From NCBI GenBank assembly GCA_018675575.1, contig JABGXW010000108.1:1-64000 (forward strand): 64,000 nt of DNA. Direction: 5' to 3'. The stretch is from Bacteriovoracaceae bacterium (lineage in GTDB: Bacteria; Bdellovibrionota; Bacteriovoracia; Bacteriovoracales; Bacteriovoracaceae). The notes under the pieces are model-generated. The model had not been told where the DNA came from. It saw only the letters and a program-made list of their open reading frames with translations, and did no database searches. Positions 1-64,000 of the stretch are shown here, in pieces. Each line of letters starts with the position of its first letter. Within the stretch, counting starts at the first letter, position 1. Position numbers and translations under genes: made by a program.

Positions 1-70
1 AATTGGTAGACACGCTAGACTTAGGATCTAGTGCGCAAGCGTGGAGGTTCAAGTCCTCTCCTGGGCACCA
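1..70 (+). tRNA. tRNA-Leu (UAG), 5' end cut off by the window
   Basis: The window opens inside a tRNA. The D-loop, a full anticodon arm with loop CTTAGGA (anticodon TAG, reading CUA leucine codons), a long variable region, the T arm with GTTCAAGTC and the acceptor 3' strand ending in an encoded CCA are all visible. The extended variable arm fits a class II tRNA such as leucine. About the first 13 bases of the acceptor stem and D arm lie outside the window. Confidence 0.93.
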
Positions 71-96
71 TAACTACATAAAATAAAAGATTGCAC

Positions 97-636
97 ATGA
101 TTAAGATCGAACAAATGCATCACGTGGCCTACCGCTGTAAAGACGCCAAAAAAACTGTAGAGTTTTATAAAAAATATCTAAATATGGAGCTACTCGTCTC
201 TATTTCTGAGAGTATTGTTCCTTCCACTAAAGAACCCAATCCATATATGCACGTCTTTCTCGACGCTGGCATGGGAAACATTTTAGCTTTTTTTGAAATT
301 ACAGGCGAAAAAGAAATGGGCCGGGATCTTAATACTCCACTATGGGTTCAGCATATCGCCTTTCGAGTAAAGGATTTAGATGCATTAGAGTCAGCCAAAA
401 AAGAACTCGAAGAAAGTGGATTGGATGTTCTTGGAATTACTGACCATGGAATAATTAAATCTATATACTTTTTTGATCCAAACGGACATCGCCTTGAACT
501 TACATGTGAGGTGAGTACCGAAGAAGAAATGAGAAAATTAAAAGAAATTGCACCTCTTATGCTTGAAGAGTGGAGTAAAACAAAAGAACCACCAAAAGAT
601 GCTGATTGGCTTCACAAAAAAGAGTTCAATAAATAA
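97..636 (+). CDS. VOC (glyoxalase/dioxygenase-fold) family protein
   Basis: 179 residues, a single vicinal-oxygen-chelate module made of two beta-alpha-beta-beta-beta repeats. Candidate metal ligands sit where glyoxalase I-type proteins carry them: H9, E67, H86 and E134, the last in a C-terminal GHRLEL strand. The ending is hydrophilic. The substrate cannot be told from sequence; related proteins are lactoylglutathione lyases, ring-cleaving dioxygenases or epimerases. I start at ATG 97 rather than the TTG six bases upstream; neither has a strong ribosome site. The gene lies only 26 bases after the tRNA-Leu and may be read from the tRNA promoter. Its 3' end converges on a minus-strand gene 16 bases away. 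Confidence 0.8.
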   Translation: MIKIEQMHHVAYRCKDAKKTVEFYKKYLNMELLVSISESIVPSTKEPNPYMHVFLDAGMGNILAFFEITGEKEMGRDLNTPLWVQHIAFRVKDLDALESAKKELEESGLDVLGITDHGIIKSIYFFDPNGHRLELTCEVSTEEEMRKLKEIAPLMLEEWSKTKEPPKDADWLHKKEFNK

Positions 637-652
637 TTTTTTCGAGAAATTA

Positions 653-3274
653 TTAAGCGGCCTTCTTACCTAGTTTCCGTTCAAATTCAGCAATCTTATT
701 TTTTGCTGTCATAAGTTCTTGTTTGAGCACATGAGTCTCTTTTTTCGCAGCGATAACGTCCTTTAAACTTTTCGCCAAACTGTCTTCTGCTTTGATCTTT
801 AACGTTTCTAACTGCCTTAACTTCAGACTAGTAGCACCATCCGATTTGGTAAATTTCGTTGTGGCTGCAGTTCCTCCATTTTTTTTATTTGCAGCATCAA
901 GTTGAGCATTTAGAAATTTAATTTTTTGCTCATACGCTTTCATTTTTGTCTTCGCTGCTTTCATTTTATCAGCGACAGCTCTATCGGTTACATCTGAGGA
1001 GGTTACCTGTTCGTTATTTTTTATTGCATCCTTTTTATGTATCGACTCACGTTTCGTAATATTCATTTTAAGTAGATGATACTCTTCTTGTAATTGTGAA
1101 TATTCTTTTTCCTTTACCTTATACATTCTCATATACTTATCTTTCTCTATTCTTGAACCTTGCAATAACTTGCCTTGTTGGGAGTTATTTTCTTTTTGTT
1201 TATTTATTTGAACTTCTGCACGATTAATAGCCTCATGAGTACCCTTTTCCATATTCTCATTTAATTGCGCAAGTCTTTTTTGAAGAACTTCATTTTGGTG
1301 ATTTAAGATGTTATTTTCTTCTTTTATTTCAAGAATTATCTCATTAGTTTTTTCATCTCCTCCAATCTCCTCTTCTACTTTTAATTGACTATTCTTAAAG
1401 GGAACTTTTTCATCGTTAGATGCTAGAACGGCTGCATTAGTGGGATTTTTTGTCCTTAGTTTAGTTATCTCTTTATCTTTAAGTTTAATAACCTTATCTG
1501 TAGATTGTCGTATCTTGTCAATTGTCGATTCTCTATTTTTAACTTCTGTTAGTGCATTTTTTAGTTCTAATTTGAGAGCATCTATTTGCAACTTCTCATT
1601 AAGCATCTCTCCTCGCTCTTTAGCAGCAGCTGCAGCAGCTTTTATTTTATTTTCGGCATCTGCCATCACTGAGATCTGTCCTTTCATCATATCAATGATT
1701 TTTTTGTATTTTATATTTTTTTCATTTGCGGACTCAAGCATGTTTTTAAATTTTTGATCTTGTTTTTCCAATTTTAATTCAAAATTATCTGAGGAATTTT
1801 CTCCATCTTCTGCTTTTCTCTTAACCATGCTTTCGATCGATTTGTTTCCAAGATCGTTAACCATCGGTTTAACTTTACGAGGAGAAGTTTCAAGTCCCGT
1901 AGAAATGATATTTATAAAGCTACTATTCATTTCTACACGTCCAGTGCTCTCTCTTGACTGCTCTTCATTTTGTCTTCTTATCTTTTTAACGATTTCAGAT
2001 TTTTTTTCTTTCCAGCCATCATCTTCTATATAGTTAGCTTCTTCTTCGGCTTCCAATTCAGAGTTCACATAACCGTTAACCTCATTTGTGGTAAGATTTT
2101 CGATGTTGTCACTGAAATGATCGGCATAAACACTAGCATCAAAAGGAGTAAGGATTTGATCTATTGCTTTTTCAACATTATTAAATTCATTAGGACTGCC
2201 CAAACATTCTATAATATAACTTCTCTGTTCAGGGTCAAGCTCTTTTATTATCTCATTTTCAAATTGTTCTTCGTAAATATCTAATTCTTCTCCAGATAAC
2301 TCTTTTAAGGGGATTCGAGCTTCATCATCTTGTGTTACTCTAAATCGCTGTATAACCTCAACAATATGTTTGATTTTTACTAAACTTTCTTGGCTTTCTG
2401 AAACTCCCCCCTTCATTTTTGCGGATTTACCAGGAAGCTCAGAGCTAGGAAGATTGATAGTTATTTTTGCAATCTTTATCTTAACTTTTTTAGCCAACTC
2501 TGCTTTTTTCTCTTCATATGATTGAATATTATTCAAAATGAGAGTTGGCCAAAAGTCATCAAGGCCAAGCTCCTTATACCAAACGGAAGATATTATGATT
2601 TTCCCTGCAGATTCAAGATAAACAATTTCCATAAAGTCTGTTTCGTAGAATGCATCTTTTAAAAGAGACTGAAAAGGATATTCCCTATCTGGAGATTTAA
2701 AAGAGCTTAAGAGATATTCTCTTAAAAAGTTTTGTACGTTAGCATGAACTTGAACATAGAACTGATCTTTACTAAAACCATATTCAATATCAATGGGTAT
2801 AAAAGCAATATCGCCTTTGTTAAGATAAGAGAAATAACTCATACATTTTAATAAGTAATTTCTAACTCTTACAAAGTTATGCTCTTGTACATAGGCATCA
2901 GTTGCAATTACATCGGTATACTCTCCGACACATAAATGATCACATAGTTTTAAATTATACTGCTCAATAATCTGTCCATTAGATAAATCATCTAAGTTCA
3001 TAGAGTTCTTTTCTAATCCTAGGTATCTCTTTAAAGCATGAGATATAAATTCCTTGTGACTATTGGCAAAAGGATTAATAATACAATCTCCACCATTTGA
3101 AACAAATTTATAAAGATCAGTAACCTTATCTAAAGTAATTTCCGGTGTTTTCTCTTCATCATGCGGACCAATACAAAGCTCACTATTTTCCTCTGTAGCA
3201 ACATCATCTCCTGATATCCAATTTAGGAAGTCAGGGATTTTCTCATAAATATTAAGAAGTTTTTTAATTCCCAC
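653..3274 (-). CDS. Large protein of unknown function with a long C-terminal coiled coil
   Basis: 873 residues; not recognised. Roughly residues 1-260 look globular, with conserved-looking aromatic and Asp-rich segments and no signal peptide. Residues 260-490 are acidic and mixed. From about 490 to the end the composition is Lys/Glu/Gln/Asn-rich with heptad-like spacing, typical of a long coiled coil, ending in Lys-Lys-Ala-Ala. It starts at GTG, 7 bases after the stop of the upstream gene, so the two are probably co-translated. A structural or scaffolding role in the cytoplasm is only a guess from shape. The opposite strand carries open frames that are shadows of its low-complexity coding. 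Confidence 0.75.
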   Translation of the reverse strand: MGIKKLLNIYEKIPDFLNWISGDDVATEENSELCIGPHDEEKTPEITLDKVTDLYKFVSNGGDCIINPFANSHKEFISHALKRYLGLEKNSMNLDDLSNGQIIEQYNLKLCDHLCVGEYTDVIATDAYVQEHNFVRVRNYLLKCMSYFSYLNKGDIAFIPIDIEYGFSKDQFYVQVHANVQNFLREYLLSSFKSPDREYPFQSLLKDAFYETDFMEIVYLESAGKIIISSVWYKELGLDDFWPTLILNNIQSYEEKKAELAKKVKIKIAKITINLPSSELPGKSAKMKGGVSESQESLVKIKHIVEVIQRFRVTQDDEARIPLKELSGEELDIYEEQFENEIIKELDPEQRSYIIECLGSPNEFNNVEKAIDQILTPFDASVYADHFSDNIENLTTNEVNGYVNSELEAEEEANYIEDDGWKEKKSEIVKKIRRQNEEQSRESTGRVEMNSSFINIISTGLETSPRKVKPMVNDLGNKSIESMVKRKAEDGENSSDNFELKLEKQDQKFKNMLESANEKNIKYKKIIDMMKGQISVMADAENKIKAAAAAAKERGEMLNEKLQIDALKLELKNALTEVKNRESTIDKIRQSTDKVIKLKDKEITKLRTKNPTNAAVLASNDEKVPFKNSQLKVEEEIGGDEKTNEIILEIKEENNILNHQNEVLQKRLAQLNENMEKGTHEAINRAEVQINKQKENNSQQGKLLQGSRIEKDKYMRMYKVKEKEYSQLQEEYHLLKMNITKRESIHKKDAIKNNEQVTSSDVTDRAVADKMKAAKTKMKAYEQKIKFLNAQLDAANKKNGGTAATTKFTKSDGATSLKLRQLETLKIKAEDSLAKSLKDVIAAKKETHVLKQELMTAKNKIAEFERKLGKKAA

Positions 3275-3281
3275 TATTTAC

Positions 3282-4334
3282 TTACGCTCCAAGAAGCAGT
3301 TCTTCTGCTTCATCCAATTTTTCAAATACCCCTTGAAGAATATTCTTAATTCTCGCCGGTAAGGATTTGTGAGTTAATACTCTGTTGCCTAATTTTCTAC
3401 CATAGTCTTCAACAGACGGATTAGTATCTTCTACTCCAAAGTTTTCGCAGACAAATACAACAAGTATTTCAATATCTGAAAGTTCATATTGGTTTAATCC
3501 TTTAGGTTTCCCTAATCCTGAAAAACGCTCATGAGCTTTAGCGAAAACATTATATACTTCATTTGTATTTTCTTCTGCTTTGTAAAAAGCTTTATATATA
3601 TTTAAACTAGTTTTTGAATTTTCACTAAATGAATCAATTTCAATTTGAGCGACATCGTTTTTTTCCAAATAATCTATCGCCATACCATCAGCTCTCCATT
3701 CATACTTAAATGCTTCGACATGATTGAATGAGAGAGGCTCTTTTAAGCCTATATAAAAAAAGAAAGGTAAATGATAAAGATCTTTTAGATATTTAAAATC
3801 AATAATTCCCACCGAAAGAGAAAGCATGACAAGTATACTGGCCTTAAGGGAATAAACACGAAAGAGGTCAGAGTTTGATGTTTTTAACTTTACGTCCAAT
3901 GTTTCAGGTAAATCATAAAAAACATCATGAGCAGCTTCCATAAGTTCTGCTAAAACAGCTTTCTTCTCTCCTTCCCAGTAAAGAGACTTGAACCATTTTA
4001 ATAACTTAATTCTTTGTTGATTTTTTGTTTTAAATTTTGTGGCCAATTTAAAATCCGAGAAGAGGTCTTTAAACCGAGAGATATTTATTGGATTAAGAAT
4101 ATATTCACAAGGAAGTCTGTCTGTCAGCTTTTTGAATTTTTCAAAGTACTGATGCACTAATAAGTCCCCTGGTGAAGCTAGGACAAAGTTACGTTTCCAC
4201 ATTATTGTGCCAGGAGAAAAAATATATTTTTCCAATTTATCAATTAAGATAAACTTTTCTATTTCAGATTCAGTTACATCAGTTTCTGAATCCTCATCTA
4301 AAAAGCTATGGTTAGATGTACTATTTCGTTCCAA
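3282..4334 (-). CDS. Putative degenerate HD-GYP domain protein
   Basis: 350 residues with an acidic N-terminus and no signal peptide. Residues 268-298 follow the HD-GYP core closely: HERFSG at 268-273, then GKP (275-277) in place of GYP, then KGL and an Ile/Leu-rich strand like the usual metal-ligand helix. The HD dyad of the HDIGK motif is not recognisable; the matching segment near residues 170-185 has no His-Asp pair. If the fold call is right, it is probably a catalytically dead c-di-GMP-binding or structural relative. The TTG start is supported by AGAGGAG six bases upstream. It is first of a two-gene unit with the coiled-coil gene downstream. Confidence 0.6.
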   Translation of the reverse strand: MERNSTSNHSFLDEDSETDVTESEIEKFILIDKLEKYIFSPGTIMWKRNFVLASPGDLLVHQYFEKFKKLTDRLPCEYILNPINISRFKDLFSDFKLATKFKTKNQQRIKLLKWFKSLYWEGEKKAVLAELMEAAHDVFYDLPETLDVKLKTSNSDLFRVYSLKASILVMLSLSVGIIDFKYLKDLYHLPFFFYIGLKEPLSFNHVEAFKYEWRADGMAIDYLEKNDVAQIEIDSFSENSKTSLNIYKAFYKAEENTNEVYNVFAKAHERFSGLGKPKGLNQYELSDIEILVVFVCENFGVEDTNPSVEDYGRKLGNRVLTHKSLPARIKNILQGVFEKLDEAEELLLGA

Positions 4335-4463
4335 TAAACGCTCCTCTATCTAATCTAATCGGTATTCTAGAGCGAAATATTTAAAAATTGAGAAGATATA
4401 ATTGAGAGATTCGCTCAATAAAAAGAGATGATTAACATAGTAATTAACTAGTGCAGTACGGTA

Positions 4464-5438
4464 TTAGGTAATCGGATTGAAACACTTGTATTCATGTGTC
4501 TCTGACTGTTTTGTTAGGTCTGGATATTTATTTTTGCATTCATCAGTGGCCTGCCAGCAACGTGGATGAAAATGACATCCATTTGGAGGTTTCATTGGAG
4601 AAGGAATATCACCTGTAAGAATGATTCTATCTTGTTTTAAGCTAGGGTCTGGCTTAGGAATGGCCGAGAACAATGCTTTGGTATAGGGATGTCTTGAACC
4701 ACCGTAAAGTTCGTGTGATTCTGCGACCTCGACCATATTTCCAAGATACATAACCGCTACTCGCGAAGAAATATATTCGACAACTTTTAAATCATGAGCA
4801 ATAAATAGGTATGTTAAATTTAGATCTTTCTGAAGATCCATCATAAGGTTCACCACCTGAGCTTGTACAGACACATCAAGAGCTGAAACCGGCTCATCAC
4901 ATACAATAAATTCAGGTTCAACAGCAAGTGCTCTAGCAATACAAATTCTCTGTCTCTGTCCACCTGAAAACTCATGCGGATATTTATTTAATGTATCTCT
5001 TGGCATTTGAACTTGATCTAATAATTCATACAATCTTTTTTTTCGAGCATCTTTTCCTTTATTGAGTCCATGTATTTCCATAGGTTCTGAAAGAATAGCA
5101 CCAACAGTCATACGAGGATTTAGCGATGCATACGGGTCCTGAAATATTATTTGCATTCTTCTTCTTAAAGCACGCATTCTTTGAGCATCAAAAGTTCTTA
5201 TATCTTCACCATCAAAGATTATCTCCCCACCTGTTGGTTCAATTAGTCTTAAAATAGATCTTCCTAGAGTTGTCTTTCCACAACCAGATTCACCTACGAG
5301 ACCAAGAGTTTCACCTCTTTTAATCTTGAAAGAAACATTATTTACAGCGCTAACTGCTCCAACCTCTCTTCCTAGTAAACCACCATTTATTGGGAATCTC
5401 TTTTTTAAATTTCTTACATCGAGAAGATATTCACTCAT
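4464..5438 (-). CDS. oppF: Oligopeptide ABC transporter ATP-binding protein OppF
   Basis: 324 residues. Walker [10 protein letters not shown] at 49-57, the signature FSGGQRQR near residue 157 and Walker B ending in CDEP show an ABC ATPase. The C-terminal oligopeptide/dipeptide extension carries four cysteines in the pattern found in OppD/DppF proteins, some of which bind an iron-sulfur cluster. With OppD it forms the heterodimeric motor that powers peptide import through OppB/OppC. It is the last gene of the five-gene opp unit, 21 bases after oppD. No clear terminator follows; the 130 bases to the next gene hold only a weak hairpin (4401-4419) without a T run. Confidence 0.95.
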
Positions 5439-5459
5439 CTTTATATACCTTTTTTATTT

Positions 5460-6449
5460 TTATAAACTTAATGGATTAAAACAACTAACTTCATGAGAAC
5501 CTTCAACAGGGGAAAGTTTAGGTTCTGACTCTCTGCACCTATCTGAAGCAGAAACACATCTGTTATAGAAGTTGCAACCAGCAGGAAGATCAAACAATGA
5601 AGGAACCATTCCTTCAATAGTTGTTAGTTTTTCTTTTTTCTTACCTGAAGTTGAATCAAAAGCAGGAATTGATTCCATGAGTCCCTTTGTATAAGGGTGC
5701 TTGGGATATTTGAATAATGTATCCACATCAGCTCTTTCAACAATTTGCCCACAATACATAACGGCAACTTCATCACAAGTTTCAGCAACAACTCCAAGGT
5801 CATGAGTAATCATAATGATTCCCATTCCTAATTCCCTTTGAAGTTTATTCATAAGTTCAAGAATCTGTGCTTGGATAGTCACATCTAAAGCGGTTGTAGG
5901 CTCATCGGCGATTAATATATCGGGCTCACAAGAAAGAGCAATAGCAATCATGACTCTTTGTCTCATTCCTCCTGATAATTGATGAGGGTACTCTTTAACT
6001 CTTTGCTCAGGCGAAGGAATCCCAACAAGCCTAAGCATATCAATTGTTTTTTCTTTTCTTTCTTTTGGGCTTAATTCAGTTTGATGAAGTTCTAAAACTT
6101 CTTCAATTTGATTTCCAACAGTAAAAACAGGATTTAAAGATGTCATTGGCTCTTGGAAGATCATCGCAATTTTATTTCCACGAACTCTTCTCATTTCATC
6201 CATCTGGATATCTGGAAGGTTTTCTCCATTAAATTTAATAGTTCCACCAGCAATCCTTCCTGGAGGATTAGGAATTAATCTCATAATAGCGAGGGCGGAT
6301 ACCGATTTACCTGATCCCGACTCTCCTACGATTCCAATAGATCGTCCCTTATGAACGTCAAAAGTCACTCCATTTACGGCAGTGATTTTTCCTCTATCAG
6401 TATTGAACTCTACGACTAAATCTTTAACTTCGAGAATTTTCTGACTCAT
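5460..6449 (-). CDS. oppD: Oligopeptide ABC transporter ATP-binding protein OppD
   Basis: 329 residues. Walker A GESGSGKS near residue 44, signature LSGGMRQR, Walker [10 protein letters not shown] and a His switch in MITHDLG are all present. The C-terminal Opp/Dpp extension includes the [12 protein letters not shown] cysteine cluster. It pairs with OppF as the ATPase of the peptide importer on the cytoplasmic face of the inner membrane. Gene order B-C-D-F matches the classical opp operon. ATG start; the spacer to oppC is 47 bases. Confidence 0.95.
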
Positions 6450-6496
6450 TTATCTTCCTGTCCTAATTTTTAGTTTTTTATAATATTTTAAATTAA

Positions 6497-7396
6497 TTAC
6501 TTACCTTTTAGCTTTGGATCGAGGGCATCTCTAAGAGCATCTCCTAATAGGTTCAATGTTAGAACCACACCAAACATTGCAAATGTTGCAGCACCCAACT
6601 GCCACCAAACACCTCGAGCCAGCTCTAGCTTGGCATCATCAATCATTGTTCCCCAACTTGGCTGCCCTTGCACACCTAGTCCGAGATAAGAAAGAATCAC
6701 TTCAGCTTTAATAGCAACTTGAAATTGAAGCGAAAAGTTAATGATAACAATGTGAAGAACATTGGGAAGGATATGCTTGAAGAGTTTTCTAAAATCTCCT
6801 CCTCCAATAGCAGACGCTGCATGAACATATTCTCTGTCTTTATGTCTAATCACTTCACCTCTAATCAGTCGGCAAAGACCTACCCAAGAAGTAAGTCCTA
6901 ATGCAAGATAGACGGCTACAAGTCCTTTCCCTAAAATAAAAGTAATCGCAACCAGCAACATGATTGACGGTATAGAAGAGAAGGTATTGTAAAACCACAC
7001 AATAATTTCATCAATTTTTCCACCATAGTATCCGGCAATTGATCCCAGGAAAACGCCAATGACTGCTGAAAGCACCGCTGTACTGAGACCAATTGACATG
7101 GCCACTTGAGTTCCCTTTAAAGTCTTGGCAACGACAGAGCGACCAAAAATATCGGTTCCAAATAAAAATTCAGTGGAAGGTGATTGATATGATGGCCCCA
7201 CTTCTGCTGCCCAGTCTGCAGCCAAAAAGCCAAAGGCAGTAAGCAATGCAATCAAAGCATACACTCCGACAGTAAAAAGGGAGACGACAGCTGTTTTGTC
7301 TCTTAAAAGAGTTTCAAAAGCATGCCTCCAAAGTGATTTTGATTTTAGTTCTTTTATTTCAGTAGTAGCGAAACTATTGGATTGTACATTTTCCAT
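6497..7396 (-). CDS. oppC: Oligopeptide ABC transporter permease OppC
   Basis: 299 residues. It has the N-terminal OppC-type cytoplasmic lead (about 40 residues) and a first membrane span, then a periplasmic loop with FGTDIFGRSV, the hallmark of OppC/DppC. Five further spans follow, with the EAA loop around GGGDFRKLFKHILPN that docks the ATPases. It builds the translocation channel with OppB. ATG start with AGGA upstream, 11 bases after the end of oppB. Confidence 0.95.
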   Translation of the reverse strand: MENVQSNSFATTEIKELKSKSLWRHAFETLLRDKTAVVSLFTVGVYALIALLTAFGFLAADWAAEVGPSYQSPSTEFLFGTDIFGRSVVAKTLKGTQVAMSIGLSTAVLSAVIGVFLGSIAGYYGGKIDEIIVWFYNTFSSIPSIMLLVAITFILGKGLVAVYLALGLTSWVGLCRLIRGEVIRHKDREYVHAASAIGGGDFRKLFKHILPNVLHIVIINFSLQFQVAIKAEVILSYLGLGVQGQPSWGTMIDDAKLELARGVWWQLGAATFAMFGVVLTLNLLGDALRDALDPKLKGK

Positions 7397-7407
7397 ATTT
7401 ATCTATC

Positions 7408-8349
7408 CTAATTTAACCTTACTCTTGGATCAACAACCGTATAAAGAATATCGGTAATCACTCCAAAAATAATATAGGCAACAGCACTAAGAATAGTCAT
7501 GGCCCTAATGACAGGAAAATCTGATGAGTTAATCGCATTCAATGTGATTCCACCTAATCCAGGAATTCCAAAAAAACTTTCTATAAGTAATGCTCCAAGA
7601 ATAAGAAAGGGAATCTGAATCACAACATAAGTTACAATTGGAATCATTGCATTTTTTAAAACATGTTTAAAAAGTATTAGCTTTTCTCCAAGGCCTTTTG
7701 CTCGAGCGGTTCTCACATAGTCTTGATAAACTTCGTCTAAAACAACTGTTCGATAAAATCGAAGGTCTGGTCCAATAGTCAAAGTGATCCAAATAAGCAC
7801 TGGCAACTGAATATAAGGTATGAAATGTGGAAACCCGAAGTCATAGCCTGAAATTTCAAACATCCCTAGCTTATAGGCAAAGAAATACTGTCCAAATAAA
7901 ATATACGCCAAGGATGGTATACTCATTAAAGAGATACAAATTAAGATTGTAAACTTATCAAATAACCCGCCTCTATAAAAAGAAACCAATAAGGATAAAC
8001 TTACTGCACAAATTGTTGAAATAAAAAATCCAGGTACCGTCAAAGTGAGTGAAGGAATAGCTCCTTCAGAAATCATTGAAGAAATGAGTTGCTTAGTACT
8101 CCAAGATCTTCCAAAGTCAAAAGTGAAGGCCGACTTAACCAAATCGAGATATTGCATAAACCAATGTCTATCTAATCCCAGCTCATGTCTAAGCTCTGCC
8201 ATTTGTTTTGCTGTGGCATGTTTTCCAAGCAAAATATGCGTCGGATCACCTGCCACAACATTAAAGAGTAAATAAATGATTAAGCATACGCCCAGCAGAA
8301 CTGGAATCACGTATAAAAGCCTTCTAAAGGTATAGACCCATAAATTCAC
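7408..8349 (-). CDS. oppB: Oligopeptide ABC transporter permease OppB
   Basis: 313 residues of the OppB/DppB type: an N-terminal membrane span that begins LRRLL-like and leads into GDP, a periplasmic stretch with HELGLDR, and five more spans. The EAA loop (ARAKGLGEKLILFKHVLKN) contacts the ATPase subunits. GTG start with GGGAG about seven bases upstream. It lies 11 bases after oppA, so the binding protein and permease are co-transcribed. Confidence 0.95.
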   Translation of the reverse strand: MNLWVYTFRRLLYVIPVLLGVCLIIYLLFNVVAGDPTHILLGKHATAKQMAELRHELGLDRHWFMQYLDLVKSAFTFDFGRSWSTKQLISSMISEGAIPSLTLTVPGFFISTICAVSLSLLVSFYRGGLFDKFTILICISLMSIPSLAYILFGQYFFAYKLGMFEISGYDFGFPHFIPYIQLPVLIWITLTIGPDLRFYRTVVLDEVYQDYVRTARAKGLGEKLILFKHVLKNAMIPIVTYVVIQIPFLILGALLIESFFGIPGLGGITLNAINSSDFPVIRAMTILSAVAYIIFGVITDILYTVVDPRVRLN

Positions 8350-8360
8350 AAATACTCTCC

Positions 8361-10118
8361 CTAGAGTTTACTAGTCATATCTTTTTTCTTAGTAAGATCA
8401 ATATTTAAGTACTGAGCTTGTCCAGCATTGAAGTCGGCACTGATATAGTTTTTAAGCCACGAATGTTGAAGAACAAATGATTGTCTGTGAACGCCAAATA
8501 CCCATGGTACTTGCTCGGCCACAATTCTATTCATCTTTTCGTATAAAGCAGTTCTCTGTGGAGAATCTTGCATTACTGCTGCTGTCTTATAAAGAGCATT
8601 AAATTCTTCATTATTATACCCAGACCCGTTTGCCCCTGGTGAAGTATTTGGTCCGTATAATAGTTGTAGGAAGTTCTCTGCATCTGGATAATCTGCTCCC
8701 CATGCAATTCCGTACATCATAACAGTTCTATTTTTTATTTTCTTCTGAAGTTCTGGCCATGGGTTATTGATAACTTTAACCTTCACACCAATTTGTGCCA
8801 TTTGCTTTTTGAAGAACTCACCAATTTGTCTTGAAACAGTTGAAGAAGGGCAGTCATAAGTAATCTCAGGGAGTCCTTTACCTTCGGGGTAACCAGCTTC
8901 TGCTAATAATTTTTTAGCTAATTCTAAATTTGGACCATGGAAAGGATTTTTATATCCTGAGATATTTCCTGCAATTCCAGGAGGAACAACTGATTGAGCT
9001 GGTAATGCGTTATTATTGTAAAATAATGTATTTGACTGAGCTGGATCATAAGCAGCAGACATTGCTTGTCTAAGTTTAAGATTCCGAAATAACTCTCTGT
9101 CGTGATTATAAGCGGTGTAAGTTACATCTAATGATGGAGTTACTAAAAGAGAAATGCCTTTTTTCGCTAATTCATCAGTAATGCCTTTTCCTGGAATAAC
9201 TGCGGAATCAAAGTTGTCTTTTGGAATTACAATATAATCAATTCTACCTTTTTGGAAGTTTAACCACCTTGGTTGAGATTCCACAAGAATATCAACAACG
9301 ACTTTGTCAACAAATGGTAATGGTTTTCCAGCATCTTTTAATAAGTGCTTGAACTCTGCAGAGGCATCAGAAGGATATAGTTTTTTTCTGAATGCCGGAT
9401 TTTTTGTATAAGTAATTTTATTTGATTGTTTAAATACAGGAAGAATAAATGGTCCAGTTCCAACTGGGTGGTTAATAAACTCTTTTCCATATTTAGTAAC
9501 CACTTCTTTTGCAACAGCAAACGTAAAAGGCATTGCTAATGAGTAAAGAAATTGTGGAAATGGCTTAGCAAGTTGAAATTGAATTGTGTATCTATCTAAA
9601 GCTTTTATACCTTCAACTTCCTCTGTGTAGTCTACTTTAGTAAGATCTGCAAACTTTGCTCTCCACTCATTAAGTCCTTTCACCTTACCATCAAGTAGCC
9701 ACCATCCAAGAGCTTGAAGCTTTGGATCAGCAAGCCTTTTGATTGAGTAAACAAAATCTTCAGCAGTAAGCTCTCTACCTTTTCCATTATCAAAAGCAGC
9801 ATCATTATGAAACATAACGCCTTTTCTAAGTTTAAAAGTATAAGTTAAACCGTCTGCTGATACGATAGGCATAGCTTCCGCTAAGTTAGGAACCAATGTA
9901 TATGGCCTTTTTAGATAATGATATTCTAATAGACCTTCATAAACTCTAGCGACTTCGTTGCTTGAGTACACATCGTTAGCATAAATAGGATCCATTCCTT
10001 TAACTTTTGCACTGATTGTAAGGTGAAGTTCCTTTATATTTGATGTCTCTTTTTTTGTACATGCAGTTAACGAAACAACTAGAGACAGTAGTAGCGCCAA
10101 TGGTAAAAATTTTTTCAT
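8361..10118 (-). CDS. oppA: Oligopeptide-binding lipoprotein OppA (SBP family 5)
   Basis: 585 residues from the chosen ATG, which has AAGGAC at the right distance; the longer frame begins eight codons earlier. A lipoprotein signal (MKKFLPLALLLS... with LTAC lipobox) anchors it on the periplasmic side. The body is a family 5 solute-binding protein with the typical LTYTFKLRKGVMFHND segment near residue 115 and an HRQSFVLQHSW-like end. It captures peptides for OppBCDF. It is about 585 residues against about 540 for E. coli OppA. Ligand preference is unknown. It heads the operon, and its upstream 140 bases hold the presumed promoter, which I could not pin down. Confidence 0.93.
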   Translation of the reverse strand: MKKFLPLALLLSLVVSLTACTKKETSNIKELHLTISAKVKGMDPIYANDVYSSNEVARVYEGLLEYHYLKRPYTLVPNLAEAMPIVSADGLTYTFKLRKGVMFHNDAAFDNGKGRELTAEDFVYSIKRLADPKLQALGWWLLDGKVKGLNEWRAKFADLTKVDYTEEVEGIKALDRYTIQFQLAKPFPQFLYSLAMPFTFAVAKEVVTKYGKEFINHPVGTGPFILPVFKQSNKITYTKNPAFRKKLYPSDASAEFKHLLKDAGKPLPFVDKVVVDILVESQPRWLNFQKGRIDYIVIPKDNFDSAVIPGKGITDELAKKGISLLVTPSLDVTYTAYNHDRELFRNLKLRQAMSAAYDPAQSNTLFYNNNALPAQSVVPPGIAGNISGYKNPFHGPNLELAKKLLAEAGYPEGKGLPEITYDCPSSTVSRQIGEFFKKQMAQIGVKVKVINNPWPELQKKIKNRTVMMYGIAWGADYPDAENFLQLLYGPNTSPGANGSGYNNEEFNALYKTAAVMQDSPQRTALYEKMNRIVAEQVPWVFGVHRQSFVLQHSWLKNYISADFNAGQAQYLNIDLTKKKDMTSKL

Positions 10119-10260
10119 AAGATAGTCCTTGTTATGTAACAATTTGAAATAATATTAAACTGATATAAACTTATCTAGCACTGGATATATATATAAATTT
10201 GCATGAAATTACTACTCTTTAAAGGTTTTGCTGAGGGAATATGTCGCAAAGCTAGGAATC

Positions 10261-11058
10261 TTACTTTATGGAATCGCATGACGCTAAGAACAAATGCAAT
10301 TCAAGTGGATTAGGGCCACTAAAACTTTCTCTTGTATTTTCAACTATAAAACTCAACTTTTGAAAGTAACCTGATACATCAGAGATCCCTTTAAGGACCA
10401 AATCAAATCTGTCATTGATTTTCTGCTTAATTAATTTCTGAGAGCCGCTTTGATACCAAATAAAAGACTCCCCCGATGCGACGCAGCTATTTCCCGAACA
10501 TGTAATTTTCATTGCAGGGTTCTGAATAAGTTCTTTTTTTAATTTTGCCACATAAGCTAAAAAGCTTAAGAACCTTCTTAACAAGAGCTTTTGCTCTTTT
10601 GAGTTTTTTTCTTTGTTTAAAGCATTGATGACTTGAGCGTAAAAAGAGCCTTTAATTTTTGTAACACCCAAATGATCCCAAGTTAAGCTCATCATACGCT
10701 CCCCATGAAGTGGTAACTGAAGCGCCATTTGCCATGACTGAGCATTTGAATCTAACTCGGCTTCAAATCTAAATAAATGCTTTCCAGCTTTAGACTGGAG
10801 TCTACCTTTACCTTCTGATGATAAACAGACCTTATTCATGTATTGTTTAATTTCAGTTTGATGATCAGAATTTGTTTTTTTTAGCGAAGAGCAAGAAGAT
10901 AAACTAAATAGAATTGGAGTAATGCCTATAATATAATAAGTAGCAGACCATATCGTTTTAAATATTACTTGTGAATTTTCCTCGAGGCAGGAAGTCGCAA
11001 TACTTCTAAATCTTGGAGTTCTGCTAGTACTTCTTTCCTTTCCGATTCTATTTTGCAT
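10261..11058 (-). CDS. LolB-like outer-membrane lipoprotein (start uncertain)
   Basis: 265 residues if the first ATG is used. A lipoprotein signal with SLSSC lipobox ends near residue 56, far too deep for a normal signal peptide. The true start may be about 30 codons downstream, next to the stop of the TPR gene, but there is no ATG, GTG or TTG there; an ATA overlaps that TAA. The mature part has an antiparallel-strand pattern (RFEAELDSNAQSW..., QLPLHGERMMSLTWDHLGVTKIKG) recalling LolB/DUF4292 proteins that insert lipoproteins into the outer membrane. It overlaps the TPR gene by 94 bases from the ATG, so the two are clearly linked. Confidence 0.65.
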   Translation of the reverse strand: MQNRIGKERSTSRTPRFRSIATSCLEENSQVIFKTIWSATYYIIGITPILFSLSSCSSLKKTNSDHQTEIKQYMNKVCLSSEGKGRLQSKAGKHLFRFEAELDSNAQSWQMALQLPLHGERMMSLTWDHLGVTKIKGSFYAQVINALNKEKNSKEQKLLLRRFLSFLAYVAKLKKELIQNPAMKITCSGNSCVASGESFIWYQSGSQKLIKQKINDRFDLVLKGISDVSGYFQKLSFIVENTRESFSGPNPLELHLFLASCDSIK

Positions 11059-12839
11059 TGCTTAAGGGCCTTCACGTAATACTTTTTTGCGAGTTTGTAC
11101 TTCTTCATTTCTTTATAGATAATAGCAAGATGTTTGGTAATGACAACATCATTATCTACGGCCTCATTTGCCTTAATTGATTCACTTAACGCTTCAGTAA
11201 ACTTTCCTACTTTGTAATAATACCAAGCAAGAGAGTCTCTAATAAATCCATCCTCTGGTTTTAAGTTAACCGCTTTCTGGATCAATTTATAAGCGCGTGC
11301 CATTTCTACACCTTTTTCAAGAAGTGAATATCCTAAAAAATTTAGAGCATGTGGATTATCAGGATTTTTGACAAGCATGTCCTCTATCAATGATCTTGCT
11401 TTCTCATAAGTTTTGTTCTTTTCATAAAGTGAAGCAAGATAATAATCATGCCCTTCAGTAAAGTCTTGAAGATCCTTTAATTCTTCAAGTGTTGTCACGG
11501 CTTTTGAGATCTCACTCAGCCCTTCCCAATAAGTTGTTAAGACAATTCCTACTTCTATTCTTGCCTTGCTGTCTCCAGATTTTGTTCCTTCTGCGAAGCT
11601 TAATAACTTTGGCTCCCATTTTAACCGATCTCGCATCGCAAGTGCTTGAAGCATTTGAGCTATTTGCAAATTACTATCTAAAAATAAAGTACTTTCAGAT
11701 GGCACATTTTGAAAATATCTAATTGCAACTTCAAACTTACTTGTTTGTTGAAACAATGAACCTAAGTAATAAAGTATTTTATCAGATTTTGGTGCCGCAA
11801 TAAGGATGTCCTTAAACACACTGATTGCTTTTTGATACATTTTTCTATCCGTATATAAAATTCCTAATCGAACTTTTAAATTGAGATCATTTTGATCTAA
11901 AGATGAAAGCTTCTCAACATAAGGTAGAACTTCCTTATACTTTCCATTTGCAAAGAGTACTTGGACAAGTCTTGATAAGACTGGATAGTTCATTTCGTCT
12001 ACTTTCAAAAACCTTTCATAGACTTTAACTGAATTTTTGAAATCTTCTTTTTCTTCATAAAGGAGCCCAAGGGCAATAGCAGCCTGATGATACTTTTTCT
12101 CAACTTTCAAAGCATGTCTAAAATGACTCATCGCCTCCTCGCGATCTCCCAAATCAACAGACATTTTTCCCATAAAGTAAGAGAAGATAGCTTTGCCTTT
12201 AATCTTTTCTTCACAGGATTTAAGTAATTTCTTGGCCTTCTTATGCTCCTTTTCTAGAGCATATGATTTCGAAAGAAAGATACAAGCTTCTTCATTTTTA
12301 GGATGGGCCACCATGACTTGTTTATAGATTTTTCTAGCTTTTTTAGATTTATCTAATGCTGTGTAAACTCCACCTAAAATTAATCCAATGTTTTCTTCCT
12401 TTAGACCTTCTAATTGAAAAATTTCGGCAAGAATCTTCTCAGAGAGTTCTAAGTCTCCTATTCTGATGAGTTCAACTGCATATTTTCTCTTCACCCAATT
12501 ATCTTTTGGTACAAGCATATGAACATATTTAAATAATAATGCGGCAGTTGTATTATCTCCCCTAATGGATGCATCATTGGCCTTGATAAATAAATCGCTA
12601 GATAAAAATGTTACTGCACCAGATCCTGCTTTCTTTGCTTCTGTTACTAACTCTTCTAACCTAATTTCTGCTTTTTCGAGTGAGTTTTTCAACTGCTCAT
12701 CATCAACTAACTTTTGATCTCCCGATTGACTGTACTTGGTGTCAATAGTATTGAAAGCATCAACAACATGTCCTTTCTGCAAACTCCCGCACGAACACAT
12801 AAGTCCAAGTAACAGTAAATAAATAGTTAATTTCTGCAT
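10965..12839 (-). CDS. TPR-repeat lipoprotein
   Basis: 624 residues. The N-terminus is a lipoprotein-type signal (hydrophobic stretch, then MCSCG, probable lipid site C17). From about residue 70 to 610 it is a long solenoid of tetratricopeptide repeats, seen by recurring A/G, L and Y positions and motifs such as NPDNPHALNFLGYSLLEKG and LKPEDGFIRDSLAWYYYK. TPR lipoproteins of this kind serve as periplasmic scaffolds for export or envelope assembly. It is upstream of, and coupled to, the LolB-like gene, a pairing that suggests a lipoprotein-trafficking role; that link is inference. Confidence 0.85.
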   Translation of the reverse strand: MQKLTIYLLLLGLMCSCGSLQKGHVVDAFNTIDTKYSQSGDQKLVDDEQLKNSLEKAEIRLEELVTEAKKAGSGAVTFLSSDLFIKANDASIRGDNTTAALLFKYVHMLVPKDNWVKRKYAVELIRIGDLELSEKILAEIFQLEGLKEENIGLILGGVYTALDKSKKARKIYKQVMVAHPKNEEACIFLSKSYALEKEHKKAKKLLKSCEEKIKGKAIFSYFMGKMSVDLGDREEAMSHFRHALKVEKKYHQAAIALGLLYEEKEDFKNSVKVYERFLKVDEMNYPVLSRLVQVLFANGKYKEVLPYVEKLSSLDQNDLNLKVRLGILYTDRKMYQKAISVFKDILIAAPKSDKILYYLGSLFQQTSKFEVAIRYFQNVPSESTLFLDSNLQIAQMLQALAMRDRLKWEPKLLSFAEGTKSGDSKARIEVGIVLTTYWEGLSEISKAVTTLEELKDLQDFTEGHDYYLASLYEKNKTYEKARSLIEDMLVKNPDNPHALNFLGYSLLEKGVEMARAYKLIQKAVNLKPEDGFIRDSLAWYYYKVGKFTEALSESIKANEAVDNDVVITKHLAIIYKEMKKYKLAKKYYVKALKQCKIESERKEVLAELQDLEVLRLPASRKIHK

Positions 12840-13025
12840 AAATTAATCCTTCACAAAAACGGTAATGCCCATTTTCCATTACTTTACCTTTCGTCCATAT
12901 AGTTTTAGATTTTAGAGTTTTAAGATTTATTTTGAGAATAAGGCAAATATCTACACATTCATAACATAAATGACCGTTTTCATGCTCCACTTAAGAGACT
13001 CTTAGTAAGTCAGTTCAATAAAGAT

Positions 13026-13039
13026 GTAAACTAGTTTAC
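13026..13039. repeat. Perfect 14-base palindrome, possible operator
   Basis: GTAAACTAGTTTAC is fully self-complementary without a spacer. A related partial copy (CTAGTTTA) appears at about 13172. It lies between divergent genes, upstream of a DNA-binding PhaR-like protein, so an operator is a reasonable guess. Confidence 0.4.
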
Positions 13040-13090
13040 TTCTAACTAATTATAATCACAATAAATGTATAAATAATTGTGCGCTGAAGG

Positions 13091-13148
13091 CCAAGTTAGG
13101 TTGACAGCATCAATTTAAAACTGCTAATTCATTGATGCATTAACTTGG
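13091..13148. repeat. Nested inverted repeat (two-step hairpin)
   Basis: An outer arm CCAAGTTA (13091-13098) pairs with TAACTTGG (13141-13148), and an inner arm GCATCAAT (13107-13114) pairs with ATTGATGC (13131-13138). The arms are perfect and concentric; an internal loop of 8 bases on one side and 2 on the other separates them, and a 16-base apical loop closes the structure. There is no T run after it, so it is not a standard terminator. It could be a small structured RNA or leader element of the PhaR-like gene. Confidence 0.5.
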
Positions 13149-13401
13149 ACAAGGCATTAGTTTTGTTACATCTAGTTTAATTTGTGAAATTTCAACTGGA
13201 TACATAATATGTCAGACGGGCTTGTGCGGAGCAATGAAAAATCTACACAACACGTTAACTTTTTGCAAATAAGTGGTAGAAGATTCTAGAGCCTGCGTTA
13301 GGTAACAGATTTAATAAATATTTTAAAATTTAAAAACAATACTAAGAAAAAAGTTGTAGAAAAGAAATTGTATGACTTCGGTTCTAAATAGGGGAAAGAA
13401 A

Positions 13402-13794
13402 ATGAATGAAGTAAGAATCATTAAAAGGTACCAAAACAGAAAGCTTTATGACACACATCAAAGTTGTTACGTGACTCTTGAGGAAATTTCTCAAATAATC
13501 CGTGAAGGTCATGAAATTCAAGTAATTGATAACAAAACTAAAAATGACATCACTTACATGACACAGATTCAACTTCTTTTTGATCAGGAAAGAAAGTCAC
13601 TTAAAAAAGGTGATGTTGAGTTACTTAAAAGAGTAATTAGAGAAACTGAAGGTACATTTACTGGATATATCCGTGGATTAGAGGGAACTGAAGCTCCTGA
13701 AGTTGCTGTTGAAACAACTCCTGAAGTTTTACAACCTTTCATGCAAGCTAATGTTTTAAACTCATCAATTGAAACTCCAACAACTTTAAACTAA
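13402..13794 (+). CDS. PhaR-like polyhydroxyalkanoate synthesis regulator
   Basis: 130 residues from an ATG preceded by AGGGGAAAG; the longer frame starts ten codons earlier without a ribosome site. Residues 4-65 match the PHB/PHA accumulation regulator DNA-binding domain: IIKRYQNRKLYDT, then the YVTLEEI strand and a helix leading to ITYMTQIQLLF. The remaining 65 residues are acidic and poorly ordered. In other bacteria PhaR binds DNA and PHB granules and represses phasin and its own gene. No PHA synthase gene is in this window, so here it may act on other targets. Confidence 0.85.
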   Translation: MNEVRIIKRYQNRKLYDTHQSCYVTLEEISQIIREGHEIQVIDNKTKNDITYMTQIQLLFDQERKSLKKGDVELLKRVIRETEGTFTGYIRGLEGTEAPEVAVETTPEVLQPFMQANVLNSSIETPTTLN

Positions 13795-13849
13795 TATAAA
13801 GTTGTTATTAAGTTTCCTTTGAGAAAAGGACAAGCCATTAGGCGAGTTA

Positions 13850-14572
13850 ATGTTTAAAAATGTTAAAGTCAAAAAAATAATAGTTCCAATCATGTTTTAT
13901 ATGGTTGGAACTTTTTTTGTTTTTAGATCTGTCCAAGCCGAGAATATCAATAATCTCAGACCTCCAAAACCTGCTACTCCGGTAGCTGTTGAAACTGAAC
14001 CTGAAATAGTACCTGCCAAGCCAATTCATAAAGATCCTCCTCCAGCGTCTATGATTAGAGAGCCTAGAATTCCAAACGGATTAAGAAAACATTCCTTAGG
14101 GTTGGGAATTGGACAAACTTCTTTATTTGGAGATTTTGAAGAGCTAGGTGAAAACAAAATTACACTCGATATCCTTTATACTTATTCTGCTAGTCATTCA
14201 TTTGACCTTACTATTGATCTTCACCATGATAAATACAGTTTCAAAGAACAATGGGTACAAACCTCAGGTTTAGCAATTGGAATCAAAGCAAAAGCTTATC
14301 AATTTGATGCTTTTGCGCCTTATGGTATTTTTGGATTTGGGTTTTATGCTCCCAGAGCTAAACGTCTTATTGATTCAGTCTATGTCACTTCCAAAGGAAA
14401 GCTAATATTTGGTTGGCACCTTGGAGCGGGAGCTGACTTAAAGCTCAATAATCATTTCAGTGTAGGAATTCAACTTCAGTACCATAATCCTTTTGATATA
14501 AAGCAAGAGATTGGTAGCGAAATTTCAGGAACCTACTCAAAAATGCTTATCACGGGCATGTATACTTTCTAA
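13850..14572 (+). CDS. Secreted outer-membrane beta-barrel-like protein
   Basis: 240 residues. A signal peptide (basic start, long hydrophobic core, cut after VQA near residue 30) is followed by a Pro-rich linker (about residues 37-80). The rest is roughly eight alternating strands (HSLGLGIGQTSLF, KITLDILYTY, FDLTIDLHHDKY and so on), ending in LITGMYTF with the C-terminal Phe expected of outer-membrane proteins. An OmpW/OmpX-size barrel is likely. It sits 55 bases after the PhaR-like gene and directly before the ATPase pair, so the three may be one transcript. Confidence 0.75.
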   Translation: MFKNVKVKKIIVPIMFYMVGTFFVFRSVQAENINNLRPPKPATPVAVETEPEIVPAKPIHKDPPPASMIREPRIPNGLRKHSLGLGIGQTSLFGDFEELGENKITLDILYTYSASHSFDLTIDLHHDKYSFKEQWVQTSGLAIGIKAKAYQFDAFAPYGIFGFGFYAPRAKRLIDSVYVTSKGKLIFGWHLGAGADLKLNNHFSVGIQLQYHNPFDIKQEIGSEISGTYSKMLITGMYTF

Positions 14573-14573
14573 A

Positions 14574-15383
14574 GTGGATCTTACTGCAACACCTCAACTA
14601 ATTATTATCACCGGTAAAGGTGGAGTTGGAAAAACTTCTGTTGCATTAGCTTTAACAAAACATCTTAAAGAGAATTGTAGAAATGTTCTTTATAGTAGCT
14701 TTGACCAATTAACCAATACAAACCTCTGCGAGAATTTAGAAATTCCTTTTTTTGAAATTACTCCAGCTGAAAGTGCCCAAATCTACGTAGGCAAAAAGCT
14801 GGGATCAAAGACTATAGCATCGTGGGTTATGAAAACTCCTTTTTTTAAGTCTCTATTTAATATGATTCCTGGACTTGGAATGGTTATTCTTATGGGTCAT
14901 ATTATAGAGAAGTTAGAAAAAGACCCTACCCTCACAATTATTTTAGACTCCCCTTCTTCTGGCCATGCATTAACTATGCTTGAATCAAGTCATAATTTTA
15001 AGGAGATGTTTGGATCTGGACTTATTGTTCAAGATATAGAAAGAATGCATGAATTTCTGTATCAAAAACAATTATTAAAAACTTATATAGTTTGTCTACC
15101 TACTTTGATGGCGGCCAATGAAAGTCTTGAATTAAGAGAGAGTTTTAAGCTTCTCGAAATTAATAGAGTAGAACTGATACTCAATGATCTTTTACATATG
15201 GCAGAAGAAATAAAAGATAAAGAAGAAGAACTACCCGATTTTCTCAAAGTAAAAGTTAATTTAGAAAAAGAAGTCGAGGCTGAATTTATCAACAATTTTG
15301 AACATGAATTACCTCATCTATCAGTACGAAACGAAATTGAAATGATTAATAAATTAAAAGATCTCGTGGGATCTTTATGTTGA
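14574..15383 (+). CDS. ArsA/Get3-family ATPase, first of a pair
   Basis: 269 residues from GTG 14574, which begins right after the preceding stop; the longer frame from TTG 14511 would lie inside the barrel gene. The deviant Walker A GKGGVGKTS with its signature lysine sits at about residues 14-22, and a later LDSPSSGHALTMLES segment is the ArsA-type switch II region (DTAPTGHTLRLL-like). The protein is shorter than classical ArsA and has no arsenic-operon neighbours. Paralogous ArsA-like pairs occur in other Proteobacteria and Actinobacteria, with unknown clients. It overlaps the next gene by seven bases, so they are translationally coupled. Confidence 0.8.
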   Translation: MDLTATPQLIIITGKGGVGKTSVALALTKHLKENCRNVLYSSFDQLTNTNLCENLEIPFFEITPAESAQIYVGKKLGSKTIASWVMKTPFFKSLFNMIPGLGMVILMGHIIEKLEKDPTLTIILDSPSSGHALTMLESSHNFKEMFGSGLIVQDIERMHEFLYQKQLLKTYIVCLPTLMAANESLELRESFKLLEINRVELILNDLLHMAEEIKDKEEELPDFLKVKVNLEKEVEAEFINNFEHELPHLSVRNEIEMINKLKDLVGSLC

Positions 15384-16432
15384 GATCGAAACCTATAGAA
15401 CTTTTTTGTGGTACAGGGGGAGTTGGTAAAACAACACTTGCCACTAGTCGAGCATTACATTTAGCGCACGAGGGAAAAAGAGTACTCCTCATCACTATTG
15501 ATCCAGCAAAAAGGCTCAAGCAGATTTTAAATCTACAAGACGAATCGAAAGGTGAAATTCAAACTGTTCCCCTAAGCATTTTTGATTATTTTAATGAGAA
15601 TGAAAAAACTTTCGATGCCCTTCTTATGTCTCCGCAAACGACTCTACAGAAAATGGATTTCGAAATGAGTTCGGCACCAGGAAAGACTGTCTTTGACAAT
15701 CCGATTATTCAAATTTTATCAAGACCGAATGGTGGGATGAATGAGATCATGGCAATAATTGAAGTTCAGTATCAACTGAGTACTAATCATTATGACACCA
15801 TTATTTTAGATACTCCCCCAGGAAAGCATTTTATAGATTTCTTGCAATCATCCCTCAAAATAGAGCATTTTTTTGATAAGAGCTTCGTTGAAATTTTCCG
15901 ATTTTTAGGAAAAAGATTTACTAAAAAAGGAGAGAAGGAATCAAAGGGACTGCTAGGACTGATTGTTTCAACAGGAGTGAAAAAGCTTCTTAGCTACTTA
16001 GAAAAGGTGACAGGAAAAGAGTTTGTGAATGTGTTTGTAGATGCTATCGCTGCGTTATACAAAAATCGAGAGCATTTCCTTTCAGCAATTAAGTTTGAGG
16101 AAAAACTGGGACAGATCTCCTTCTCGAATTGGTTCTTAGTTACTTCCGTTGAGCAATATAAGATAGATGAGGCCAGCAATTTCCATCAACAGGCTATTGA
16201 GTTTATGCATAATGACAGTTTCTTGGCCATAAACAAATGCCTAAGACCCTATTTGGAAGATTGGTATCCTGAAGATAAAGACTTTTCACATGTTAAAACT
16301 TCTATGCTAAATAGAGAGAATAAAATTAAAGATTTTGCCAAGGTACATTTTGACAAAATTTTAGATTTCCCAGAAGTCCTAGGCTCATCACCAACTCAAC
16401 ATGTCAGTGAACTAGCGACCAGCTGGAAATAA
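15377..16432 (+). CDS. ArsA/Get3-family ATPase, second of a pair
   Basis: 351 residues. The P-loop CGTGGVGKTT is near the N-terminus; the signature lysine of deviant Walker A proteins is replaced by Thr, unlike the preceding gene. LITIDPAKRLKQIL is the Walker A'-adjacent segment seen in ArsA-like ATPases, and IILDTPPGKHFIDFL is the switch II region. Members use ATP to drive conformational change in targeting or transport. The two products probably form a heterodimer, by analogy with the Get3 dimer and the two halves of ArsA. No export or arsenite genes adjoin. Confidence 0.82.
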   Translation: MLRSKPIELFCGTGGVGKTTLATSRALHLAHEGKRVLLITIDPAKRLKQILNLQDESKGEIQTVPLSIFDYFNENEKTFDALLMSPQTTLQKMDFEMSSAPGKTVFDNPIIQILSRPNGGMNEIMAIIEVQYQLSTNHYDTIILDTPPGKHFIDFLQSSLKIEHFFDKSFVEIFRFLGKRFTKKGEKESKGLLGLIVSTGVKKLLSYLEKVTGKEFVNVFVDAIAALYKNREHFLSAIKFEEKLGQISFSNWFLVTSVEQYKIDEASNFHQQAIEFMHNDSFLAINKCLRPYLEDWYPEDKDFSHVKTSMLNRENKIKDFAKVHFDKILDFPEVLGSSPTQHVSELATSWK

Positions 16433-16471
16433 ATAAAACAACAATTAATCAATAAGTATGTGGAGGAAAAT

Positions 16472-17857
16472 ATGCTCATAGGCGCAAGAAAAAATATTCT
16501 AGAAGCAATTGGCGGAACACCAATTGTTAAACTAAACAAAGTCGCGACAAATGTAGACTCCGAAATCTATGTCAAATTGGAATATATGAATCCAGGAGGA
16601 TCAACTAAGGATAGAATCGGCGCTTACATGCTTGATGCAGCAGTTAAAGACGGATCTCTAAAGCCAGGTGGAACCATTATCGAAGGAACATCTGGAAACA
16701 CCGGTGTTGGATTGGCATTATGGGCGGCAATACATAATTATAAATGCATTTTCGTACTCGCAGATAAACAATCTAAAGAAAAAATTGATAACCTACGTGC
16801 CTTTGGCGCAAAAGTGATGGTCTGTCCTACAAATGTAGGGCCAGAAGATCCAAGATCTTATTACTCAGTTTCAAAAAGGCTCTCTGACACAATTCCAAAT
16901 TCTTTTTATGTAGACCAGTATAACAACTTGAACAATCGTGAGACACATTATAATTGGACAGCTCCGGAAATGTACGAACAGACAAAAGGTGACTTTGATG
17001 TATTTGTGGCAGGAGTTGGCACAGGTGGAACAATCTCAGGTTGTGGAAAATATTTTAAAGAAAAAATGGGGGCTAAGGTTAAAATTGTAGGAATTGACTG
17101 CGAAGGATCTATTGTCGCTCATTACGCCGCGACTGGAGAATATTGTGAGGCCAAGCCTTATGTTCTTGAAGGACTTGGAGAAGATTTCATTCCTGGAAAC
17201 TATGATTTTGATATGATCGATGATTTTGAAGTTGTTGGAGATAAAGAAAGCTTTATCATGACAAGACGACTTCTTAAACAAGAAGGAATTTATGCTGGAG
17301 GCTCTGCGGGAGGTGCAGTCCTTGGAGCAATTAAATATGCTAAGAAGTTAAAAGAGCCAAAAAAAATATTGATTCTTCTACATGATTCTGGAAATAGATA
17401 TGCCTCAAAAATATTTAACGATGATTGGATGAGTGACAATGCTTATCTAGATTCATCTTTCAATGTACAAATAAATGAAATAATAAATTACCTAGGTAAA
17501 GACAAACCGGCTATGATCACTATTTCAGACAAGGCAACAGTTGGTGACGCAATAAAAATCATGGATGACAAAGGTATCTCACAGCTCCCTGTCATGAGTG
17601 GTGATACTGTAACTGGAATTGTATCTGAGTCAGATTTATTGAAACCTGTTTTTCAGGGTGAATTTACACTTGATGACTCAATATCGATTGCCTGTCATAA
17701 CAAATTTAAAACTATTGACAATAATCAATTACTTTCTGATGTTGCAGACACACTTTTGAAAAAAGAAGTTGTAATAGTCACTACTGATGGTAATCCCTCT
17801 AATATCTTAACTAATATTGATATACTTCATTACATTAATGATAAAGCGAGTATATAA
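16472..17857 (+). CDS. cbs: Cystathionine beta-synthase with C-terminal CBS domains
   Basis: 461 residues from ATG 16472, chosen because GGAGG lies five bases upstream; a GTG four codons earlier overlaps that ribosome site. Residues 1-320 are a fold-type II PLP enzyme with the PLP lysine K46 in GGSTKDR, the phosphate-binding loops EGTSGNTG and GTGGTISG, and GGSAGG before a C-terminal helix. Residues about 340-461 hold two CBS motifs (ISQLPVMSGDTVTGIVSESDLL is the clearest), as in eukaryotic enzymes regulated by S-adenosylmethionine. It condenses serine and homocysteine to cystathionine. Its stop overlaps the next start (TAATG). Confidence 0.92.
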   Translation: MLIGARKNILEAIGGTPIVKLNKVATNVDSEIYVKLEYMNPGGSTKDRIGAYMLDAAVKDGSLKPGGTIIEGTSGNTGVGLALWAAIHNYKCIFVLADKQSKEKIDNLRAFGAKVMVCPTNVGPEDPRSYYSVSKRLSDTIPNSFYVDQYNNLNNRETHYNWTAPEMYEQTKGDFDVFVAGVGTGGTISGCGKYFKEKMGAKVKIVGIDCEGSIVAHYAATGEYCEAKPYVLEGLGEDFIPGNYDFDMIDDFEVVGDKESFIMTRRLLKQEGIYAGGSAGGAVLGAIKYAKKLKEPKKILILLHDSGNRYASKIFNDDWMSDNAYLDSSFNVQINEIINYLGKDKPAMITISDKATVGDAIKIMDDKGISQLPVMSGDTVTGIVSESDLLKPVFQGEFTLDDSISIACHNKFKTIDNNQLLSDVADTLLKKEVVIVTTDGNPSNILTNIDILHYINDKASI

Positions 17858-19038
17858 TGACAAAACGAAAGTCAAATAAGGGACAAAAGTGGAACCTGAA
17901 AACTTCTACTATCCACGCTGGTGGTCACCCAGATAAAGAGACAGGCGCGATCATACCTCCCATTTACCAAACCTCTACTTTTGTCCAATCCTCACCCGGA
18001 AAACATAAAGGGTATGAGTATTCTCGTAGCCATAATCCAACAAGAAGCAGACTAGAAGAATGTTTAAGTGCTCTAGAAAATGCGAAGTATTGTCTTGTTA
18101 CATCAAGTGGAATGTCTATTGCCATGCTGATGATGCATGTATTTCCAAAAGACACTCCAATGTTAGTCGGGGATGATGTTTATGGGGGGACCTATAGATT
18201 ATTCAAAAGCATTTTCGATGAATACCATAATATTAAATTCATCGATACAACTGATACCAAGGCTTTAGAGGTAATGATAAGAGAGTTTAAACCAAAACTT
18301 TTGTGGCTTGAGACACCTACTAATCCTCTGTTAAAAATCACTGATATCAAGGCAACGACTAAGCTTGCAAGGAAATACAAATGTCTAACATTGGTCGATA
18401 ATACTTTTATGAGCCCCTATTTTCAACGGCCATTAAATTTAGGTGCGGATTTTGTTATGCATTCAATGACAAAATATATTAATGGTCATTCAGATGTTGT
18501 TGGTGGTACAATTCTAACAAATAACAAAAAATATTATGAAAAATTATGGTACCTGCAAAATTCAATCGGACCAAGCCAATCACCCTTTGATTCCTGGTTG
18601 GTATTAAGAGGCTTAAAAACTCTTGCAGTCAGAATGGAGGCCCATCAAAAAAATGCCATGATCATTGCAAAATGGTTAGAATCGCATAAACAGGTGGAGT
18701 CAGTTCTCTATCCGGGCCTTAAATCCCACCCCGGACATAAAATAGCGAAAAAACAAAACACTGGTTATGCTGGCATGATTACATTCTTTCTTAAGAAAAA
18801 AGAAGTTAAATTTTCGAAGACATTTCTTTCTAAAGTTAAACTTTTTGTACTGGCGGAAAGTCTCGGTGGAGTTGAAAGCTTAATTGAACATCCTGCCATT
18901 ATGACTCATGCATCGATTCCAAAAAAGACGAGAGAAGAATTAGGCATCACAGATAATCTCATCAGACTTTCTATTGGAATTGAGGATGTAAATGATCTTA
19001 TCCAAGATTTAGAAGTGGCATTCAAAACAATTCGTTAA
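17857..19038 (+). CDS. Cystathionine gamma-lyase / trans-sulfuration PLP enzyme
   Basis: 393 residues of the Cys/Met metabolism PLP family. YEYSRSHNPTR (54-64), D181 in LVDNTFMSP and the Schiff-base lysine K206 in HSMTKYINGHSDVVGG are all in place, and the SLGGVESLIEHPA segment near the end is standard. Family members include gamma-lyase, gamma-synthase and methionine gamma-lyase, which are hard to separate by eye. The one-base overlap with cystathionine beta-synthase makes gamma-lyase most likely: cystathionine to cysteine, 2-oxobutyrate and ammonia. The 3' end overlaps the convergent gene by four bases. Confidence 0.88.
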   Translation: MTKRKSNKGQKWNLKTSTIHAGGHPDKETGAIIPPIYQTSTFVQSSPGKHKGYEYSRSHNPTRSRLEECLSALENAKYCLVTSSGMSIAMLMMHVFPKDTPMLVGDDVYGGTYRLFKSIFDEYHNIKFIDTTDTKALEVMIREFKPKLLWLETPTNPLLKITDIKATTKLARKYKCLTLVDNTFMSPYFQRPLNLGADFVMHSMTKYINGHSDVVGGTILTNNKKYYEKLWYLQNSIGPSQSPFDSWLVLRGLKTLAVRMEAHQKNAMIIAKWLESHKQVESVLYPGLKSHPGHKIAKKQNTGYAGMITFFLKKKEVKFSKTFLSKVKLFVLAESLGGVESLIEHPAIMTHASIPKKTREELGITDNLIRLSIGIEDVNDLIQDLEVAFKTIR

Positions 19039-19742
19039 AAATTCCCCATTTCTTTTAATCTAGGAACTTCAGTATCTTGAGCGGGAAGAGCTCCCTCTTG
19101 ATTATGATTATCTCCCAAGATATCAGAAGCAATTCCATGCTCTTTGGTTGGAGCCACTTGTACTTTCGGCAAGAGTTTTTCAACAATCACCTCTTTTACA
19201 ATTTTTTTCATTGGATTTTCTAAATCAAAACCTAGTTCAGTATCTGTTCGAGAGAGAATTTTATCAAATCTCAGGTATGATCTAAGTAAGACATAGGTAC
19301 AATAAATCTTCCCATGCTCACTGGTTAGGTCTTCTTTCTCACCTTTTGCAAAAATCAGTCCATCATCTTGGATAATTTGCTCCATAGAGCTTAACATTTT
19401 ACAAAAATCATCATTTTTTGCTTTAGAGTCTGTACCACAGCTTGTTTTTTTCTTTATTACTTCAATCTCACCTGTAGATCCTAACTTGATATGTACGGGA
19501 GCTCTACAAACATCTATCATCCATTTCTTTTTCACAAACTTTAATTTTTCATGAGCAAGGGTTAGCTCACAATTTTTCTTAGTTAATTTCAATATATTCT
19601 GAGTTAATCCGAAGGGAAATCCCTTATGAGAAACAGTGGCAGTAAACTCTGACTTAAGGCAGCCTAGACTATCTATCTCACCCAATACTGTTGTAGAAAA
19701 AAGAAAAGACAATAAGGTTAAATTAAATTTGAACAATGACAT
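19035..19742 (-). CDS. Secreted protein of unknown function
   Basis: 235 residues from ATG 19742, placed so that a signal peptide (MSLFKFNLTLLSFLFSTTVLG) is at the N-terminus; the longer frame adds eleven residues before it. Five cysteines in the mature part suggest disulfides in the periplasm. The region from about residue 100 is Lys/Glu-rich, and the C-terminal third is rich in Pro and Gln. No family recognised. The start lies inside the end of the upstream minus-strand gene (20-base overlap), so the two are coupled. Confidence 0.65.
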   Translation of the reverse strand: MSLFKFNLTLLSFLFSTTVLGEIDSLGCLKSEFTATVSHKGFPFGLTQNILKLTKKNCELTLAHEKLKFVKKKWMIDVCRAPVHIKLGSTGEIEVIKKKTSCGTDSKAKNDDFCKMLSSMEQIIQDDGLIFAKGEKEDLTSEHGKIYCTYVLLRSYLRFDKILSRTDTELGFDLENPMKKIVKEVIVEKLLPKVQVAPTKEHGIASDILGDNHNQEGALPAQDTEVPRLKEMGNF

Positions 19743-20859
19743 TTTGGTCGACCTCAATATGAATGACAGTTGCATCGTGGGCTAAGAAATCCCCCGATAT
19801 ATTTTTTTTTAATTGGAAATATATTTCATTAATAATTTGTCGCGGTGTTTGATTTTCAAAGCCAGCTAGTATTTTTTTGACACTCAATCCGGGGTATAAT
19901 TCATTCATATTTTTCTTAAATCCCGGTGAAACAATCATTAATTTTTCACTTCTTTTAAGTCTTGAAGAAAAATATCCTCTTTCAAAAAACATTTCATCTA
20001 GAGGGAGATCATTTCCAACCAGGTTTTCAGATTTTGATCTATATAATTCGAAATCTCCAAAATACATTCCTTCCATAGTCAATGAATTTAAATCAATACG
20101 AGCAATAAATACATCAAGATTTTTTTCATCTCCCCTTACAAAATCACGTTCTTTGATATCCGCTGACAACTCTCTTAAGAATCGTTCTATTTCCTCTAAT
20201 GAGAAATGTTTTTTATCTCGAAAGTACTCAAAATGAGTTAATATAATACTCGAGACAACATAGGAAGAAGAACTGCTTAGAAGGACAAGACATTCTTTAT
20301 CTCCCTTCACAATATCCAGAAATTCTCCGCCGGCACTTTCGCCGGCTCCAAACTTGCTTGTAATGGTTAATCCTTTTATTGTTTCTTGTCTAATCGGAAC
20401 TATTCTTTCATGTACCTTTTTAAGTCGTTGGAGATCAGATAAAGACTGACTTAAGATTTCTTCTACGTCCTTTGAAAAAATAGAACTTATCATAAGGTTT
20501 TCTAGCTCCCCTTGGTAAGCACTATTGAGAACCGGAAGATTAAACTCATACTCTTTGTCGATATCAATGACACCCTTTAAGGATTTTATCTCTGATGTTT
20601 TCTGATAGAAATCTAACTTCTCTGCTACTGAAATACTTTTAAAACTTACGGCAATGAATAGTCTTCGAGATAAATCTCTATGAATATTCTCTAGATCTTT
20701 TAAACTTTTAACGACAATAATAGTTAATTGATTTTTAGTACTTTGCTGATCTTCTTCATAGAATTGTAAATTTATTAAAGTACTATCTAGTTCTAAAAAA
20801 AAAGGTTCAAAGTATTCCTTATCTGTTTTATTTTTGTGAATAAAGAATATGTTCAGCAT
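19723..20859 (-). CDS. SpoIIE/PP2C-like phosphatase domain protein, probably inactive
   Basis: 378 residues. The first about 130 look like a receiver-type alpha/beta domain without obvious phosphoacceptor aspartates. A coiled linker (130-160) leads into a C-terminal domain of SpoIIE/RsbU type: FGAGESAGGEFLDIV corresponds to the PAxxVGGDFYD strand, LTMEGMYFGDFELYR to the TLxYANAGH strand, and HDATVIHIEV to the final DDxTLxxxR strand. Metal-binding positions are altered: GGD is GGE, the GDxxGHG loop is a run of serines (194-199), and TDG is SPG. It may be a pseudophosphatase. No partner anti-sigma or STAS gene adjoins. Confidence 0.6.
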   Translation of the reverse strand: MLNIFFIHKNKTDKEYFEPFFLELDSTLINLQFYEEDQQSTKNQLTIIVVKSLKDLENIHRDLSRRLFIAVSFKSISVAEKLDFYQKTSEIKSLKGVIDIDKEYEFNLPVLNSAYQGELENLMISSIFSKDVEEILSQSLSDLQRLKKVHERIVPIRQETIKGLTITSKFGAGESAGGEFLDIVKGDKECLVLLSSSSSYVVSSIILTHFEYFRDKKHFSLEEIERFLRELSADIKERDFVRGDEKNLDVFIARIDLNSLTMEGMYFGDFELYRSKSENLVGNDLPLDEMFFERGYFSSRLKRSEKLMIVSPGFKKNMNELYPGLSVKKILAGFENQTPRQIINEIYFQLKKNISGDFLAHDATVIHIEVDQNVIVQI

Positions 20860-21152
20860 AATAATCTCAACCTGTTAATACTTGCAATTTAATTATTTTA
20901 ACCAGATTCACGGATATTTAAAACACTTCTCATGAAATCATTTCGCATATGTATATTCAATGGCTTAGCACCAAGACAAAAAAAGAATGACTATTAAGTG
21001 AGGCATCATTAAAAGGCCCTTATTTGGTCCACACACTTGATATTAGAAGTATCAACCAATTCATCTAAAGTTTGACGGCCAATATTCCGAAATTATTTAA
21101 GAATGGTATAAAATAACACCTAGCAAGAACTAGGGACTTGAAGGCCAAGTGA
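20860..21152. other. Divergent intergenic region upstream of the HD-GYP gene
   Basis: 293 bases, mostly AT-rich, without a plausible gene. An inverted repeat TTGATA-N7-TATCAA occurs at 21037-21055, in a position fit for an operator. The end of the region holds an extended -10 promoter element and two small tandem hairpins just before the HD-GYP start codon. Confidence 0.45.
21085..21112 (+). promoter_or_regulatory. Probable extended -10 promoter of the HD-GYP gene
   Basis: TGGTATAAA (21104-21112) is an extended -10 element. A weak -35 (TTCCGA) lies 16 bases upstream. Transcription would begin near 21119, giving a leader of about 34 bases. Confidence 0.4.
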
Positions 21153-21836
21153 ATGACCAAAAAGACTAATATTCTCCCTTTTCCTCAGATGAGTAAAAAA
21201 TCTGTGAATCGAGAGATTTTTGAAATGTCTATCAATTGTATGCTCAAAGCACTCAAAGCGAGTGATGAGTATACGTATGGTCATAGTCTACGAGTTGCTT
21301 ATTATAGTCTGGCACTTGGAAAAGAATTAGGTCTACCAGAAGATGAGCTTTATAAATTAGAAGTCTCAGCATTGTTCCACGACATAGGAAAAATAGGTGT
21401 TCCAAATAAGATACTCAATAAGCCAGCAAGATTAGATGAAAATGAATTTCTTGTTATGAAACGTCACCCAGAAATAACAGCTGAAATCTTAGAAGGATTT
21501 AAGCCTTTTGAAGAAATTGCTAAGTTTGCAAAACATCATCACGAAAGATTTGATGGAAGAGGATACCCAGAAGGAATAAAAGGGGAAGATATTCCATACT
21601 ATTCACGTATTATTCTGATCGCAGATACTTTTGATGCGATGACCTCGACAAGACCTTACAGAAAAGGTCTTCCATATCAAACTGCCTTTGATGAACTAAA
21701 TGAATTTTCAGGAAGTCAATTTGATCCCAACCTCGTAAAACATTTTATTTTGGCGATGACGAAAGAAAACAGCAAGAAAGAAGAAACATTTTCTCTTCAT
21801 ATAATTAACGGTCAATTCAAAAAAGACGCTGCGTAA
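21153..21836 (+). CDS. HD-GYP domain protein, c-di-GMP phosphodiesterase
   Basis: 227 residues, almost entirely one HD-GYP domain. The HDIGK motif with the H76/D77 dyad, H105, the HHH at 128-130 followed by ERFDG, GYP at 137-139 and IADTFDAMTSTRPYR are all intact, so the metal centre is complete. This class hydrolyses cyclic di-GMP to pGpG or GMP. There is no sensor or receiver domain, only a short N-terminal extension, so control must be by expression or partner. The ATG start has no clear ribosome site; two small hairpins precede it. It converges on the gene at 21850. Confidence 0.92.
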   Translation: MTKKTNILPFPQMSKKSVNREIFEMSINCMLKALKASDEYTYGHSLRVAYYSLALGKELGLPEDELYKLEVSALFHDIGKIGVPNKILNKPARLDENEFLVMKRHPEITAEILEGFKPFEEIAKFAKHHHERFDGRGYPEGIKGEDIPYYSRIILIADTFDAMTSTRPYRKGLPYQTAFDELNEFSGSQFDPNLVKHFILAMTKENSKKEETFSLHIINGQFKKDAA

Positions 21837-21849
21837 TTATTTCAATAGT

Positions 21850-22824
21850 TTATTTACAGAAATCAGTAGGGGAAGATGTATTAATTTTATGGGTCTGAAC
21901 AACTTGGCAGTCTTCATCAGATCTATAAACTGCAATAACAGAACACGCTGGTTTTATATTCTGTATTCTACTTTGTTTAAAGTTACGAGAGCATTGAAAG
22001 TATGATGATTTGTCCACACAAGCCCAATGCTTTCCTTCGCAATTGTATACAAGGCCTCTGCCTATAATTATGTAGTCAGGAGGTAGGGCGGCGGCCTTGG
22101 CACTTTTTGGTGTTTCCTTATCTCGCTTAATTTTCACAAGAGCATCACCGAGAGCAGATAAACCTTTTGTAGTATCGACTTCAGAATTAGTAGGAGTCGA
22201 TTCATCCAAATCACTTAAAAAAGAGTCCATAGAGCTATCATCTTCAGTTTCACCAGCGACTATCGTCTTTTCTACTGGCGATACTTCTGGAGTAATAATA
22301 GGCTCGGGGGTAATAACCGGCTCAGGAGTATTCAGCGGTTTAATGGGTTCTTCATTAATTGCAACATCTGGTACGACTTTTGAGGGTGGCTCATCCGTAG
22401 TTGCTTCAGGTACTTTTTCTACAACTTCGATTGCTGTAGCTTCAATTGTAGGCTCTACCTTCACTTCTTCAGTGTTCTTTTCTATCATAGGAACAGGTGT
22501 TGCTTTAACAATTTTAAGCTTTGATTTTTTAGGATTTTTTCTTTTTGATTTATTTCTTTGTACTTTTTTTCTCTCAGGGGGAGGGTCTTTCTGCATAACA
22601 ATATCTTCCAGGAAAATCCATGCAATCACAACGATGACGACTCCTCGAATGATCATGGTTTTCTTTTTAGCTACAGCATCCTCATCCCCCTCATCCTTAG
22701 GCTTCAAAGTCATGATACTGGTTTTCTCATCTTCGTCTTCATGCTCTTCATACTCTTCATCATCTTCATCATCTTCAGATTGACCCAGCATACCTTTAAT
22801 TTTACTTATTAAATCATCAAGCAT
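21850..22824 (-). CDS. Membrane-anchored Pro-rich protein of unknown function
   Basis: 324 residues. Residues 14-48 are extremely acidic, residues about 58-74 form one membrane span, then a strongly basic patch (RKKVQRNKSKRKNPKKSK) is followed by a long Pro/Val/Glu linker with repeats of TPEPVI/TPEPII. The last about 75 residues form a small Cys-rich module (GRGLVYNCEGKHWACVD..., six Cys in all). With an acidic cytosolic start, one span, an extended linker and an end domain, it resembles TonB or SPOR-type periplasm-spanning proteins in outline, though no motif of either was found. It starts four bases after the ATP-grasp gene, the last of the operon. Confidence 0.7.
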   Translation of the reverse strand: MLDDLISKIKGMLGQSEDDEDDEEYEEHEDEDEKTSIMTLKPKDEGDEDAVAKKKTMIIRGVVIVVIAWIFLEDIVMQKDPPPERKKVQRNKSKRKNPKKSKLKIVKATPVPMIEKNTEEVKVEPTIEATAIEVVEKVPEATTDEPPSKVVPDVAINEEPIKPLNTPEPVITPEPIITPEVSPVEKTIVAGETEDDSSMDSFLSDLDESTPTNSEVDTTKGLSALGDALVKIKRDKETPKSAKAAALPPDYIIIGRGLVYNCEGKHWACVDKSSYFQCSRNFKQSRIQNIKPACSVIAVYRSDEDCQVVQTHKINTSSPTDFCK

Positions 22825-22828
22825 TTAA

Positions 22829-23794
22829 TCATTCTACCTCATAAAGCCATGTTTTCAAATTACCAGGTGGGGAACAAGGAATTACCCCCTTTTTAGATTC
22901 CGGAGAATATATATTTTTGCCCAAAAAAGACCTCATATCCTTAAAAGTTCTGATTTGAATATTTTCAACATAAAGACCTCTTCCTCCAGAGGAATTGTTA
23001 AATAGTTCATACAGAGAATAGATAAAGTCTCCCATCGTTTTTCTATCATTAGCTTCAACTAAATAACGAATATTATTCTCATAGGTATAACAGTCTATTT
23101 GAATACTCTTTTTGACGCCTTTTAATTGATACTCTTTTGCAATTGCGATCAGAATATTTGAATCAAATATTTCCGGTAAGTTAATTATTTTCCCCCCCGA
23201 AAATTGCTTGCCATTTAAATTCTTTAATTCGACACAATAAAGAACTCCCTTCTCGAAACAAACTCTTATTCCAAAATCTTCTATCACGTTATGGTATGGC
23301 TCCAAGAGAAAAGGAGTTTCTGGAATATTATCTACATCATATAGACTTTGTCCCCTACCGCTCATAAGGTAAGGACTTTTCACTAGATATTTTTGATTAG
23401 GATTAAGCTCAGGAAGTTCTCCTGAACTATTGATAAAAAAGCTCATTTCAGTTAAGAGATTAAGGTTTTTTGCAATAGTAAATGAGAATTCTTTCGAATT
23501 TGTTATTCTTTTAGTATCGATGTCCTCGAATGAACCCCACCATGGAGATGCGGACAAATCAAATGGATATATCGCTATTTTTTTTTCTAAAATAGTTTCT
23601 AAGTAAGAAAGATATTCGGAATCATATTCTCTCCCCGTTGATAGATTCAACTCATTTTTCTCAGTAAAAAAGTAAATGAACTCGAATTCTTCACAAACTT
23701 TTTTATTTTTCCTATTTAGAGGATTATAAGCACTATCGAACAATTCAAATTCATAATCAATATTTACACGATGAGGATTCACTTTGAATCCCAT
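22829..23794 (-). CDS. ATP-grasp-like protein of unknown function
   Basis: 321 residues. The pattern fits an ATP-grasp enzyme: YLVKSPYLMSGRG (136-148) has the ATP-binding lysine K139 and a Gly-rich loop. LLEPYHNVIEDFGIRV near residue 170 matches the hinge and following basic/acidic strand, and YLVEANDRKTMGDF near 260 resembles the ExN metal-binding end. An ATP-dependent carboxylate-amine or related ligase is inferred; the substrate is unknown. It overlaps the DUF455 gene by 16 bases, and the two are probably made together. Confidence 0.6.
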   Translation of the reverse strand: MGFKVNPHRVNIDYEFELFDSAYNPLNRKNKKVCEEFEFIYFFTEKNELNLSTGREYDSEYLSYLETILEKKIAIYPFDLSASPWWGSFEDIDTKRITNSKEFSFTIAKNLNLLTEMSFFINSSGELPELNPNQKYLVKSPYLMSGRGQSLYDVDNIPETPFLLEPYHNVIEDFGIRVCFEKGVLYCVELKNLNGKQFSGGKIINLPEIFDSNILIAIAKEYQLKGVKKSIQIDCYTYENNIRYLVEANDRKTMGDFIYSLYELFNNSSGGRGLYVENIQIRTFKDMRSFLGKNIYSPESKKGVIPCSPPGNLKTWLYEVE

Positions 23795-24606
23795 GAATTT
23801 CTATTTGTTATATTAAAATCTGATTTATAATTTTTAATTTTATTTATAAAATGAGAATTTAATCCTGCCCTTTTTCTTAATTCACAATTAAAATTAATAC
23901 CTTTTGCTCTAGCTGGAGTTATCTTACCGGGCAGTAAAGATAAATAATGGTCCCATATATCTTTTTTAGATTTAGTCGAGAAATCATTTAAGTAGTTCCA
24001 GCCTGCGGCAACATGTCGCAACTCATCCTCTAAAACTATTTCAAGAATATTCGCTGTTTCAAAATCCTCACAATCTTTAAAGATCCCTTTATAATAATAT
24101 GCAAAATCCAAATTAGCAGATTCAAATGTTAGGCTCATCATGGCATGAAATGATTCTATTGTTGGGCAATCATGAATTTGTTTCCAAAAGAAGTCATTCA
24201 CTGGCAAATCTCCAAACTCTATTCCAAGGGATTCCATCCTTTGATTATAAAGAGTAAAATGCTTTTGTTCATCTCGAATGGTGGAAATCATTCCCTTTCT
24301 AAAATGATCTCCTGCTTCCCCCTGCAGGGGGTATTTAAGAATGGCCATGGCCATCATTTCTATAGCTAGAAGCTCATGATTAGCAAAGAAATGCAGAGCA
24401 ATGCCTGCACCTTCGATAGTAGCTAATTTATTCTTGGCAGGAAATTTCAGCTGCTTACTGGAAAAATTAATATTCTTATTCCTGCCAGGATTATCAATGA
24501 AAAACGAGACTTGAGTTTTATTTATTTCTGTGTATTTAAGAGGCTTTAATTTCTCTTCGAGTGTTGCTCCTTCAACAATGGATTGTGCTTGTTGAATAAT
24601 GTCCAA
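23779..24606 (-). CDS. DUF455-type ferritin-like diiron protein
   Basis: 275 residues of mainly long helices. Two ExxH pairs are seen, E113-H116 in RDEQKHF and E195-H198 in EDELRHVAAGW, with H77/E78 and E162 as further ligands in suitable helices. Length and motif order match DUF455, a ferritin-like family related to the tRNA hydroxylase MiaE; its general function is not settled. The TTG start lies two bases after the Suv3 stop, so translation is coupled. In this operon it could oxidise or hydroxylate a product made by the ATP-grasp protein or an RNA handled by the helicase; that is inference. Confidence 0.75.
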   Translation of the reverse strand: MDIIQQAQSIVEGATLEEKLKPLKYTEINKTQVSFFIDNPGRNKNINFSSKQLKFPAKNKLATIEGAGIALHFFANHELLAIEMMAMAILKYPLQGEAGDHFRKGMISTIRDEQKHFTLYNQRMESLGIEFGDLPVNDFFWKQIHDCPTIESFHAMMSLTFESANLDFAYYYKGIFKDCEDFETANILEIVLEDELRHVAAGWNYLNDFSTKSKKDIWDHYLSLLPGKITPARAKGINFNCELRKRAGLNSHFINKIKNYKSDFNITNRNSWDSK

Positions 24607-24608
24607 TT

Positions 24609-27224
24609 TTATCTCTTTCTTTTTCGTCTAGATGAATTCTTTTTACTACCTCTACTTTTATTTCTATCAGTCCCTTTTGATGAACCTGGTTTTGATGAGT
24701 TATCATTCCTTCGACTAGGGCGGGAATAACGACGCTGCTTGAAACAATCTTCACAAATTCTAAACTTTGTTTGATCTTCCAGTTTTCCACCACAACTTGA
24801 ACATTTTTCAATAATCTTATCCGATAGCATATTATTTAATTTTTCAACTGCTTTCATTTTATTTTCAAGAAGATCTTTCTCATCATAGAGGAAGTTTTTA
24901 TTATCAAAATGTCTAGAAAGCCATTGATACAATTCTGTACACTTGATTGATGTTTCTAAATAATCAATATCATCTGACGTATGATTAATAGGTTCATTTA
25001 AAATATCTTGGGCGGCGACATATCTTCCAAGTATGTAGATAAAGAATTGGACATGTTCAACAAGCCCAAGGTTCACTGGAGCGCAGGCAAATCCAAAGAT
25101 CTCAGAGTTACTAAGTGTTCCTTCCATATCTGCTTCTTCCACCATCTCAGAGACTTCAATCATTTCTGTGAGCTCTACACAGTAAAATGGCTTCTGAAAG
25201 GTCATGGTATTAAAAAGTCTTAAGAATTCAGAGAGTTTCAATTCTGGAAGATGGTTAGCTAAAAGAGCACCATTTACTTGTGCAAAGATATCGAGATCAG
25301 GACCGACCATACATTTTATTTTCTGATCTAATGTTGTTGTAATTGCCTCATTGATGTGGAAATATCCATCTTCTACTTTCTTAAGACAATTAACATAGCC
25401 AGTGGGAAATCGAAGATATCTTCCCGCTCTTCCTGCAATTTGTTTAATTTCTGAATCTGATATTTGAAATTCTTTTGAGTTAATATATTTGACAATAGTA
25501 GAGAATACAATTCTCTTTATAGGAAGGTTCATCCCCATTGCAATGGCATCAGTACTGACGATAATATCTGTTTCCTGATTATCAAACTTTCGGGATTGTT
25601 CTCTTCTTACTTCAGGACTTAGTCTCCCATATACAATAGAGACCTTAAAACCAAGTCTTTCTAAATCAGACTTGTATCTCAACGCATTTCTTCTTGAGAA
25701 GACAATTAAGGCATCTGATTTTTCTAATTCCCCTAAATTAAGAGCCTGTCTCTCAACTACGAGTTCTGTCATCCTTGAATATTCTTTTATGATGAGTTCG
25801 TCGCCACATAAATCTACGATTGTTTTCACTAAGTCGAGGACTGAAGGGTCTCCACAAATATGAACTTCTGTCGCGACAATATTTACTAAAGCTCTTGTCC
25901 AAGCCCATCCTCTTTGTTTATCTGTAATCATTTGAATTTCATCAATCACACAGCAATCAAATACTTCCGTAAGCTTTGCCATTTCAATCGTTGAAGAATA
26001 ATGAGTTGCATTCTCTACTTCAATAACTTCTTCACCTGTTAACAATGAAGTTTTTGCACCTTTTTGATTTAATGTATCGTACAGCTCTCCTGCCAATAAT
26101 CTAAGGGGCGCCAAGTAACATCCTTTTCCAGCTTGAGATAATGCATTAATCGCATGATAAGTTTTACCTGAATTTGTTGGGCCGATATGGTAAATAATCT
26201 TTCTTTTCATATCTCTTGCAACTGATTGGGTCCAAAATTCTCCTAAGTATTTATTCAAAATAGTTGAAGAGATATCTTTTCTTTTTAAAAGAGTTATTGA
26301 TTTTACTAACTTTTTAAATTCTCTTGCAATATACTTTTCTGCACGCCAGATATTTGATGAAATTTGAGTGAAGAACCTTTGGTACTCTTGGTCCGTGACA
26401 AAATCATCTATTAATCCTTCATCAATGAGAATACCTTTTAAATGAGGAATAAGTTTTTCTGAATGCCTTACAGCAATATAGGAAGGATAATTAAAGCTTT
26501 CTTTTATAATGCCTTTTACTTGATTTTCAAGCCTATTAAGAGTTGCTCTTTTCAATAAAAGCTTTACGGTATGAAACTTTTTATCCAGTTTTTTTTGCAT
26601 TTGAAGGTAGATATGATTTAACGAATCGATACTTTTATTGAGATTTTCTTCGAGTTCAACATGTGAAGAATTTATAATTTCTTTGCACTCATCAAAAATA
26701 AACTCACGTGTTCTGGCTCGAAAATCGGCAATACATCCTACACATCGACAATCTAAATCTTCGGTTTTAAGCTTTAAATGAAATTTCTCTTTAATGACAA
26801 TTTGTGACAATTGATGTTTTTCTCCCACGTCATCACACCATTCAAACAATGTCTTTTCATGCAGATCTAAAATATCTTTTGAAATTCCACCGTCTTGACC
26901 AAAGAAAAATAATTCTTTCTCTGGAAATAAGCAATCATCTAAGAAGCATCTATCTAATACTGAATTTCGATTAACGAATTCTGAGAAAGCTCCATACTCA
27001 TGTTTAAATAACGATAGGAGCGAAAGGTTTTTTTTGAAAAATTTTCTTAAATGAGTTTGAACTTTAGACAAAAAGATAAGAATAATTGTAGCATCTTCAA
27101 TTGATCTGACATAATCTTCTTCCTGGCTAAAGCCATTAATTTTTATAATTGTCTTTCTTTCTAAGGGTAATAATTCTTTAATTTTCTCAAAATCAGCAAG
27201 GTTAGGGATTTCTATATTGGCCAT
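24609..27224 (-). CDS. Suv3-family ATP-dependent RNA helicase
   Basis: 871 residues from ATG 27224 (a TTG lies three codons upstream). The N-terminal about 340 residues are helical with a CxCxxC cluster near residue 160. The helicase core begins at GPTNSGKT (348-355), then DEIQM (428-432), a superfamily 2 Ski2-like variant typical of Suv3, followed by STDAIAMGMNLP and QIAGRAGR. Near the end a zinc-ribbon (CSSCGGK then CEDC) precedes a basic Lys/Arg/Ser tail likely to bind RNA. Mitochondrial Suv3 unwinds RNA for decay; bacterial copies are scattered. It heads a four-gene minus-strand operon. Confidence 0.9.
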   Translation of the reverse strand: MANIEIPNLADFEKIKELLPLERKTIIKINGFSQEEDYVRSIEDATIILIFLSKVQTHLRKFFKKNLSLLSLFKHEYGAFSEFVNRNSVLDRCFLDDCLFPEKELFFFGQDGGISKDILDLHEKTLFEWCDDVGEKHQLSQIVIKEKFHLKLKTEDLDCRCVGCIADFRARTREFIFDECKEIINSSHVELEENLNKSIDSLNHIYLQMQKKLDKKFHTVKLLLKRATLNRLENQVKGIIKESFNYPSYIAVRHSEKLIPHLKGILIDEGLIDDFVTDQEYQRFFTQISSNIWRAEKYIAREFKKLVKSITLLKRKDISSTILNKYLGEFWTQSVARDMKRKIIYHIGPTNSGKTYHAINALSQAGKGCYLAPLRLLAGELYDTLNQKGAKTSLLTGEEVIEVENATHYSSTIEMAKLTEVFDCCVIDEIQMITDKQRGWAWTRALVNIVATEVHICGDPSVLDLVKTIVDLCGDELIIKEYSRMTELVVERQALNLGELEKSDALIVFSRRNALRYKSDLERLGFKVSIVYGRLSPEVRREQSRKFDNQETDIIVSTDAIAMGMNLPIKRIVFSTIVKYINSKEFQISDSEIKQIAGRAGRYLRFPTGYVNCLKKVEDGYFHINEAITTTLDQKIKCMVGPDLDIFAQVNGALLANHLPELKLSEFLRLFNTMTFQKPFYCVELTEMIEVSEMVEEADMEGTLSNSEIFGFACAPVNLGLVEHVQFFIYILGRYVAAQDILNEPINHTSDDIDYLETSIKCTELYQWLSRHFDNKNFLYDEKDLLENKMKAVEKLNNMLSDKIIEKCSSCGGKLEDQTKFRICEDCFKQRRYSRPSRRNDNSSKPGSSKGTDRNKSRGSKKNSSRRKRKR

Positions 27225-27280
27225 GTATGTCAACTCTCTTTATATGAATGTAGCATAATGGTAACAAAGAGAATCTCATA

Positions 27281-27320
27281 GGTAAAAAAATACCTCCTAA
27301 ATGAGGAGGTATTTCTTTTT
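27281..27320 (-). terminator. Rho-independent terminator after the M28 peptidase gene
   Basis: An 11-bp perfect stem (27288-27298 with 27304-27314), AAATACCTCCT against AGGAGGTATTT, with a five-base loop. Read on the minus strand it is followed by a T run. A T-rich stretch also follows on the plus strand, so it may work in both directions. Confidence 0.85.
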
Positions 27321-27338
27321 TAACAATGTAGAATATTT

Positions 27339-28532
27339 TTACTTATCGAGTTCCACTGCAAAAGCTACTGCCATTCTAGCGAACTTAGCAGCGTGAGAAG
27401 CAGTATTCCTTGATTGGGAGATTGTATCTCTAGAAGTATGAATATTTCTATTCATATCTCTTTTCTTTGCCTCAAATGGCATAGAAGCTGGAAATCCAGC
27501 ATTTGTCCATGAAGCATGATCAGAACAAGCATATCCACACTTATCATATCCCCAAGAAACTCCTGATACGTACTCATCAATAATATTACCAATGAATGCA
27601 TTTTGGTTTGCGTTAGTAAAATCTGTCATCATAACAATATCAAGATCAGACCCATTAAAGTTGGTCATATCTAATTGCATTACACCTATTACATTTGCAT
27701 TACTTGCATTAAAAGATTGAGCAATTTCTTTTGAACCTCTAAGTCCAACTTCTTCAGCTGCGTAGCCCATAAACTTAATCGTTTTATCTGGTTGGTAGTT
27801 ACCTGCAACAAGCACTCTAATAACTTCCGTAATTGTCGAGATTCCAGATGCATTATCATCAGCACCAGGAGCACGGGCCCTTGATCCACCAAAATAACCG
27901 GCAATTGAATCTGCATGTCCACCAATCACAATCACTTCCTTAGGAGACTTAGAACCTGTAATCGTCAAGATAACAGAAGGTTGTGCCCAAGCCCGATGTT
28001 GAAAGTATTCAACTTTAGCATCAGATCTACCACTTACCAATCCTTCCCAAGTCTCTTTAACAAACTTTTGAGAAGCAACGCCTGTTTGCGATTTATAGTA
28101 TCTATTATTAAATGTTGATAATTTTTCAATTGTATTTTTAATATTATTTGCTGTTACTGCTGCAACTAATGGCCTTACAATATCATTTTGATTGATTGCA
28201 TAGTCTGCAAAGATTGACTTAGTAGCAAATGATTTATTTCCAATATTATTTAATTCTTTCTCAGCAGCTTCTAGGCTATCATGAAAAATAAATCCTCCAC
28301 ATCTATTGAATTGCTCATGCATTTCATGGGAAAGAGAATTTACATCATCTTCATCTATTTCGATGATAGAAATATCTGAGTTTGATTTCAATTCCTTCAT
28401 ACTAGAATTAAATTTTTGTAAGCTCATAGATGAAGCGTCTTTGCCAATGGTGATCCATTTTTTCGCGCCTGCAAATGATGTACTTGAGAAACTGAGAATA
28501 AATACTAAGATTAGTAACAATTTAGAATTCAT
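27339..28532 (-). CDS. Secreted M28-family aminopeptidase
   Basis: 397 residues with a signal peptide (cut near residue 21 after TSFA). The zinc ligands of the M28 metallopeptidases are present in order: VIGGHADS, PGADDNASG, AAEEVGLRG, a Met-Asn-neighbouring Asp in LDMTNFNG, and CSDHASW. The nearest described relatives are bacterial leucyl aminopeptidases. It would act in the periplasm or be released, trimming peptides that the Opp system could import. Two cysteines near CGYACSD may form a disulfide. The gene has its own terminator; a good SD (GGAGGG) precedes the start. Confidence 0.9.
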   Translation of the reverse strand: MNSKLLLILVFILSFSSTSFAGAKKWITIGKDASSMSLQKFNSSMKELKSNSDISIIEIDEDDVNSLSHEMHEQFNRCGGFIFHDSLEAAEKELNNIGNKSFATKSIFADYAINQNDIVRPLVAAVTANNIKNTIEKLSTFNNRYYKSQTGVASQKFVKETWEGLVSGRSDAKVEYFQHRAWAQPSVILTITGSKSPKEVIVIGGHADSIAGYFGGSRARAPGADDNASGISTITEVIRVLVAGNYQPDKTIKFMGYAAEEVGLRGSKEIAQSFNASNANVIGVMQLDMTNFNGSDLDIVMMTDFTNANQNAFIGNIIDEYVSGVSWGYDKCGYACSDHASWTNAGFPASMPFEAKKRDMNRNIHTSRDTISQSRNTASHAAKFARMAVAFAVELDK

Positions 28533-28816
28533 ATAACCCTCCGGTGGTTAAAGTAACAGCCTGATCTTCCTGATCTAATAGAATTATAGATATATTACTA
28601 TATAGTAAAAATTTAGCTTCAATTAAGTTCTTACAAATGTTCTCTCTAAATATCGTTAAAAGAGAGTTATTTTAAGAAATGTGAGCTAGATGGAAGACTT
28701 CTTAACAAAAACTCATTATTTTAGAAGAAGTTTTCAATTTACCAGCCGAATGCAATAGTGTTTAATTCGGGTATTAAATGAATTATACTTAGCAGAACAA
28801 TATAAATAGGAAACCG
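28533..28816. other. Divergent intergenic region (M28 peptidase / MFS)
   Basis: 284 AT-rich bases. An interrupted inverted repeat CTCTCT (28642-28647) / AGAGAG (28661-28666) is present, nothing else convincing. Promoters of both flanking genes should be here. Confidence 0.4.
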
Positions 28817-30067
28817 GTGCCAAACGTATTAAAGCTTCCCAATTTTAGAAGACTATTTTTATCTGGATTCTTCAGTGAAATGGGTTCATTTATCACTGAA
28901 ACGGCCCTGATGCTGTTTGTTTTTCAAATATCAGGACAAAACAAAGCCTACCTAGGCATCACCAGAGCGGCATTTCTCACCTTTCTCACTCTTGGTAGTA
29001 TACTTGGTGGACCGCTTGGACAAAAATATAATCGCAAGAAAATTCTTATCTTCAGTAATCTCTGTAGAATCCCGTTAATGATATCTTTAATTTTTTCTAG
29101 TCACCTAATACTCATTATCGCAGTTAATTCGCTGATTGCTTTTTTTACAGGTCTTTATAATCCTTCTCGCCATACTATGGTTAACGATCTCGTTCCTCCA
29201 AAAGATATTCCATCCGCAAACTCAATATTCAGTTCTACTATGGCAATTTTACATATTGTTGGACCTTTCGTTGGAGCTTTTGCATTTACTTATTTTAATG
29301 GAATTACAGAAGTACTTAGTTTTGATTTGTTTACATATTTTATAGGTGTATTTTTATTAATGAAGATAAATTACCACCCCCCTAAGAATATAAATGAAAA
29401 CATAGAAGAACATAATTTTTTCACTGAAATAAATAATGCCCTAAAGCTTGTCCTTAAAAGATTAGATCTTATTTCCCTCTATTTAAATTGTATTGTCGGT
29501 GGACTATGTATTGGGGTTTTGATTCCATTACTGCTCCCATTTGTTACGGAGGTATTACACCAAGGTCAAAGGCAGTACGGGATACTTCTCTCTATATTTG
29601 GATTAGGTGGAATCGTAGGCGCCATATCTTCTTCTAAATTGTCCCAATACTTGAAACCCGGTAAAATAGTTACATATTGTATTTGCCTCGAAGCTATTAT
29701 CATGAATGTTTGGATTCAAGTTCATCATTATTATTTTTCATTAATAGTGATATTCATATGGGGGGTCTTCGTATTCCTTCGTCTTCCCTCACAGCTTAAT
29801 TATCTTTCATTAACAGTTGAGACCAAGTTCTTAACAAGAGCTCATTCATTATTAGACTTATCATTTGTTATTCCAAATATAGCAGGGGGGATATTCATCG
29901 GTTATTTAGGAAACTCCTTCACTGCGCAGAAACTTTTAGAAATTGTGGGAATTGCCTTCTTAATAATGACGATTCCGAGATTCTTTTTAAAAGAAATGAA
30001 GGCATTAAATAACTCATCTCTAGAACAAGTTTCTAGAGATGAAGCTGCCCAAGATAAAACGATCTAA
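28817..30067 (+). CDS. MFS transporter
   Basis: 416 residues with about 12 hydrophobic spans and the major-facilitator hallmark GGPLGQKYNRKKI between spans 2 and 3, which is the motif A loop. It looks like the DHA3/macrolide-exporter-like group of efflux proteins. Substrate unknown. GTG start with AGGA upstream. The last codons contain a perfect 12-bp inverted repeat. The stop overlaps the convergent M3 peptidase by four bases. Confidence 0.82.
   Translation: MPNVLKLPNFRRLFLSGFFSEMGSFITETALMLFVFQISGQNKAYLGITRAAFLTFLTLGSILGGPLGQKYNRKKILIFSNLCRIPLMISLIFSSHLILIIAVNSLIAFFTGLYNPSRHTMVNDLVPPKDIPSANSIFSSTMAILHIVGPFVGAFAFTYFNGITEVLSFDLFTYFIGVFLLMKINYHPPKNINENIEEHNFFTEINNALKLVLKRLDLISLYLNCIVGGLCIGVLIPLLLPFVTEVLHQGQRQYGILLSIFGLGGIVGAISSSKLSQYLKPGKIVTYCICLEAIIMNVWIQVHHYYFSLIVIFIWGVFVFLRLPSQLNYLSLTVETKFLTRAHSLLDLSFVIPNIAGGIFIGYLGNSFTAQKLLEIVGIAFLIMTIPRFFLKEMKALNNSSLEQVSRDEAAQDKTI
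30014..30042 (-). repeat. Perfect 12-bp inverted repeat inside the 3' end of the MFS gene
   Basis: TCATCTCTAGAA (30014-30025) pairs with TTCTAGAGATGA (30031-30042) around a five-base loop. It lies about 22 bases past the stop of the convergent M3 peptidase gene and may serve as its terminator, although the following sequence (GTTATTTAATG) is only weakly T-rich. Confidence 0.5.
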
Positions 30068-32100
30068 GAGATTATTAATCCGCCTCTTTTCAACAATGCT
30101 TTAGGTGAAGGCCCTGCTCCTCTAAACCTTTTATATAAAGTCATTGGATGCTCTGATGCCCCTTTGGACAGAATATTTTCCTTGAATGAGTTTGCCACTT
30201 CTTTATTAAAAATACCTTTTTCTTTAAATAATTCAAACGCATCAGCATCTAGTACTTCAGCCCATTTATAGGAATAGTATCCAGCACTGTACCCTCCTTG
30301 AAAAATATGACCAAACGAAGTTGACCAATTAGCTTCTTTTACACTAGGTAGAACTTCTGCTCCTTTGGCAGCCTCTTCTTCAAAGGACTTCACCGAAGTG
30401 ACTTCAGAAAGGTCCCCTGTATGCCAAGCCATGTCAATTAAACTAAAACTCATCTGTCTTAATGTATTTCGTCCCTCATGAAAGTTAGAGCTATCTTTTA
30501 TTTTTTTAATTAATTCTTTAGGAATTTTTTCTCCAGTTTTATAATGTTTCGCAAACAAATCAAGACATTCGCTTTCTTCGACCCAATTTTCTAAAATTTG
30601 TGAAGGTAATTCCACAAAATCCCAGCAGACGTTTGCTCCAGAAAGGTCTTGAAATCGACACTGAGATAATAAACTATGTAATGAATGTCCAAATTCATGG
30701 AATAATGTTTTCACTTCATTAAAAGTTAACAGTGAAGGAAGGTCATCAGTTGGTTTAGTAAAATTGCATACGATGGAAACATGTGGCCTGATATCTTGGG
30801 ACAAAGTTGAACGTTGCTCTCTATAATTTGTCATCCATGCACCGTTACTCTTACTCTCGCGAGGGAAGAAATCTGCATATAAAACACCTACATGCTTCCC
30901 GCCTAAAGTTTGAACTTCGTAGACTTGAACATCTTTATGATATGTTGGAATATCTCTTCGGATTTTAAATTTTAAATCATACAATAACTCAGCGACTTTA
31001 AATGCTCCTCCAACCACATTCTCCAATTTAAAATAAGGTTTAAGTATTTCATCATCGAGATCAAACCTATCCTTTTTTAGTTTTTCTGCATAAAAAGAAT
31101 AGTCCCATGCCATTAGTTTTTCTGGTCCTTGTCGCTTAAGTGCAAAAGCCTGCAGATCAGAAATTTCTTTTTCTGCAACAGGCTTAGCATGAGAAACCAT
31201 ATCTTTAATAAAATTCATTACTCTTTCAGGATTTTCAGCCATTCTTTCTTCAAGTGTAAAGTGAGCATGAGTTCTGTAACCTAATAAGGTTGCACGTTTA
31301 AATCTTAATTTCGAAATTTCAATTACATTTTTTTCATTATTAAATTCATTTTCAGAGGCACATTTTGAAGCATATGCTATAAAAAGCTCTTCACGTAAAA
31401 CTCTATTTTCAGAATAAGTCATAAAAGCGACAAAGCTTGGATAATCCAAAGTAAAGGTCCAAGTATTTTCTTTTTTCTTCTCTTTTGCAGTTATCCTAGC
31501 GGCATCAACAGCAAAAGATGGCAATCCAGCTAAATCATCTAAATTTGTGATATTTAATTCATAAGCGTTGGTGGCCTTCAAGGTATTTTCACCAAACGAT
31601 AATGTTAATTTTGAGAGTTGCTGGTCAATAGCTCTTAACTCAGTTTTCTCAGCCTTATTTAATAAAGCTCCATTTCTAACAAAAGATTTATATTTCTTTT
31701 TAAGCAATGACATTTCTTCAACTGACAAGTTTAGGTTTGCCTTGGCGTCCCATATTTTTTTAACTCGTGAAAATAATCTCTCATTTAATAAAATATCATT
31801 TGAGTGATCTGTTAGCAGAGGAGAAAATTCTTTTGCTACTGCCTGAAGCTCATCGTCAGTTTTTGCATTCATCAAATTAAAGAATACACTTGCAATAACA
31901 CCTACATATTCACCAGTTAGATCTAAAGCTTCAATTGTATTTCTAAAGGTTTCTTTCTCATCATTATCAATTAAGTTTTGTATCTCTTGCTTTTCTAGAT
32001 TAATGGCCTTTATAAGACTTGGTAAATAGTCTTCAGTTTTGATTAAATCAAAAGGAATTGTATCGAATGGTGTTTCGAATTTTTTAAAAAATGCGCTCAT
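30064..32100 (-). CDS. M3-family oligopeptidase
   Basis: 678 residues, the size of oligopeptidase A/Dcp. The zinc motif HEFGH is at 468-472 with the third ligand E497 in FVELPSQ. The region HEGRNTLRQMSFSLIDMAW and the GGYSAGYYSYKWAEVLDADAF segment near the end are typical of M3 enzymes. It degrades short peptides in the cytoplasm and would finish off what the Opp importer brings in. No signal peptide. ATG start, seven bases from the next gene upstream on the same strand. Confidence 0.93.
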   Translation of the reverse strand: MSAFFKKFETPFDTIPFDLIKTEDYLPSLIKAINLEKQEIQNLIDNDEKETFRNTIEALDLTGEYVGVIASVFFNLMNAKTDDELQAVAKEFSPLLTDHSNDILLNERLFSRVKKIWDAKANLNLSVEEMSLLKKKYKSFVRNGALLNKAEKTELRAIDQQLSKLTLSFGENTLKATNAYELNITNLDDLAGLPSFAVDAARITAKEKKKENTWTFTLDYPSFVAFMTYSENRVLREELFIAYASKCASENEFNNEKNVIEISKLRFKRATLLGYRTHAHFTLEERMAENPERVMNFIKDMVSHAKPVAEKEISDLQAFALKRQGPEKLMAWDYSFYAEKLKKDRFDLDDEILKPYFKLENVVGGAFKVAELLYDLKFKIRRDIPTYHKDVQVYEVQTLGGKHVGVLYADFFPRESKSNGAWMTNYREQRSTLSQDIRPHVSIVCNFTKPTDDLPSLLTFNEVKTLFHEFGHSLHSLLSQCRFQDLSGANVCWDFVELPSQILENWVEESECLDLFAKHYKTGEKIPKELIKKIKDSSNFHEGRNTLRQMSFSLIDMAWHTGDLSEVTSVKSFEEEAAKGAEVLPSVKEANWSTSFGHIFQGGYSAGYYSYKWAEVLDADAFELFKEKGIFNKEVANSFKENILSKGASEHPMTLYKRFRGAGPSPKALLKRGGLIIS

Positions 32101-32106
32101 GTAGAC

Positions 32107-33372
32107 CTACTTTTGTGATTGAATATTAGCACTTTCTTTATGAAATTGCTGAAGACATATTATCCACGCGCACAGAGAAATAGCTAGTAAACTATTTACA
32201 AAAATGGAGGATTGAAAAAAAATAAGAAGTAATGAGATTAACCCCTTACCAAAACGGTAGATTATCATGTCGACAATATATTTCGCACCATACTTCTGCT
32301 CTGCGGCAAGCGGAAAGTAAAGTAATTCCTTGGCAGCTGAGAATAAAGAATAATCTAGACCTTTAAATAATATAAAAGCTCCGGCCACAGGTGCTAGAAT
32401 ATTTCCTCCAAGAATTAAGCCTCCCAACGCAATAATTGAGTAAAATACTGGTATAAAATTATGCACAGTTTTTAATTTAAAAAATTGAAATGCCATAGGA
32501 ATAATAAATATTTGAGTACAGAGACTCACAATATTAATATAAGCATAGATAGTTCCTAAGCGACGTGTTTTCTCCAATTTATCAGGAACTAAGGAGTTAA
32601 ATATTAGATTAAATTTAAAGTTGGCCAAATTAATGACAAATTGAGATAGCAAAACAATGAGTGCTAAGAGAAATACAAATTTTTTGATATAGCGAATTGA
32701 AGAAAGAGGGGAGACCTTGCTTTTTTTTGATAAGTCCTTATTATGCGATAGGCAAAACTTACGGCTTGTAAAATTAAAAACTAGACCCGAAATAAGCAAT
32801 ATGGATGAACCAATTATCAATATAGTCAATGAGGAATAGCTATATGTAAGCTTTGTAGTAAGTAGGCCTCCAATTATTCCTCCAACACTAGAAATAGCAC
32901 CAAGCGGACCAAATAAAATTTTAGCTTCTGATTCTACTAATATTGTATTTATAAATCCTAAAGTGAGGTGAATTAAAAGAACAATATAGATTTCTTTCCA
33001 GATAAATAAAGGATAGGCCCACCAATTAAGACCGTTCTCCAATGCGTAAATGCTAAAAATAAAAAAAAGGAACGATAATAGCACCGTTATCTGGAATAGT
33101 TTTTGTATAGAAAGTTGTATCTGAAATTTACTATACAAGGTTATTGAAATGCTTAAACCAATAATTGAATACAACCAGACAAGAGGAGTTTTCTCAGCTC
33201 CAAATCCTGTTAGAAAAATAGAAGTCACTGTTGAACGTATTATAGGGTATGTAAATAAGAGTATGAACATCACGAGACAAGAAAGAGGTAACGATTTTTT
33301 TCTTTCTTCATCGAGTTCGGACACTCCAGCTTTTATATCAACTATTAGCTTTATTATGGTCTTCAAGCACAT
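32107..33372 (-). CDS. Npt/TLC-like nucleotide transporter family membrane protein
   Basis: 421 residues with 11-12 membrane spans. The segment AKILFGPLGAISSVGGIIGGLL and, near the end, KELLYFPLAAEQKYGAKYIVDMIIYRFGKG are typical of the NTP/NDP exchange (MFS_TLC) family, found as Npt proteins in Chlamydiae, Rickettsiae and some free-living bacteria. Many family members are of unproven substrate. Two starts are possible: ATG 33372, directly touching GGAAGG, and TTG two codons later at better spacing. It may share a transcript with the M3 peptidase downstream. Confidence 0.65.
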   Translation of the reverse strand: MCLKTIIKLIVDIKAGVSELDEERKKSLPLSCLVMFILLFTYPIIRSTVTSIFLTGFGAEKTPLVWLYSIIGLSISITLYSKFQIQLSIQKLFQITVLLSFLFFIFSIYALENGLNWWAYPLFIWKEIYIVLLIHLTLGFINTILVESEAKILFGPLGAISSVGGIIGGLLTTKLTYSYSSLTILIIGSSILLISGLVFNFTSRKFCLSHNKDLSKKSKVSPLSSIRYIKKFVFLLALIVLLSQFVINLANFKFNLIFNSLVPDKLEKTRRLGTIYAYINIVSLCTQIFIIPMAFQFFKLKTVHNFIPVFYSIIALGGLILGGNILAPVAGAFILFKGLDYSLFSAAKELLYFPLAAEQKYGAKYIVDMIIYRFGKGLISLLLIFFQSSIFVNSLLAISLCAWIICLQQFHKESANIQSQK

Positions 33373-33430
33373 CCTTCCCGTCTCACTAGAATTTCATTAT
33401 TCAAGTATAATAAATACTTAGAAGTTTAAT

Positions 33431-34234
33431 ATGGAGAAAATCTTGACCCATGAGAGTTTCACTGAGAATAATGATCAGTTAGATTTATGTATCGCCATGC
33501 CAGCATATAACGAAGAAGAGTGTATTGAAAAAGTTATAAAGGAATGGAACGACGGATTTTCAGGTTTGAATATTAAATATAAGCTCGTAGTTGTCAATGA
33601 TGGCTCTAGAGATAAAACTCTTGAAAAGCTAAAAGAGCTAGCAAATAAAATTCCAGAACTATTGATTTTAGACCAAGAAAATCAAGGTCACGGTGTTGCA
33701 TTAAGATACGCTTACGATGAATGCTTAAATCTTAATCCCAAGTGGATTTTTCAAACTGATTCCGATGATCAATTTAAATTTCATGATTTTGGAAAGTTAT
33801 GGGAAAAACGAAATGATTATGTATTTCTTTTGGGGCATCGTAAGAATAGACATGATCCGGCCATGCGTTTGTTGATAACAAAAATCCTAAAGCTCATATT
33901 AAAAACAATTTTCACATTTAGGATAGTAGATGCGAATGTTCCATTTCGTCTTTTAAACACATCTTACTTTAGAATTGTTTTAAAATATATTCCAAAAGAT
34001 TTTTTTGCACCAAATATATTTCTAACAGTACTGGCCTATAAGTCTGGCCTATCTGTCTTTGTTACACCTGTAGAACATATCGAAAGACAGACAGGTGTTG
34101 TATCAATTGTTTCTACTAGACTTCTAAAGGCCTGCCTGCAATCATTTTGGGAGTTGATTAAATTTAGAGTCGGACTCACGTTTATTGCGTTAAAGATTAA
34201 AAAGGAAATCAGGCAAGGAAATAATCTTGATTAA
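33431..34234 (+). CDS. GT2 family glycosyltransferase (polyprenol-phosphate sugar synthase type)
   Basis: 267 residues of the DPM1/ArnC-like family 2 glycosyltransferases. AMPAYNEEECI, VVNDGSRDKT and the QTDSDDQF DxD site are present, and the C-terminal part is basic and amphipathic with no long membrane domain. It probably charges a polyprenyl phosphate with a sugar, for use by the membrane transferase two genes downstream. It overlaps the FAD protein by eight bases. Confidence 0.82.
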   Translation: MEKILTHESFTENNDQLDLCIAMPAYNEEECIEKVIKEWNDGFSGLNIKYKLVVVNDGSRDKTLEKLKELANKIPELLILDQENQGHGVALRYAYDECLNLNPKWIFQTDSDDQFKFHDFGKLWEKRNDYVFLLGHRKNRHDPAMRLLITKILKLILKTIFTFRIVDANVPFRLLNTSYFRIVLKYIPKDFFAPNIFLTVLAYKSGLSVFVTPVEHIERQTGVVSIVSTRLLKACLQSFWELIKFRVGLTFIALKIKKEIRQGNNLD

Positions 34235-35594
34235 GCAAATAAAATATCTCGTTGCTGGAGGCGGTCCATGCGGAATTGGAGCGGCTTTAAGATTACAAGA
34301 GCTTGGAGAAAATGATTTTCTCGTACTAGAGAAAGAGGATTATGCCGGAGGACTGGCAACGAGTTTTGTTGATGCACAGGGTTTTACCTGGGATGTTGGT
34401 GGTCATGTTCAATTTTCTCATTATAAATATTTCGATAAAATTATGGAAAAGGCCCTCGGAAAAACGGGTTGGCTTACCCATGAAAGAGCTTCTTTCATAT
34501 GGATGAAAGATCGATTTATCCCTTACCCATTGCAAAATAATATTCACAGACTACCTGAAGATATTTTTAAAGAATGTTTTGAGGGTCTTGAGAAAGCACT
34601 GGCCAACAATTCCTCAAACAGCTTAAAGAATTTTAAAGACTGGCTGCTCGCATCTTTTGGTGAAGGAATCGCAAGTCATTTCCTACTTCCTTATAATTAC
34701 AAAGTTTGGGCCTACCATCCAGAAAAAATGCAATATGGCTGGATTGGCGAAAGAGTATCTGTTGTAGACATAGAGAGAATAAAAAAAAATATTGAAGAAG
34801 ATAAAGATGATATTTCATGGGGACCAAATAATACTTTCCAATTTCCAAAGTTTGGTGGAACAGGTGCGATCTGGAAAAGCCTCGCATCCATGATTAAGCC
34901 GTCCAAGATCTCCCTCGCAACAGAAATAGATACCATTGATTCGGATAACAATATTGTTACAACAAAAAATGGCGAAAAGATTGAATATCAATACCTACTC
35001 TCAACCATGCCTCTTGATATCTTATGCTCAAAAATATCACCTATGCCAGAGGCCATAAGCTCAAAGAGTAAAGAGCTTCTTTATTCTTCTACCCATATAG
35101 TAGGAATTGGAGTTGAGGGACCAACCCCGAAACATTTGGCAAAAAAATGTTGGCTCTACTTTCCGGAAAATAATTGTCCTTTTTATCGGGTCACGGTATT
35201 TTCTAATTACAGCCCTAACAATGTTCCTGATAATAATACCCAGTATTCTTTAATGACCGAAACAAGTGAATCTCCTGACAAGAAAGTATCAAGTGACAAT
35301 ATTTTACAAGAAACTATCGACGGGCTAATTGCATCTAAATTGTTAAATCCTAACCATAAAATTGTTTCTAAATTTTATAAAAGATTTGAATACGGTTACC
35401 CCACACCTTCTCTAACGAGGGATGAAGTATTGTGTTTATGTATTCCATATTTGGAAAAGAAAAATATATATTCCAGGGGACGATTTGGAGCTTGGAAGTA
35501 TGAGATTAGTAATCAGGATCATACCTTCATGCAAGGGGTTGAGTGGGTCAACAAAATGATAAACGGTGAACAAGAAGAAACTTTTACTTTATAA
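34227..35594 (+). CDS. FAD-dependent oxidoreductase (amine-oxidase / UDP-galactopyranose mutase-like)
   Basis: 455 residues. The N-terminus is a Rossmann dinucleotide fold (VAGGGPCGIGAALRL) followed by an acidic strand end and the motif YAGGLATSFVDAQGFTWDVGGHVQFSHY, the second FAD-binding signature. Proteins of this kind act as protoporphyrinogen oxidase-like, amine oxidase-like or UDP-galactopyranose mutase-like enzymes and often occur in polysaccharide loci. TTG start, supported by AAGGA upstream. The tight order GT2-FAD-Agl23 suggests it alters the sugar donor or glycan. Confidence 0.75.
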   Translation: MIKQIKYLVAGGGPCGIGAALRLQELGENDFLVLEKEDYAGGLATSFVDAQGFTWDVGGHVQFSHYKYFDKIMEKALGKTGWLTHERASFIWMKDRFIPYPLQNNIHRLPEDIFKECFEGLEKALANNSSNSLKNFKDWLLASFGEGIASHFLLPYNYKVWAYHPEKMQYGWIGERVSVVDIERIKKNIEEDKDDISWGPNNTFQFPKFGGTGAIWKSLASMIKPSKISLATEIDTIDSDNNIVTTKNGEKIEYQYLLSTMPLDILCSKISPMPEAISSKSKELLYSSTHIVGIGVEGPTPKHLAKKCWLYFPENNCPFYRVTVFSNYSPNNVPDNNTQYSLMTETSESPDKKVSSDNILQETIDGLIASKLLNPNHKIVSKFYKRFEYGYPTPSLTRDEVLCLCIPYLEKKNIYSRGRFGAWKYEISNQDHTFMQGVEWVNKMINGEQEETFTL

Positions 35595-35605
35595 AGAATG
35601 GAGCT

Positions 35606-37393
35606 ATGAAAAAGCAATTATCGCAGTCAAATAATAATGAGGCTTATAATAATACATTCTGGATTATTATAAGCTCACTTATACTACTCGGTATTCTATT
35701 AAGGTTTTTCCACATTGATCTTAGACCTTTTCACCATGATGAATCCCTAAATGCAATCTATGGGAGATATTTTTATCACCACCCCACCACTCATTATTAT
35801 AAGTATCACCCCATGCTGCATGGTCCATTCCTCTATTGCGTATACCCTTTTTGGTATCAAATTTTTGGGACAACAATTTCTTCAGCAAGGATCTTCATGG
35901 CAACGATGGGTTCAGCACTGCTATTTTTACCTTATATTTTTAGATCATACCTTAAATCAAACATAGTCCTATTATTAACAGGATTTCTGGCTACCGCCCC
36001 GTCCCTCATTTACTGGGCCAGATATGTGAGGCATGACTCACCAATGTTAATCGCTATTTCATTGTCTCTCATAGCATTCCTGTTTAAATGTCCTTGGAAA
36101 CGGGCCCTCTTATTTATCGTTCCTTTTATGGTTCAATTTACTATTAAAGAAAATGCATTTCTTCATTTTGCTATTCTTTTTCTCTATCTTTTTTATGAGG
36201 CCATATTCGTTAAGGTCTTTAAATGCGAAACTGAAACTTATTTAACGAAAGTACTCACATTTTGTAAAAAGAACATCATTCCGATTGTCGTTTCTGTGTT
36301 GATTGGTGCCTTTTTATTCATCCTTTTCTTCTCAGCTTTTTTTAATTATCCACAGGGAGTTTTAGATGGACTATATAGAAAGTCACTCGCCTACTGGGTT
36401 GAACAACATAACATCGATAGGATTAAAGGCCCCTTTATATATCAAATTCTTTTTCTTTCATGGTACGAGCAAGTATTTCTTATTGCTGTTATATCGCAAA
36501 TGTTTCACTTCTATATGAAAAGATCAAAGAATATTCGGATAATATTTTCGACTATCCTTCTTATATCCATACTCTTAAATCAATTAATTCCTGAAGCTAG
36601 ATTTAATTCAGGTTTCTTATCAGAGGTCTTAAAGCTTAAGTTGCCTTTAGATATTTATCCATTTGTAATTCTCATGTTTCATGCGGTTTTCTCTACTTCT
36701 ATCTTACTTCTGGAAAAAAAGAATAAGCTTGCCCTATTCAATTACCTTTTCACTGCCATGTTCTTCACTTATAGTCTCGTTGGAGAGAAAGTTCCCTGGT
36801 TGTCTCTATACCCTATCTACTTTGGTGTCATCTTTTTAAGTTTCTATTTGAGCGAAGAAGTCAGTGACTTTCATTTTTATTTTAAAACTACTTGGATGAA
36901 AGCTTTAATTGCTTTGTGTTTCTTATTTCAATTACGAATGGCAATAATGATTAACTACTCAAGAGCTGGACATGCAACGGAGTTAATATCACAAGTTCAT
37001 ACTTCAACACAGTATGAGAGTTTATTATTCAAACTTAAGTCTAAATTGGAGTCTAAACACTTGCCACGCCAGCATAAATTACTGATTCTGAAAGAAAATA
37101 CTTGGCCATTAACTTGGTATCTTTATGAAATACCTGGATTTTACTATATTCAAGGAATAACTCCTACCCAAGATTATGACTATGTACTTTCAAGCACTCA
37201 AGACAAAACAACACAAGATGCTTTAAAAGAAACTCATCATCTAATAAGAACGCCATTTCGATGGTGGTGGGTTCCTCCATACAAAACGATGACCTTTAAA
37301 CAATGGTTTAATTATGGCCTTAATCACAACCCGTGGACTGTAACAGGGACAATGGACGTGAATCTCTATATTAAAAAAGGTTTAACTCTTTAG
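35606..37393 (+). CDS. Agl23-like integral membrane glycosyltransferase
   Basis: 595 residues, about ten membrane spans. The first loop HIDLRPFHHDESLNAIYGRYF and the following YKYHPMLHGPFLY are the hallmark of the TIGR03663 group (flippase-associated Agl23), a GT-C transferase with ArnT/PMT-like architecture. ARYVRHDSP is the second conserved loop. The C-terminal about 150 residues form a soluble domain outside the membrane. It would transfer a polyprenyl-linked sugar to a protein or lipid on the periplasmic side. SD GGAG lies 6-7 bases before the ATG. Confidence 0.8.
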   Translation: MKKQLSQSNNNEAYNNTFWIIISSLILLGILLRFFHIDLRPFHHDESLNAIYGRYFYHHPTTHYYKYHPMLHGPFLYCVYPFWYQIFGTTISSARIFMATMGSALLFLPYIFRSYLKSNIVLLLTGFLATAPSLIYWARYVRHDSPMLIAISLSLIAFLFKCPWKRALLFIVPFMVQFTIKENAFLHFAILFLYLFYEAIFVKVFKCETETYLTKVLTFCKKNIIPIVVSVLIGAFLFILFFSAFFNYPQGVLDGLYRKSLAYWVEQHNIDRIKGPFIYQILFLSWYEQVFLIAVISQMFHFYMKRSKNIRIIFSTILLISILLNQLIPEARFNSGFLSEVLKLKLPLDIYPFVILMFHAVFSTSILLLEKKNKLALFNYLFTAMFFTYSLVGEKVPWLSLYPIYFGVIFLSFYLSEEVSDFHFYFKTTWMKALIALCFLFQLRMAIMINYSRAGHATELISQVHTSTQYESLLFKLKSKLESKHLPRQHKLLILKENTWPLTWYLYEIPGFYYIQGITPTQDYDYVLSSTQDKTTQDALKETHHLIRTPFRWWWVPPYKTMTFKQWFNYGLNHNPWTVTGTMDVNLYIKKGLTL

Positions 37394-37402
37394 CTCATTA
37401 AT

Positions 37403-38107
37403 TTATCGGACAGAAAGTGAATAACGAGACCTCACCTTTCCCGTAGATTTAGACTTAGAAAGGCCCTCTGAAATAGAAATTGACTGTGTTTTATTATTTA
37501 GGTCATCCACAATAGCACCCAAATCAGTTTCTTGACCAGGTGCCACTGTGATCGAAGTACTTATCCCGCCCTTAGCGTGTTCTAACTCTATTTCCAACTT
37601 AAATTTTCTGATGATATTGATGCATTTTATTTTGACCCTATAATTATCTACACGGATTGAACCTATCCGTCCTGAGTCTATTAATAATTGAGAATTTGTT
37701 ACTCTCGATCCACTGTCCTCTATTTGAGAAATATTATTTTTCTTCCCAATAGAAAATGAATTACTCTTTTTATTATCATTACTTGATCTTTTCACATTTA
37801 TATTACAGGCAGGAGCAATGGGCGACTCCTGACTCTCCAAAGCACTTCCATAGGTTCTATCAATTCCAAACTTTCGATTTAAAAATGTTTCATACAAGGA
37901 CGCTCGGCCAAAACTCCCTTTTACCTCAAGACAATGCTCAGAAGGTCTTTTAAAAATCGTATCACTTGGATGTAATATGGCCTTGAGACTATTTTTAGCA
38001 TTTTCAAGAGAAACATGTGTACGAAAGCAGTAACCAGTAAGATTAGCAAAAGTACTTGTCGAAACAAAAAGCATTAATAAGCATAGAGGAAACTTATATC
38101 TTTTCAT
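37403..38107 (-). CDS. Secreted protein of unknown function
   Basis: 234 residues from ATG 38107, seven codons into the longest frame, giving a signal peptide cut after TSTFA. The middle is Ser/Asn-rich (KRSSNDNKKSNSFSIGKKNN), and the C-terminal half reads as beta strands (SRVTNSQLLIDSGRIGSIRVDNYRVKIKC). Five cysteines remain after cleavage. No family recognised. It overlaps the DtxR-type gene by 14 bases. Confidence 0.6.
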   Translation of the reverse strand: MKRYKFPLCLLMLFVSTSTFANLTGYCFRTHVSLENAKNSLKAILHPSDTIFKRPSEHCLEVKGSFGRASLYETFLNRKFGIDRTYGSALESQESPIAPACNINVKRSSNDNKKSNSFSIGKKNNISQIEDSGSRVTNSQLLIDSGRIGSIRVDNYRVKIKCINIIRKFKLEIELEHAKGGISTSITVAPGQETDLGAIVDDLNNKTQSISISEGLSKSKSTGKVRSRYSLSVR

Positions 38108-38645
38108 TATCAAGTATATGAGTGTCACCTTTTTGATCTTCCGAAAACTCTTCTACATTTTCATAATTACAAAGGTCTAAACTTGTAGAGAATTTTAAGC
38201 TCTCAGGAAGGTCTCCAATCTCTTTTAATCTATCACAAGAACATGCCAAATCCTTCATGAACTGGAAAAACTTAACATTAGTTTCCGGACTCATTAAATG
38301 CTCCATTAAGCAGGCATCTTTTTCAGCAATCTCAGATTTTACTCCCACAAAGTCTTTAAGAAAATAATAGAGAAGTGTTCGTGATGAAAGAATATGATGA
38401 ACCTCTTCATGACCTGTCTCAGTCAGTAATAGGAATTTAGAGTCTTTTTCTTCTTGAACTAGACCCTTCTTTTTTAGATTGTTAATCGCCGTTGAAACTG
38501 AGCCTTTTGTTAAATTAAGATTTTTGGCAATATCTGTTACTCGTGCATAACCCCTATCTTCTTTTAATTTATGAATCGTTAAGAGGTAATGAACCATTGC
38601 ATGGGATAGATTGGTACTGACTGTGTGCTGGCCTTCTTTGGACAT
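38094..38645 (-). CDS. DtxR/MntR-family metal-dependent regulator
   Basis: 183 residues from ATG 38645, which has GGGG upstream; the longer frame starts 22 codons earlier. Residues 8-70 are a winged helix of the DtxR type (VHYLLTIHKLKEDRGYARVTDIAKNLNLTKGSVSTAINNLKKKGLV), and the dimerisation and metal-binding helices follow with CLMEHLMS and DLACSCDRL, where Cys, Glu and His ligands are possible. DtxR/MntR proteins repress iron or manganese uptake genes. The FeoA-like C-terminal domain is missing. Its targets are not evident; divergent and downstream genes are secreted proteins. Confidence 0.85.
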   Translation of the reverse strand: MSKEGQHTVSTNLSHAMVHYLLTIHKLKEDRGYARVTDIAKNLNLTKGSVSTAINNLKKKGLVQEEKDSKFLLLTETGHEEVHHILSSRTLLYYFLKDFVGVKSEIAEKDACLMEHLMSPETNVKFFQFMKDLACSCDRLKEIGDLPESLKFSTSLDLCNYENVEEFSEDQKGDTHILDNEKI

Positions 38646-38837
38646 TTTGAACCCCAATATGACAAATTTATTGTTATTTACGCCATCTGCCAAGATTATC
38701 TGCCTGCACAATATAGCATCTGAGAACTCATAATGGCACTAACTGGCGAGTTTTATTAAATTATTTATGATCGTTTTCTGCCTCCTCTATTTATTCAATA
38801 TTTATGGTAAAATATGAGACAACTAAGGGAAATTACG

Positions 38838-40409
38838 ATGAAAAGAGCTCACCTCACTCGATTTATTTTTTGCTTCATTTTTATAATGTCAATAAATTCT
38901 CAAGCACAAATTATTGGGGTGGTTGATTCTAACGGTTCCAGTTCAAATAATAACCCAAATAATTTAAACGATGCAGATACTTATACCCGAGACAATTATA
39001 TTCACAGTGGATATCAACAAAGAGAATTAGACGAGGCCTGTAAAGGAAATACTGAAGCCTGTGGTGGGCAAGATGTAGGAAGCCCCTATGCTGCGATTCT
39101 TGGAAAAGCTTATGGAATGATTGTTGGAGCTATTGGTGGAGAATTTAAGGTAGCTGAAAAAGGAGGTGCTGGCGCTGCTAAACCAGAAGCTGCTAAAGCA
39201 GACGGTGCTAAACCAGAAGGTGGTGAAGAAAAGAAAACTAAAAGTGACAATTGTAAATATATAGCCATTGGTACTGAAGTTTTGGCCATGTTCCAACAAC
39301 AATCTGCCCAGCAAAACCTAGCAGACCTCCCCTCAAATACTGACACTGCCCAAAAAGATCAATTATTTAAAGCCGCCATGTCACATGAAGAAAGAGCAGA
39401 GAATGCAAAAATGCAGATAATCGGATGGGGTGCCACCTCAATTTGCTATACCTACGCCACAATGGCCGGTATTCAATTTGACTGGAATATTGGATTAAAG
39501 CTAGTTGGCTCCTACGCTCTCTTGGCCTTTTATATTTCTGAAAAGGAAAAACATGATAAAGCAGCTGACGGAGTGAGAAAAATCGCAAATAAATTACCAG
39601 GAAAAGGAGACTGTAATCCCATTTCAGATACTGCTTGTTACTGCGCTCAACCAGAAACTCAAAATGATGTGCAATACTGCATGCCTCAAATTCGTAAACG
39701 CCAAGTTGCTGCCACCTCCACACAGATTTCATGTTTAACTAATAAACTAAAGGCAGATCCAAAGTGTAGTTGTCTCGCCAACAACACATGTTATGACACT
39801 GAGTTTGTCAGTAAAATAAATAGTCTTGGATTTGGCTCTAACTTTAATAAGTCTGTAACAAAACCATTCTCAAATCTAACAAGAGGTGAGCTAGTAGGCG
39901 CCAATGCCGCTGGCGGGACGAATCAAACATCAGCATTGGCCAGACAGGGATTACGAAAAGTCGCAAATAAGTATCCCAACTTCAACGGAAACTTATCTAA
40001 TAAACAAAAGTCTCAGGCGAGTCTACTTGCTTCAAAAGGTGTTCCCGCTTCTTTGGCAGCTTTATTTGCATCAAAAAGTCCTCGAGGGTCAAGCAAGTAC
40101 AATAATAGATTTAGAGGAGGATCGCTTAATAGAGTTGCAAGATATTCCGGGAAAAGAGGTTCAAGAAACTCTGTTTTAAGATTTGGAGGAGGAAACGGTT
40201 TACAAAATAAAAAACAAAAAAGACGTGGTACAAACTTTAAAAAGCTTTTTGGAAAAAATAAGAAAGTTAAGAAAGGTGGATCTGTTGTCAAATTTAGATC
40301 TAAGGCAGTTCGCTCAGCTGAAATTAGTAAGAACACTAGTGCAAATGTATTCGATATCATTTCTAGACGGTATATGACTTCAGGCTGGTCTAGGTTAGAA
40401 TTAAGATAA
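38838..40409 (+). CDS. Secreted protein of unknown function with basic C-terminal tail
   Basis: 523 residues from ATG 38838, with GGGA upstream; the longer frame adds eight residues. A signal peptide ends near NSQA. A Gly/Ala/Pro/Lys low-complexity stretch (about residues 105-130) precedes two probable membrane spans (about 195-230) with a charged end. A Cys-rich segment with at least nine cysteines (CNPISDTACYCAQ and others) follows. The last 200 residues are Lys/Arg/Gly/Ser-rich with many basic clusters (RGSSKYNNRFRGG, KKQKRRGTN). No family recognised. Its stop overlaps the DCC gene (TAATG). Confidence 0.65.
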   Translation: MKRAHLTRFIFCFIFIMSINSQAQIIGVVDSNGSSSNNNPNNLNDADTYTRDNYIHSGYQQRELDEACKGNTEACGGQDVGSPYAAILGKAYGMIVGAIGGEFKVAEKGGAGAAKPEAAKADGAKPEGGEEKKTKSDNCKYIAIGTEVLAMFQQQSAQQNLADLPSNTDTAQKDQLFKAAMSHEERAENAKMQIIGWGATSICYTYATMAGIQFDWNIGLKLVGSYALLAFYISEKEKHDKAADGVRKIANKLPGKGDCNPISDTACYCAQPETQNDVQYCMPQIRKRQVAATSTQISCLTNKLKADPKCSCLANNTCYDTEFVSKINSLGFGSNFNKSVTKPFSNLTRGELVGANAAGGTNQTSALARQGLRKVANKYPNFNGNLSNKQKSQASLLASKGVPASLAALFASKSPRGSSKYNNRFRGGSLNRVARYSGKRGSRNSVLRFGGGNGLQNKKQKRRGTNFKKLFGKNKKVKKGGSVVKFRSKAVRSAEISKNTSANVFDIISRRYMTSGWSRLELR

Positions 40410-40801
40410 TGACTGATGAAGATTTTCAACTTCCATTAATAGTTTATGATGCTAAATGTTCTCTTTGTGAGCGATTCACACAAGCACTTCAAAAAATACC
40501 GGGAACAGATCATATAAATAAAATATCTCTTCATAATGAAAAACTTTTCGATCAGTTTCCCTCTCTTGAAAAAGAAGAATGCCATAAGGTTGTTCATCTA
40601 ATCCTAGAAAATGGAAATATTTTAGCTGGACCTAAAGTCATTGAATATCTAATTGAGCAATTCCCCGGTGTCTCGAGATTTGCTTGGCTCATCGAGTCAG
40701 AAATGGGTAAAAAAACGATTAGTTATTTTCACAAGGTTGCAAATAAGGCGCGCCAATCATTGATAAAGCGCTGTCCAACATGTAAAAATGAAGACTTGTA
40801 A
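40409..40801 (+). CDS. DCC-family (DUF393) thiol-disulfide protein
   Basis: 130 residues. The defining DxxCxxC motif is at D14, C17 and C20 (YDAKCSLC), as in the DCC thioredoxin-like family. A second CxxC (CPTC) lies at the C-terminus. Substrate unknown. It overlaps the upstream secreted, Cys-rich protein by one base, so a role in its disulfide handling is conceivable. A DPM1-like gene follows after 24 bases. Confidence 0.82.
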   Translation: MTDEDFQLPLIVYDAKCSLCERFTQALQKIPGTDHINKISLHNEKLFDQFPSLEKEECHKVVHLILENGNILAGPKVIEYLIEQFPGVSRFAWLIESEMGKKTISYFHKVANKARQSLIKRCPTCKNEDL

Positions 40802-40824
40802 ATTAGCTGACTAGGGTCCACTAC

Positions 40825-41559
40825 ATGTGTTCATTTGATAAAACTTTAATTATTATTCCTACATTTAATGAAATCGATAATATTGAAAGAATGATCACCA
40901 CTTTATTTAAGATGCATAAAGGTGTTTCTCTTTTAATTATTGAAGATGGATCTCCGGATGGAACAGCTGATGTAGTCAAAAGACTGCAGCAAGACCATCT
41001 TAATAATCTCCATATGATTCAAAGAACTGGAAAACTAGGTCTTGGAACCGCTTATGTGACGGGCTTCAAATGGGCATTAGATAGAGATTACGAATTTGTA
41101 TTTGAAATGGATTGTGACTTTTCACACGATCCGGCCCAAGTCCCAGAATTATTAAAGGCCGCTCAAGAAAATGACCTCGTTATAGGCTCTCGTTATATTG
41201 ATGGAATAAGAATCATTAATTGGCCATTTAGAAGACTTTTACTTTCCTACCTTGCCTCTATTTATTCACGATTTGTGACGGGCATACCTGTCTTTGATAC
41301 AACTGGTGGTTTTAAGTGCTTTACCAGAAAGGCGCTACAATCATTGAATCTCGACAATATTCTTTCTACAGGTTACATCTTCCAATTAGAGCTAAATTAT
41401 AAAATTTGGGCCTCTGGACAAAAAGTTAAGGAAGTTCCAATTACTTTCTATGAAAGAAGAGATGGCGAATCTAAAATGGCAGGAGGAATAATTTTTGAGG
41501 CATTGTTTGCAGTTCTTCGTTTACGAGTGCTGAAAACTTTTGGATTATTACTTAAGTAA
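40825..41559 (+). CDS. Polyprenol-phosphate mannosyltransferase (DPM1-like)
   Basis: 244 residues. PTFNEIDNIE, IIEDGSPDGT, GKLGLGTAYVTGFKWAL, the catalytic EMDCDFSHDP and TTGGFKCFTRKAL give a very typical dolichol/polyprenol monophosphate mannose synthase without the C-terminal membrane domain. It makes a lipid-linked hexose at the membrane face, probably for glycan or glycoprotein synthesis. A second such gene lies at 33.4 kb with the Agl23-like transferase. The 3' end stops two bases short of a convergent gene. Confidence 0.88.
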   Translation: MCSFDKTLIIIPTFNEIDNIERMITTLFKMHKGVSLLIIEDGSPDGTADVVKRLQQDHLNNLHMIQRTGKLGLGTAYVTGFKWALDRDYEFVFEMDCDFSHDPAQVPELLKAAQENDLVIGSRYIDGIRIINWPFRRLLLSYLASIYSRFVTGIPVFDTTGGFKCFTRKALQSLNLDNILSTGYIFQLELNYKIWASGQKVKEVPITFYERRDGESKMAGGIIFEALFAVLRLRVLKTFGLLLK

Positions 41560-41561
41560 AA

Positions 41562-42038
41562 CTAGAAGTAATACCTGACACCAAAAAAAGTATCTATATC
41601 TAAATCTGTTTTTGTTACAAAATTAAAAATAGGCACAATCTCAACAAAGATTTCGACTGGTATTTTATCAAAATCCTTTATGTAATAATTAACTCCCACA
41701 GGAACTCTTACTCCGACTTGATCTTTTCCGTTATCTTTATTTAAGACTCTTAATCCTGCTCCATAATGCAGAGAAAGTTTTTCTTCACTTATTTTGATTA
41801 AGTTTAGTTTGTGTAATAGGTAATCAGCGTGGATTTCCACTTTATTATCTGAAAATGACAAATAAAAATCCATAGCTTCTGACTTCTTATGCCAATGCTT
41901 AAAATTAAACCCAGTAGATGAAACGACCATCATTCCAGCCCCAAATTTCCGGTCTGTACCTTGGATAGCATGACTATTTGAAGAAATTATAAAAAGAGAT
42001 ATGGATAATAGTGCAAGCAACATTATTTTATCTTTCAA
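41562..42038 (-). CDS. Small outer-membrane beta-barrel-like protein
   Basis: 158 residues with a signal peptide (cut after NSHA). Six or so amphipathic strands follow (FGAGMMVVSSTGFNFK, FYLSFSDNKVEIHADYLL) and the C-terminus is FFGVRYYF, ending in Phe as outer-membrane proteins do. TTG start supported by AGGAG five bases upstream; an ATG occurs five codons later. It overlaps the upstream membrane-protein gene by 11 bases. Confidence 0.7.
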   Translation of the reverse strand: MKDKIMLLALLSISLFIISSNSHAIQGTDRKFGAGMMVVSSTGFNFKHWHKKSEAMDFYLSFSDNKVEIHADYLLHKLNLIKISEEKLSLHYGAGLRVLNKDNGKDQVGVRVPVGVNYYIKDFDKIPVEIFVEIVPIFNFVTKTDLDIDTFFGVRYYF

Positions 42039-42720
42039 GGCTTCTCCTACTAAATATTTCCATGTTTAATGGATGGAAATTCATCAGTAAAAAAATCCAA
42101 CACCCTCCAAATTCTAGAATCTCTCCTTTCTTAGGGGAATCAATTAATTTCACAGCAAAAGCTAGTAAAAGGTAAGCAAAAATATGAAATAACTTTGGAA
42201 CAGGTATCGCATATTTATTTATGAGTTTTTTAACACGTTCTTTTTTTAAATAAAGAAATGGCATAATCAAGAAATAAAAAACAACCCCTATTCCAAGCAT
42301 TGATCCAAACAGGATTTTATTTACTGATTTTCCATCAAATTTGAGATTATGTAGATTAAATTCACCTTGCGAATTATATTGTCTAAAGAAAGGAGGTGTA
42401 TCAAAACCAATAATTCTTTGACCATAAGAAATCTCTTCAAGCGTTCCAAAAAGAAAAACACAACCAAAGAAAACTAAGCATGCAGAGAACAAGCTCCCTC
42501 TAAAAGGCTTTAATATATAAGAACGATAAAAGCATACCATCGATCCTATAAATAAAGCTAAGACAGTGAGCCATTCTATCAGTCCATCTTCTCTAACATA
42601 AGAACCTTCGTAGAAAGATCTATCCACATTAGAGTAATAAACCCCAAAGCCTACAAAAATAGCAACCAAAAGAAAAAAGAAATATTCTAGTTTTTTCAAG
42701 GTATATAGAGACTCGATCAT
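42028..42720 (-). CDS. Multi-span membrane protein of unknown function
   Basis: 230 residues with about six membrane spans. The periplasmic loop EEISYGQRIIGFDTPPFFRQYNSQGEFNLHN is a sequence type I have seen in hypothetical membrane proteins in many bacteria; the conserved Glu-Glu and Asn-His suggest a metal or catalytic site, but nothing is established. ATG overlaps the rpiB stop by four bases (ATGA), so the two are co-translated. Confidence 0.65.
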   Translation of the reverse strand: MIESLYTLKKLEYFFFLLVAIFVGFGVYYSNVDRSFYEGSYVREDGLIEWLTVLALFIGSMVCFYRSYILKPFRGSLFSACLVFFGCVFLFGTLEEISYGQRIIGFDTPPFFRQYNSQGEFNLHNLKFDGKSVNKILFGSMLGIGVVFYFLIMPFLYLKKERVKKLINKYAIPVPKLFHIFAYLLLAFAVKLIDSPKKGEILEFGGCWIFLLMNFHPLNMEIFSRRSLER

Positions 42721-43157
42721 GACAAAATTTCTCCGAGGTCATTAAACTTAGCGACCCTACCAGTATGTCTTCCTTCTTCGAATCCTGCTGAAAACCAAGC
42801 TGAGATTATTTTTTTCATTTCTTCTACTGCTGTAATTCTAGCTCCTAAACAAAGAACGTTGGCATTATTATGCTGCTTAGATAGCTCTGCTTCGTTTACG
42901 GATCGGCAGAGCGCAGCCCGGATTCCAGCATAACGATTAGCGGCCATTGAAATCCCAATCCCTGAACCACAAATTAAGATACCTAGTATCGATTCAGTTG
43001 TTACTTGTGCTGCAACGGCCTTGGCAAAATCAGGATAATCACATCTCTCATTTGTAAAGGTACCGCAATCTGAAACCTCATAGCTATCTTTAAGCCATGT
43101 AAGTATTTGTTCTTTTTCTTCAAATGCAGCGTGATCACAACCTATAGCTATCTTCAT
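42717..43157 (-). CDS. rpiB: Ribose-5-phosphate isomerase B
   Basis: 146 residues, standard length. MKIAIGCDHAAFEEKE at the N-terminus, the catalytic-region GILICGSGIGISMAANR with the active-site Cys, and the LSKQHNNANVLCLGARI segment are all present. It interconverts ribose 5-phosphate and ribulose 5-phosphate in the pentose phosphate pathway. It may also act on allose phosphate, as in E. coli. It lies downstream of ahcY but past a terminator, so it has its own promoter. Confidence 0.93.
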   Translation of the reverse strand: MKIAIGCDHAAFEEKEQILTWLKDSYEVSDCGTFTNERCDYPDFAKAVAAQVTTESILGILICGSGIGISMAANRYAGIRAALCRSVNEAELSKQHNNANVLCLGARITAVEEMKKIISAWFSAGFEEGRHTGRVAKFNDLGEILS

Positions 43158-43168
43158 GAACTATTCCT

Positions 43169-43200
43169 AAAAAAAAGGCTTCATTAGAAGCCCTTTTAAA
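43169..43200 (-). terminator. Rho-independent terminator of ahcY
   Basis: Stem GGCTTC (43177-43182) with GAAGCC (43187-43192) and a four-base loop; on the minus strand it is followed by a run of eight T. It sits directly between ahcY and rpiB. Confidence 0.85.
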
Positions 43201-43204
43201 AATG

Positions 43205-44494
43205 TTAGTATCTATAATGTTCAGGCTTGTATGGCCCATCAACCTTGATGCTTAGGTATTCAGCCTGGGCCGAAGTAAGCTGATCAAGAGCAACTCCAAC
43301 TTTTTCAAGATGTAGCCTAGCAACTTTCTCATCTAAATGCTTTGGAAGCATATAAACTTTATTTTCATATTTATCTGAGTGATCCCATAGTTCTAATTGG
43401 GCCATCACTTGATTTGTAAAAGAGTTACTCATTACAAATGATGGATGCCCTGTTGCACAGCCGAGGTTTACTAAACGTCCCTGAGCAAGAAGGATAATTC
43501 TTCTTCCATCCTTATGAGTATACATGTCTACCTGAGGCTTAATATTTGATTCAGTATAATTCTCATGAAGATGTTTAATTTGAATTTCAGAATCAAAATG
43601 TCCAATATTACAAACAATCGATCCGTCTTTCATATTATCGATATGATTTGAATTTATCACATCAAAGCAACCTGTCGTTGTAACAAAGATATCTCCTAAT
43701 TTAGAAGCATCATCCATTTTCATCACTTCGTAACCTTCCATTGAAGCTTGAAGAGCGCAAATTGGATCAATTTCTGTGATGATAACTCGTCCACCTTGAC
43801 CTCTTAGAGATTGGGCAGAACCTTTACCAACATCACCATAACCTGCAACGACACATACCTTGCCACCGATCATAATATCTGTTGCTCTTTTAATTCCATC
43901 AACAAGAGACTCTCTACAGCCGTAGAGATTATCGAATTTAGATTTAGTAACAGAGTCGTTCACATTGATTGCCGGCATAGGAAGAGTTCCTTTAGCAACT
44001 CTTTCGTATAATCTATGAACACCTGTAGTCGTTTCTTCAGAGAGTCCTTTAATTCCTTCAACATATTGTGGAAATCTATCAAGGACCATATTTGTTAAGT
44101 CTCCACCATCATCAAGAATCATATTGAGAGGTTGATCTCCAAACATAAGAGTTTGTTCTATACACCAGTCAAATTCCTCTTCAGTTAAACCTTTCCATGC
44201 ATAAACAGGGACACCAGTGGCAGCAATAGCAGCAGCGGCGTGATCTTGAGTAGAGAAAATATTACATGAAGACCATGTTACGTCTGCCCCTAGTTCTACT
44301 AAAGTTTCAATCAGAACAGCTGTCTGTATTGTCATGTGTAGACAACCTGCGATTCTTGCACCTTTTAATGGTTTGCTTGGACCAAATTCTTTCCTCAAAG
44401 ACATAAGGCCTGGCATCTCATGCTCGGCCAATGTGATTTCTTTTCTTCCCCATTCTGCGAGGGAAATATCCGCAACTTTGTAATTTTCAGACAT
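43205..44494 (-). CDS. ahcY: Adenosylhomocysteinase
   Basis: 429 residues. The substrate-binding N-domain ([29 protein letters not shown]), the NAD-binding [20 protein letters not shown] and the C-terminal [10 protein letters not shown] are typical and complete. It hydrolyses S-adenosylhomocysteine to adenosine and homocysteine in the methyl cycle, and the homocysteine can feed the cystathionine beta-synthase at 16.5 kb. It has a well-placed promoter and terminator of its own. No SAH riboswitch was recognisable in the 5' region. Confidence 0.97.
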
Positions 44495-44557
44495 AATATC
44501 TCCTATTAAGATCGTTCTAGGTTATCTTCTTATTATTCATGTGATTTTAACGGCTTA

Positions 44558-44586
44558 AATATAGTCCCATGGGTACTTATTTTCAA
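44558..44586 (-). promoter_or_regulatory. Promoter of ahcY
   Basis: On the minus strand a -35 TTGAAA (44581-44586) and a -10 TATATT (44558-44563) are separated by 17 bases, each one base off consensus. The start of ahcY is about 60 bases downstream of the -10, with AGGAG before it. Confidence 0.65.
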
Positions 44587-44706
44587 GCATTATAATGATC
44601 CAAAATTATGATGATTTGTACCATATTCCCCTTGCTTAATCTATTGCTTCTTGGACATTAGACGTGTAATTTCGTTGCTGCAGAGTATATAAATAAGGAT
44701 TAAAAA

Positions 44707-45648
44707 TTGGGTAGCTACACCACTGTCGACTTACCATTAGCTAAGAAAATCTTAGCTCTTTATGACTTAGGTAAAGTTACTAACCTGAAGGCCCTTTCGT
44801 CAGGCATCTCTAACTCCAATTATCGAGTTCAGATTGGAAACAAATACTACTTACTAAAAGTATCAAATGATAAAAATCAATCACAATTAAATCAAGAAAT
44901 GAATATTTTAAATGCTTTAAGTGACAAAAATTTTGACTATTCACTAAAACCAATCATCTTAAAAAATCAAAAATATACTTATCAATTAGATCAATACTTT
45001 GGTGTACTATTTCCATTTTTAGAAGGTATCCCTCCTGGTGCTAATGATCAGACTTGTTTTGAAATTGGCCAAGGTCTTGCGAGGCTTCATAATATTCAAT
45101 GGAATGAAGATGAATTAAATAATATTAGAGAATATTCTCAAGTTGGAGACAACTTAGACTCGATAAGTCAATTCGTAGAAAATTTTACTTGTCCGCTTGA
45201 TTTTAAAAGCTCTTATAATGACCTATTAAAACCAAATCTTGCAAAGTGGAATCTCGCAGATAAGAGAACCAGTCTCATTCATGGAGACCTCTATTATGAC
45301 AATACATTATTTGATCAGAACAAACTCTCTGCTATTTTGGATTTTGAGCAGTCCGGCCATGGTCATACTCTTCTCGACCTAGGCATCTCAATCTCTGGTA
45401 CATGCTTGCATAAAGGAAGAATAATAAGACCTCTTATTGACTCATACTTGAAAGGTTACAATAGAGAGAGAAAATTTACTGATGAAGAAAATGAGTTATT
45501 AGATTTGGCAATTATCATAGGGCTTTTTTCAATTTCACTATGGCGAATTAAAAGATTTACAATAGGTACTCTAGACCCCTCAATGCGAGACTCATATAAG
45601 AATTTAATTTATAAAGCAAAGATATTTCATGATTTAAACGGACATTAA
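44707..45648 (+). CDS. Homoserine kinase type II-like (APH fold) protein
   Basis: 313 residues. The APH-type kinase core is clear: YYLLKVSNDK with the ATP lysine, SLIHGDLYYDNTLF with the catalytic HGD, and AILDFEQSG for metal binding. ThrB2-type homoserine kinases have this size and fold (NYRVQIGNKYYLLK near the start). Choline or aminoglycoside kinase cannot be fully excluded. No other threonine gene is close by. TTG start with AAGGA seven bases upstream. Confidence 0.72.
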   Translation: MGSYTTVDLPLAKKILALYDLGKVTNLKALSSGISNSNYRVQIGNKYYLLKVSNDKNQSQLNQEMNILNALSDKNFDYSLKPIILKNQKYTYQLDQYFGVLFPFLEGIPPGANDQTCFEIGQGLARLHNIQWNEDELNNIREYSQVGDNLDSISQFVENFTCPLDFKSSYNDLLKPNLAKWNLADKRTSLIHGDLYYDNTLFDQNKLSAILDFEQSGHGHTLLDLGISISGTCLHKGRIIRPLIDSYLKGYNRERKFTDEENELLDLAIIIGLFSISLWRIKRFTIGTLDPSMRDSYKNLIYKAKIFHDLNGH

Positions 45649-45649
45649 T

Positions 45650-46885
45650 ATGAATGATAAAAAGAAAGGTCAGAAGAAGAGACTGCAATCATATTTTGCT
45701 TCTTGCCCTCTTAGGCTAGAAGATTTCTTAGAAACAGAACTTAAAACACAATCCGTTTCTGACATTCAAAAAGTTCATGGTGGTGTTAAATTTAAATGTG
45801 ATGAACTTTCCGTTTTAAAGGTACTTCACTTTACTCGAATCGCAAGCAGAATCTTTAAATTATTGGATGTTTATCCTATAAATAATCAAGATGACTTGTA
45901 CTCCAAGGTTAAGAATAAATGGTGGCATAAGGTTTTTGATCTAGACCAAACTTTTAAAATTACAACATTACTAGACCCTGATGCAGCCAAAATATTTAAA
46001 AACTCATTACATTTAAGCCGTGTCATCAAAGATGGAATGGTAGACCAGTATCGTGATGAAAAAGGAGAACGTCCCAATGTTGACACCAATAACCCAGACC
46101 TTCCTTTTCTTGCAAGAATAGAAGGAAGAGGAAAAAAAGATGGATTCAATGCACTTATTTATTTAGACATTTGTGGAAAACCTTTATCGGACAGAGGTTA
46201 CAGGCAGCCTGGTCATGCGGCACCACTCAGAGAAAATCTCGCTGCTGCCATGGTTTACCAAACTAATTGGGATAAACATGAGAATTTTTTTGATCCTATG
46301 TGTGGAACTGGCACAATTATAATCGAAGCATGCGCCATAAAGATGGGCCTTCCCCCGTCATATTTAAAAATACTTAAGGCCGTAGATTCAATTGAAAAGC
46401 CTTATGCCTATCAAAAACAAAATTGGTATAAAGAAAATAATGATATTATAAATCCTCACCAAAAATGGTTAGTAGAGCAAGCCGATGAAATTGAAACCAA
46501 GCTTGGAAAAAAGCCTAACAACATATTCGCTTCAGATATTCGAATTGATAAAATTAAAAAATCTCTACAAGCAGCCAAGCTTAATTATTGCATACAATTA
46601 GCTAAGGCTGATGCAACAGAAATTGATACTTTCGGAGACTCTGGAATTGTCATTTGCAACCCTCCATATGGAGAGAGGCTTGGAACAGAAGAAGAAACCA
46701 AGGAGCTCTATTATCAATTTGGACAAAATATTAAGCATAATTTTGGCGGGCATAAAGTATTTGTCTTAAGCTTACAAAAGGGCCCTATTGGAAATATTCA
46801 TTTGAAGACGAAAGCGAAAACCCCTTTTCTTAATGGCCAATTAGATTGTAGATTATTTGAATATGAGATTAATCCTAAGAAATAA
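45650..46885 (+). CDS. THUMP-domain rRNA (guanine-N2) methyltransferase, RlmL-like
   Basis: 411 residues. The N-terminal about 160 residues form a ferredoxin-like/THUMP RNA-binding module (YFASCPLRLEDFLETELK). Then come the AdoMet-binding motif FDPMCGTGTIIIEA near residue 218 and the catalytic VICNPPYGERLG (NPPY) near 340. This matches the N-terminal half of E. coli RlmL (m2G2445 of 23S rRNA); the RlmK half is absent, as in many bacteria. ATG start follows the preceding stop by one base, so co-transcription is likely. Confidence 0.87.
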   Translation: MNDKKKGQKKRLQSYFASCPLRLEDFLETELKTQSVSDIQKVHGGVKFKCDELSVLKVLHFTRIASRIFKLLDVYPINNQDDLYSKVKNKWWHKVFDLDQTFKITTLLDPDAAKIFKNSLHLSRVIKDGMVDQYRDEKGERPNVDTNNPDLPFLARIEGRGKKDGFNALIYLDICGKPLSDRGYRQPGHAAPLRENLAAAMVYQTNWDKHENFFDPMCGTGTIIIEACAIKMGLPPSYLKILKAVDSIEKPYAYQKQNWYKENNDIINPHQKWLVEQADEIETKLGKKPNNIFASDIRIDKIKKSLQAAKLNYCIQLAKADATEIDTFGDSGIVICNPPYGERLGTEEETKELYYQFGQNIKHNFGGHKVFVLSLQKGPIGNIHLKTKAKTPFLNGQLDCRLFEYEINPKK

Positions 46886-46928
46886 AGTTCGGAAATTTTA
46901 AAATAAAATCAAATTCTTTTTTCAAAGA

Positions 46929-47801
46929 TTAATTCCAAACAAATGAGAAGCTTAGGCCATGTCTATGATCAGTGCTTGGAAGGTTTTGAGCTGATTTTCT
47001 TCTTTTGTTCACACTTAATAAACTATTATAAGAAAGTGTAAAGCTTGCACTTAAGTTATAGGCAATTGTTAAATCATTTGTCGCCATATAATCATTATCA
47101 ATTTTCTTAGATGAATCGTATGGGTTAACTATTTTGTAAGCAATTTCATTAGAAAATGTGAGAGCTTTATTGCTTGCAGAGAAACTAATTCTTACGACAT
47201 GCAGCAATGCTTGGTCTATATACTTGGCCCCACCAGCGTCAAAATATTCGGAGTAATAATAAGCCGGCAAGTAACTGAGACTAAACTCTGTGATCTTATC
47301 TGATTCATGCAAATCATATTTTAGACCAAAAGGAGATGCCTCGACATTATACTTAACCAAATATGCATTATTTTCTTTAACACGATTCATAGCAAAAAAT
47401 GTGGTTAAACCAAGATTTCCTTTAATTCGATTGATGTCAAAATCTTGTGACATAATGACATCTGTTGAACGTACTGTTTCACCAGAAAAAATATCTGTCT
47501 GACGATCATAATTATGGGTATAAGATAATACATATTCGTAATCGAACTTATCAGCATTACCTATTTCTAAAGACCAGGCCAATTCAAATTCATTGTCTAA
47601 AGATTGATAATTAAATTTTTCTAATCCCGCTTTGAAATGAAAATGTTGCCAAAGGTTTTGATCAGAAAACCATTCGGCGTTGCCACTCGCTTTATACGAA
47701 TCATCAACATCCTTAGTCACAGGAAGTGGTTCTTTTTCGTCATTAGCGAATGATAGAGAAATAAAAAACAAACTTAGGATAACTATTAGTGATTTTTTCA
47801 T
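46929..47801 (-). CDS. Outer-membrane beta-barrel-like protein of unknown function
   Basis: 290 residues. A signal peptide (cut near LSFA, residue 19) is followed by an acidic linker and about ten to twelve amphipathic strands, with alternating aromatic residues. The C-terminus is RHGLSFSFVWN, without the canonical Phe. No family recognised. The stop is about 40 bases from the convergent RlmL gene; the plus strand between them is AT-rich. Confidence 0.65.
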   Translation of the reverse strand: MKKSLIVILSLFFISLSFANDEKEPLPVTKDVDDSYKASGNAEWFSDQNLWQHFHFKAGLEKFNYQSLDNEFELAWSLEIGNADKFDYEYVLSYTHNYDRQTDIFSGETVRSTDVIMSQDFDINRIKGNLGLTTFFAMNRVKENNAYLVKYNVEASPFGLKYDLHESDKITEFSLSYLPAYYYSEYFDAGGAKYIDQALLHVVRISFSASNKALTFSNEIAYKIVNPYDSSKKIDNDYMATNDLTIAYNLSASFTLSYNSLLSVNKRRKSAQNLPSTDHRHGLSFSFVWN

Positions 47802-47864
47802 TTGTCCATTATAATCAAGAATGAATTCAATTGCTACATATTAGAAAAATAAAAATTTATGACA

Positions 47865-48689
47865 TTATGAGAAATATTCTGCGATCTTCATTGCCAAGTT
47901 TGGTGTGGCATATTTCAAAAGCGATGTTGAGTTCGCAACCTTCTCAACGTGCTTAGCAGACTTAGAAAAGAAATATGGATTAAGATCAACATCTTTTAAA
48001 AATAAAGTATGACCTTTGCCGGCAAATTTTCGAACAACAAAGGCCGAATCGAGAAAACATATCTCTCTAATCATGAAATTCTTTGCTATATAGATGATGA
48101 TGCAATAGTCCGACAATTCAACAAGAGACTTTCTAAGCTTTATTCCTTTTGGTGAAGATGTATCAGCCCAATTAATTTTAACTTCAACTCTCTTATTATC
48201 TAATAGAAAATCAAATCCCCTTTGTGAAGTTGATTTTTTTTGCAATAGTCCAAATATACATTTGGCGTACCACTCTCCAAGTTGAATTGGAAGGTTCTTG
48301 CCATTTAAAAGGATCTGCATTTCTCTTAAAGTTTGATAGGCCGTGTTTACATTTGAGATTGCTTCAAAAATAACTTTATTATCTGGCTCATTAAGGATTG
48401 TAATTGTTTTAACTTTTTTACGAGTCAATTTCTTGCTAAATTGAAGCTCAAACCACTTTGAGAAATTACTATTTTCAAATAAATCTAAAGATTCACTTAC
48501 AAAACCAGTTGAAAGTAACTCTCCAACATGTGTGAGTCCTTCCACTTTCTTTTTGATAAAGTTTAGCGGTGCAAATTCATTCTGATTCTGACCTACAATG
48601 TAGATAGAGTCTTGGTCATAGGTTGAACTTCCATGACTTTCCTTGTTAAATTCGCAAACCTCCTTCAAGATTTCTTTTTTGTCTGCCAT
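47865..48689 (-). CDS. Putative PD-(D/E)XK nuclease-like protein
   Basis: 274 residues without signal peptide. The C-terminal half reads as a restriction-endonuclease-like fold: helix E139 in QLGEWYAK, D160 in GFDFLL, then a strand with E169-V-K171 (RVEVK), that is, D...ExK at the expected spacing. The N-terminal half is not recognised. Restriction enzymes, Holliday-junction or mobile-element nucleases share this fold. There is no methyltransferase or toxin-antitoxin partner beside it. ATG start without a clear SD. It is upstream of the barrel gene on the same strand. Confidence 0.55.
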   Translation of the reverse strand: MADKKEILKEVCEFNKESHGSSTYDQDSIYIVGQNQNEFAPLNFIKKKVEGLTHVGELLSTGFVSESLDLFENSNFSKWFELQFSKKLTRKKVKTITILNEPDNKVIFEAISNVNTAYQTLREMQILLNGKNLPIQLGEWYAKCIFGLLQKKSTSQRGFDFLLDNKRVEVKINWADTSSPKGIKLRKSLVELSDYCIIIYIAKNFMIREICFLDSAFVVRKFAGKGHTLFLKDVDLNPYFFSKSAKHVEKVANSTSLLKYATPNLAMKIAEYFS

Positions 48690-48760
48690 TAATATTACTT
48701 TTTTTAAAATTAAAACTAATGTTAGTTTATCACTGTTCTGAAAAATAGTAATGATGAAAT

Positions 48761-50461
48761 TTAGTTACTAAAATTCATTATAGTGGCATAAATACCTTTG
48801 TTTCTAACTAAAAAGTGTTGAGAAAAGATTTCAAAATCCAATACTTTAGACTTAAGGTATTTAAGGTGATCACCGGTGGCCAGCTCTGAATCTTGTTTTG
48901 CGAGGATGGCCAAGTCTAAGAGTAGCCAACTTACCAAAATATTTCCACAATAATGGAGAAAATCAGTACAGTGATCAAGGATATAGTTATTATTTTTATT
49001 TTGACCTGCAACAGCAAATGCAACTAGTATTGTTTCCACTCCAGCGATTGATTCTTCCATTAACTCACATTCTTTTGGCCAGTCAGTCCTCGCTTTCGAA
49101 ATGCTTTTCTTGGTTCTTTCCAAAATGGTCATAAAAGTTTTGCCACCATCTTTTAAAACTTTTCTAGTCAGAAAATCTAATGCCTGTATTCCCGTTGTTC
49201 CTTCATAAATTGTGGAAATTTTAGTATCTCGAAAGAATTGTTCTATTCCATATTCTTTACAGTAGCCATAGCCACCATGTACCTGAATGGCGTCAACACA
49301 AACTTGACTTCCTTCTTCTGTTGCAAAGGCCTTGCAAACAGGAGTTAAAAATGCAATTTCACTCTCCACTGAAGGGTCTTTCTTTGCCATGTCAAATAAG
49401 TGAGCTGCATAAAGACTTAATGCCCTTGTTCCTCGACACATTGCTCTCATTTTATTAACCATTCTTTTCACATCAGGGAGATTAATTATGGGTGTATCAA
49501 ACTGAACTCTCTCATTTGCATACTGCTCAGTTAATGTGAGAACTTGATTTGCTTGAGAGTCTCCCTGTGAACCACAGAGCAGCCTTGCTTCATTCATCAT
49601 GATAAACATATTGGTCATTCCATCATGTTCTTTTCCGATTAGTTCACCAATGCAGTCACCTTCATTTCCAAATGTTAACTCACAGGTACTTGAGCCATGC
49701 ATGCCCATTTTTTCTTCTATATTTGTACAGACAACATTATTACTTTCACCGTTCGATATATCTTCATTGATGCGATTTTTAGGAACGATAAATAACGACA
49801 AGCCTTTTGTTCCCTCAGGAGATCCTGGAGTTCGAGCAAGAACCAAATGAATGATATTATCATAAAGGTCATTATCTCCTGAAGAAATAAATATTTTAGT
49901 GCCTTTCATGTTGAATGTTCCATTGTCCTGTGGTGTGGCAATAGTTTTTGCTGCACCAACGTCAGAACCGGCTCCCGCTTCAGTTAGACACATAGTACCT
50001 CCCCAGTTACCAGTCATCATTTGCTCTACATAAAGTGACTTCTGTTTATCTGTTCCAACTTCTAAAATAACGTTCATGGCCGCTTTCGAAAGTCCGTAAT
50101 ACATACTAAATGACACATTTGCCCCGACTAAAATAGCAGTACAAGCTACGGTAAGTGCATGTGGAACAGGCATGCCTCCAATTTCTTCAGGAAATCCTAA
50201 TCCATACCAGCCATTATCATAAAATAATTTATTCGCTTTTTTAAATGCTTCTGGAACTGTTACGTTCCCATCTTTTAATGTGCAGCCATCAACATCTCCA
50301 ATAACCCGAGAAGGCCAAATTTCTTTTTCTACGAAATTATCAAATTGAGAAATAATATCCTTCAAGTCATTCGCTTCATAATCTTCAATATGATCTTGAA
50401 CCTTTAACCAATTAAATAGTAGATAGTTTATATCTGTGAGATCTGTTGAGAATTCTGCCAT
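48761..50461 (-). CDS. Acyl-CoA dehydrogenase
   Basis: 566 residues from ATG 50461, preceded by AAGGA seven bases upstream; the longer frame from a TTG six codons earlier overlaps that site. Standard features: MCLTEAGAGSDVGAAKT (FAD-loop), KIFISSGDNDL, the MGMHGSSTCEL substrate strand and VCVDAIQVHGGYGYCKEYGIEQFFRDTKISTIYEGTTGIQ with the catalytic Glu. It is about 180 residues longer than medium-chain enzymes, like the large class that includes FadE-type proteins. It introduces the alpha-beta double bond in acyl-CoA for beta-oxidation. No other beta-oxidation gene is near. Confidence 0.93.
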   Translation of the reverse strand: MAEFSTDLTDINYLLFNWLKVQDHIEDYEANDLKDIISQFDNFVEKEIWPSRVIGDVDGCTLKDGNVTVPEAFKKANKLFYDNGWYGLGFPEEIGGMPVPHALTVACTAILVGANVSFSMYYGLSKAAMNVILEVGTDKQKSLYVEQMMTGNWGGTMCLTEAGAGSDVGAAKTIATPQDNGTFNMKGTKIFISSGDNDLYDNIIHLVLARTPGSPEGTKGLSLFIVPKNRINEDISNGESNNVVCTNIEEKMGMHGSSTCELTFGNEGDCIGELIGKEHDGMTNMFIMMNEARLLCGSQGDSQANQVLTLTEQYANERVQFDTPIINLPDVKRMVNKMRAMCRGTRALSLYAAHLFDMAKKDPSVESEIAFLTPVCKAFATEEGSQVCVDAIQVHGGYGYCKEYGIEQFFRDTKISTIYEGTTGIQALDFLTRKVLKDGGKTFMTILERTKKSISKARTDWPKECELMEESIAGVETILVAFAVAGQNKNNNYILDHCTDFLHYCGNILVSWLLLDLAILAKQDSELATGDHLKYLKSKVLDFEIFSQHFLVRNKGIYATIMNFSN

Positions 50462-50524
50462 TCTGTTATCCTTTTTCAATCATTAGCTGGAACTATTATA
50501 TTCTAGACTTTTTAAGGACGCACT

Positions 50525-50561
50525 TAAAAAACGAAAGGCCCCTTTAGATGAGGGGCCTTTT
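50525..50561 (-). terminator. Rho-independent terminator of the 50.6 kb lipoprotein gene
   Basis: Stem AAAGGCCCCT (50534-50543) with AGGGGCCTTT (50551-50560) and a seven-base loop. On the minus strand the arm is followed by CGTTTTTTAAG. It lies between the lipoprotein stop and the acyl-CoA dehydrogenase promoter region. Confidence 0.85.
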
Positions 50562-50602
50562 GAAAATCTTTATAAATACTTGATCTTTTTTCTACATTTT
50601 TC

Positions 50603-51304
50603 TTATAAGTTTACTGCCCAAGCATGTTCTGTATCTTTATCCTGAATCCCTACTGGGTTAGCAATTAGAGGATATCTTGTATCGATGATATAAGCTCTAT
50701 TATTGTATTCAAAATAATATCTTGGAGATTGAATATTTCCATACTCAAAGTTAATCTCTGATTCTGATCTACAATCAAAGTTGTAGTACCAACTATTCCA
50801 AACACATTTCTTTACATTTGTGGCCGCTCTCATTCTTGTTACAATTGCGTTAAGCATTTCTTGAAGATTATTACCCATCTCATTATCAACACCAAAGTTT
50901 GCTGATCTATAGATAAGGTTTCCTTGATCTAATCTTCTGCCTATTAATGCTGATTGATCAAAACAGTCTGATCCCCAACACCAATCAAATGACCATCCAC
51001 TTTGATTATCAACTTGAAAATTAAGCATGTCTGTCACGCCTGTATATTCTGTATAACTTGCCAAAGTACCTTGTTGACTTGGTGATGAAAACTTGCAAGC
51101 TGCTACTTGATTTGCAAATTCTTGAAATGTAAATGCTCCTGCAGTACTTCCTGCAGAACATGTTCCTGTTAATGCAACCGAAATGGGATTTTGTATCCCG
51201 TTAATGAAGGGATTCTGATCAGTTTCATTTTTCTTACCACAAGCTACAATTAAGCTAGCTGCAAGAAAAACAACTAAAATTTTAATAAACGATTTCGCTT
51301 TCAT
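50603..51304 (-). CDS. Lipoprotein of unknown function
   Basis: 233 residues from ATG 51304, preceded by GGAGG at good spacing; the longer frame adds four residues. A lipoprotein signal ends in the lipobox IVAC with lipid site near residue 22. The mature part has several paired cysteines and is rich in Trp, Tyr and Asn (NQSGWSFDWCWGSDCFDQS and VKKCVWNSWYYNFDC). No family recognised. It ends at a strong terminator. The 5' non-coding region carries a repeat that could fold two ways. Confidence 0.7.
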   Translation of the reverse strand: MKAKSFIKILVVFLAASLIVACGKKNETDQNPFINGIQNPISVALTGTCSAGSTAGAFTFQEFANQVAACKFSSPSQQGTLASYTEYTGVTDMLNFQVDNQSGWSFDWCWGSDCFDQSALIGRRLDQGNLIYRSANFGVDNEMGNNLQEMLNAIVTRMRAATNVKKCVWNSWYYNFDCRSESEINFEYGNIQSPRYYFEYNNRAYIIDTRYPLIANPVGIQDKDTEHAWAVNL

Positions 51305-51568
51305 GGTTTCCTCCAAAGCATATTTAAAATAAAATCATATTCATGGGTATTAATGCAAAGCATATGCCAATGGAGTGCATCTATATTTGATTACTTAGGG
51401 GATAATTAACTGTCTAAGATTTACACAATCGAACATATGTCTAAAAAGTAGACAGTTTAAAGATAATTTAAAAAAAAATAGCCAATTTGAGAGCACTTGA
51501 AAACAACGACATAAAGACTCATAGAAGCAGCTGATAGCTACCAATTAATTTGGATTTTGATTTAACCA
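51305..51568. other. Non-coding region upstream of the lipoprotein gene
   Basis: 264 bases between two minus-strand genes. A palindrome GCATATGC is at 51359-51366. The main feature is a set of TGTCTA/TAGACA repeats at 51408-51457, listed separately. The rest is AT-rich without a gene. Confidence 0.45.
51408..51457 (-). repeat. Competing inverted repeats TGTCTA / TAGACA
   Basis: AACTGTCTA (51408-51416) is the reverse complement of TAGACAGTT (51449-51457). A second TGTCTA (51438-51443) is also complementary to the same TAGACA, with a five-base loop. Two arms thus compete for one partner, giving a long and a short hairpin that cannot coexist. It is in the 5' region of the lipoprotein gene on the minus strand. 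Confidence 0.5.
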
Positions 51569-52867
51569 CTATAAATCATTTAAGAACTTTTCTATTTGAT
51601 CACAGCCTTTCTTAAGATTGGGACAATTTTTCTCTATAAATTTATGATCAAGATCTACATCGGCCTTACCTTCGAATAAGTTTATTAAGGACTGTTGATA
51701 TACATAATCTCCATCATAATCGACAGAGGCAATGCGACAACCATAATAATCAGCAGGATAATAAAAATCCTCTCCAGGCAGCAGGGCCACATGGTACTCA
51801 TCAATTAAAAACTGAGATAGTTTTACGCCATCACTAAGACCTTTTGCTTTTAGCTTGTCTGAAAAGTTGTTAAAATCTGGAAAGAGGTAAAAAGCTCCTT
51901 CTGGTTTAGGACAGTTTAATCCCATTTTTATAAATCTATAATGAAGATAGAGAGAAGCTGCCCCATGAATTTTAGTACAACGATCAACATAACGAATAAG
52001 ATCATAATCACCACAATAGGTCTCAAGAGCAGCGTATTGAATAGGTGCTGAAACAGCTGAAAATGTTTCTGAAATCATAGCAGAGAGACATTTCATAACA
52101 TCTTCCATTCCTTTTGGGAGCGAAATAAATCCGAGTCGATATCCACCTGCGGCATGAGATTTTGAAAGACCAGCTGTGATCATGGTGCCTTCAGGATAAT
52201 ATTTATGAAAGCCTACATAGTCTCTATTTGAAAAGTTTACTTGAGCGTAAATTTCATCAGAAATAATAATTATATTTTCTTCTCTACAAACCTGGGACAA
52301 ATCTTTAATCTCCTGGTCAGTATAGAGCGCTCCGGTAGGGTTACTAGGGTTATTTAAGATCAGTATCTTCTGATCATCTTGAATATTTTCACAACATTGT
52401 TTTAATTCATTAGCTTGAAGTTTATATTTTTTATCCCGAGAAGTTACAATAGGGACTATTTCTTTTCCTCTTATTTGCAATTGAGGCCCATAGCTCACCC
52501 AGCTTGGGGCAGGAACAATCACAGGTCCCTCTAAAATATAAAGTATTTGAAAAATAAGTTCCTTACTCCCAGGACCTATAGCAATTAGGTCTTCAGGTAA
52601 ATTATAATCAAAAAGGGTCTTATAGTACTTACTAATGGAAGAGCATAATTCAGGTAGCCCTCTCGTTGGTAGATAGTCTTTTTGATGAGCATTATTAGCT
52701 AATGCTATTTGTATTTTAGGGTGAACAGGAAAAGGAGACTGGCCAAAGCCAAAATGATAAACATCTTCTCCATCTTTTCTTAATTTCTTTGCGGCCAAAT
52801 TAACTGCGAGAGTTGCTGATTCTTTGAGAGACATAATATCTCTATTAAGCTTGACTGATCTTTTCAT
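51569..52867 (-). CDS. PLP-dependent class I aminotransferase
   Basis: 432 residues from ATG 52867, which has AAAGG upstream; 21 extra residues lead the longest frame. The fold-type I core is visible: NNPSNPTG, then SDEIY with the pyridine-binding Asp, and the Schiff-base lysine K236 in TAGLSKSHAAGGYRLGF. The CR-rich VCREENIIII segment and the DYYGCRIASVDYDG end with its substrate Arg fit the aspartate aminotransferase group. It is somewhat longer than AspC (about 400). Substrate specificity is unclear. Confidence 0.87.
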   Translation of the reverse strand: MKRSVKLNRDIMSLKESATLAVNLAAKKLRKDGEDVYHFGFGQSPFPVHPKIQIALANNAHQKDYLPTRGLPELCSSISKYYKTLFDYNLPEDLIAIGPGSKELIFQILYILEGPVIVPAPSWVSYGPQLQIRGKEIVPIVTSRDKKYKLQANELKQCCENIQDDQKILILNNPSNPTGALYTDQEIKDLSQVCREENIIIISDEIYAQVNFSNRDYVGFHKYYPEGTMITAGLSKSHAAGGYRLGFISLPKGMEDVMKCLSAMISETFSAVSAPIQYAALETYCGDYDLIRYVDRCTKIHGAASLYLHYRFIKMGLNCPKPEGAFYLFPDFNNFSDKLKAKGLSDGVKLSQFLIDEYHVALLPGEDFYYPADYYGCRIASVDYDGDYVYQQSLINLFEGKADVDLDHKFIEKNCPNLKKGCDQIEKFLNDL

Positions 52868-53287
52868 CCTTGAAACCTTTATAATTATTAGTAGGTATAC
52901 TTTCTTCTGTTCTTTACACCTTTCCTCCAAGCTTGATTTTTTTGTTTGGAGTGTATTATCTTTTGCCTATCTTCAAGGTATTGCCTAAATTGGCATTACA
53001 ATAAACATGATAATATTTTCATTAAGGAGATCCTTATTAATATAGTCTCTAAGACTTATAAATATTATCATCTTTGTAATCCTATCGTAAATTAAGCTAC
53101 TTAGGCATAAAGTTCTTCCATATTTCAGCTAGAAATATTAAACAGTATGGGAAGTTGTTCTATTTTAGCCTGAACCATTTATATTAAGAATTTTCAATGG
53201 GTTACATAGTTTTCCCCTCCCTGAAATTGGAGCTTTTTTGGAATATTATAAAACATGATTTAAATAGTAATAAAAGAAGGCAACACA
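52868..53287. other. 420-base divergent non-coding region
   Basis: Between the minus-strand aminotransferase and the plus-strand TPR/barrel gene. It holds a 12-bp inverted repeat with two small hairpins between its arms (53007-53071). A short open frame in the last third overlaps the start of the barrel protein in another frame and lacks a ribosome site. No RNA gene recognised. Confidence 0.5.
53007..53071 (+). repeat. Possible three-way-junction RNA element
   Basis: Outer arms ATGATAATATTT (53007-53018) and AAATATTATCAT (53060-53071) are perfectly complementary over 12 bp. Between them are AAGG/CCTT (53024-53035) and AGTCT (53044-53048)/AGACT (53052-53056), each able to form a small hairpin. 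Equivalent pairing exists on the other strand. No T run follows. Confidence 0.45.
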
Positions 53288-54943
53288 CTGAAATTACGAT
53301 CATTCAGAAATATATTTTATCCATTCAGTCAGATCACAGTTTTATTGATTATAGTGATGAGTTTCGAGATTCATTGTGAAACTTTGATTGAAAAACAAGA
53401 CAATGTATTAGACCAAGCGACTGATGCTTTAGCTGATAATAAGCCCAAAAGGGCCATCAGTATATTAAAAGCTAATCTCACGGAAAAAAACTTTCACTTA
53501 GAAAGTTATTTATTCTTAGCCAATTTTCATTTAAGTACTAAAAACTACAGTAAAGGTTTTAGAGTTTTACATTTTATAATTAAAAAACTACATAGTAAGA
53601 AATTATTGAAATCACCCAATATAAGTAATATTGCAATAGATTGTAAAACAGTAAAAAAACCTTCTAAAAATGCTCTCGAAGCTTACGCGCGAATAGCACA
53701 AAAATATTTTGAATTAGCAGATAGTGAAGTTTTTTCAGAAAGGTTTAGTAAGGTCTTAACCAAAAGATCTTTAAAGTACTACAATATTTTAAATTATTTC
53801 AATTTCGATAATGCTGGTACAAAATACATGCTAGCAGTTCTTCACGAGAAACTCGAAAATACTCAAGTCTCCTATACAAACCTTCTTGACTCTCGAGATT
53901 TCTATCTCGATGGAACAGAAAGTGATTCTAAAGATCAACTTGAGAATATTTCTTATATGCTAGGAGATAATCTTATTCGTTCAGGATTTACTGATGCCGG
54001 AGCGCTTTATTTGAAATCATTAGTATCATCTCCTAATACAGATAAATCATTAAAAGAATATGCATCAACCTATTTAGATTCTTTATCTTACTCTTTTCTA
54101 ACTTATTCGGCAAAACTTGGAAAACACTACAATAATAATGTTAATAGTCTAACGGATGATGATTTGTCAAACTTCGAGAGTCTTCAATCCTTTTATATTT
54201 CGGAAAATGCCTGGTCAGAATCACTTTCATTTAATGTCTTCTATAATTCTTCAATCCATGGACATTGGTCTTATTTTACATATGCTAACTTTGATAATCA
54301 AACCATGTCTAACAAAGGACTTTCTATAAGAGACTCCAGAGCTTATTCGACATCATTTGAAACAAAGTATGATAATTTTCAAAAGTCCTTATTAAAATTA
54401 AATATCTCTTGGAGTTATACACTTTATAAAGAAAGCGCTGGTATTAATTTCAGTAAGTATAGTAATCTTTATTCTATTTCCCCTGGCCATACTTATATGT
54501 TTGACAGAGGGAGTTTCACCACAAAATTGACTTATTCTGCGACAAGCTCTATCTCAGACGATAATTTAGGGGAAAGCTCAATCCTCTTTACTTATCAACC
54601 ATTTTGGAAATCAAATTGGATTTCCACCTCATATTCTTTCGAGTATAGTAATGTAAAAGAAGAAACCGATGCTGATATTTCAAAAAGATACTTTATTAAT
54701 TTTACAAATTATTCTGCCATTTCTTCGAATCATTCTTTATTCTTTTCGATTGATGCAACAGTGAATAAAAATACTAGTCTCGGTTATAAAGAAGCGAATA
54801 TGAGTTTAACTCATACTTATCTTGTACCGTGGATTTATGGACTTAACCTAAGTTTGAATATCAGTTATCAATACAATGATCCCGATACTTCAGATTTATA
54901 CAAGGTTTTAGAATATGGAGCAACGCTTGGATATAACTTTTAA
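53288..54943 (+). CDS. TPR plus outer-membrane barrel protein, possible CTG start
   Basis: 551 residues if translation begins at CTG 53288; AAGG lies seven bases upstream and this restores a signal peptide (basic start, then TVLLIIVMSFEIHC before the mature part). The first in-frame TTG, GTG and ATG (53345, 53354 and 53357) would cut it in half. Residues about 35-260 form TPR-like helices with repeated motifs such as AISILKANLTEKNFHLESYLFLANFHL, and about 290-551 form at least 12 amphipathic strands ending in GATLGYNF with a terminal Phe. No homologue recognised; an assembly or export role is possible. Confidence 0.7.
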   Translation: MKLRSFRNIFYPFSQITVLLIIVMSFEIHCETLIEKQDNVLDQATDALADNKPKRAISILKANLTEKNFHLESYLFLANFHLSTKNYSKGFRVLHFIIKKLHSKKLLKSPNISNIAIDCKTVKKPSKNALEAYARIAQKYFELADSEVFSERFSKVLTKRSLKYYNILNYFNFDNAGTKYMLAVLHEKLENTQVSYTNLLDSRDFYLDGTESDSKDQLENISYMLGDNLIRSGFTDAGALYLKSLVSSPNTDKSLKEYASTYLDSLSYSFLTYSAKLGKHYNNNVNSLTDDDLSNFESLQSFYISENAWSESLSFNVFYNSSIHGHWSYFTYANFDNQTMSNKGLSIRDSRAYSTSFETKYDNFQKSLLKLNISWSYTLYKESAGINFSKYSNLYSISPGHTYMFDRGSFTTKLTYSATSSISDDNLGESSILFTYQPFWKSNWISTSYSFEYSNVKEETDADISKRYFINFTNYSAISSNHSLFFSIDATVNKNTSLGYKEANMSLTHTYLVPWIYGLNLSLNISYQYNDPDTSDLYKVLEYGATLGYNF

Positions 54944-54996
54944 TCTAAATAACAAAAATCGTGCTACTACATGATTAAATGAGAATAGGAAATAAA

Positions 54997-56529
54997 ATGA
55001 ATACATGTCACAAACTCTCTAAGAGATGTCTCCTGGTTATACTAGATGGATTCGGCATTAATAAGGCTGATTTAAAGAATGCTATTAAACATGCTTCTAC
55101 TCCTTACATAGATATGCTTTTTAAATCCTATCCTTTCACTACAATCGAAGCGGGAGGAATAAAGGTCGGGCTCCCAAAAGGAGTTTGTGGTAATTCAGAA
55201 GTTGGACATATAAATCTAGGTGCTGGTCGCCCTGTTCGCCAAGACCTAGTCAGAATAAATGAATCTATTGAAGAAAATACATTACCCAAAATGCCAGAGC
55301 TGATAAAACTTATTGAACATGCCAAACGAAATGGAAATAGAGTCCATTTGATGGGGCTACTTTCAGATGGAGGAGTACATTCTCATATTAATCATATAAA
55401 AAATATCATTTCTATATTAGCAAAAGAAAATATTAAGCTCTTTTTTCATGCCTTTATGGACGGAAGAGATACCGCTCCTAACATAGGTTTAAAATATATT
55501 CAAGATTTACAATCTCAGCCAGGGGTTACATTTGCAAGTATGCAAGGACGCTCAATTGGCATGGACAGAGATAGACGCTGGGAAAAAATAAAACTCGCTT
55601 ATGACACCTTTACAGGGGCAGCTAAAATTACAAATCTGACACCTGAACAATGGCTGGAAAAAGAATATGAGAAAGAAAGATTCGATGAGTTTGTATCTCC
55701 TGTTCTTTTTAATTCTGATTATAAAATGAGAGATAATGATTCTTTATTCTTTTTGAATTTTAGACCAGATAGGGCGATAGAGTTATCTCTCGCTTTTAAT
55801 GATGACAATTTCAATGAGTTTCCTGTTAAGTTCAGACCCTCTCGATATTTATGTATGACTCCTTATATTCCAGATGAGGTCACTCTTCCTATTTTATTTG
55901 ATAAAGAAAAAGTCAATGGAACCTTAGGACAACACTTATCAGCGAAAGGTTTCAAACAATATAAAATTGCTGAAACAGAAAAGTATGCACATGTTACTTA
56001 TTTTTTTAATGGCGGTGAAAAAAATCCTCTTGATGGAGAAGATCATATTCTAATCCCTTCGCCTAAAGAAGTAGAAACATATGATTTAAAACCAGAAATG
56101 AGTGCTCATACAATCACTGAGAAACTTATTACTGCCATCAAGAGTCATTCCCACGACTTTTATCTCGTCAATTATGCCAATTCAGATATGGTGGGGCATA
56201 CAGGGAAGTTTGATGCAGCAGTAAAAGCAATTCAAACACTTGACTCTTGTATGAAAGAATTAATTGATATTTGTCTTAAAGAAGAGCTAACCGTTTTGCT
56301 CACTGCAGATCATGGAAACTCAGACCAAATGGAATATCCCAATGGAGTCCCCCATACTTCCCATACTGGAGCACCAGTTCCTTTTTGCCTTATCCATCCC
56401 GCTTTAAAAAATATTCAATTAGATTTAAACGAAACATCAGCTGCCCTCATGAATGTTTCTCCAACGGTATTATATGTGATGGGCATAGAGCAACCCTCTT
56501 CCTTCGAAGGAAAAAGTATTTTTAAATAA
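54997..56529 (+). CDS. gpmI: 2,3-bisphosphoglycerate-independent phosphoglycerate mutase
   Basis: 510 residues from ATG 54997, which has AGGA six bases upstream; the longer frame adds six residues. CLLVILDGFG with the first metal-binding Asp, CGNSEVGHINLGAGR with the phosphorylated S67, DGRDTAP, NYANSDMVGHTG and LTADHGNSDQM are all present, so both metal centres are complete. It interconverts 3- and 2-phosphoglycerate in glycolysis. The pfkA gene follows after 21 bases, so the two glycolytic genes are co-transcribed. Confidence 0.96.
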   Translation: MNTCHKLSKRCLLVILDGFGINKADLKNAIKHASTPYIDMLFKSYPFTTIEAGGIKVGLPKGVCGNSEVGHINLGAGRPVRQDLVRINESIEENTLPKMPELIKLIEHAKRNGNRVHLMGLLSDGGVHSHINHIKNIISILAKENIKLFFHAFMDGRDTAPNIGLKYIQDLQSQPGVTFASMQGRSIGMDRDRRWEKIKLAYDTFTGAAKITNLTPEQWLEKEYEKERFDEFVSPVLFNSDYKMRDNDSLFFLNFRPDRAIELSLAFNDDNFNEFPVKFRPSRYLCMTPYIPDEVTLPILFDKEKVNGTLGQHLSAKGFKQYKIAETEKYAHVTYFFNGGEKNPLDGEDHILIPSPKEVETYDLKPEMSAHTITEKLITAIKSHSHDFYLVNYANSDMVGHTGKFDAAVKAIQTLDSCMKELIDICLKEELTVLLTADHGNSDQMEYPNGVPHTSHTGAPVPFCLIHPALKNIQLDLNETSAALMNVSPTVLYVMGIEQPSSFEGKSIFK

Positions 56530-56550
56530 TAAAATGAATGGAGTATAAAA

Positions 56551-57546
56551 ATGAATGAAAAAACTAAAATTAAATCAATCGGTGTTCTCTGTAGCGGAGG
56601 AGATAGTCCTGGTATGAACTGCGCTATTAGAGCAGTGGTCAGAACAGGAGTTGGTCTAGGCTTAAATATATATGGAATCAGAAGAGGTTTTCAAGGCATC
56701 CTTGAAGGAGATATTGTCAAGATGGATGCCTCCTCAGTAGGAAATATCATTCAACATGGCGGCACTATCTTAAAAACATCTAGATGTTTAGATTTTTATG
56801 ATCCAGCAACAAGAAAAGAGGCTTTTAATATCTTAAAGAGAAAAAAAATTGATGCTCTTGTCGTTATAGGTGGAGATGGATCTTTTAATGGAGCTTATCG
56901 TCTCCATGAAGAACATGGAATTCCCATAGCCGGAATCCCTGGAACAATTGACAATGACATAACCGGAACAGATTATACCGTTGGATTTGACACCGCTGTT
57001 CAAACAGCTGTTGAAGCAGTTGATAAAATTCGAGATACTGCTTCTTCACATGCGAGGACCTTTATTGTTGAAGTGATGGGAAGACAAAGTTCTGCAATTG
57101 CATTACATGTTGGGGTTTGCACCGGAGCTGAGAATATTATACTTCCTTCTAAAGATAGACAAGATCTTAATATTGAACAAATCTCTGCAGACATCAATCG
57201 AGGAATTGCGCGTGGAAAAAACTCTTCTATTATTATTGCAGCCGAAGGTGAAACACCTGGCCTTTGTCATCGGGTTCAGAAAGAATTGATGAGCGAATAT
57301 AATCTTCAGGCTCATATCTGTATACTTGGACATATTCAAAGAGGAGGAAATCCATCTTCACTAGATCGTTTTCTCGCTTCTCGAATGGGATATATTGCAA
57401 TTGACTCTTTAGTCTCAGGATTAAAATGTTTTGCCACTTGTTTTATTCAAGGTGAAGTGAATCCAACACCTTTAGAGGGTTGTCTTGAAAAAAGAGTGGA
57501 ATACAGACCATATTATGAAGAGTTAGCGAAGAAGTTATCGATATAA
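56551..57546 (+). CDS. pfkA: 6-phosphofructokinase
   Basis: 331 residues. GGDSPGMN at the N-terminus, GGDGS (107-111), IPGTIDND (129-136) with the catalytic Asp, and MGRQSSAIAL for the fructose-phosphate site are present. Glycines at the positions that separate ATP from pyrophosphate users (GGDGS and PGT) point to ATP dependence. It commits fructose 6-phosphate to glycolysis. The 3' end overlaps a convergent minus-strand gene by 34 bases, covering its last 11 codons. Confidence 0.94.
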   Translation: MNEKTKIKSIGVLCSGGDSPGMNCAIRAVVRTGVGLGLNIYGIRRGFQGILEGDIVKMDASSVGNIIQHGGTILKTSRCLDFYDPATRKEAFNILKRKKIDALVVIGGDGSFNGAYRLHEEHGIPIAGIPGTIDNDITGTDYTVGFDTAVQTAVEAVDKIRDTASSHARTFIVEVMGRQSSAIALHVGVCTGAENIILPSKDRQDLNIEQISADINRGIARGKNSSIIIAAEGETPGLCHRVQKELMSEYNLQAHICILGHIQRGGNPSSLDRFLASRMGYIAIDSLVSGLKCFATCFIQGEVNPTPLEGCLEKRVEYRPYYEELAKKLSI

Positions 57547-58034
57547 AACCCCGGTCTATTAAGAAAAATTTCATCTAATGAAATATGCAACCAATCATGT
57601 GGAATAGCTTGAGAGTGATGCCCTATGTAAATTGATCGCACCGGAGGAATATTTTCTAAGGCCGGACTTCTCAATGTCATTATTCCAGACACTCCAATTG
57701 TTCCAGAAGAATAACAATTTTCTAAATTTTCAAGTGGAACTAACCTCGCAAGAGACCAAAATAATATAAGAAAAGGAATTTCAAGCCACCGTAGCTGATT
57801 TTCTTTTAACTGTGCAGTGTTTAAATTCTCATCGAGACAAAGAACAAACCTTGAAAGAGGTAATCCCTCAGGTTGTTGGCGACTTAAAAATATCAACTTC
57901 TCTTTTAATTGTCTCGAGTTTTTTCCCATTCCGATTATTTCCAAACCTGGAATTCCTTTGGTTGTATAGCCAAAAAGATCGACAATAATTTCTTTATCTC
58001 CACAGGGAATCATGGCCTTCATTCTTCTTTGCAT
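57513..58034 (-). CDS. ComM/YifB N-terminal domain protein, lacks AAA+ part
   Basis: 173 residues from an ATG with AGGAG six bases upstream. The layout follows the S5-fold domain that opens ComM/YifB (ChlI-type) proteins: EIIVDLFGYTTKGIPGLEIIGMGKNSRQLKEKLIF corresponds to the GLPGFxIVGLPDxAVKESRER region, and ENCYSSGTIGVSGIMTLRS to the FxGELxLDGxLRPV region. The AAA+ ATPase half that follows in ComM (about 500 residues in all) is missing; the frame simply ends. A stand-alone descendant or a remnant of a broken gene are both possible. It overlaps pfkA antisense by 34 bases. Confidence 0.6.
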   Translation of the reverse strand: MQRRMKAMIPCGDKEIIVDLFGYTTKGIPGLEIIGMGKNSRQLKEKLIFLSRQQPEGLPLSRFVLCLDENLNTAQLKENQLRWLEIPFLILFWSLARLVPLENLENCYSSGTIGVSGIMTLRSPALENIPPVRSIYIGHHSQAIPHDWLHISLDEIFLNRPGFYIDNFFANSS

Positions 58035-58089
58035 ATTTTCTCCTACAACTTTATATGCAGAAGAAAACTAAAAAAGTTTTTCTAAATAA

Positions 58090-58623
58090 TTAGAATGTTA
58101 ATTCCTGTGGTATATCAAGAAGATCAATTTCTTCTTTTTTATCATTTTTTGAATAAGAGTAATAACAATGAAGTAATTCTTGATTTCCTTTAAATAATCT
58201 TGAATGATGAGAGAGCTTTAGTTCGTTTGCAAATTTTTTTTGAAAACGTGCACATGACTTCTTAGGAGCTGCACAGAACCTTCTTGTCTTATCATGCTCA
58301 CATGAAAGGGTCAGAAGTGCTTGCTTTCCATATTGGCAAACGACTTTTTTGTTTGTTAAGTCTAGATAGGCTCGCACAAAAGGTTCAATTTTGAACTTTT
58401 TGTTTTTAAGGCAAATATCTGCAAGTTGTACTTTCTCACCCATACAATTTAAGGCGCGGACGCCGATGGCGTCAACCAACAAGGTTTCAGAGAAGCCTAG
58501 TCTTACACAAGCTTCTTTGAAGCTATAATACGCTCGTTTTTGTTTTGGGATTTTAAATTTTGTTCCAAATCCAAAAGATGAGAAGGAGAAGACAAGTAGA
58601 CTTAACAAAAAGAACATTTTCAC
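58090..58623 (-). CDS. Secreted Cys-rich protein of unknown function
   Basis: 177 residues. A short signal peptide (cut near residue 18 after FGFG) is followed by a basic chain with eight cysteines, enough for four disulfides. GTG start with GGGAG about ten bases upstream; ATG two codons later is the alternative. A weak AT hairpin near 58061-58083 follows the gene. No family recognised. It lies 25 bases downstream of the glutamate dehydrogenase start-side neighbour on the same strand. Confidence 0.6.
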   Translation of the reverse strand: MKMFFLLSLLVFSFSSFGFGTKFKIPKQKRAYYSFKEACVRLGFSETLLVDAIGVRALNCMGEKVQLADICLKNKKFKIEPFVRAYLDLTNKKVVCQYGKQALLTLSCEHDKTRRFCAAPKKSCARFQKKFANELKLSHHSRLFKGNQELLHCYYSYSKNDKKEEIDLLDIPQELTF

Positions 58624-58648
58624 TTTATAAATTCTCCCCCGCTAAAGT

Positions 58649-59908
58649 TTAAGATGGAAATAAACCTCTTAACCTCATCGCTCTATCTAGCCTTTTCAAG
58701 GCCGCGATAAATGCCGCCTTCTTCATATCGACATTATACTCTTCTTGGCACTCAATTACGGTATCAAATGAATCTTTTAGAATATCGTGTAATTTACCAT
58801 TGATTTGATCTAGGTCCCAAAAGAAATTTTGTAATCCCTGAACCCATTCAAAATAAGATACGATCACACCACCAGCATTACATAGAATATCTGGAATGAT
58901 AAAAGCTCCTTTTTCCGTAAGATAAGTCACAGCTTCCTTAGTAAGTGGACCGTTGGCACCCTCCGCAATAATCTTTGCCTTAACATTTTTACAATTATGG
59001 GCAGTCACAACACCATCAATTGCAGCAGGAATTAAAATATCTGTTTCTAATGCTAATAGCTCATCGTTTGAAATTAATTTAGTGCCAGGAAGTTCAATAT
59101 CTTTTAAGAATCTTCTCTCTTTACACCATTTAGAACAAGCGTCTATATCAAGTCCATCTTTATTATATACAGCTCCAGAAACATCGGAAACAGCGATAAT
59201 TTTTGCACCTTGAGATTTCAAGTCTTGAGCTGCAGGAACCCCCACCTTACCAAAACCATGAATCACTACAGCTGTATTAGATCCAATCTTCATTCCAATT
59301 TTTTGAGCAGCAAAGTTCACGCAATAAGCGACCCCTTTCCCTGTTGATTCGGCCCTACCAAGTGAACCTCCAACAGAAATTGGTTTTCCTGTAACAATTC
59401 CAGACACGGTGTGTCCTTTTAGTTGTGAATAAGTATCTAGAAACCAGGCCATAGTTTGTCCATCTGTTCCAATATCTGGGGCAGGTATATCTACGTTTGG
59501 ACCAATAAAAGAGTTTATTTCGGTTGCATATCTTCTAGTTAAAGATTGTAATTCTTGTCTTGATAATTCATTTGGATCGACTTGAATTCCACCTTTTGCG
59601 CCCCCAAGAGGAAGTCCCACTAATGCACACTTAAAGGTCATAAGCATTGCCAAGGCAGCAGTTTCTGATAGGTCTACATTCGGATGATATCGAATTCCAC
59701 CTTTTCCTGGACCGATAGTCATATTATGTTGAACTCTATATCCTAGAAATGTTTTAACTGTTCCGTCATCTAAACGAATTGGAACTGAAACTGTAAGCGC
59801 TCTTTTTGGATATTTTAATCTTTCAAGAATATTTGGGTCTAAACCCATGACTTCTGAAGCTTGTTCTAATTGGGTAAAGGCATCCTTAAATAACGGGGCA
59901 TCAAACAT
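58649..59908 (-). CDS. gdhA: Glu/Leu/Phe/Val-family dehydrogenase (glutamate dehydrogenase)
   Basis: 419 residues, hexameric-type length. GPGKGGIRYHP and the catalytic-lysine stretch LMTFKCALVGLPLGGAKGGI, plus the Rossmann motif VIHGFGKVGVPAAQDLK, are typical. The domain order and the GMKIGSNTAVVIHGFG spacing match NAD-linked GluDH. Glutamate (or leucine) deamination to the 2-oxoacid and ammonia is the likely reaction. It has a clear promoter and AGGAG before the ATG. Confidence 0.92.
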   Translation of the reverse strand: MFDAPLFKDAFTQLEQASEVMGLDPNILERLKYPKRALTVSVPIRLDDGTVKTFLGYRVQHNMTIGPGKGGIRYHPNVDLSETAALAMLMTFKCALVGLPLGGAKGGIQVDPNELSRQELQSLTRRYATEINSFIGPNVDIPAPDIGTDGQTMAWFLDTYSQLKGHTVSGIVTGKPISVGGSLGRAESTGKGVAYCVNFAAQKIGMKIGSNTAVVIHGFGKVGVPAAQDLKSQGAKIIAVSDVSGAVYNKDGLDIDACSKWCKERRFLKDIELPGTKLISNDELLALETDILIPAAIDGVVTAHNCKNVKAKIIAEGANGPLTKEAVTYLTEKGAFIIPDILCNAGGVIVSYFEWVQGLQNFFWDLDQINGKLHDILKDSFDTVIECQEEYNVDMKKAAFIAALKRLDRAMRLRGLFPS

Positions 59909-59938
59909 GAAATTCTCCTAATAAATTTTGTCCCCTTA

Positions 59939-59966
59939 ATTATCTAATAATCTTAGGTGGTGTCAA
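59939..59966 (-). promoter_or_regulatory. Promoter of the glutamate dehydrogenase gene
   Basis: On the minus strand a perfect -35 TTGACA (59961-59966) and a -10 GATAAT (59939-59944, one mismatch) are 16 bases apart. The ATG is about 30 bases downstream with AGGAG in front. Confidence 0.75.
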
Positions 59967-60004
59967 TCTATGTGCGACACATATTAAGAGAAACCTATGA
60001 AAAT

Positions 60005-60817
60005 TTAAAAGTTTAGACGATAAAAAAGCTCGACTCTATTATCTGCTGATTCTGTAAAAACCATTTTATCATCTTTCTGAGAAGAAGAGATTCTTGCTGT
60101 AACTTCTGACGAAATTCGTCTATCGACACGAGCTAACCATGACCTGTCAGTAACGTTATAATCAATACCCGCATCTAAATCTAGATCATTTAGTCTCTTA
60201 TTTACATGAATATCGACATCTCCTTTAATTGTTACATTTGCATAACTATCAACCCAAGGATTGATAATATTAACGACGACTAAACCTTGAAGGACTTTTC
60301 CTCTCAGTTTAACTTTCACGTGTTCAGAAAGATCAACTTCAGCCTTGGGTTTAAGAGCTTTTTGAACTTGTCCAACTTGGTGCAGAGCTGATCCTTTTTC
60401 TGAATTGCGGACTTCTCCTGCTAATCTTTTATCCGCATATTTTAAAAGCATTCTTTCAAACCATGATTTTTTCTCTGTGGCCGTTGGTACATAATAAAGT
60501 CCGGTAGATTCAACATCCCAAAGATCTCTCCACTCCCTTAATTCTTCCCAAGCATTTATTTCATTCTTCATACCATTTAAAACACCTGCATCATCCGCGA
60601 TGAGTAAGGTTTGCAACCATATCTTTTGCTGAACTGGTTCAGGCTCAATTTCAACATCGGGGATAAAGTTTGCAGGTGCCCTACCAACCCGTAGAGCTAT
60701 TTTCTTTGTAATTGAGCTCTCTCCAGCATAAGAGGCCTCAAATTGTAGACTTACAAAAATAAGGAGCATTAATTTGAAAATGCTCGAAAATTGTCCATAA
60801 TTTAGACGAATTAACAC
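60005..60817 (-). CDS. Secreted or outer-membrane protein of unknown function
   Basis: 270 residues from a GTG with AAGG eight bases upstream. A signal peptide ends near ASYA (residue 31). Residues about 165-270 alternate as beta strands (VKLRGKVLQGLVVVNIINPW, VTIKGDVDIHVNK, LDAGIDYNVTDRSW) and the chain ends in VELFYRLNF with terminal Phe, suggesting a small barrel or half-barrel. The first half is helical with many Trp and Glu. No homologue recognised. Confidence 0.65.
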   Translation of the reverse strand: MLIRLNYGQFSSIFKLMLLIFVSLQFEASYAGESSITKKIALRVGRAPANFIPDVEIEPEPVQQKIWLQTLLIADDAGVLNGMKNEINAWEELREWRDLWDVESTGLYYVPTATEKKSWFERMLLKYADKRLAGEVRNSEKGSALHQVGQVQKALKPKAEVDLSEHVKVKLRGKVLQGLVVVNIINPWVDSYANVTIKGDVDIHVNKRLNDLDLDAGIDYNVTDRSWLARVDRRISSEVTARISSSQKDDKMVFTESADNRVELFYRLNF

Positions 60818-60910
60818 AATTACTACCTTTTTATAAAGTATAAGTCTTTGATTTTATATAAATCATAGAGCTTCTAAGGTTATATTATGCAATGCGCGTG
60901 CCGAAGTGAA

Positions 60911-60971
60911 AAAAAACCCTTAGTGAGCTGAAATGCTTTGGGCAACATCTCAGCTCACTAAGGGTTATTTT
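60911..60971 (-). terminator. Long-stem terminator downstream of parB
   Basis: A perfect 17-bp stem (60915-60931 with 60950-60966, AACCCTTAGTGAGCTGA and its complement) with an 18-base loop. On the minus strand the stem is followed by eight T. A T-rich stretch also follows on the plus strand. Confidence 0.88.
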
Positions 60972-60996
60972 TAGAGGTATGCTTATTCTCTACAAA

Positions 60997-61875
60997 CTAA
61001 AGGTCAACAACGTCCCTTGTCTCTTTAACCAAATTCTTCAGTAGTTTTCTAGTTTGTGGATCTAGGTCCATACTTTTTGATGTTGATGTCATTGCCTTAA
61101 TAAAGGCCTTCGCAGAAATATTTGATGAAGGTGTAATTTTTGTTCTTTTCTTTCCTGTTTTTACAATCGTTCCAGATTTGAGTATTGACTTAAGATGGCT
61201 TCTCTTTGTTAAATTTCCTGCAAGAATTTCAGAAAGGACCTCTTTTCTGCTGGTCTTTATTTCAATTGCATCCCACTCAAGAAGAACATATTTTTCAATA
61301 TCATAAGTTTTAGCAGCTTCTTTTAATTCAACTGGCATTCTTGCAATCATTAATGACCGATGGACTTCTGATTTTGAGATTCCTAAAGCTTCAGTAATCT
61401 TTCTTTCACTTGCACGTGTTGTTTTTTGATAATTCCAGATTCCATCTGCTTTATCTATGTAATGAAGCTCTTCTCTTGAAGAGTTTTCTGAAAATTGAAT
61501 TGCCATTAATTCTTGATCAGTTTTTTCTTCTAAAACAAAACAAGGCGCCTTTACAATTTCGGGCAAGGTACTCATGGCACGGAATCTTCTTTCACCACAA
61601 ATTAATGTATACTTCGAACCTGTTCTATGAAGAACTAAGGGTTGAATCAAACCATTTGTCTGAATATTTGCCGCGAGATCTTTGATTGATGAATCATTGA
61701 ATTTTGTTCGTACTTGCTCTTTAACTATAATATTTACTAATTGAACTTCGATCAGCCGAGCTCCCTTAAGCAGTTTCTCGTCTGAAACTCTAAATAGAGC
61801 GGGATCTAAATGTTCAGAAATATCACGGGTCTTTCTAAATTTTTTAGCTTGTCTTGGGGAGAATTCTTTTACCAT
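60997..61875 (-). CDS. parB: ParB-family chromosome partition protein
   Basis: 292 residues. LIEVQLVNIIVKEQVRTKFNDSSIKDLAANIQTNGLIQPLV is the conserved ParB N-domain, GERRFRA (94-100) is the CTP-binding box, and the helix-turn-helix ITEALGISKSEVHRSLMIARMP recognises the centromere. The C-terminal end is helical, with the usual dimerisation role. With ParA it would segregate the replication origin region. It follows parA, separated by 120 bases that carry a large hairpin. No CACGTG-centred parS of the classical type was found in the window. Confidence 0.92.
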   Translation of the reverse strand: MVKEFSPRQAKKFRKTRDISEHLDPALFRVSDEKLLKGARLIEVQLVNIIVKEQVRTKFNDSSIKDLAANIQTNGLIQPLVLHRTGSKYTLICGERRFRAMSTLPEIVKAPCFVLEEKTDQELMAIQFSENSSREELHYIDKADGIWNYQKTTRASERKITEALGISKSEVHRSLMIARMPVELKEAAKTYDIEKYVLLEWDAIEIKTSRKEVLSEILAGNLTKRSHLKSILKSGTIVKTGKKRTKITPSSNISAKAFIKAMTSTSKSMDLDPQTRKLLKNLVKETRDVVDL

Positions 61876-61903
61876 GGGCTCACTTCCTTATGAGATTAGA
61901 ATG

Positions 61904-61948
61904 ATGCAAAACCCACTCTGCTGAAAAATCAGCAGAATGGTTTTGCAT
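61904..61948 (-). repeat. Large hairpin between parA and parB
   Basis: ATGCAAAACC (61904-61913) pairs with GGTTTTGCAT (61939-61948), and inside it CTGCTGA (61918-61924) pairs with TCAGCAG (61929-61935) with a four-base AAAA loop. The 4- and 3-base bulges between the two stems are partly complementary. There is no T run, so it is not a simple terminator. Confidence 0.6.
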
Positions 61949-61995
61949 TAACAGCAAGGGATCATCCGTAATTCCTTACAATACTTAATAATTAC

Positions 61996-62769
61996 TTATA
62001 GCTCTAAAGCATCCCATAGAGCTGCAAAATCCTGTTTCCCTTTTGAAGATTTACCCATCATAAAAATAGGTTTTCCAAGGGAGATCGATTCTTGCATTTG
62101 AACGAGATTTCGAATGGGAGGAGTACAATTAAAGCTCTGTGCGAGTTCATCCATTCTCTGACGTTCAATTTTTCTTCTTAAGTTGACCATCGAAGGAATA
62201 ATAGAAAATATTAATTCATGATTTTCAGTTTCCTTGATAATCTCAAATGTATCCATTAACTCTTCAAGACCATCGATTGAGTAATCTTGTGCTTGTGTTG
62301 GAATTAAAACTCTATTAGAAGCTACCAAGGCCATGATTAATTCATCTCCAAGCATTGGAGGAGTATCTATGACTACAAAATCAAACTCCGATCCAACTTC
62401 AGATAGCCTATGTCTTAATAATCTTTCTTTTCGCCCAGCATTTTTTCTAACTTCAGCTTCTGAAAGAATAAGTAGCTTAGCTAAATTCGCCAGATGTCTA
62501 CTAGAAGGAATCACTGAGATATTTTCGTAGAAATCAGCCTCACCTTCAGCTGAAATAACGACATCTTCTAAATCAACATCACCTATAAGCCATTCAGGAA
62601 TAAGTGTTCTCTTAATTTGGGCACCTAAAGTACTACTTAAATTTGCCTGGGAATCTAGATCGACAACAAGAATCTTGTTACCTTTACTTGCGAGGTGGCA
62701 GATCAGTTGATAGCACTGCATTGTTTTACCAACGCCACCTTTATTATTTGCAACTGTGATGACTTCCAT
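61996..62769 (-). CDS. parA: ParA-family chromosome partition ATPase
   Basis: 257 residues from ATG 62769, which has AAGGAG seven bases upstream; the longer frame adds 31 residues with no homology. The deviant Walker A KGGVGKT is at 10-16, with the strand VDLDSQANLS, the switch VVIDTPPMLGDEL and the terminal dimer region in place. It is the ATPase that moves ParB-bound DNA. Parts of this layout also occur in MinD/soj regulators; the parB partner makes ParA the best call. Divergent from the rhodanese gene. Confidence 0.92.
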   Translation of the reverse strand: MEVITVANNKGGVGKTMQCYQLICHLASKGNKILVVDLDSQANLSSTLGAQIKRTLIPEWLIGDVDLEDVVISAEGEADFYENISVIPSSRHLANLAKLLILSEAEVRKNAGRKERLLRHRLSEVGSEFDFVVIDTPPMLGDELIMALVASNRVLIPTQAQDYSIDGLEELMDTFEIIKETENHELIFSIIPSMVNLRRKIERQRMDELAQSFNCTPPIRNLVQMQESISLGKPIFMMGKSSKGKQDFAALWDALEL

Positions 62770-62973
62770 GATCACTCCTTGAGTTGGGTCAAGTCCCGAT
62801 ATTCCATGGGACATAATTGCTAACCTATTTATAATGCTAGAAAGAATGTTACGGCTCGTCAAAATTTTTTTTACTTTTTTTTCAATTATTTTTCGTGAAC
62901 TTGTGAGATGTGATATTTTAAATTAAATAATGATGAACTTAATTATTAACAGAAATTATAAAGGATAAAAATA

Positions 62974-63291
62974 ATGATTAAATCAATGAACGTAGAAGAA
63001 CTTAAATCAAAGTTAGATAATGGTGAAGAGATCCTCCTAGTCGATTGTCGAGAGCAAAACGAATGGGACGATGGACATATACCGCAAGCTCAATTACTGC
63101 CCCTATCAGAATTTCAATCTCGTTTTAGTGAATTAAAAGAAGATGCTACTATCATTTTACAATGCCGATCTGGCAAAAGATCTTTATCTGCATGTCAGAT
63201 TCTTTTAGAAAATGACTATGAAAATATGACCAATTTAGAAGGTGGAATTCTTGCATGGATCGAAAAAGGCTTCGAAATAACTACAGATTGA
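62974..63291 (+). CDS. Rhodanese-domain protein
   Basis: 105 residues, a single rhodanese domain. LLVDCREQNEWDDGHIPQAQLLP and the catalytic-loop C64 in QCRSGKRS are present. It transfers sulfane sulfur, or acts as a phosphatase-like or redox helper. AAGGA eight bases before the ATG. The nadA gene starts 13 bases downstream with its own SD, so they form an operon; a sulfur donor for the NadA iron-sulfur cluster is conceivable. Confidence 0.9.
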   Translation: MIKSMNVEELKSKLDNGEEILLVDCREQNEWDDGHIPQAQLLPLSEFQSRFSELKEDATIILQCRSGKRSLSACQILLENDYENMTNLEGGILAWIEKGFEITTD

Positions 63292-63304
63292 TGAGGAAAA
63301 TACA

Positions 63305-64000
63305 ATGCTCGATTTATTTGGACAAAAAAAGAATGATTTTTTACCTGAAATTTCTGAAGAAGAACTTTCAGATCAAGAAGTTATGTCAGAACTCAAACAA
63401 TTAAAGCAAGAACTTCGAGAAGATCTCCTTATACTTGGTCATCACTACCAACAAAATGATGTCATTAGCTTCGCCGATATCACGGGAGATTCTCTCGCAT
63501 TGGCAAAACATGCAGCAAACACTAATATGCCCTACATTGTTTTTTGCGGAGTTCATTTTATGGCCGAAACCGCTGACATGTTAACAAGACCTGATCAGCA
63601 AGTTATTTTGCCTGATTTAAACGCCGGTTGCAGCATGGCCGACATGGCCAATAATGAACAAGTAGAAAAGGCTTGGGAAGTCCTAGTAAATGCAAGTTCA
63701 CAAAAAATAATCCCTATCACTTATATAAACTGTGATGCCAAATTAAAGGCCTTTGTTGGACGAAACGACGGCGCCATCTGTACTTCGTCAAATGCAGAAG
63801 ATCTCATTAAATGGGCGTTTGATCAGGGTGAAAAATTATTATTTTTTCCTGACCAACACCTCGGTCGCAATACCTGCTCTAAGCTAGGAATTAAACTTGA
63901 TGAGATGATTGTTTATAACCCTAATATGCAAAATGGTGGAGTGACAACAAGACAAATTAAAGATGCCAAAGTGATTCTCTGGCATGGCTACTGCTCGGTG
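63305..64000 (+). CDS. nadA: Quinolinate synthase NadA, 3' end beyond the window
   Basis: 232 residues are visible and the frame runs off the end. LLILGHHYQQNDVISFADITGDSLALAKHA is the NadA N-terminal motif, the first cluster cysteine is C109 in LNAGCSMAD, and the second is near residue 230 in HGYC. The remaining third with the last cysteine lies outside. NadA makes quinolinate from iminoaspartate and dihydroxyacetone phosphate with a [4Fe-4S] cluster, in NAD synthesis. About 40 hydrophilic residues precede the core. GAGGA lies seven bases before the ATG. Confidence 0.95.
   Translation, partial: MLDLFGQKKNDFLPEISEEELSDQEVMSELKQLKQELREDLLILGHHYQQNDVISFADITGDSLALAKHAANTNMPYIVFCGVHFMAETADMLTRPDQQVILPDLNAGCSMADMANNEQVEKAWEVLVNASSQKIIPITYINCDAKLKAFVGRNDGAICTSSNAEDLIKWAFDQGEKLLFFPDQHLGRNTCSKLGIKLDEMIVYNPNMQNGGVTTRQIKDAKVILWHGYCSV

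Follow-up and report, generated by a model that had tools for sequence, protein, structure and literature searches.

The window (64,000 nucleotides of a 3.7-Mb draft genome of a Bacteriovoracaceae bacterium) encodes a DUF455 ferritin-like diiron protein and, from an adjoining gene, an ATP-grasp ligase. Many other bacteria carry both as one fused protein, which argues strongly that the two act as one two-step enzyme. The diiron protein has a complete set of metal ligands, and the ligase has the ATP-grasp fold with all of its catalytic residues. We propose that the pair constitutes a bifunctional ligase-oxidase, split in the lineage of the window and fused elsewhere, that would oxidise and ligate an amino-acid or peptide substrate, a reading to which we give an even chance. 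The Suv3-type helicase and one-span protein genes on either side look like neighbours of the pair rather than its partners.

All four open reading frames (ORFs) lie where the original prediction, which was made from the sequence alone, had placed them, abutting or overlapping on the same strand (Table 1). The helicase start given there corresponds to the internal ATG, the longest ORF opening with the TTG at 27233. The helicase and DUF455 genes are 2 nt apart, the DUF455 and ATP-grasp genes overlap by 16 nt, which suggests translational coupling, and 4 nt separate the ATP-grasp gene from the one-span gene. Because a terminator-like palindrome lies just upstream of the helicase gene, transcription may restart before this gene. 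In the window, the helicase probably belongs to the same transcription unit as the DUF455/ATP-grasp pair, as a non-obligate partner. No RNA elements were found around the operon using Rfam.

Table 1 Features of the locus, with positions numbered from the first letter of the window
Feature	Position	Strand	Remarks
Suv3-type DExH RNA helicase	24609..27233	-	874 aa from TTG; ATG alternative at 27224
DUF455 ferritin-like diiron protein	23779..24606	-	275 aa; core subunit 1
ATP-grasp ligase	22829..23794	-	321 aa; core subunit 2
One-span protein	21850..22824	-	324 aa; neighbour of the DUF455/ATP-grasp pair
Overlap of DUF455 3' end and ATP-grasp 5' end	23779..23794	-	16 nt
Terminator-like perfect 11-bp palindrome with T run	27288..27314	+	Between the M28 peptidase and helicase genes

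The assignment of the helicase to the Suv3 type was borne out by matches above cut-off to DEXQc_Suv3 (PF22527, E-value of 2.9e-62) and Helicase_C (E-value of 2.2e-13), the domains that are found in Suv3, with a match to SUV3_C that falls below the cut-off (E-value of 0.011, 16 bits compared with 27). A search for defence systems with PADLOC returned generic helicase similarity only. The one-span product is, as predicted, a Pro-rich protein with a Cys module: alignment delineates an acidic N-terminus, a membrane span at approximately residues 56–78, a Pro-rich linker and the C-terminal Cys module GRGLVYNCxxKHWACVDK. Neither this 324-residue protein nor the 321-residue ligase matched a Pfam or NCBIfam family above cut-off.

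The pairing of DUF455 with the ATP-grasp protein was surveyed in 57 genomes of the order, with genes of the relatives called as ORFs and DUF455 hits weaker than an E-value of 1e-30 excluded. The two genes occur in the same 47 genomes and are absent from the same ten, two of which (G049 and G051) have a contig end at the helicase that makes the absence less sure. They are adjacent in nearly all of the 47, the exceptions being a genome with DUF455 on another contig (G045) and one with an opposite-strand ORF between the two (G038), and they overlap by 1–32 nt in 27 of the 28 genomes measured, the window included. Mapped onto a helicase tree of 37 genomes, the presence and absence of the pair requires at least two changes, so the pair was gained or lost jointly more than once; as judged from this tree, few independent events are involved. 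The pairing that the original prediction had offered for checking is stronger, owing to the fusion of the two in other phyla, than could have been known from the window.

In the wider phylum, genomes with the ATP-grasp gene also have DUF455, except for one contig-end case (G191), and the converse is false. An accessory protein would show such an asymmetry, and the ATP-grasp half might support DUF455 itself, for example in metal loading or maturation, with no substrate common to the two. We regard this as very unlikely, given that DUF455 exists alone without the ATP-grasp protein, and that the latter is a ligase with complete catalytic residues and with relatives that lack DUF455 as a companion.

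The original prediction had further treated the four genes as one system, with joint action of the helicase, the diiron protein, the ligase and the membrane anchor. The abutment of the genes in the window and the conservation of all four in the order, which the neighbourhood analysis confirmed, are in line with such a system, but the distribution of the flanking genes makes it extremely unlikely. Suv3 is present in all 57 genomes of the order, with or without the pair, and lies directly upstream of the pair in most of them. The helicase and one-span genes belong to a long conserved chromosomal block that includes genes for an M3 peptidase, an M28 peptidase, an HD-GYP protein and cystathionine synthases, two sulfur amino-acid genes being counted among its members. 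In four genomes (G029, G039, G040 and G055) the pair is absent, the block persists and the one-span gene follows the helicase, and joint gain or loss of all four genes is accordingly not what is seen. In four genomes, an opposite-strand gene lies between the helicase and DUF455 genes. Such a gene also stands between the ATP-grasp and one-span genes in 12 of 20 relatives, and an aldolase-like gene on the opposite strand often cuts off the one-span gene. Outside the order, one clear case of Suv3 near DUF455 was found among approximately 120 fused or solo loci (L223, in a genome of another family, where a Suv3 gene with a match of 35.9% over 529 aa stands beside the DUF455 gene), and fused proteins elsewhere have neither a helicase nor a one-span neighbour. 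For these reasons, the conserved gene order by itself gives little support to a four-gene system.

Genomes from other families of this phylum have matches to the ATP-grasp profile inside frames of approximately 600–800 aa, with DUF455 at approximately residues 1–260 and the ATP-grasp module at approximately residues 420–650. This fused form is present in 15–17 genomes from several other families of Bdellovibrionota. A genome-wide scan seeded with a fusion detected more than 547 relatives, and the best 80 of these are all single-ORF fusions, a count that, because the seed was itself a fusion, shows the spread of the fused form and not how common fusion is. Among these best 80 loci, 56 are labelled Verrucomicrobiota and the rest include Myxococcota, Bdellovibrionota, Latescibacterota, Gemmatimonadota, Handelsmaniibacteriota and SAR324 records, and at least five phyla or clades beyond Bdellovibrionota are represented. 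Both active sites are invariant in 78 fusions, comprising the diiron ligands E79, E111/H114, E160 and E193/H196 and the ATP-grasp residues K440, E477, D485, D565, E583, N585 and R587. The structure of a fusion was predicted as one confident two-domain model (pLDDT of 93.4 and pTM of 0.91). In a DUF455 tree, all 28 split genes form one clade (SH-aLRT 100), corresponding to a single change between the fused and split states, in either direction. No conserved neighbours of the fusions, Suv3 included, were detected among the 80 loci, and no relatives of the fusion were found in phage records. A single-sequence search of genome contigs with the ATP-grasp protein of the window detected no related loci.

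The DUF455 protein of the window matches PF04305 with an E-value of 4.6e-48 (164.4 bits compared with a curated cut-off of 34.3), in agreement with its original assignment as a diiron-type protein. Its predicted iron ligands are E78, E113-x2-H116, E162 and E195-x2-H198, and the six ligand positions are invariant in an alignment of split, fused and rhizobial solo DUF455 proteins. The helical bundle and the E, ExxH, E, ExxH ligand pattern are shared with aldehyde decarbonylase, MiaE and ribonucleotide reductase R2; DUF455 constitutes its own Pfam family, and its profile matches to these proteins have E-values of 0.02–0.6 only. No solved DUF455 structure was found by sequence search of the Protein Data Bank (PDB). 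The kinship with MiaE that was originally claimed holds in so far as a weak match exists (8fhc, E-value of 0.039), but MiaE is one of several equally weak matches, and the MiaE profile PF06175 does not match the DUF455 protein of the window. The DUF455 half resembles ferritin-like oxygenases generally and none of them specifically. Because DUF455 also occurs without the ligase, for example in another family of the phylum (f6) and in alphaproteobacteria, it has a function that does not depend on the ATP-grasp protein.

MiaE hydroxylates a tRNA nucleoside, and a modification linked to RNA or translation could be envisaged here, in which the diiron half would hydroxylate a nucleoside or a ribosomal protein, the ATP-grasp half would add an amino acid and Suv3 would present the RNA. 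The position of Suv3 directly upstream of the pair across most of the order, together with the further Suv3–DUF455 neighbourhood outside it, would suit this scheme, as would the match to 8fhc, a match of rhizobial DUF455 to PF06175 (E-value of 0.0036, below cut-off) and the location of the solo DUF455 gene of family f6 beside genes for YebC/TACO1 (yebC/TACO1), a pseudouridine synthase and PTPS. However, the RNA genes of f6 are on the opposite strand and form part of a general conserved gene order, Suv3 persists without the pair and is clearly found once in the approximately 120 loci outside the order, MiaE is no closer to DUF455 than aldehyde decarbonylase or ribonucleotide reductase, and the kin of the ligase act on amino acids or peptides. 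We consider a role in RNA modification unlikely.

The ATP-grasp half had been recognised in the original prediction by a guess that no family library supported, and structure prediction upheld it. The AlphaFold2 model of the 321-residue protein (pLDDT of 80.7 and pTM of 0.80) has the ATP-grasp fold. A comparison with the PDB gave 283 matches with an E-value of 0.001 or lower, and the 50 matches listed are all ATP-grasp enzymes. ATP-grasp peptide ligases lead these matches: the best is a Streptomyces ATP-grasp peptide ligase (8ynd, E-value of 9e-12 and TM-score of 0.69 by query length), followed by PylC, BesA (8yi6), PurK and PGM1 (3wvq), and SAOUHSC_02373 is also among them. The predicted catalytic residues are K139, E165, D173, D234 and E247-x-N249-x-R251, and the seven named positions are invariant in an alignment with 40 fused homologues; the nucleotide-binding lysine K139 and the metal-binding D234 and E247-x-N249 that characterise the ATP-grasp superfamily are in place.

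A profile of 30 ATP-grasp relatives gave weak matches to PDB sequences (PurK, PurD, PurT and synapsin, E-values of 0.03–0.9), nearly all of which are ATP-grasp enzymes, with one unplaced 1236-residue protein, KLLA0E08119p; sequence searches of the PDB that started from one protein at a time were uninformative. The curated LdmS model does not match the protein of the window. It matches a fusion with an E-value of 8.6e-5 (21 bits compared with a cut-off of 475) and a Bacteroidota homologue with an E-value of 8.4e-8, both far below cut-off, and the PreAtp-grasp match of a Streptomyces homologue (E-value of 8e-4) is likewise below cut-off. Members of this ligase group without DUF455 exist in Bacteroidota. 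In one genome (G004), a paralogue without DUF455 is part of a tight cluster of four genes that also encodes a carbamoyltransferase and a glycosyltransferase, and a Streptomyces homologue is located among acyl-carrier, radical-SAM and condensation-domain genes. PGM1 and BesA are amino-acid or peptide ligases, and LdmS (SAOUHSC_02373, 7r8q) is an L-Asp-L-Met ligase. The ligase of the window resembles PGM1, 8ynd and BesA, which are PreATP-grasp peptide ligases, and LdmS in its fold, its catalytic residue pattern and the domain preceding the ATP-grasp core, and differs from them in its low identity (11–15%), in having no family model at cut-off and in being fused or gene-coupled to DUF455.

By analogy with these nearest structural kin, the PGM1-type peptide ligases, BesA and LdmS, the ATP-grasp half would convert the carboxylate of a substrate into an acyl-phosphate and link it through an amide bond to an amine, which probably belongs to an amino acid or a small peptide. 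With O2 at its diiron centre, the DUF455 half would oxidise the product of ligation, or a precursor of it, by hydroxylation, desaturation or some other reaction. The outcome would probably be a small metabolite or a modified peptide whose synthesis involves no obvious biosynthetic cluster. The position of Suv3 upstream of the pair in this family may reflect inherited gene order or the needs of expression. Between the two pathways that were originally suggested, RNA modification or repair and small-molecule synthesis, the kinship of the ligase favours a small-molecule or peptide pathway, which fits better; the RNA alternative is possible and poorly supported.

Protein modification is known from ATP-grasp enzymes such as RimK, and the ligase could, on this precedent, attach a tag consisting of an amino acid or a peptide to a protein of which DUF455 oxidises a side chain. 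The broad, context-free distribution of the pair would suit a housekeeping target of this kind. Nevertheless, the nearest folds are ligases of free amino acids or peptides and not RimK, and no conserved target gene was detected near the fusions at the 80 loci, and we therefore hold modification of a protein to be distinctly unlikely. Against the ligase-oxidase that we prefer stand the occurrence of DUF455 alone, that of the ligase alone in Bacteroidota, and the neighbours of the fusions, which provide no pointer to a substrate. Each half is usable alone.

Two described arrangements are comparable. In mangotoxin biosynthesis, the diiron HDO MboA, which is heme-oxygenase-like, works with the ATP-grasp amino-acid ligases encoded by mboC and mboD (PMC13185094), and operons combining an oxygenase-cupin with an ATP-grasp protein have been predicted to act jointly on an amino-acid or peptide product (PMC2922099). 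The present pair is like mboA with mboC/mboD in combining a diiron oxygenase with an ATP-grasp ligase; however, the mangotoxin enzymes are encoded by separate genes in a cluster, whereas here the oxidase is a ferritin-like DUF455 protein, often fused to the ligase, and no cluster is present. No description of the DUF455/ATP-grasp pair or fusion was found in the literature, the coverage of which was partial, such that an earlier description is possible.

DUF455 has no assigned function, and neither Pfam nor NCBIfam gives a family name to the ATP-grasp protein. The fusion ties both halves together and renders the proposal testable in one purified protein. We judge the chances to be evenly poised that the ferritin-like diiron oxidases joined to an ATP-grasp ligase by fusion or gene coupling represent a previously undescribed enzyme family, present in several phyla and outside biosynthetic clusters, that makes a new amino-acid-derived metabolite or modification. 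If such ligation and oxidation holds true, it would place diiron/ATP-grasp chemistry on a new scaffold, distributed through Verrucomicrobiota, Myxococcota and Bdellovibrionota and readily overlooked because of its location outside any biosynthetic cluster.

The one-span protein encoded beside the DUF455 and ATP-grasp pair is kept in many genomes of the order, and in its alignment (A3) the C-terminal Cys module, GRGLVYNCxGKHWACVDK, is strongly conserved. In 12 of 20 relatives, the ATP-grasp gene is separated from the one-span gene by a class II aldolase-like gene on the opposite strand; in the window, no such gene intervenes.

Coordinates of features in the window and at related loci.
Feature	Location	Context
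Two adjacent genes, products ArsA/GET3-like ATPases (identity read by eye)	window 14511–16432	adjoin cystathionine synthase genes
One-span protein gene	window 21850–22824	
Perfect 11-bp palindrome with T run	window 27288–27314	between M28 peptidase and helicase genes
Class II aldolase-like gene (and relatives)	L173:9675–10313	
Four-gene cluster with second ATP-grasp copy	L201:5528–10501	contig G004:C8

Homologues of the ATP-grasp ligase also occur without DUF455. Genome G004 carries a second copy of the same family in a compact cluster, where it overlaps with genes for a carbamoyltransferase, a glycosyltransferase and a 407-aa protein; by its appearance, this cluster looks biosynthetic. Relatives of the ATP-grasp half, annotated as hypothetical proteins, stand alone in Parabacteroides, Bacteroides, Streptomyces and Prevotella plasmid records (L082–L085), with nifJ and an AAA ATPase gene close by in Bacteroides and Prevotella, and with a surrounding cluster that looks biosynthetic in Streptomyces.

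Solo DUF455 genes have neighbourhoods of their own. In many genomes of family f6, another family of the phylum (L209, L210, L217 and others), the gene has as its neighbours a divergent yebC/TACO1 gene and convergently oriented genes for a pseudouridine synthase, a PTPS and a short-chain dehydrogenase. Both alphaproteobacterial records, from Sinorhizobium and Qipengyuania (L087, L088), have the order peroxiredoxin, solo DUF455, M23 peptidase. Many genomes of the phylum (G005, G017, G033, G047, G054 and others) additionally encode a second, far weaker match to the DUF455 profile, of approximately 165–255 aa, and these proteins possibly represent a distinct ferritin-like family.
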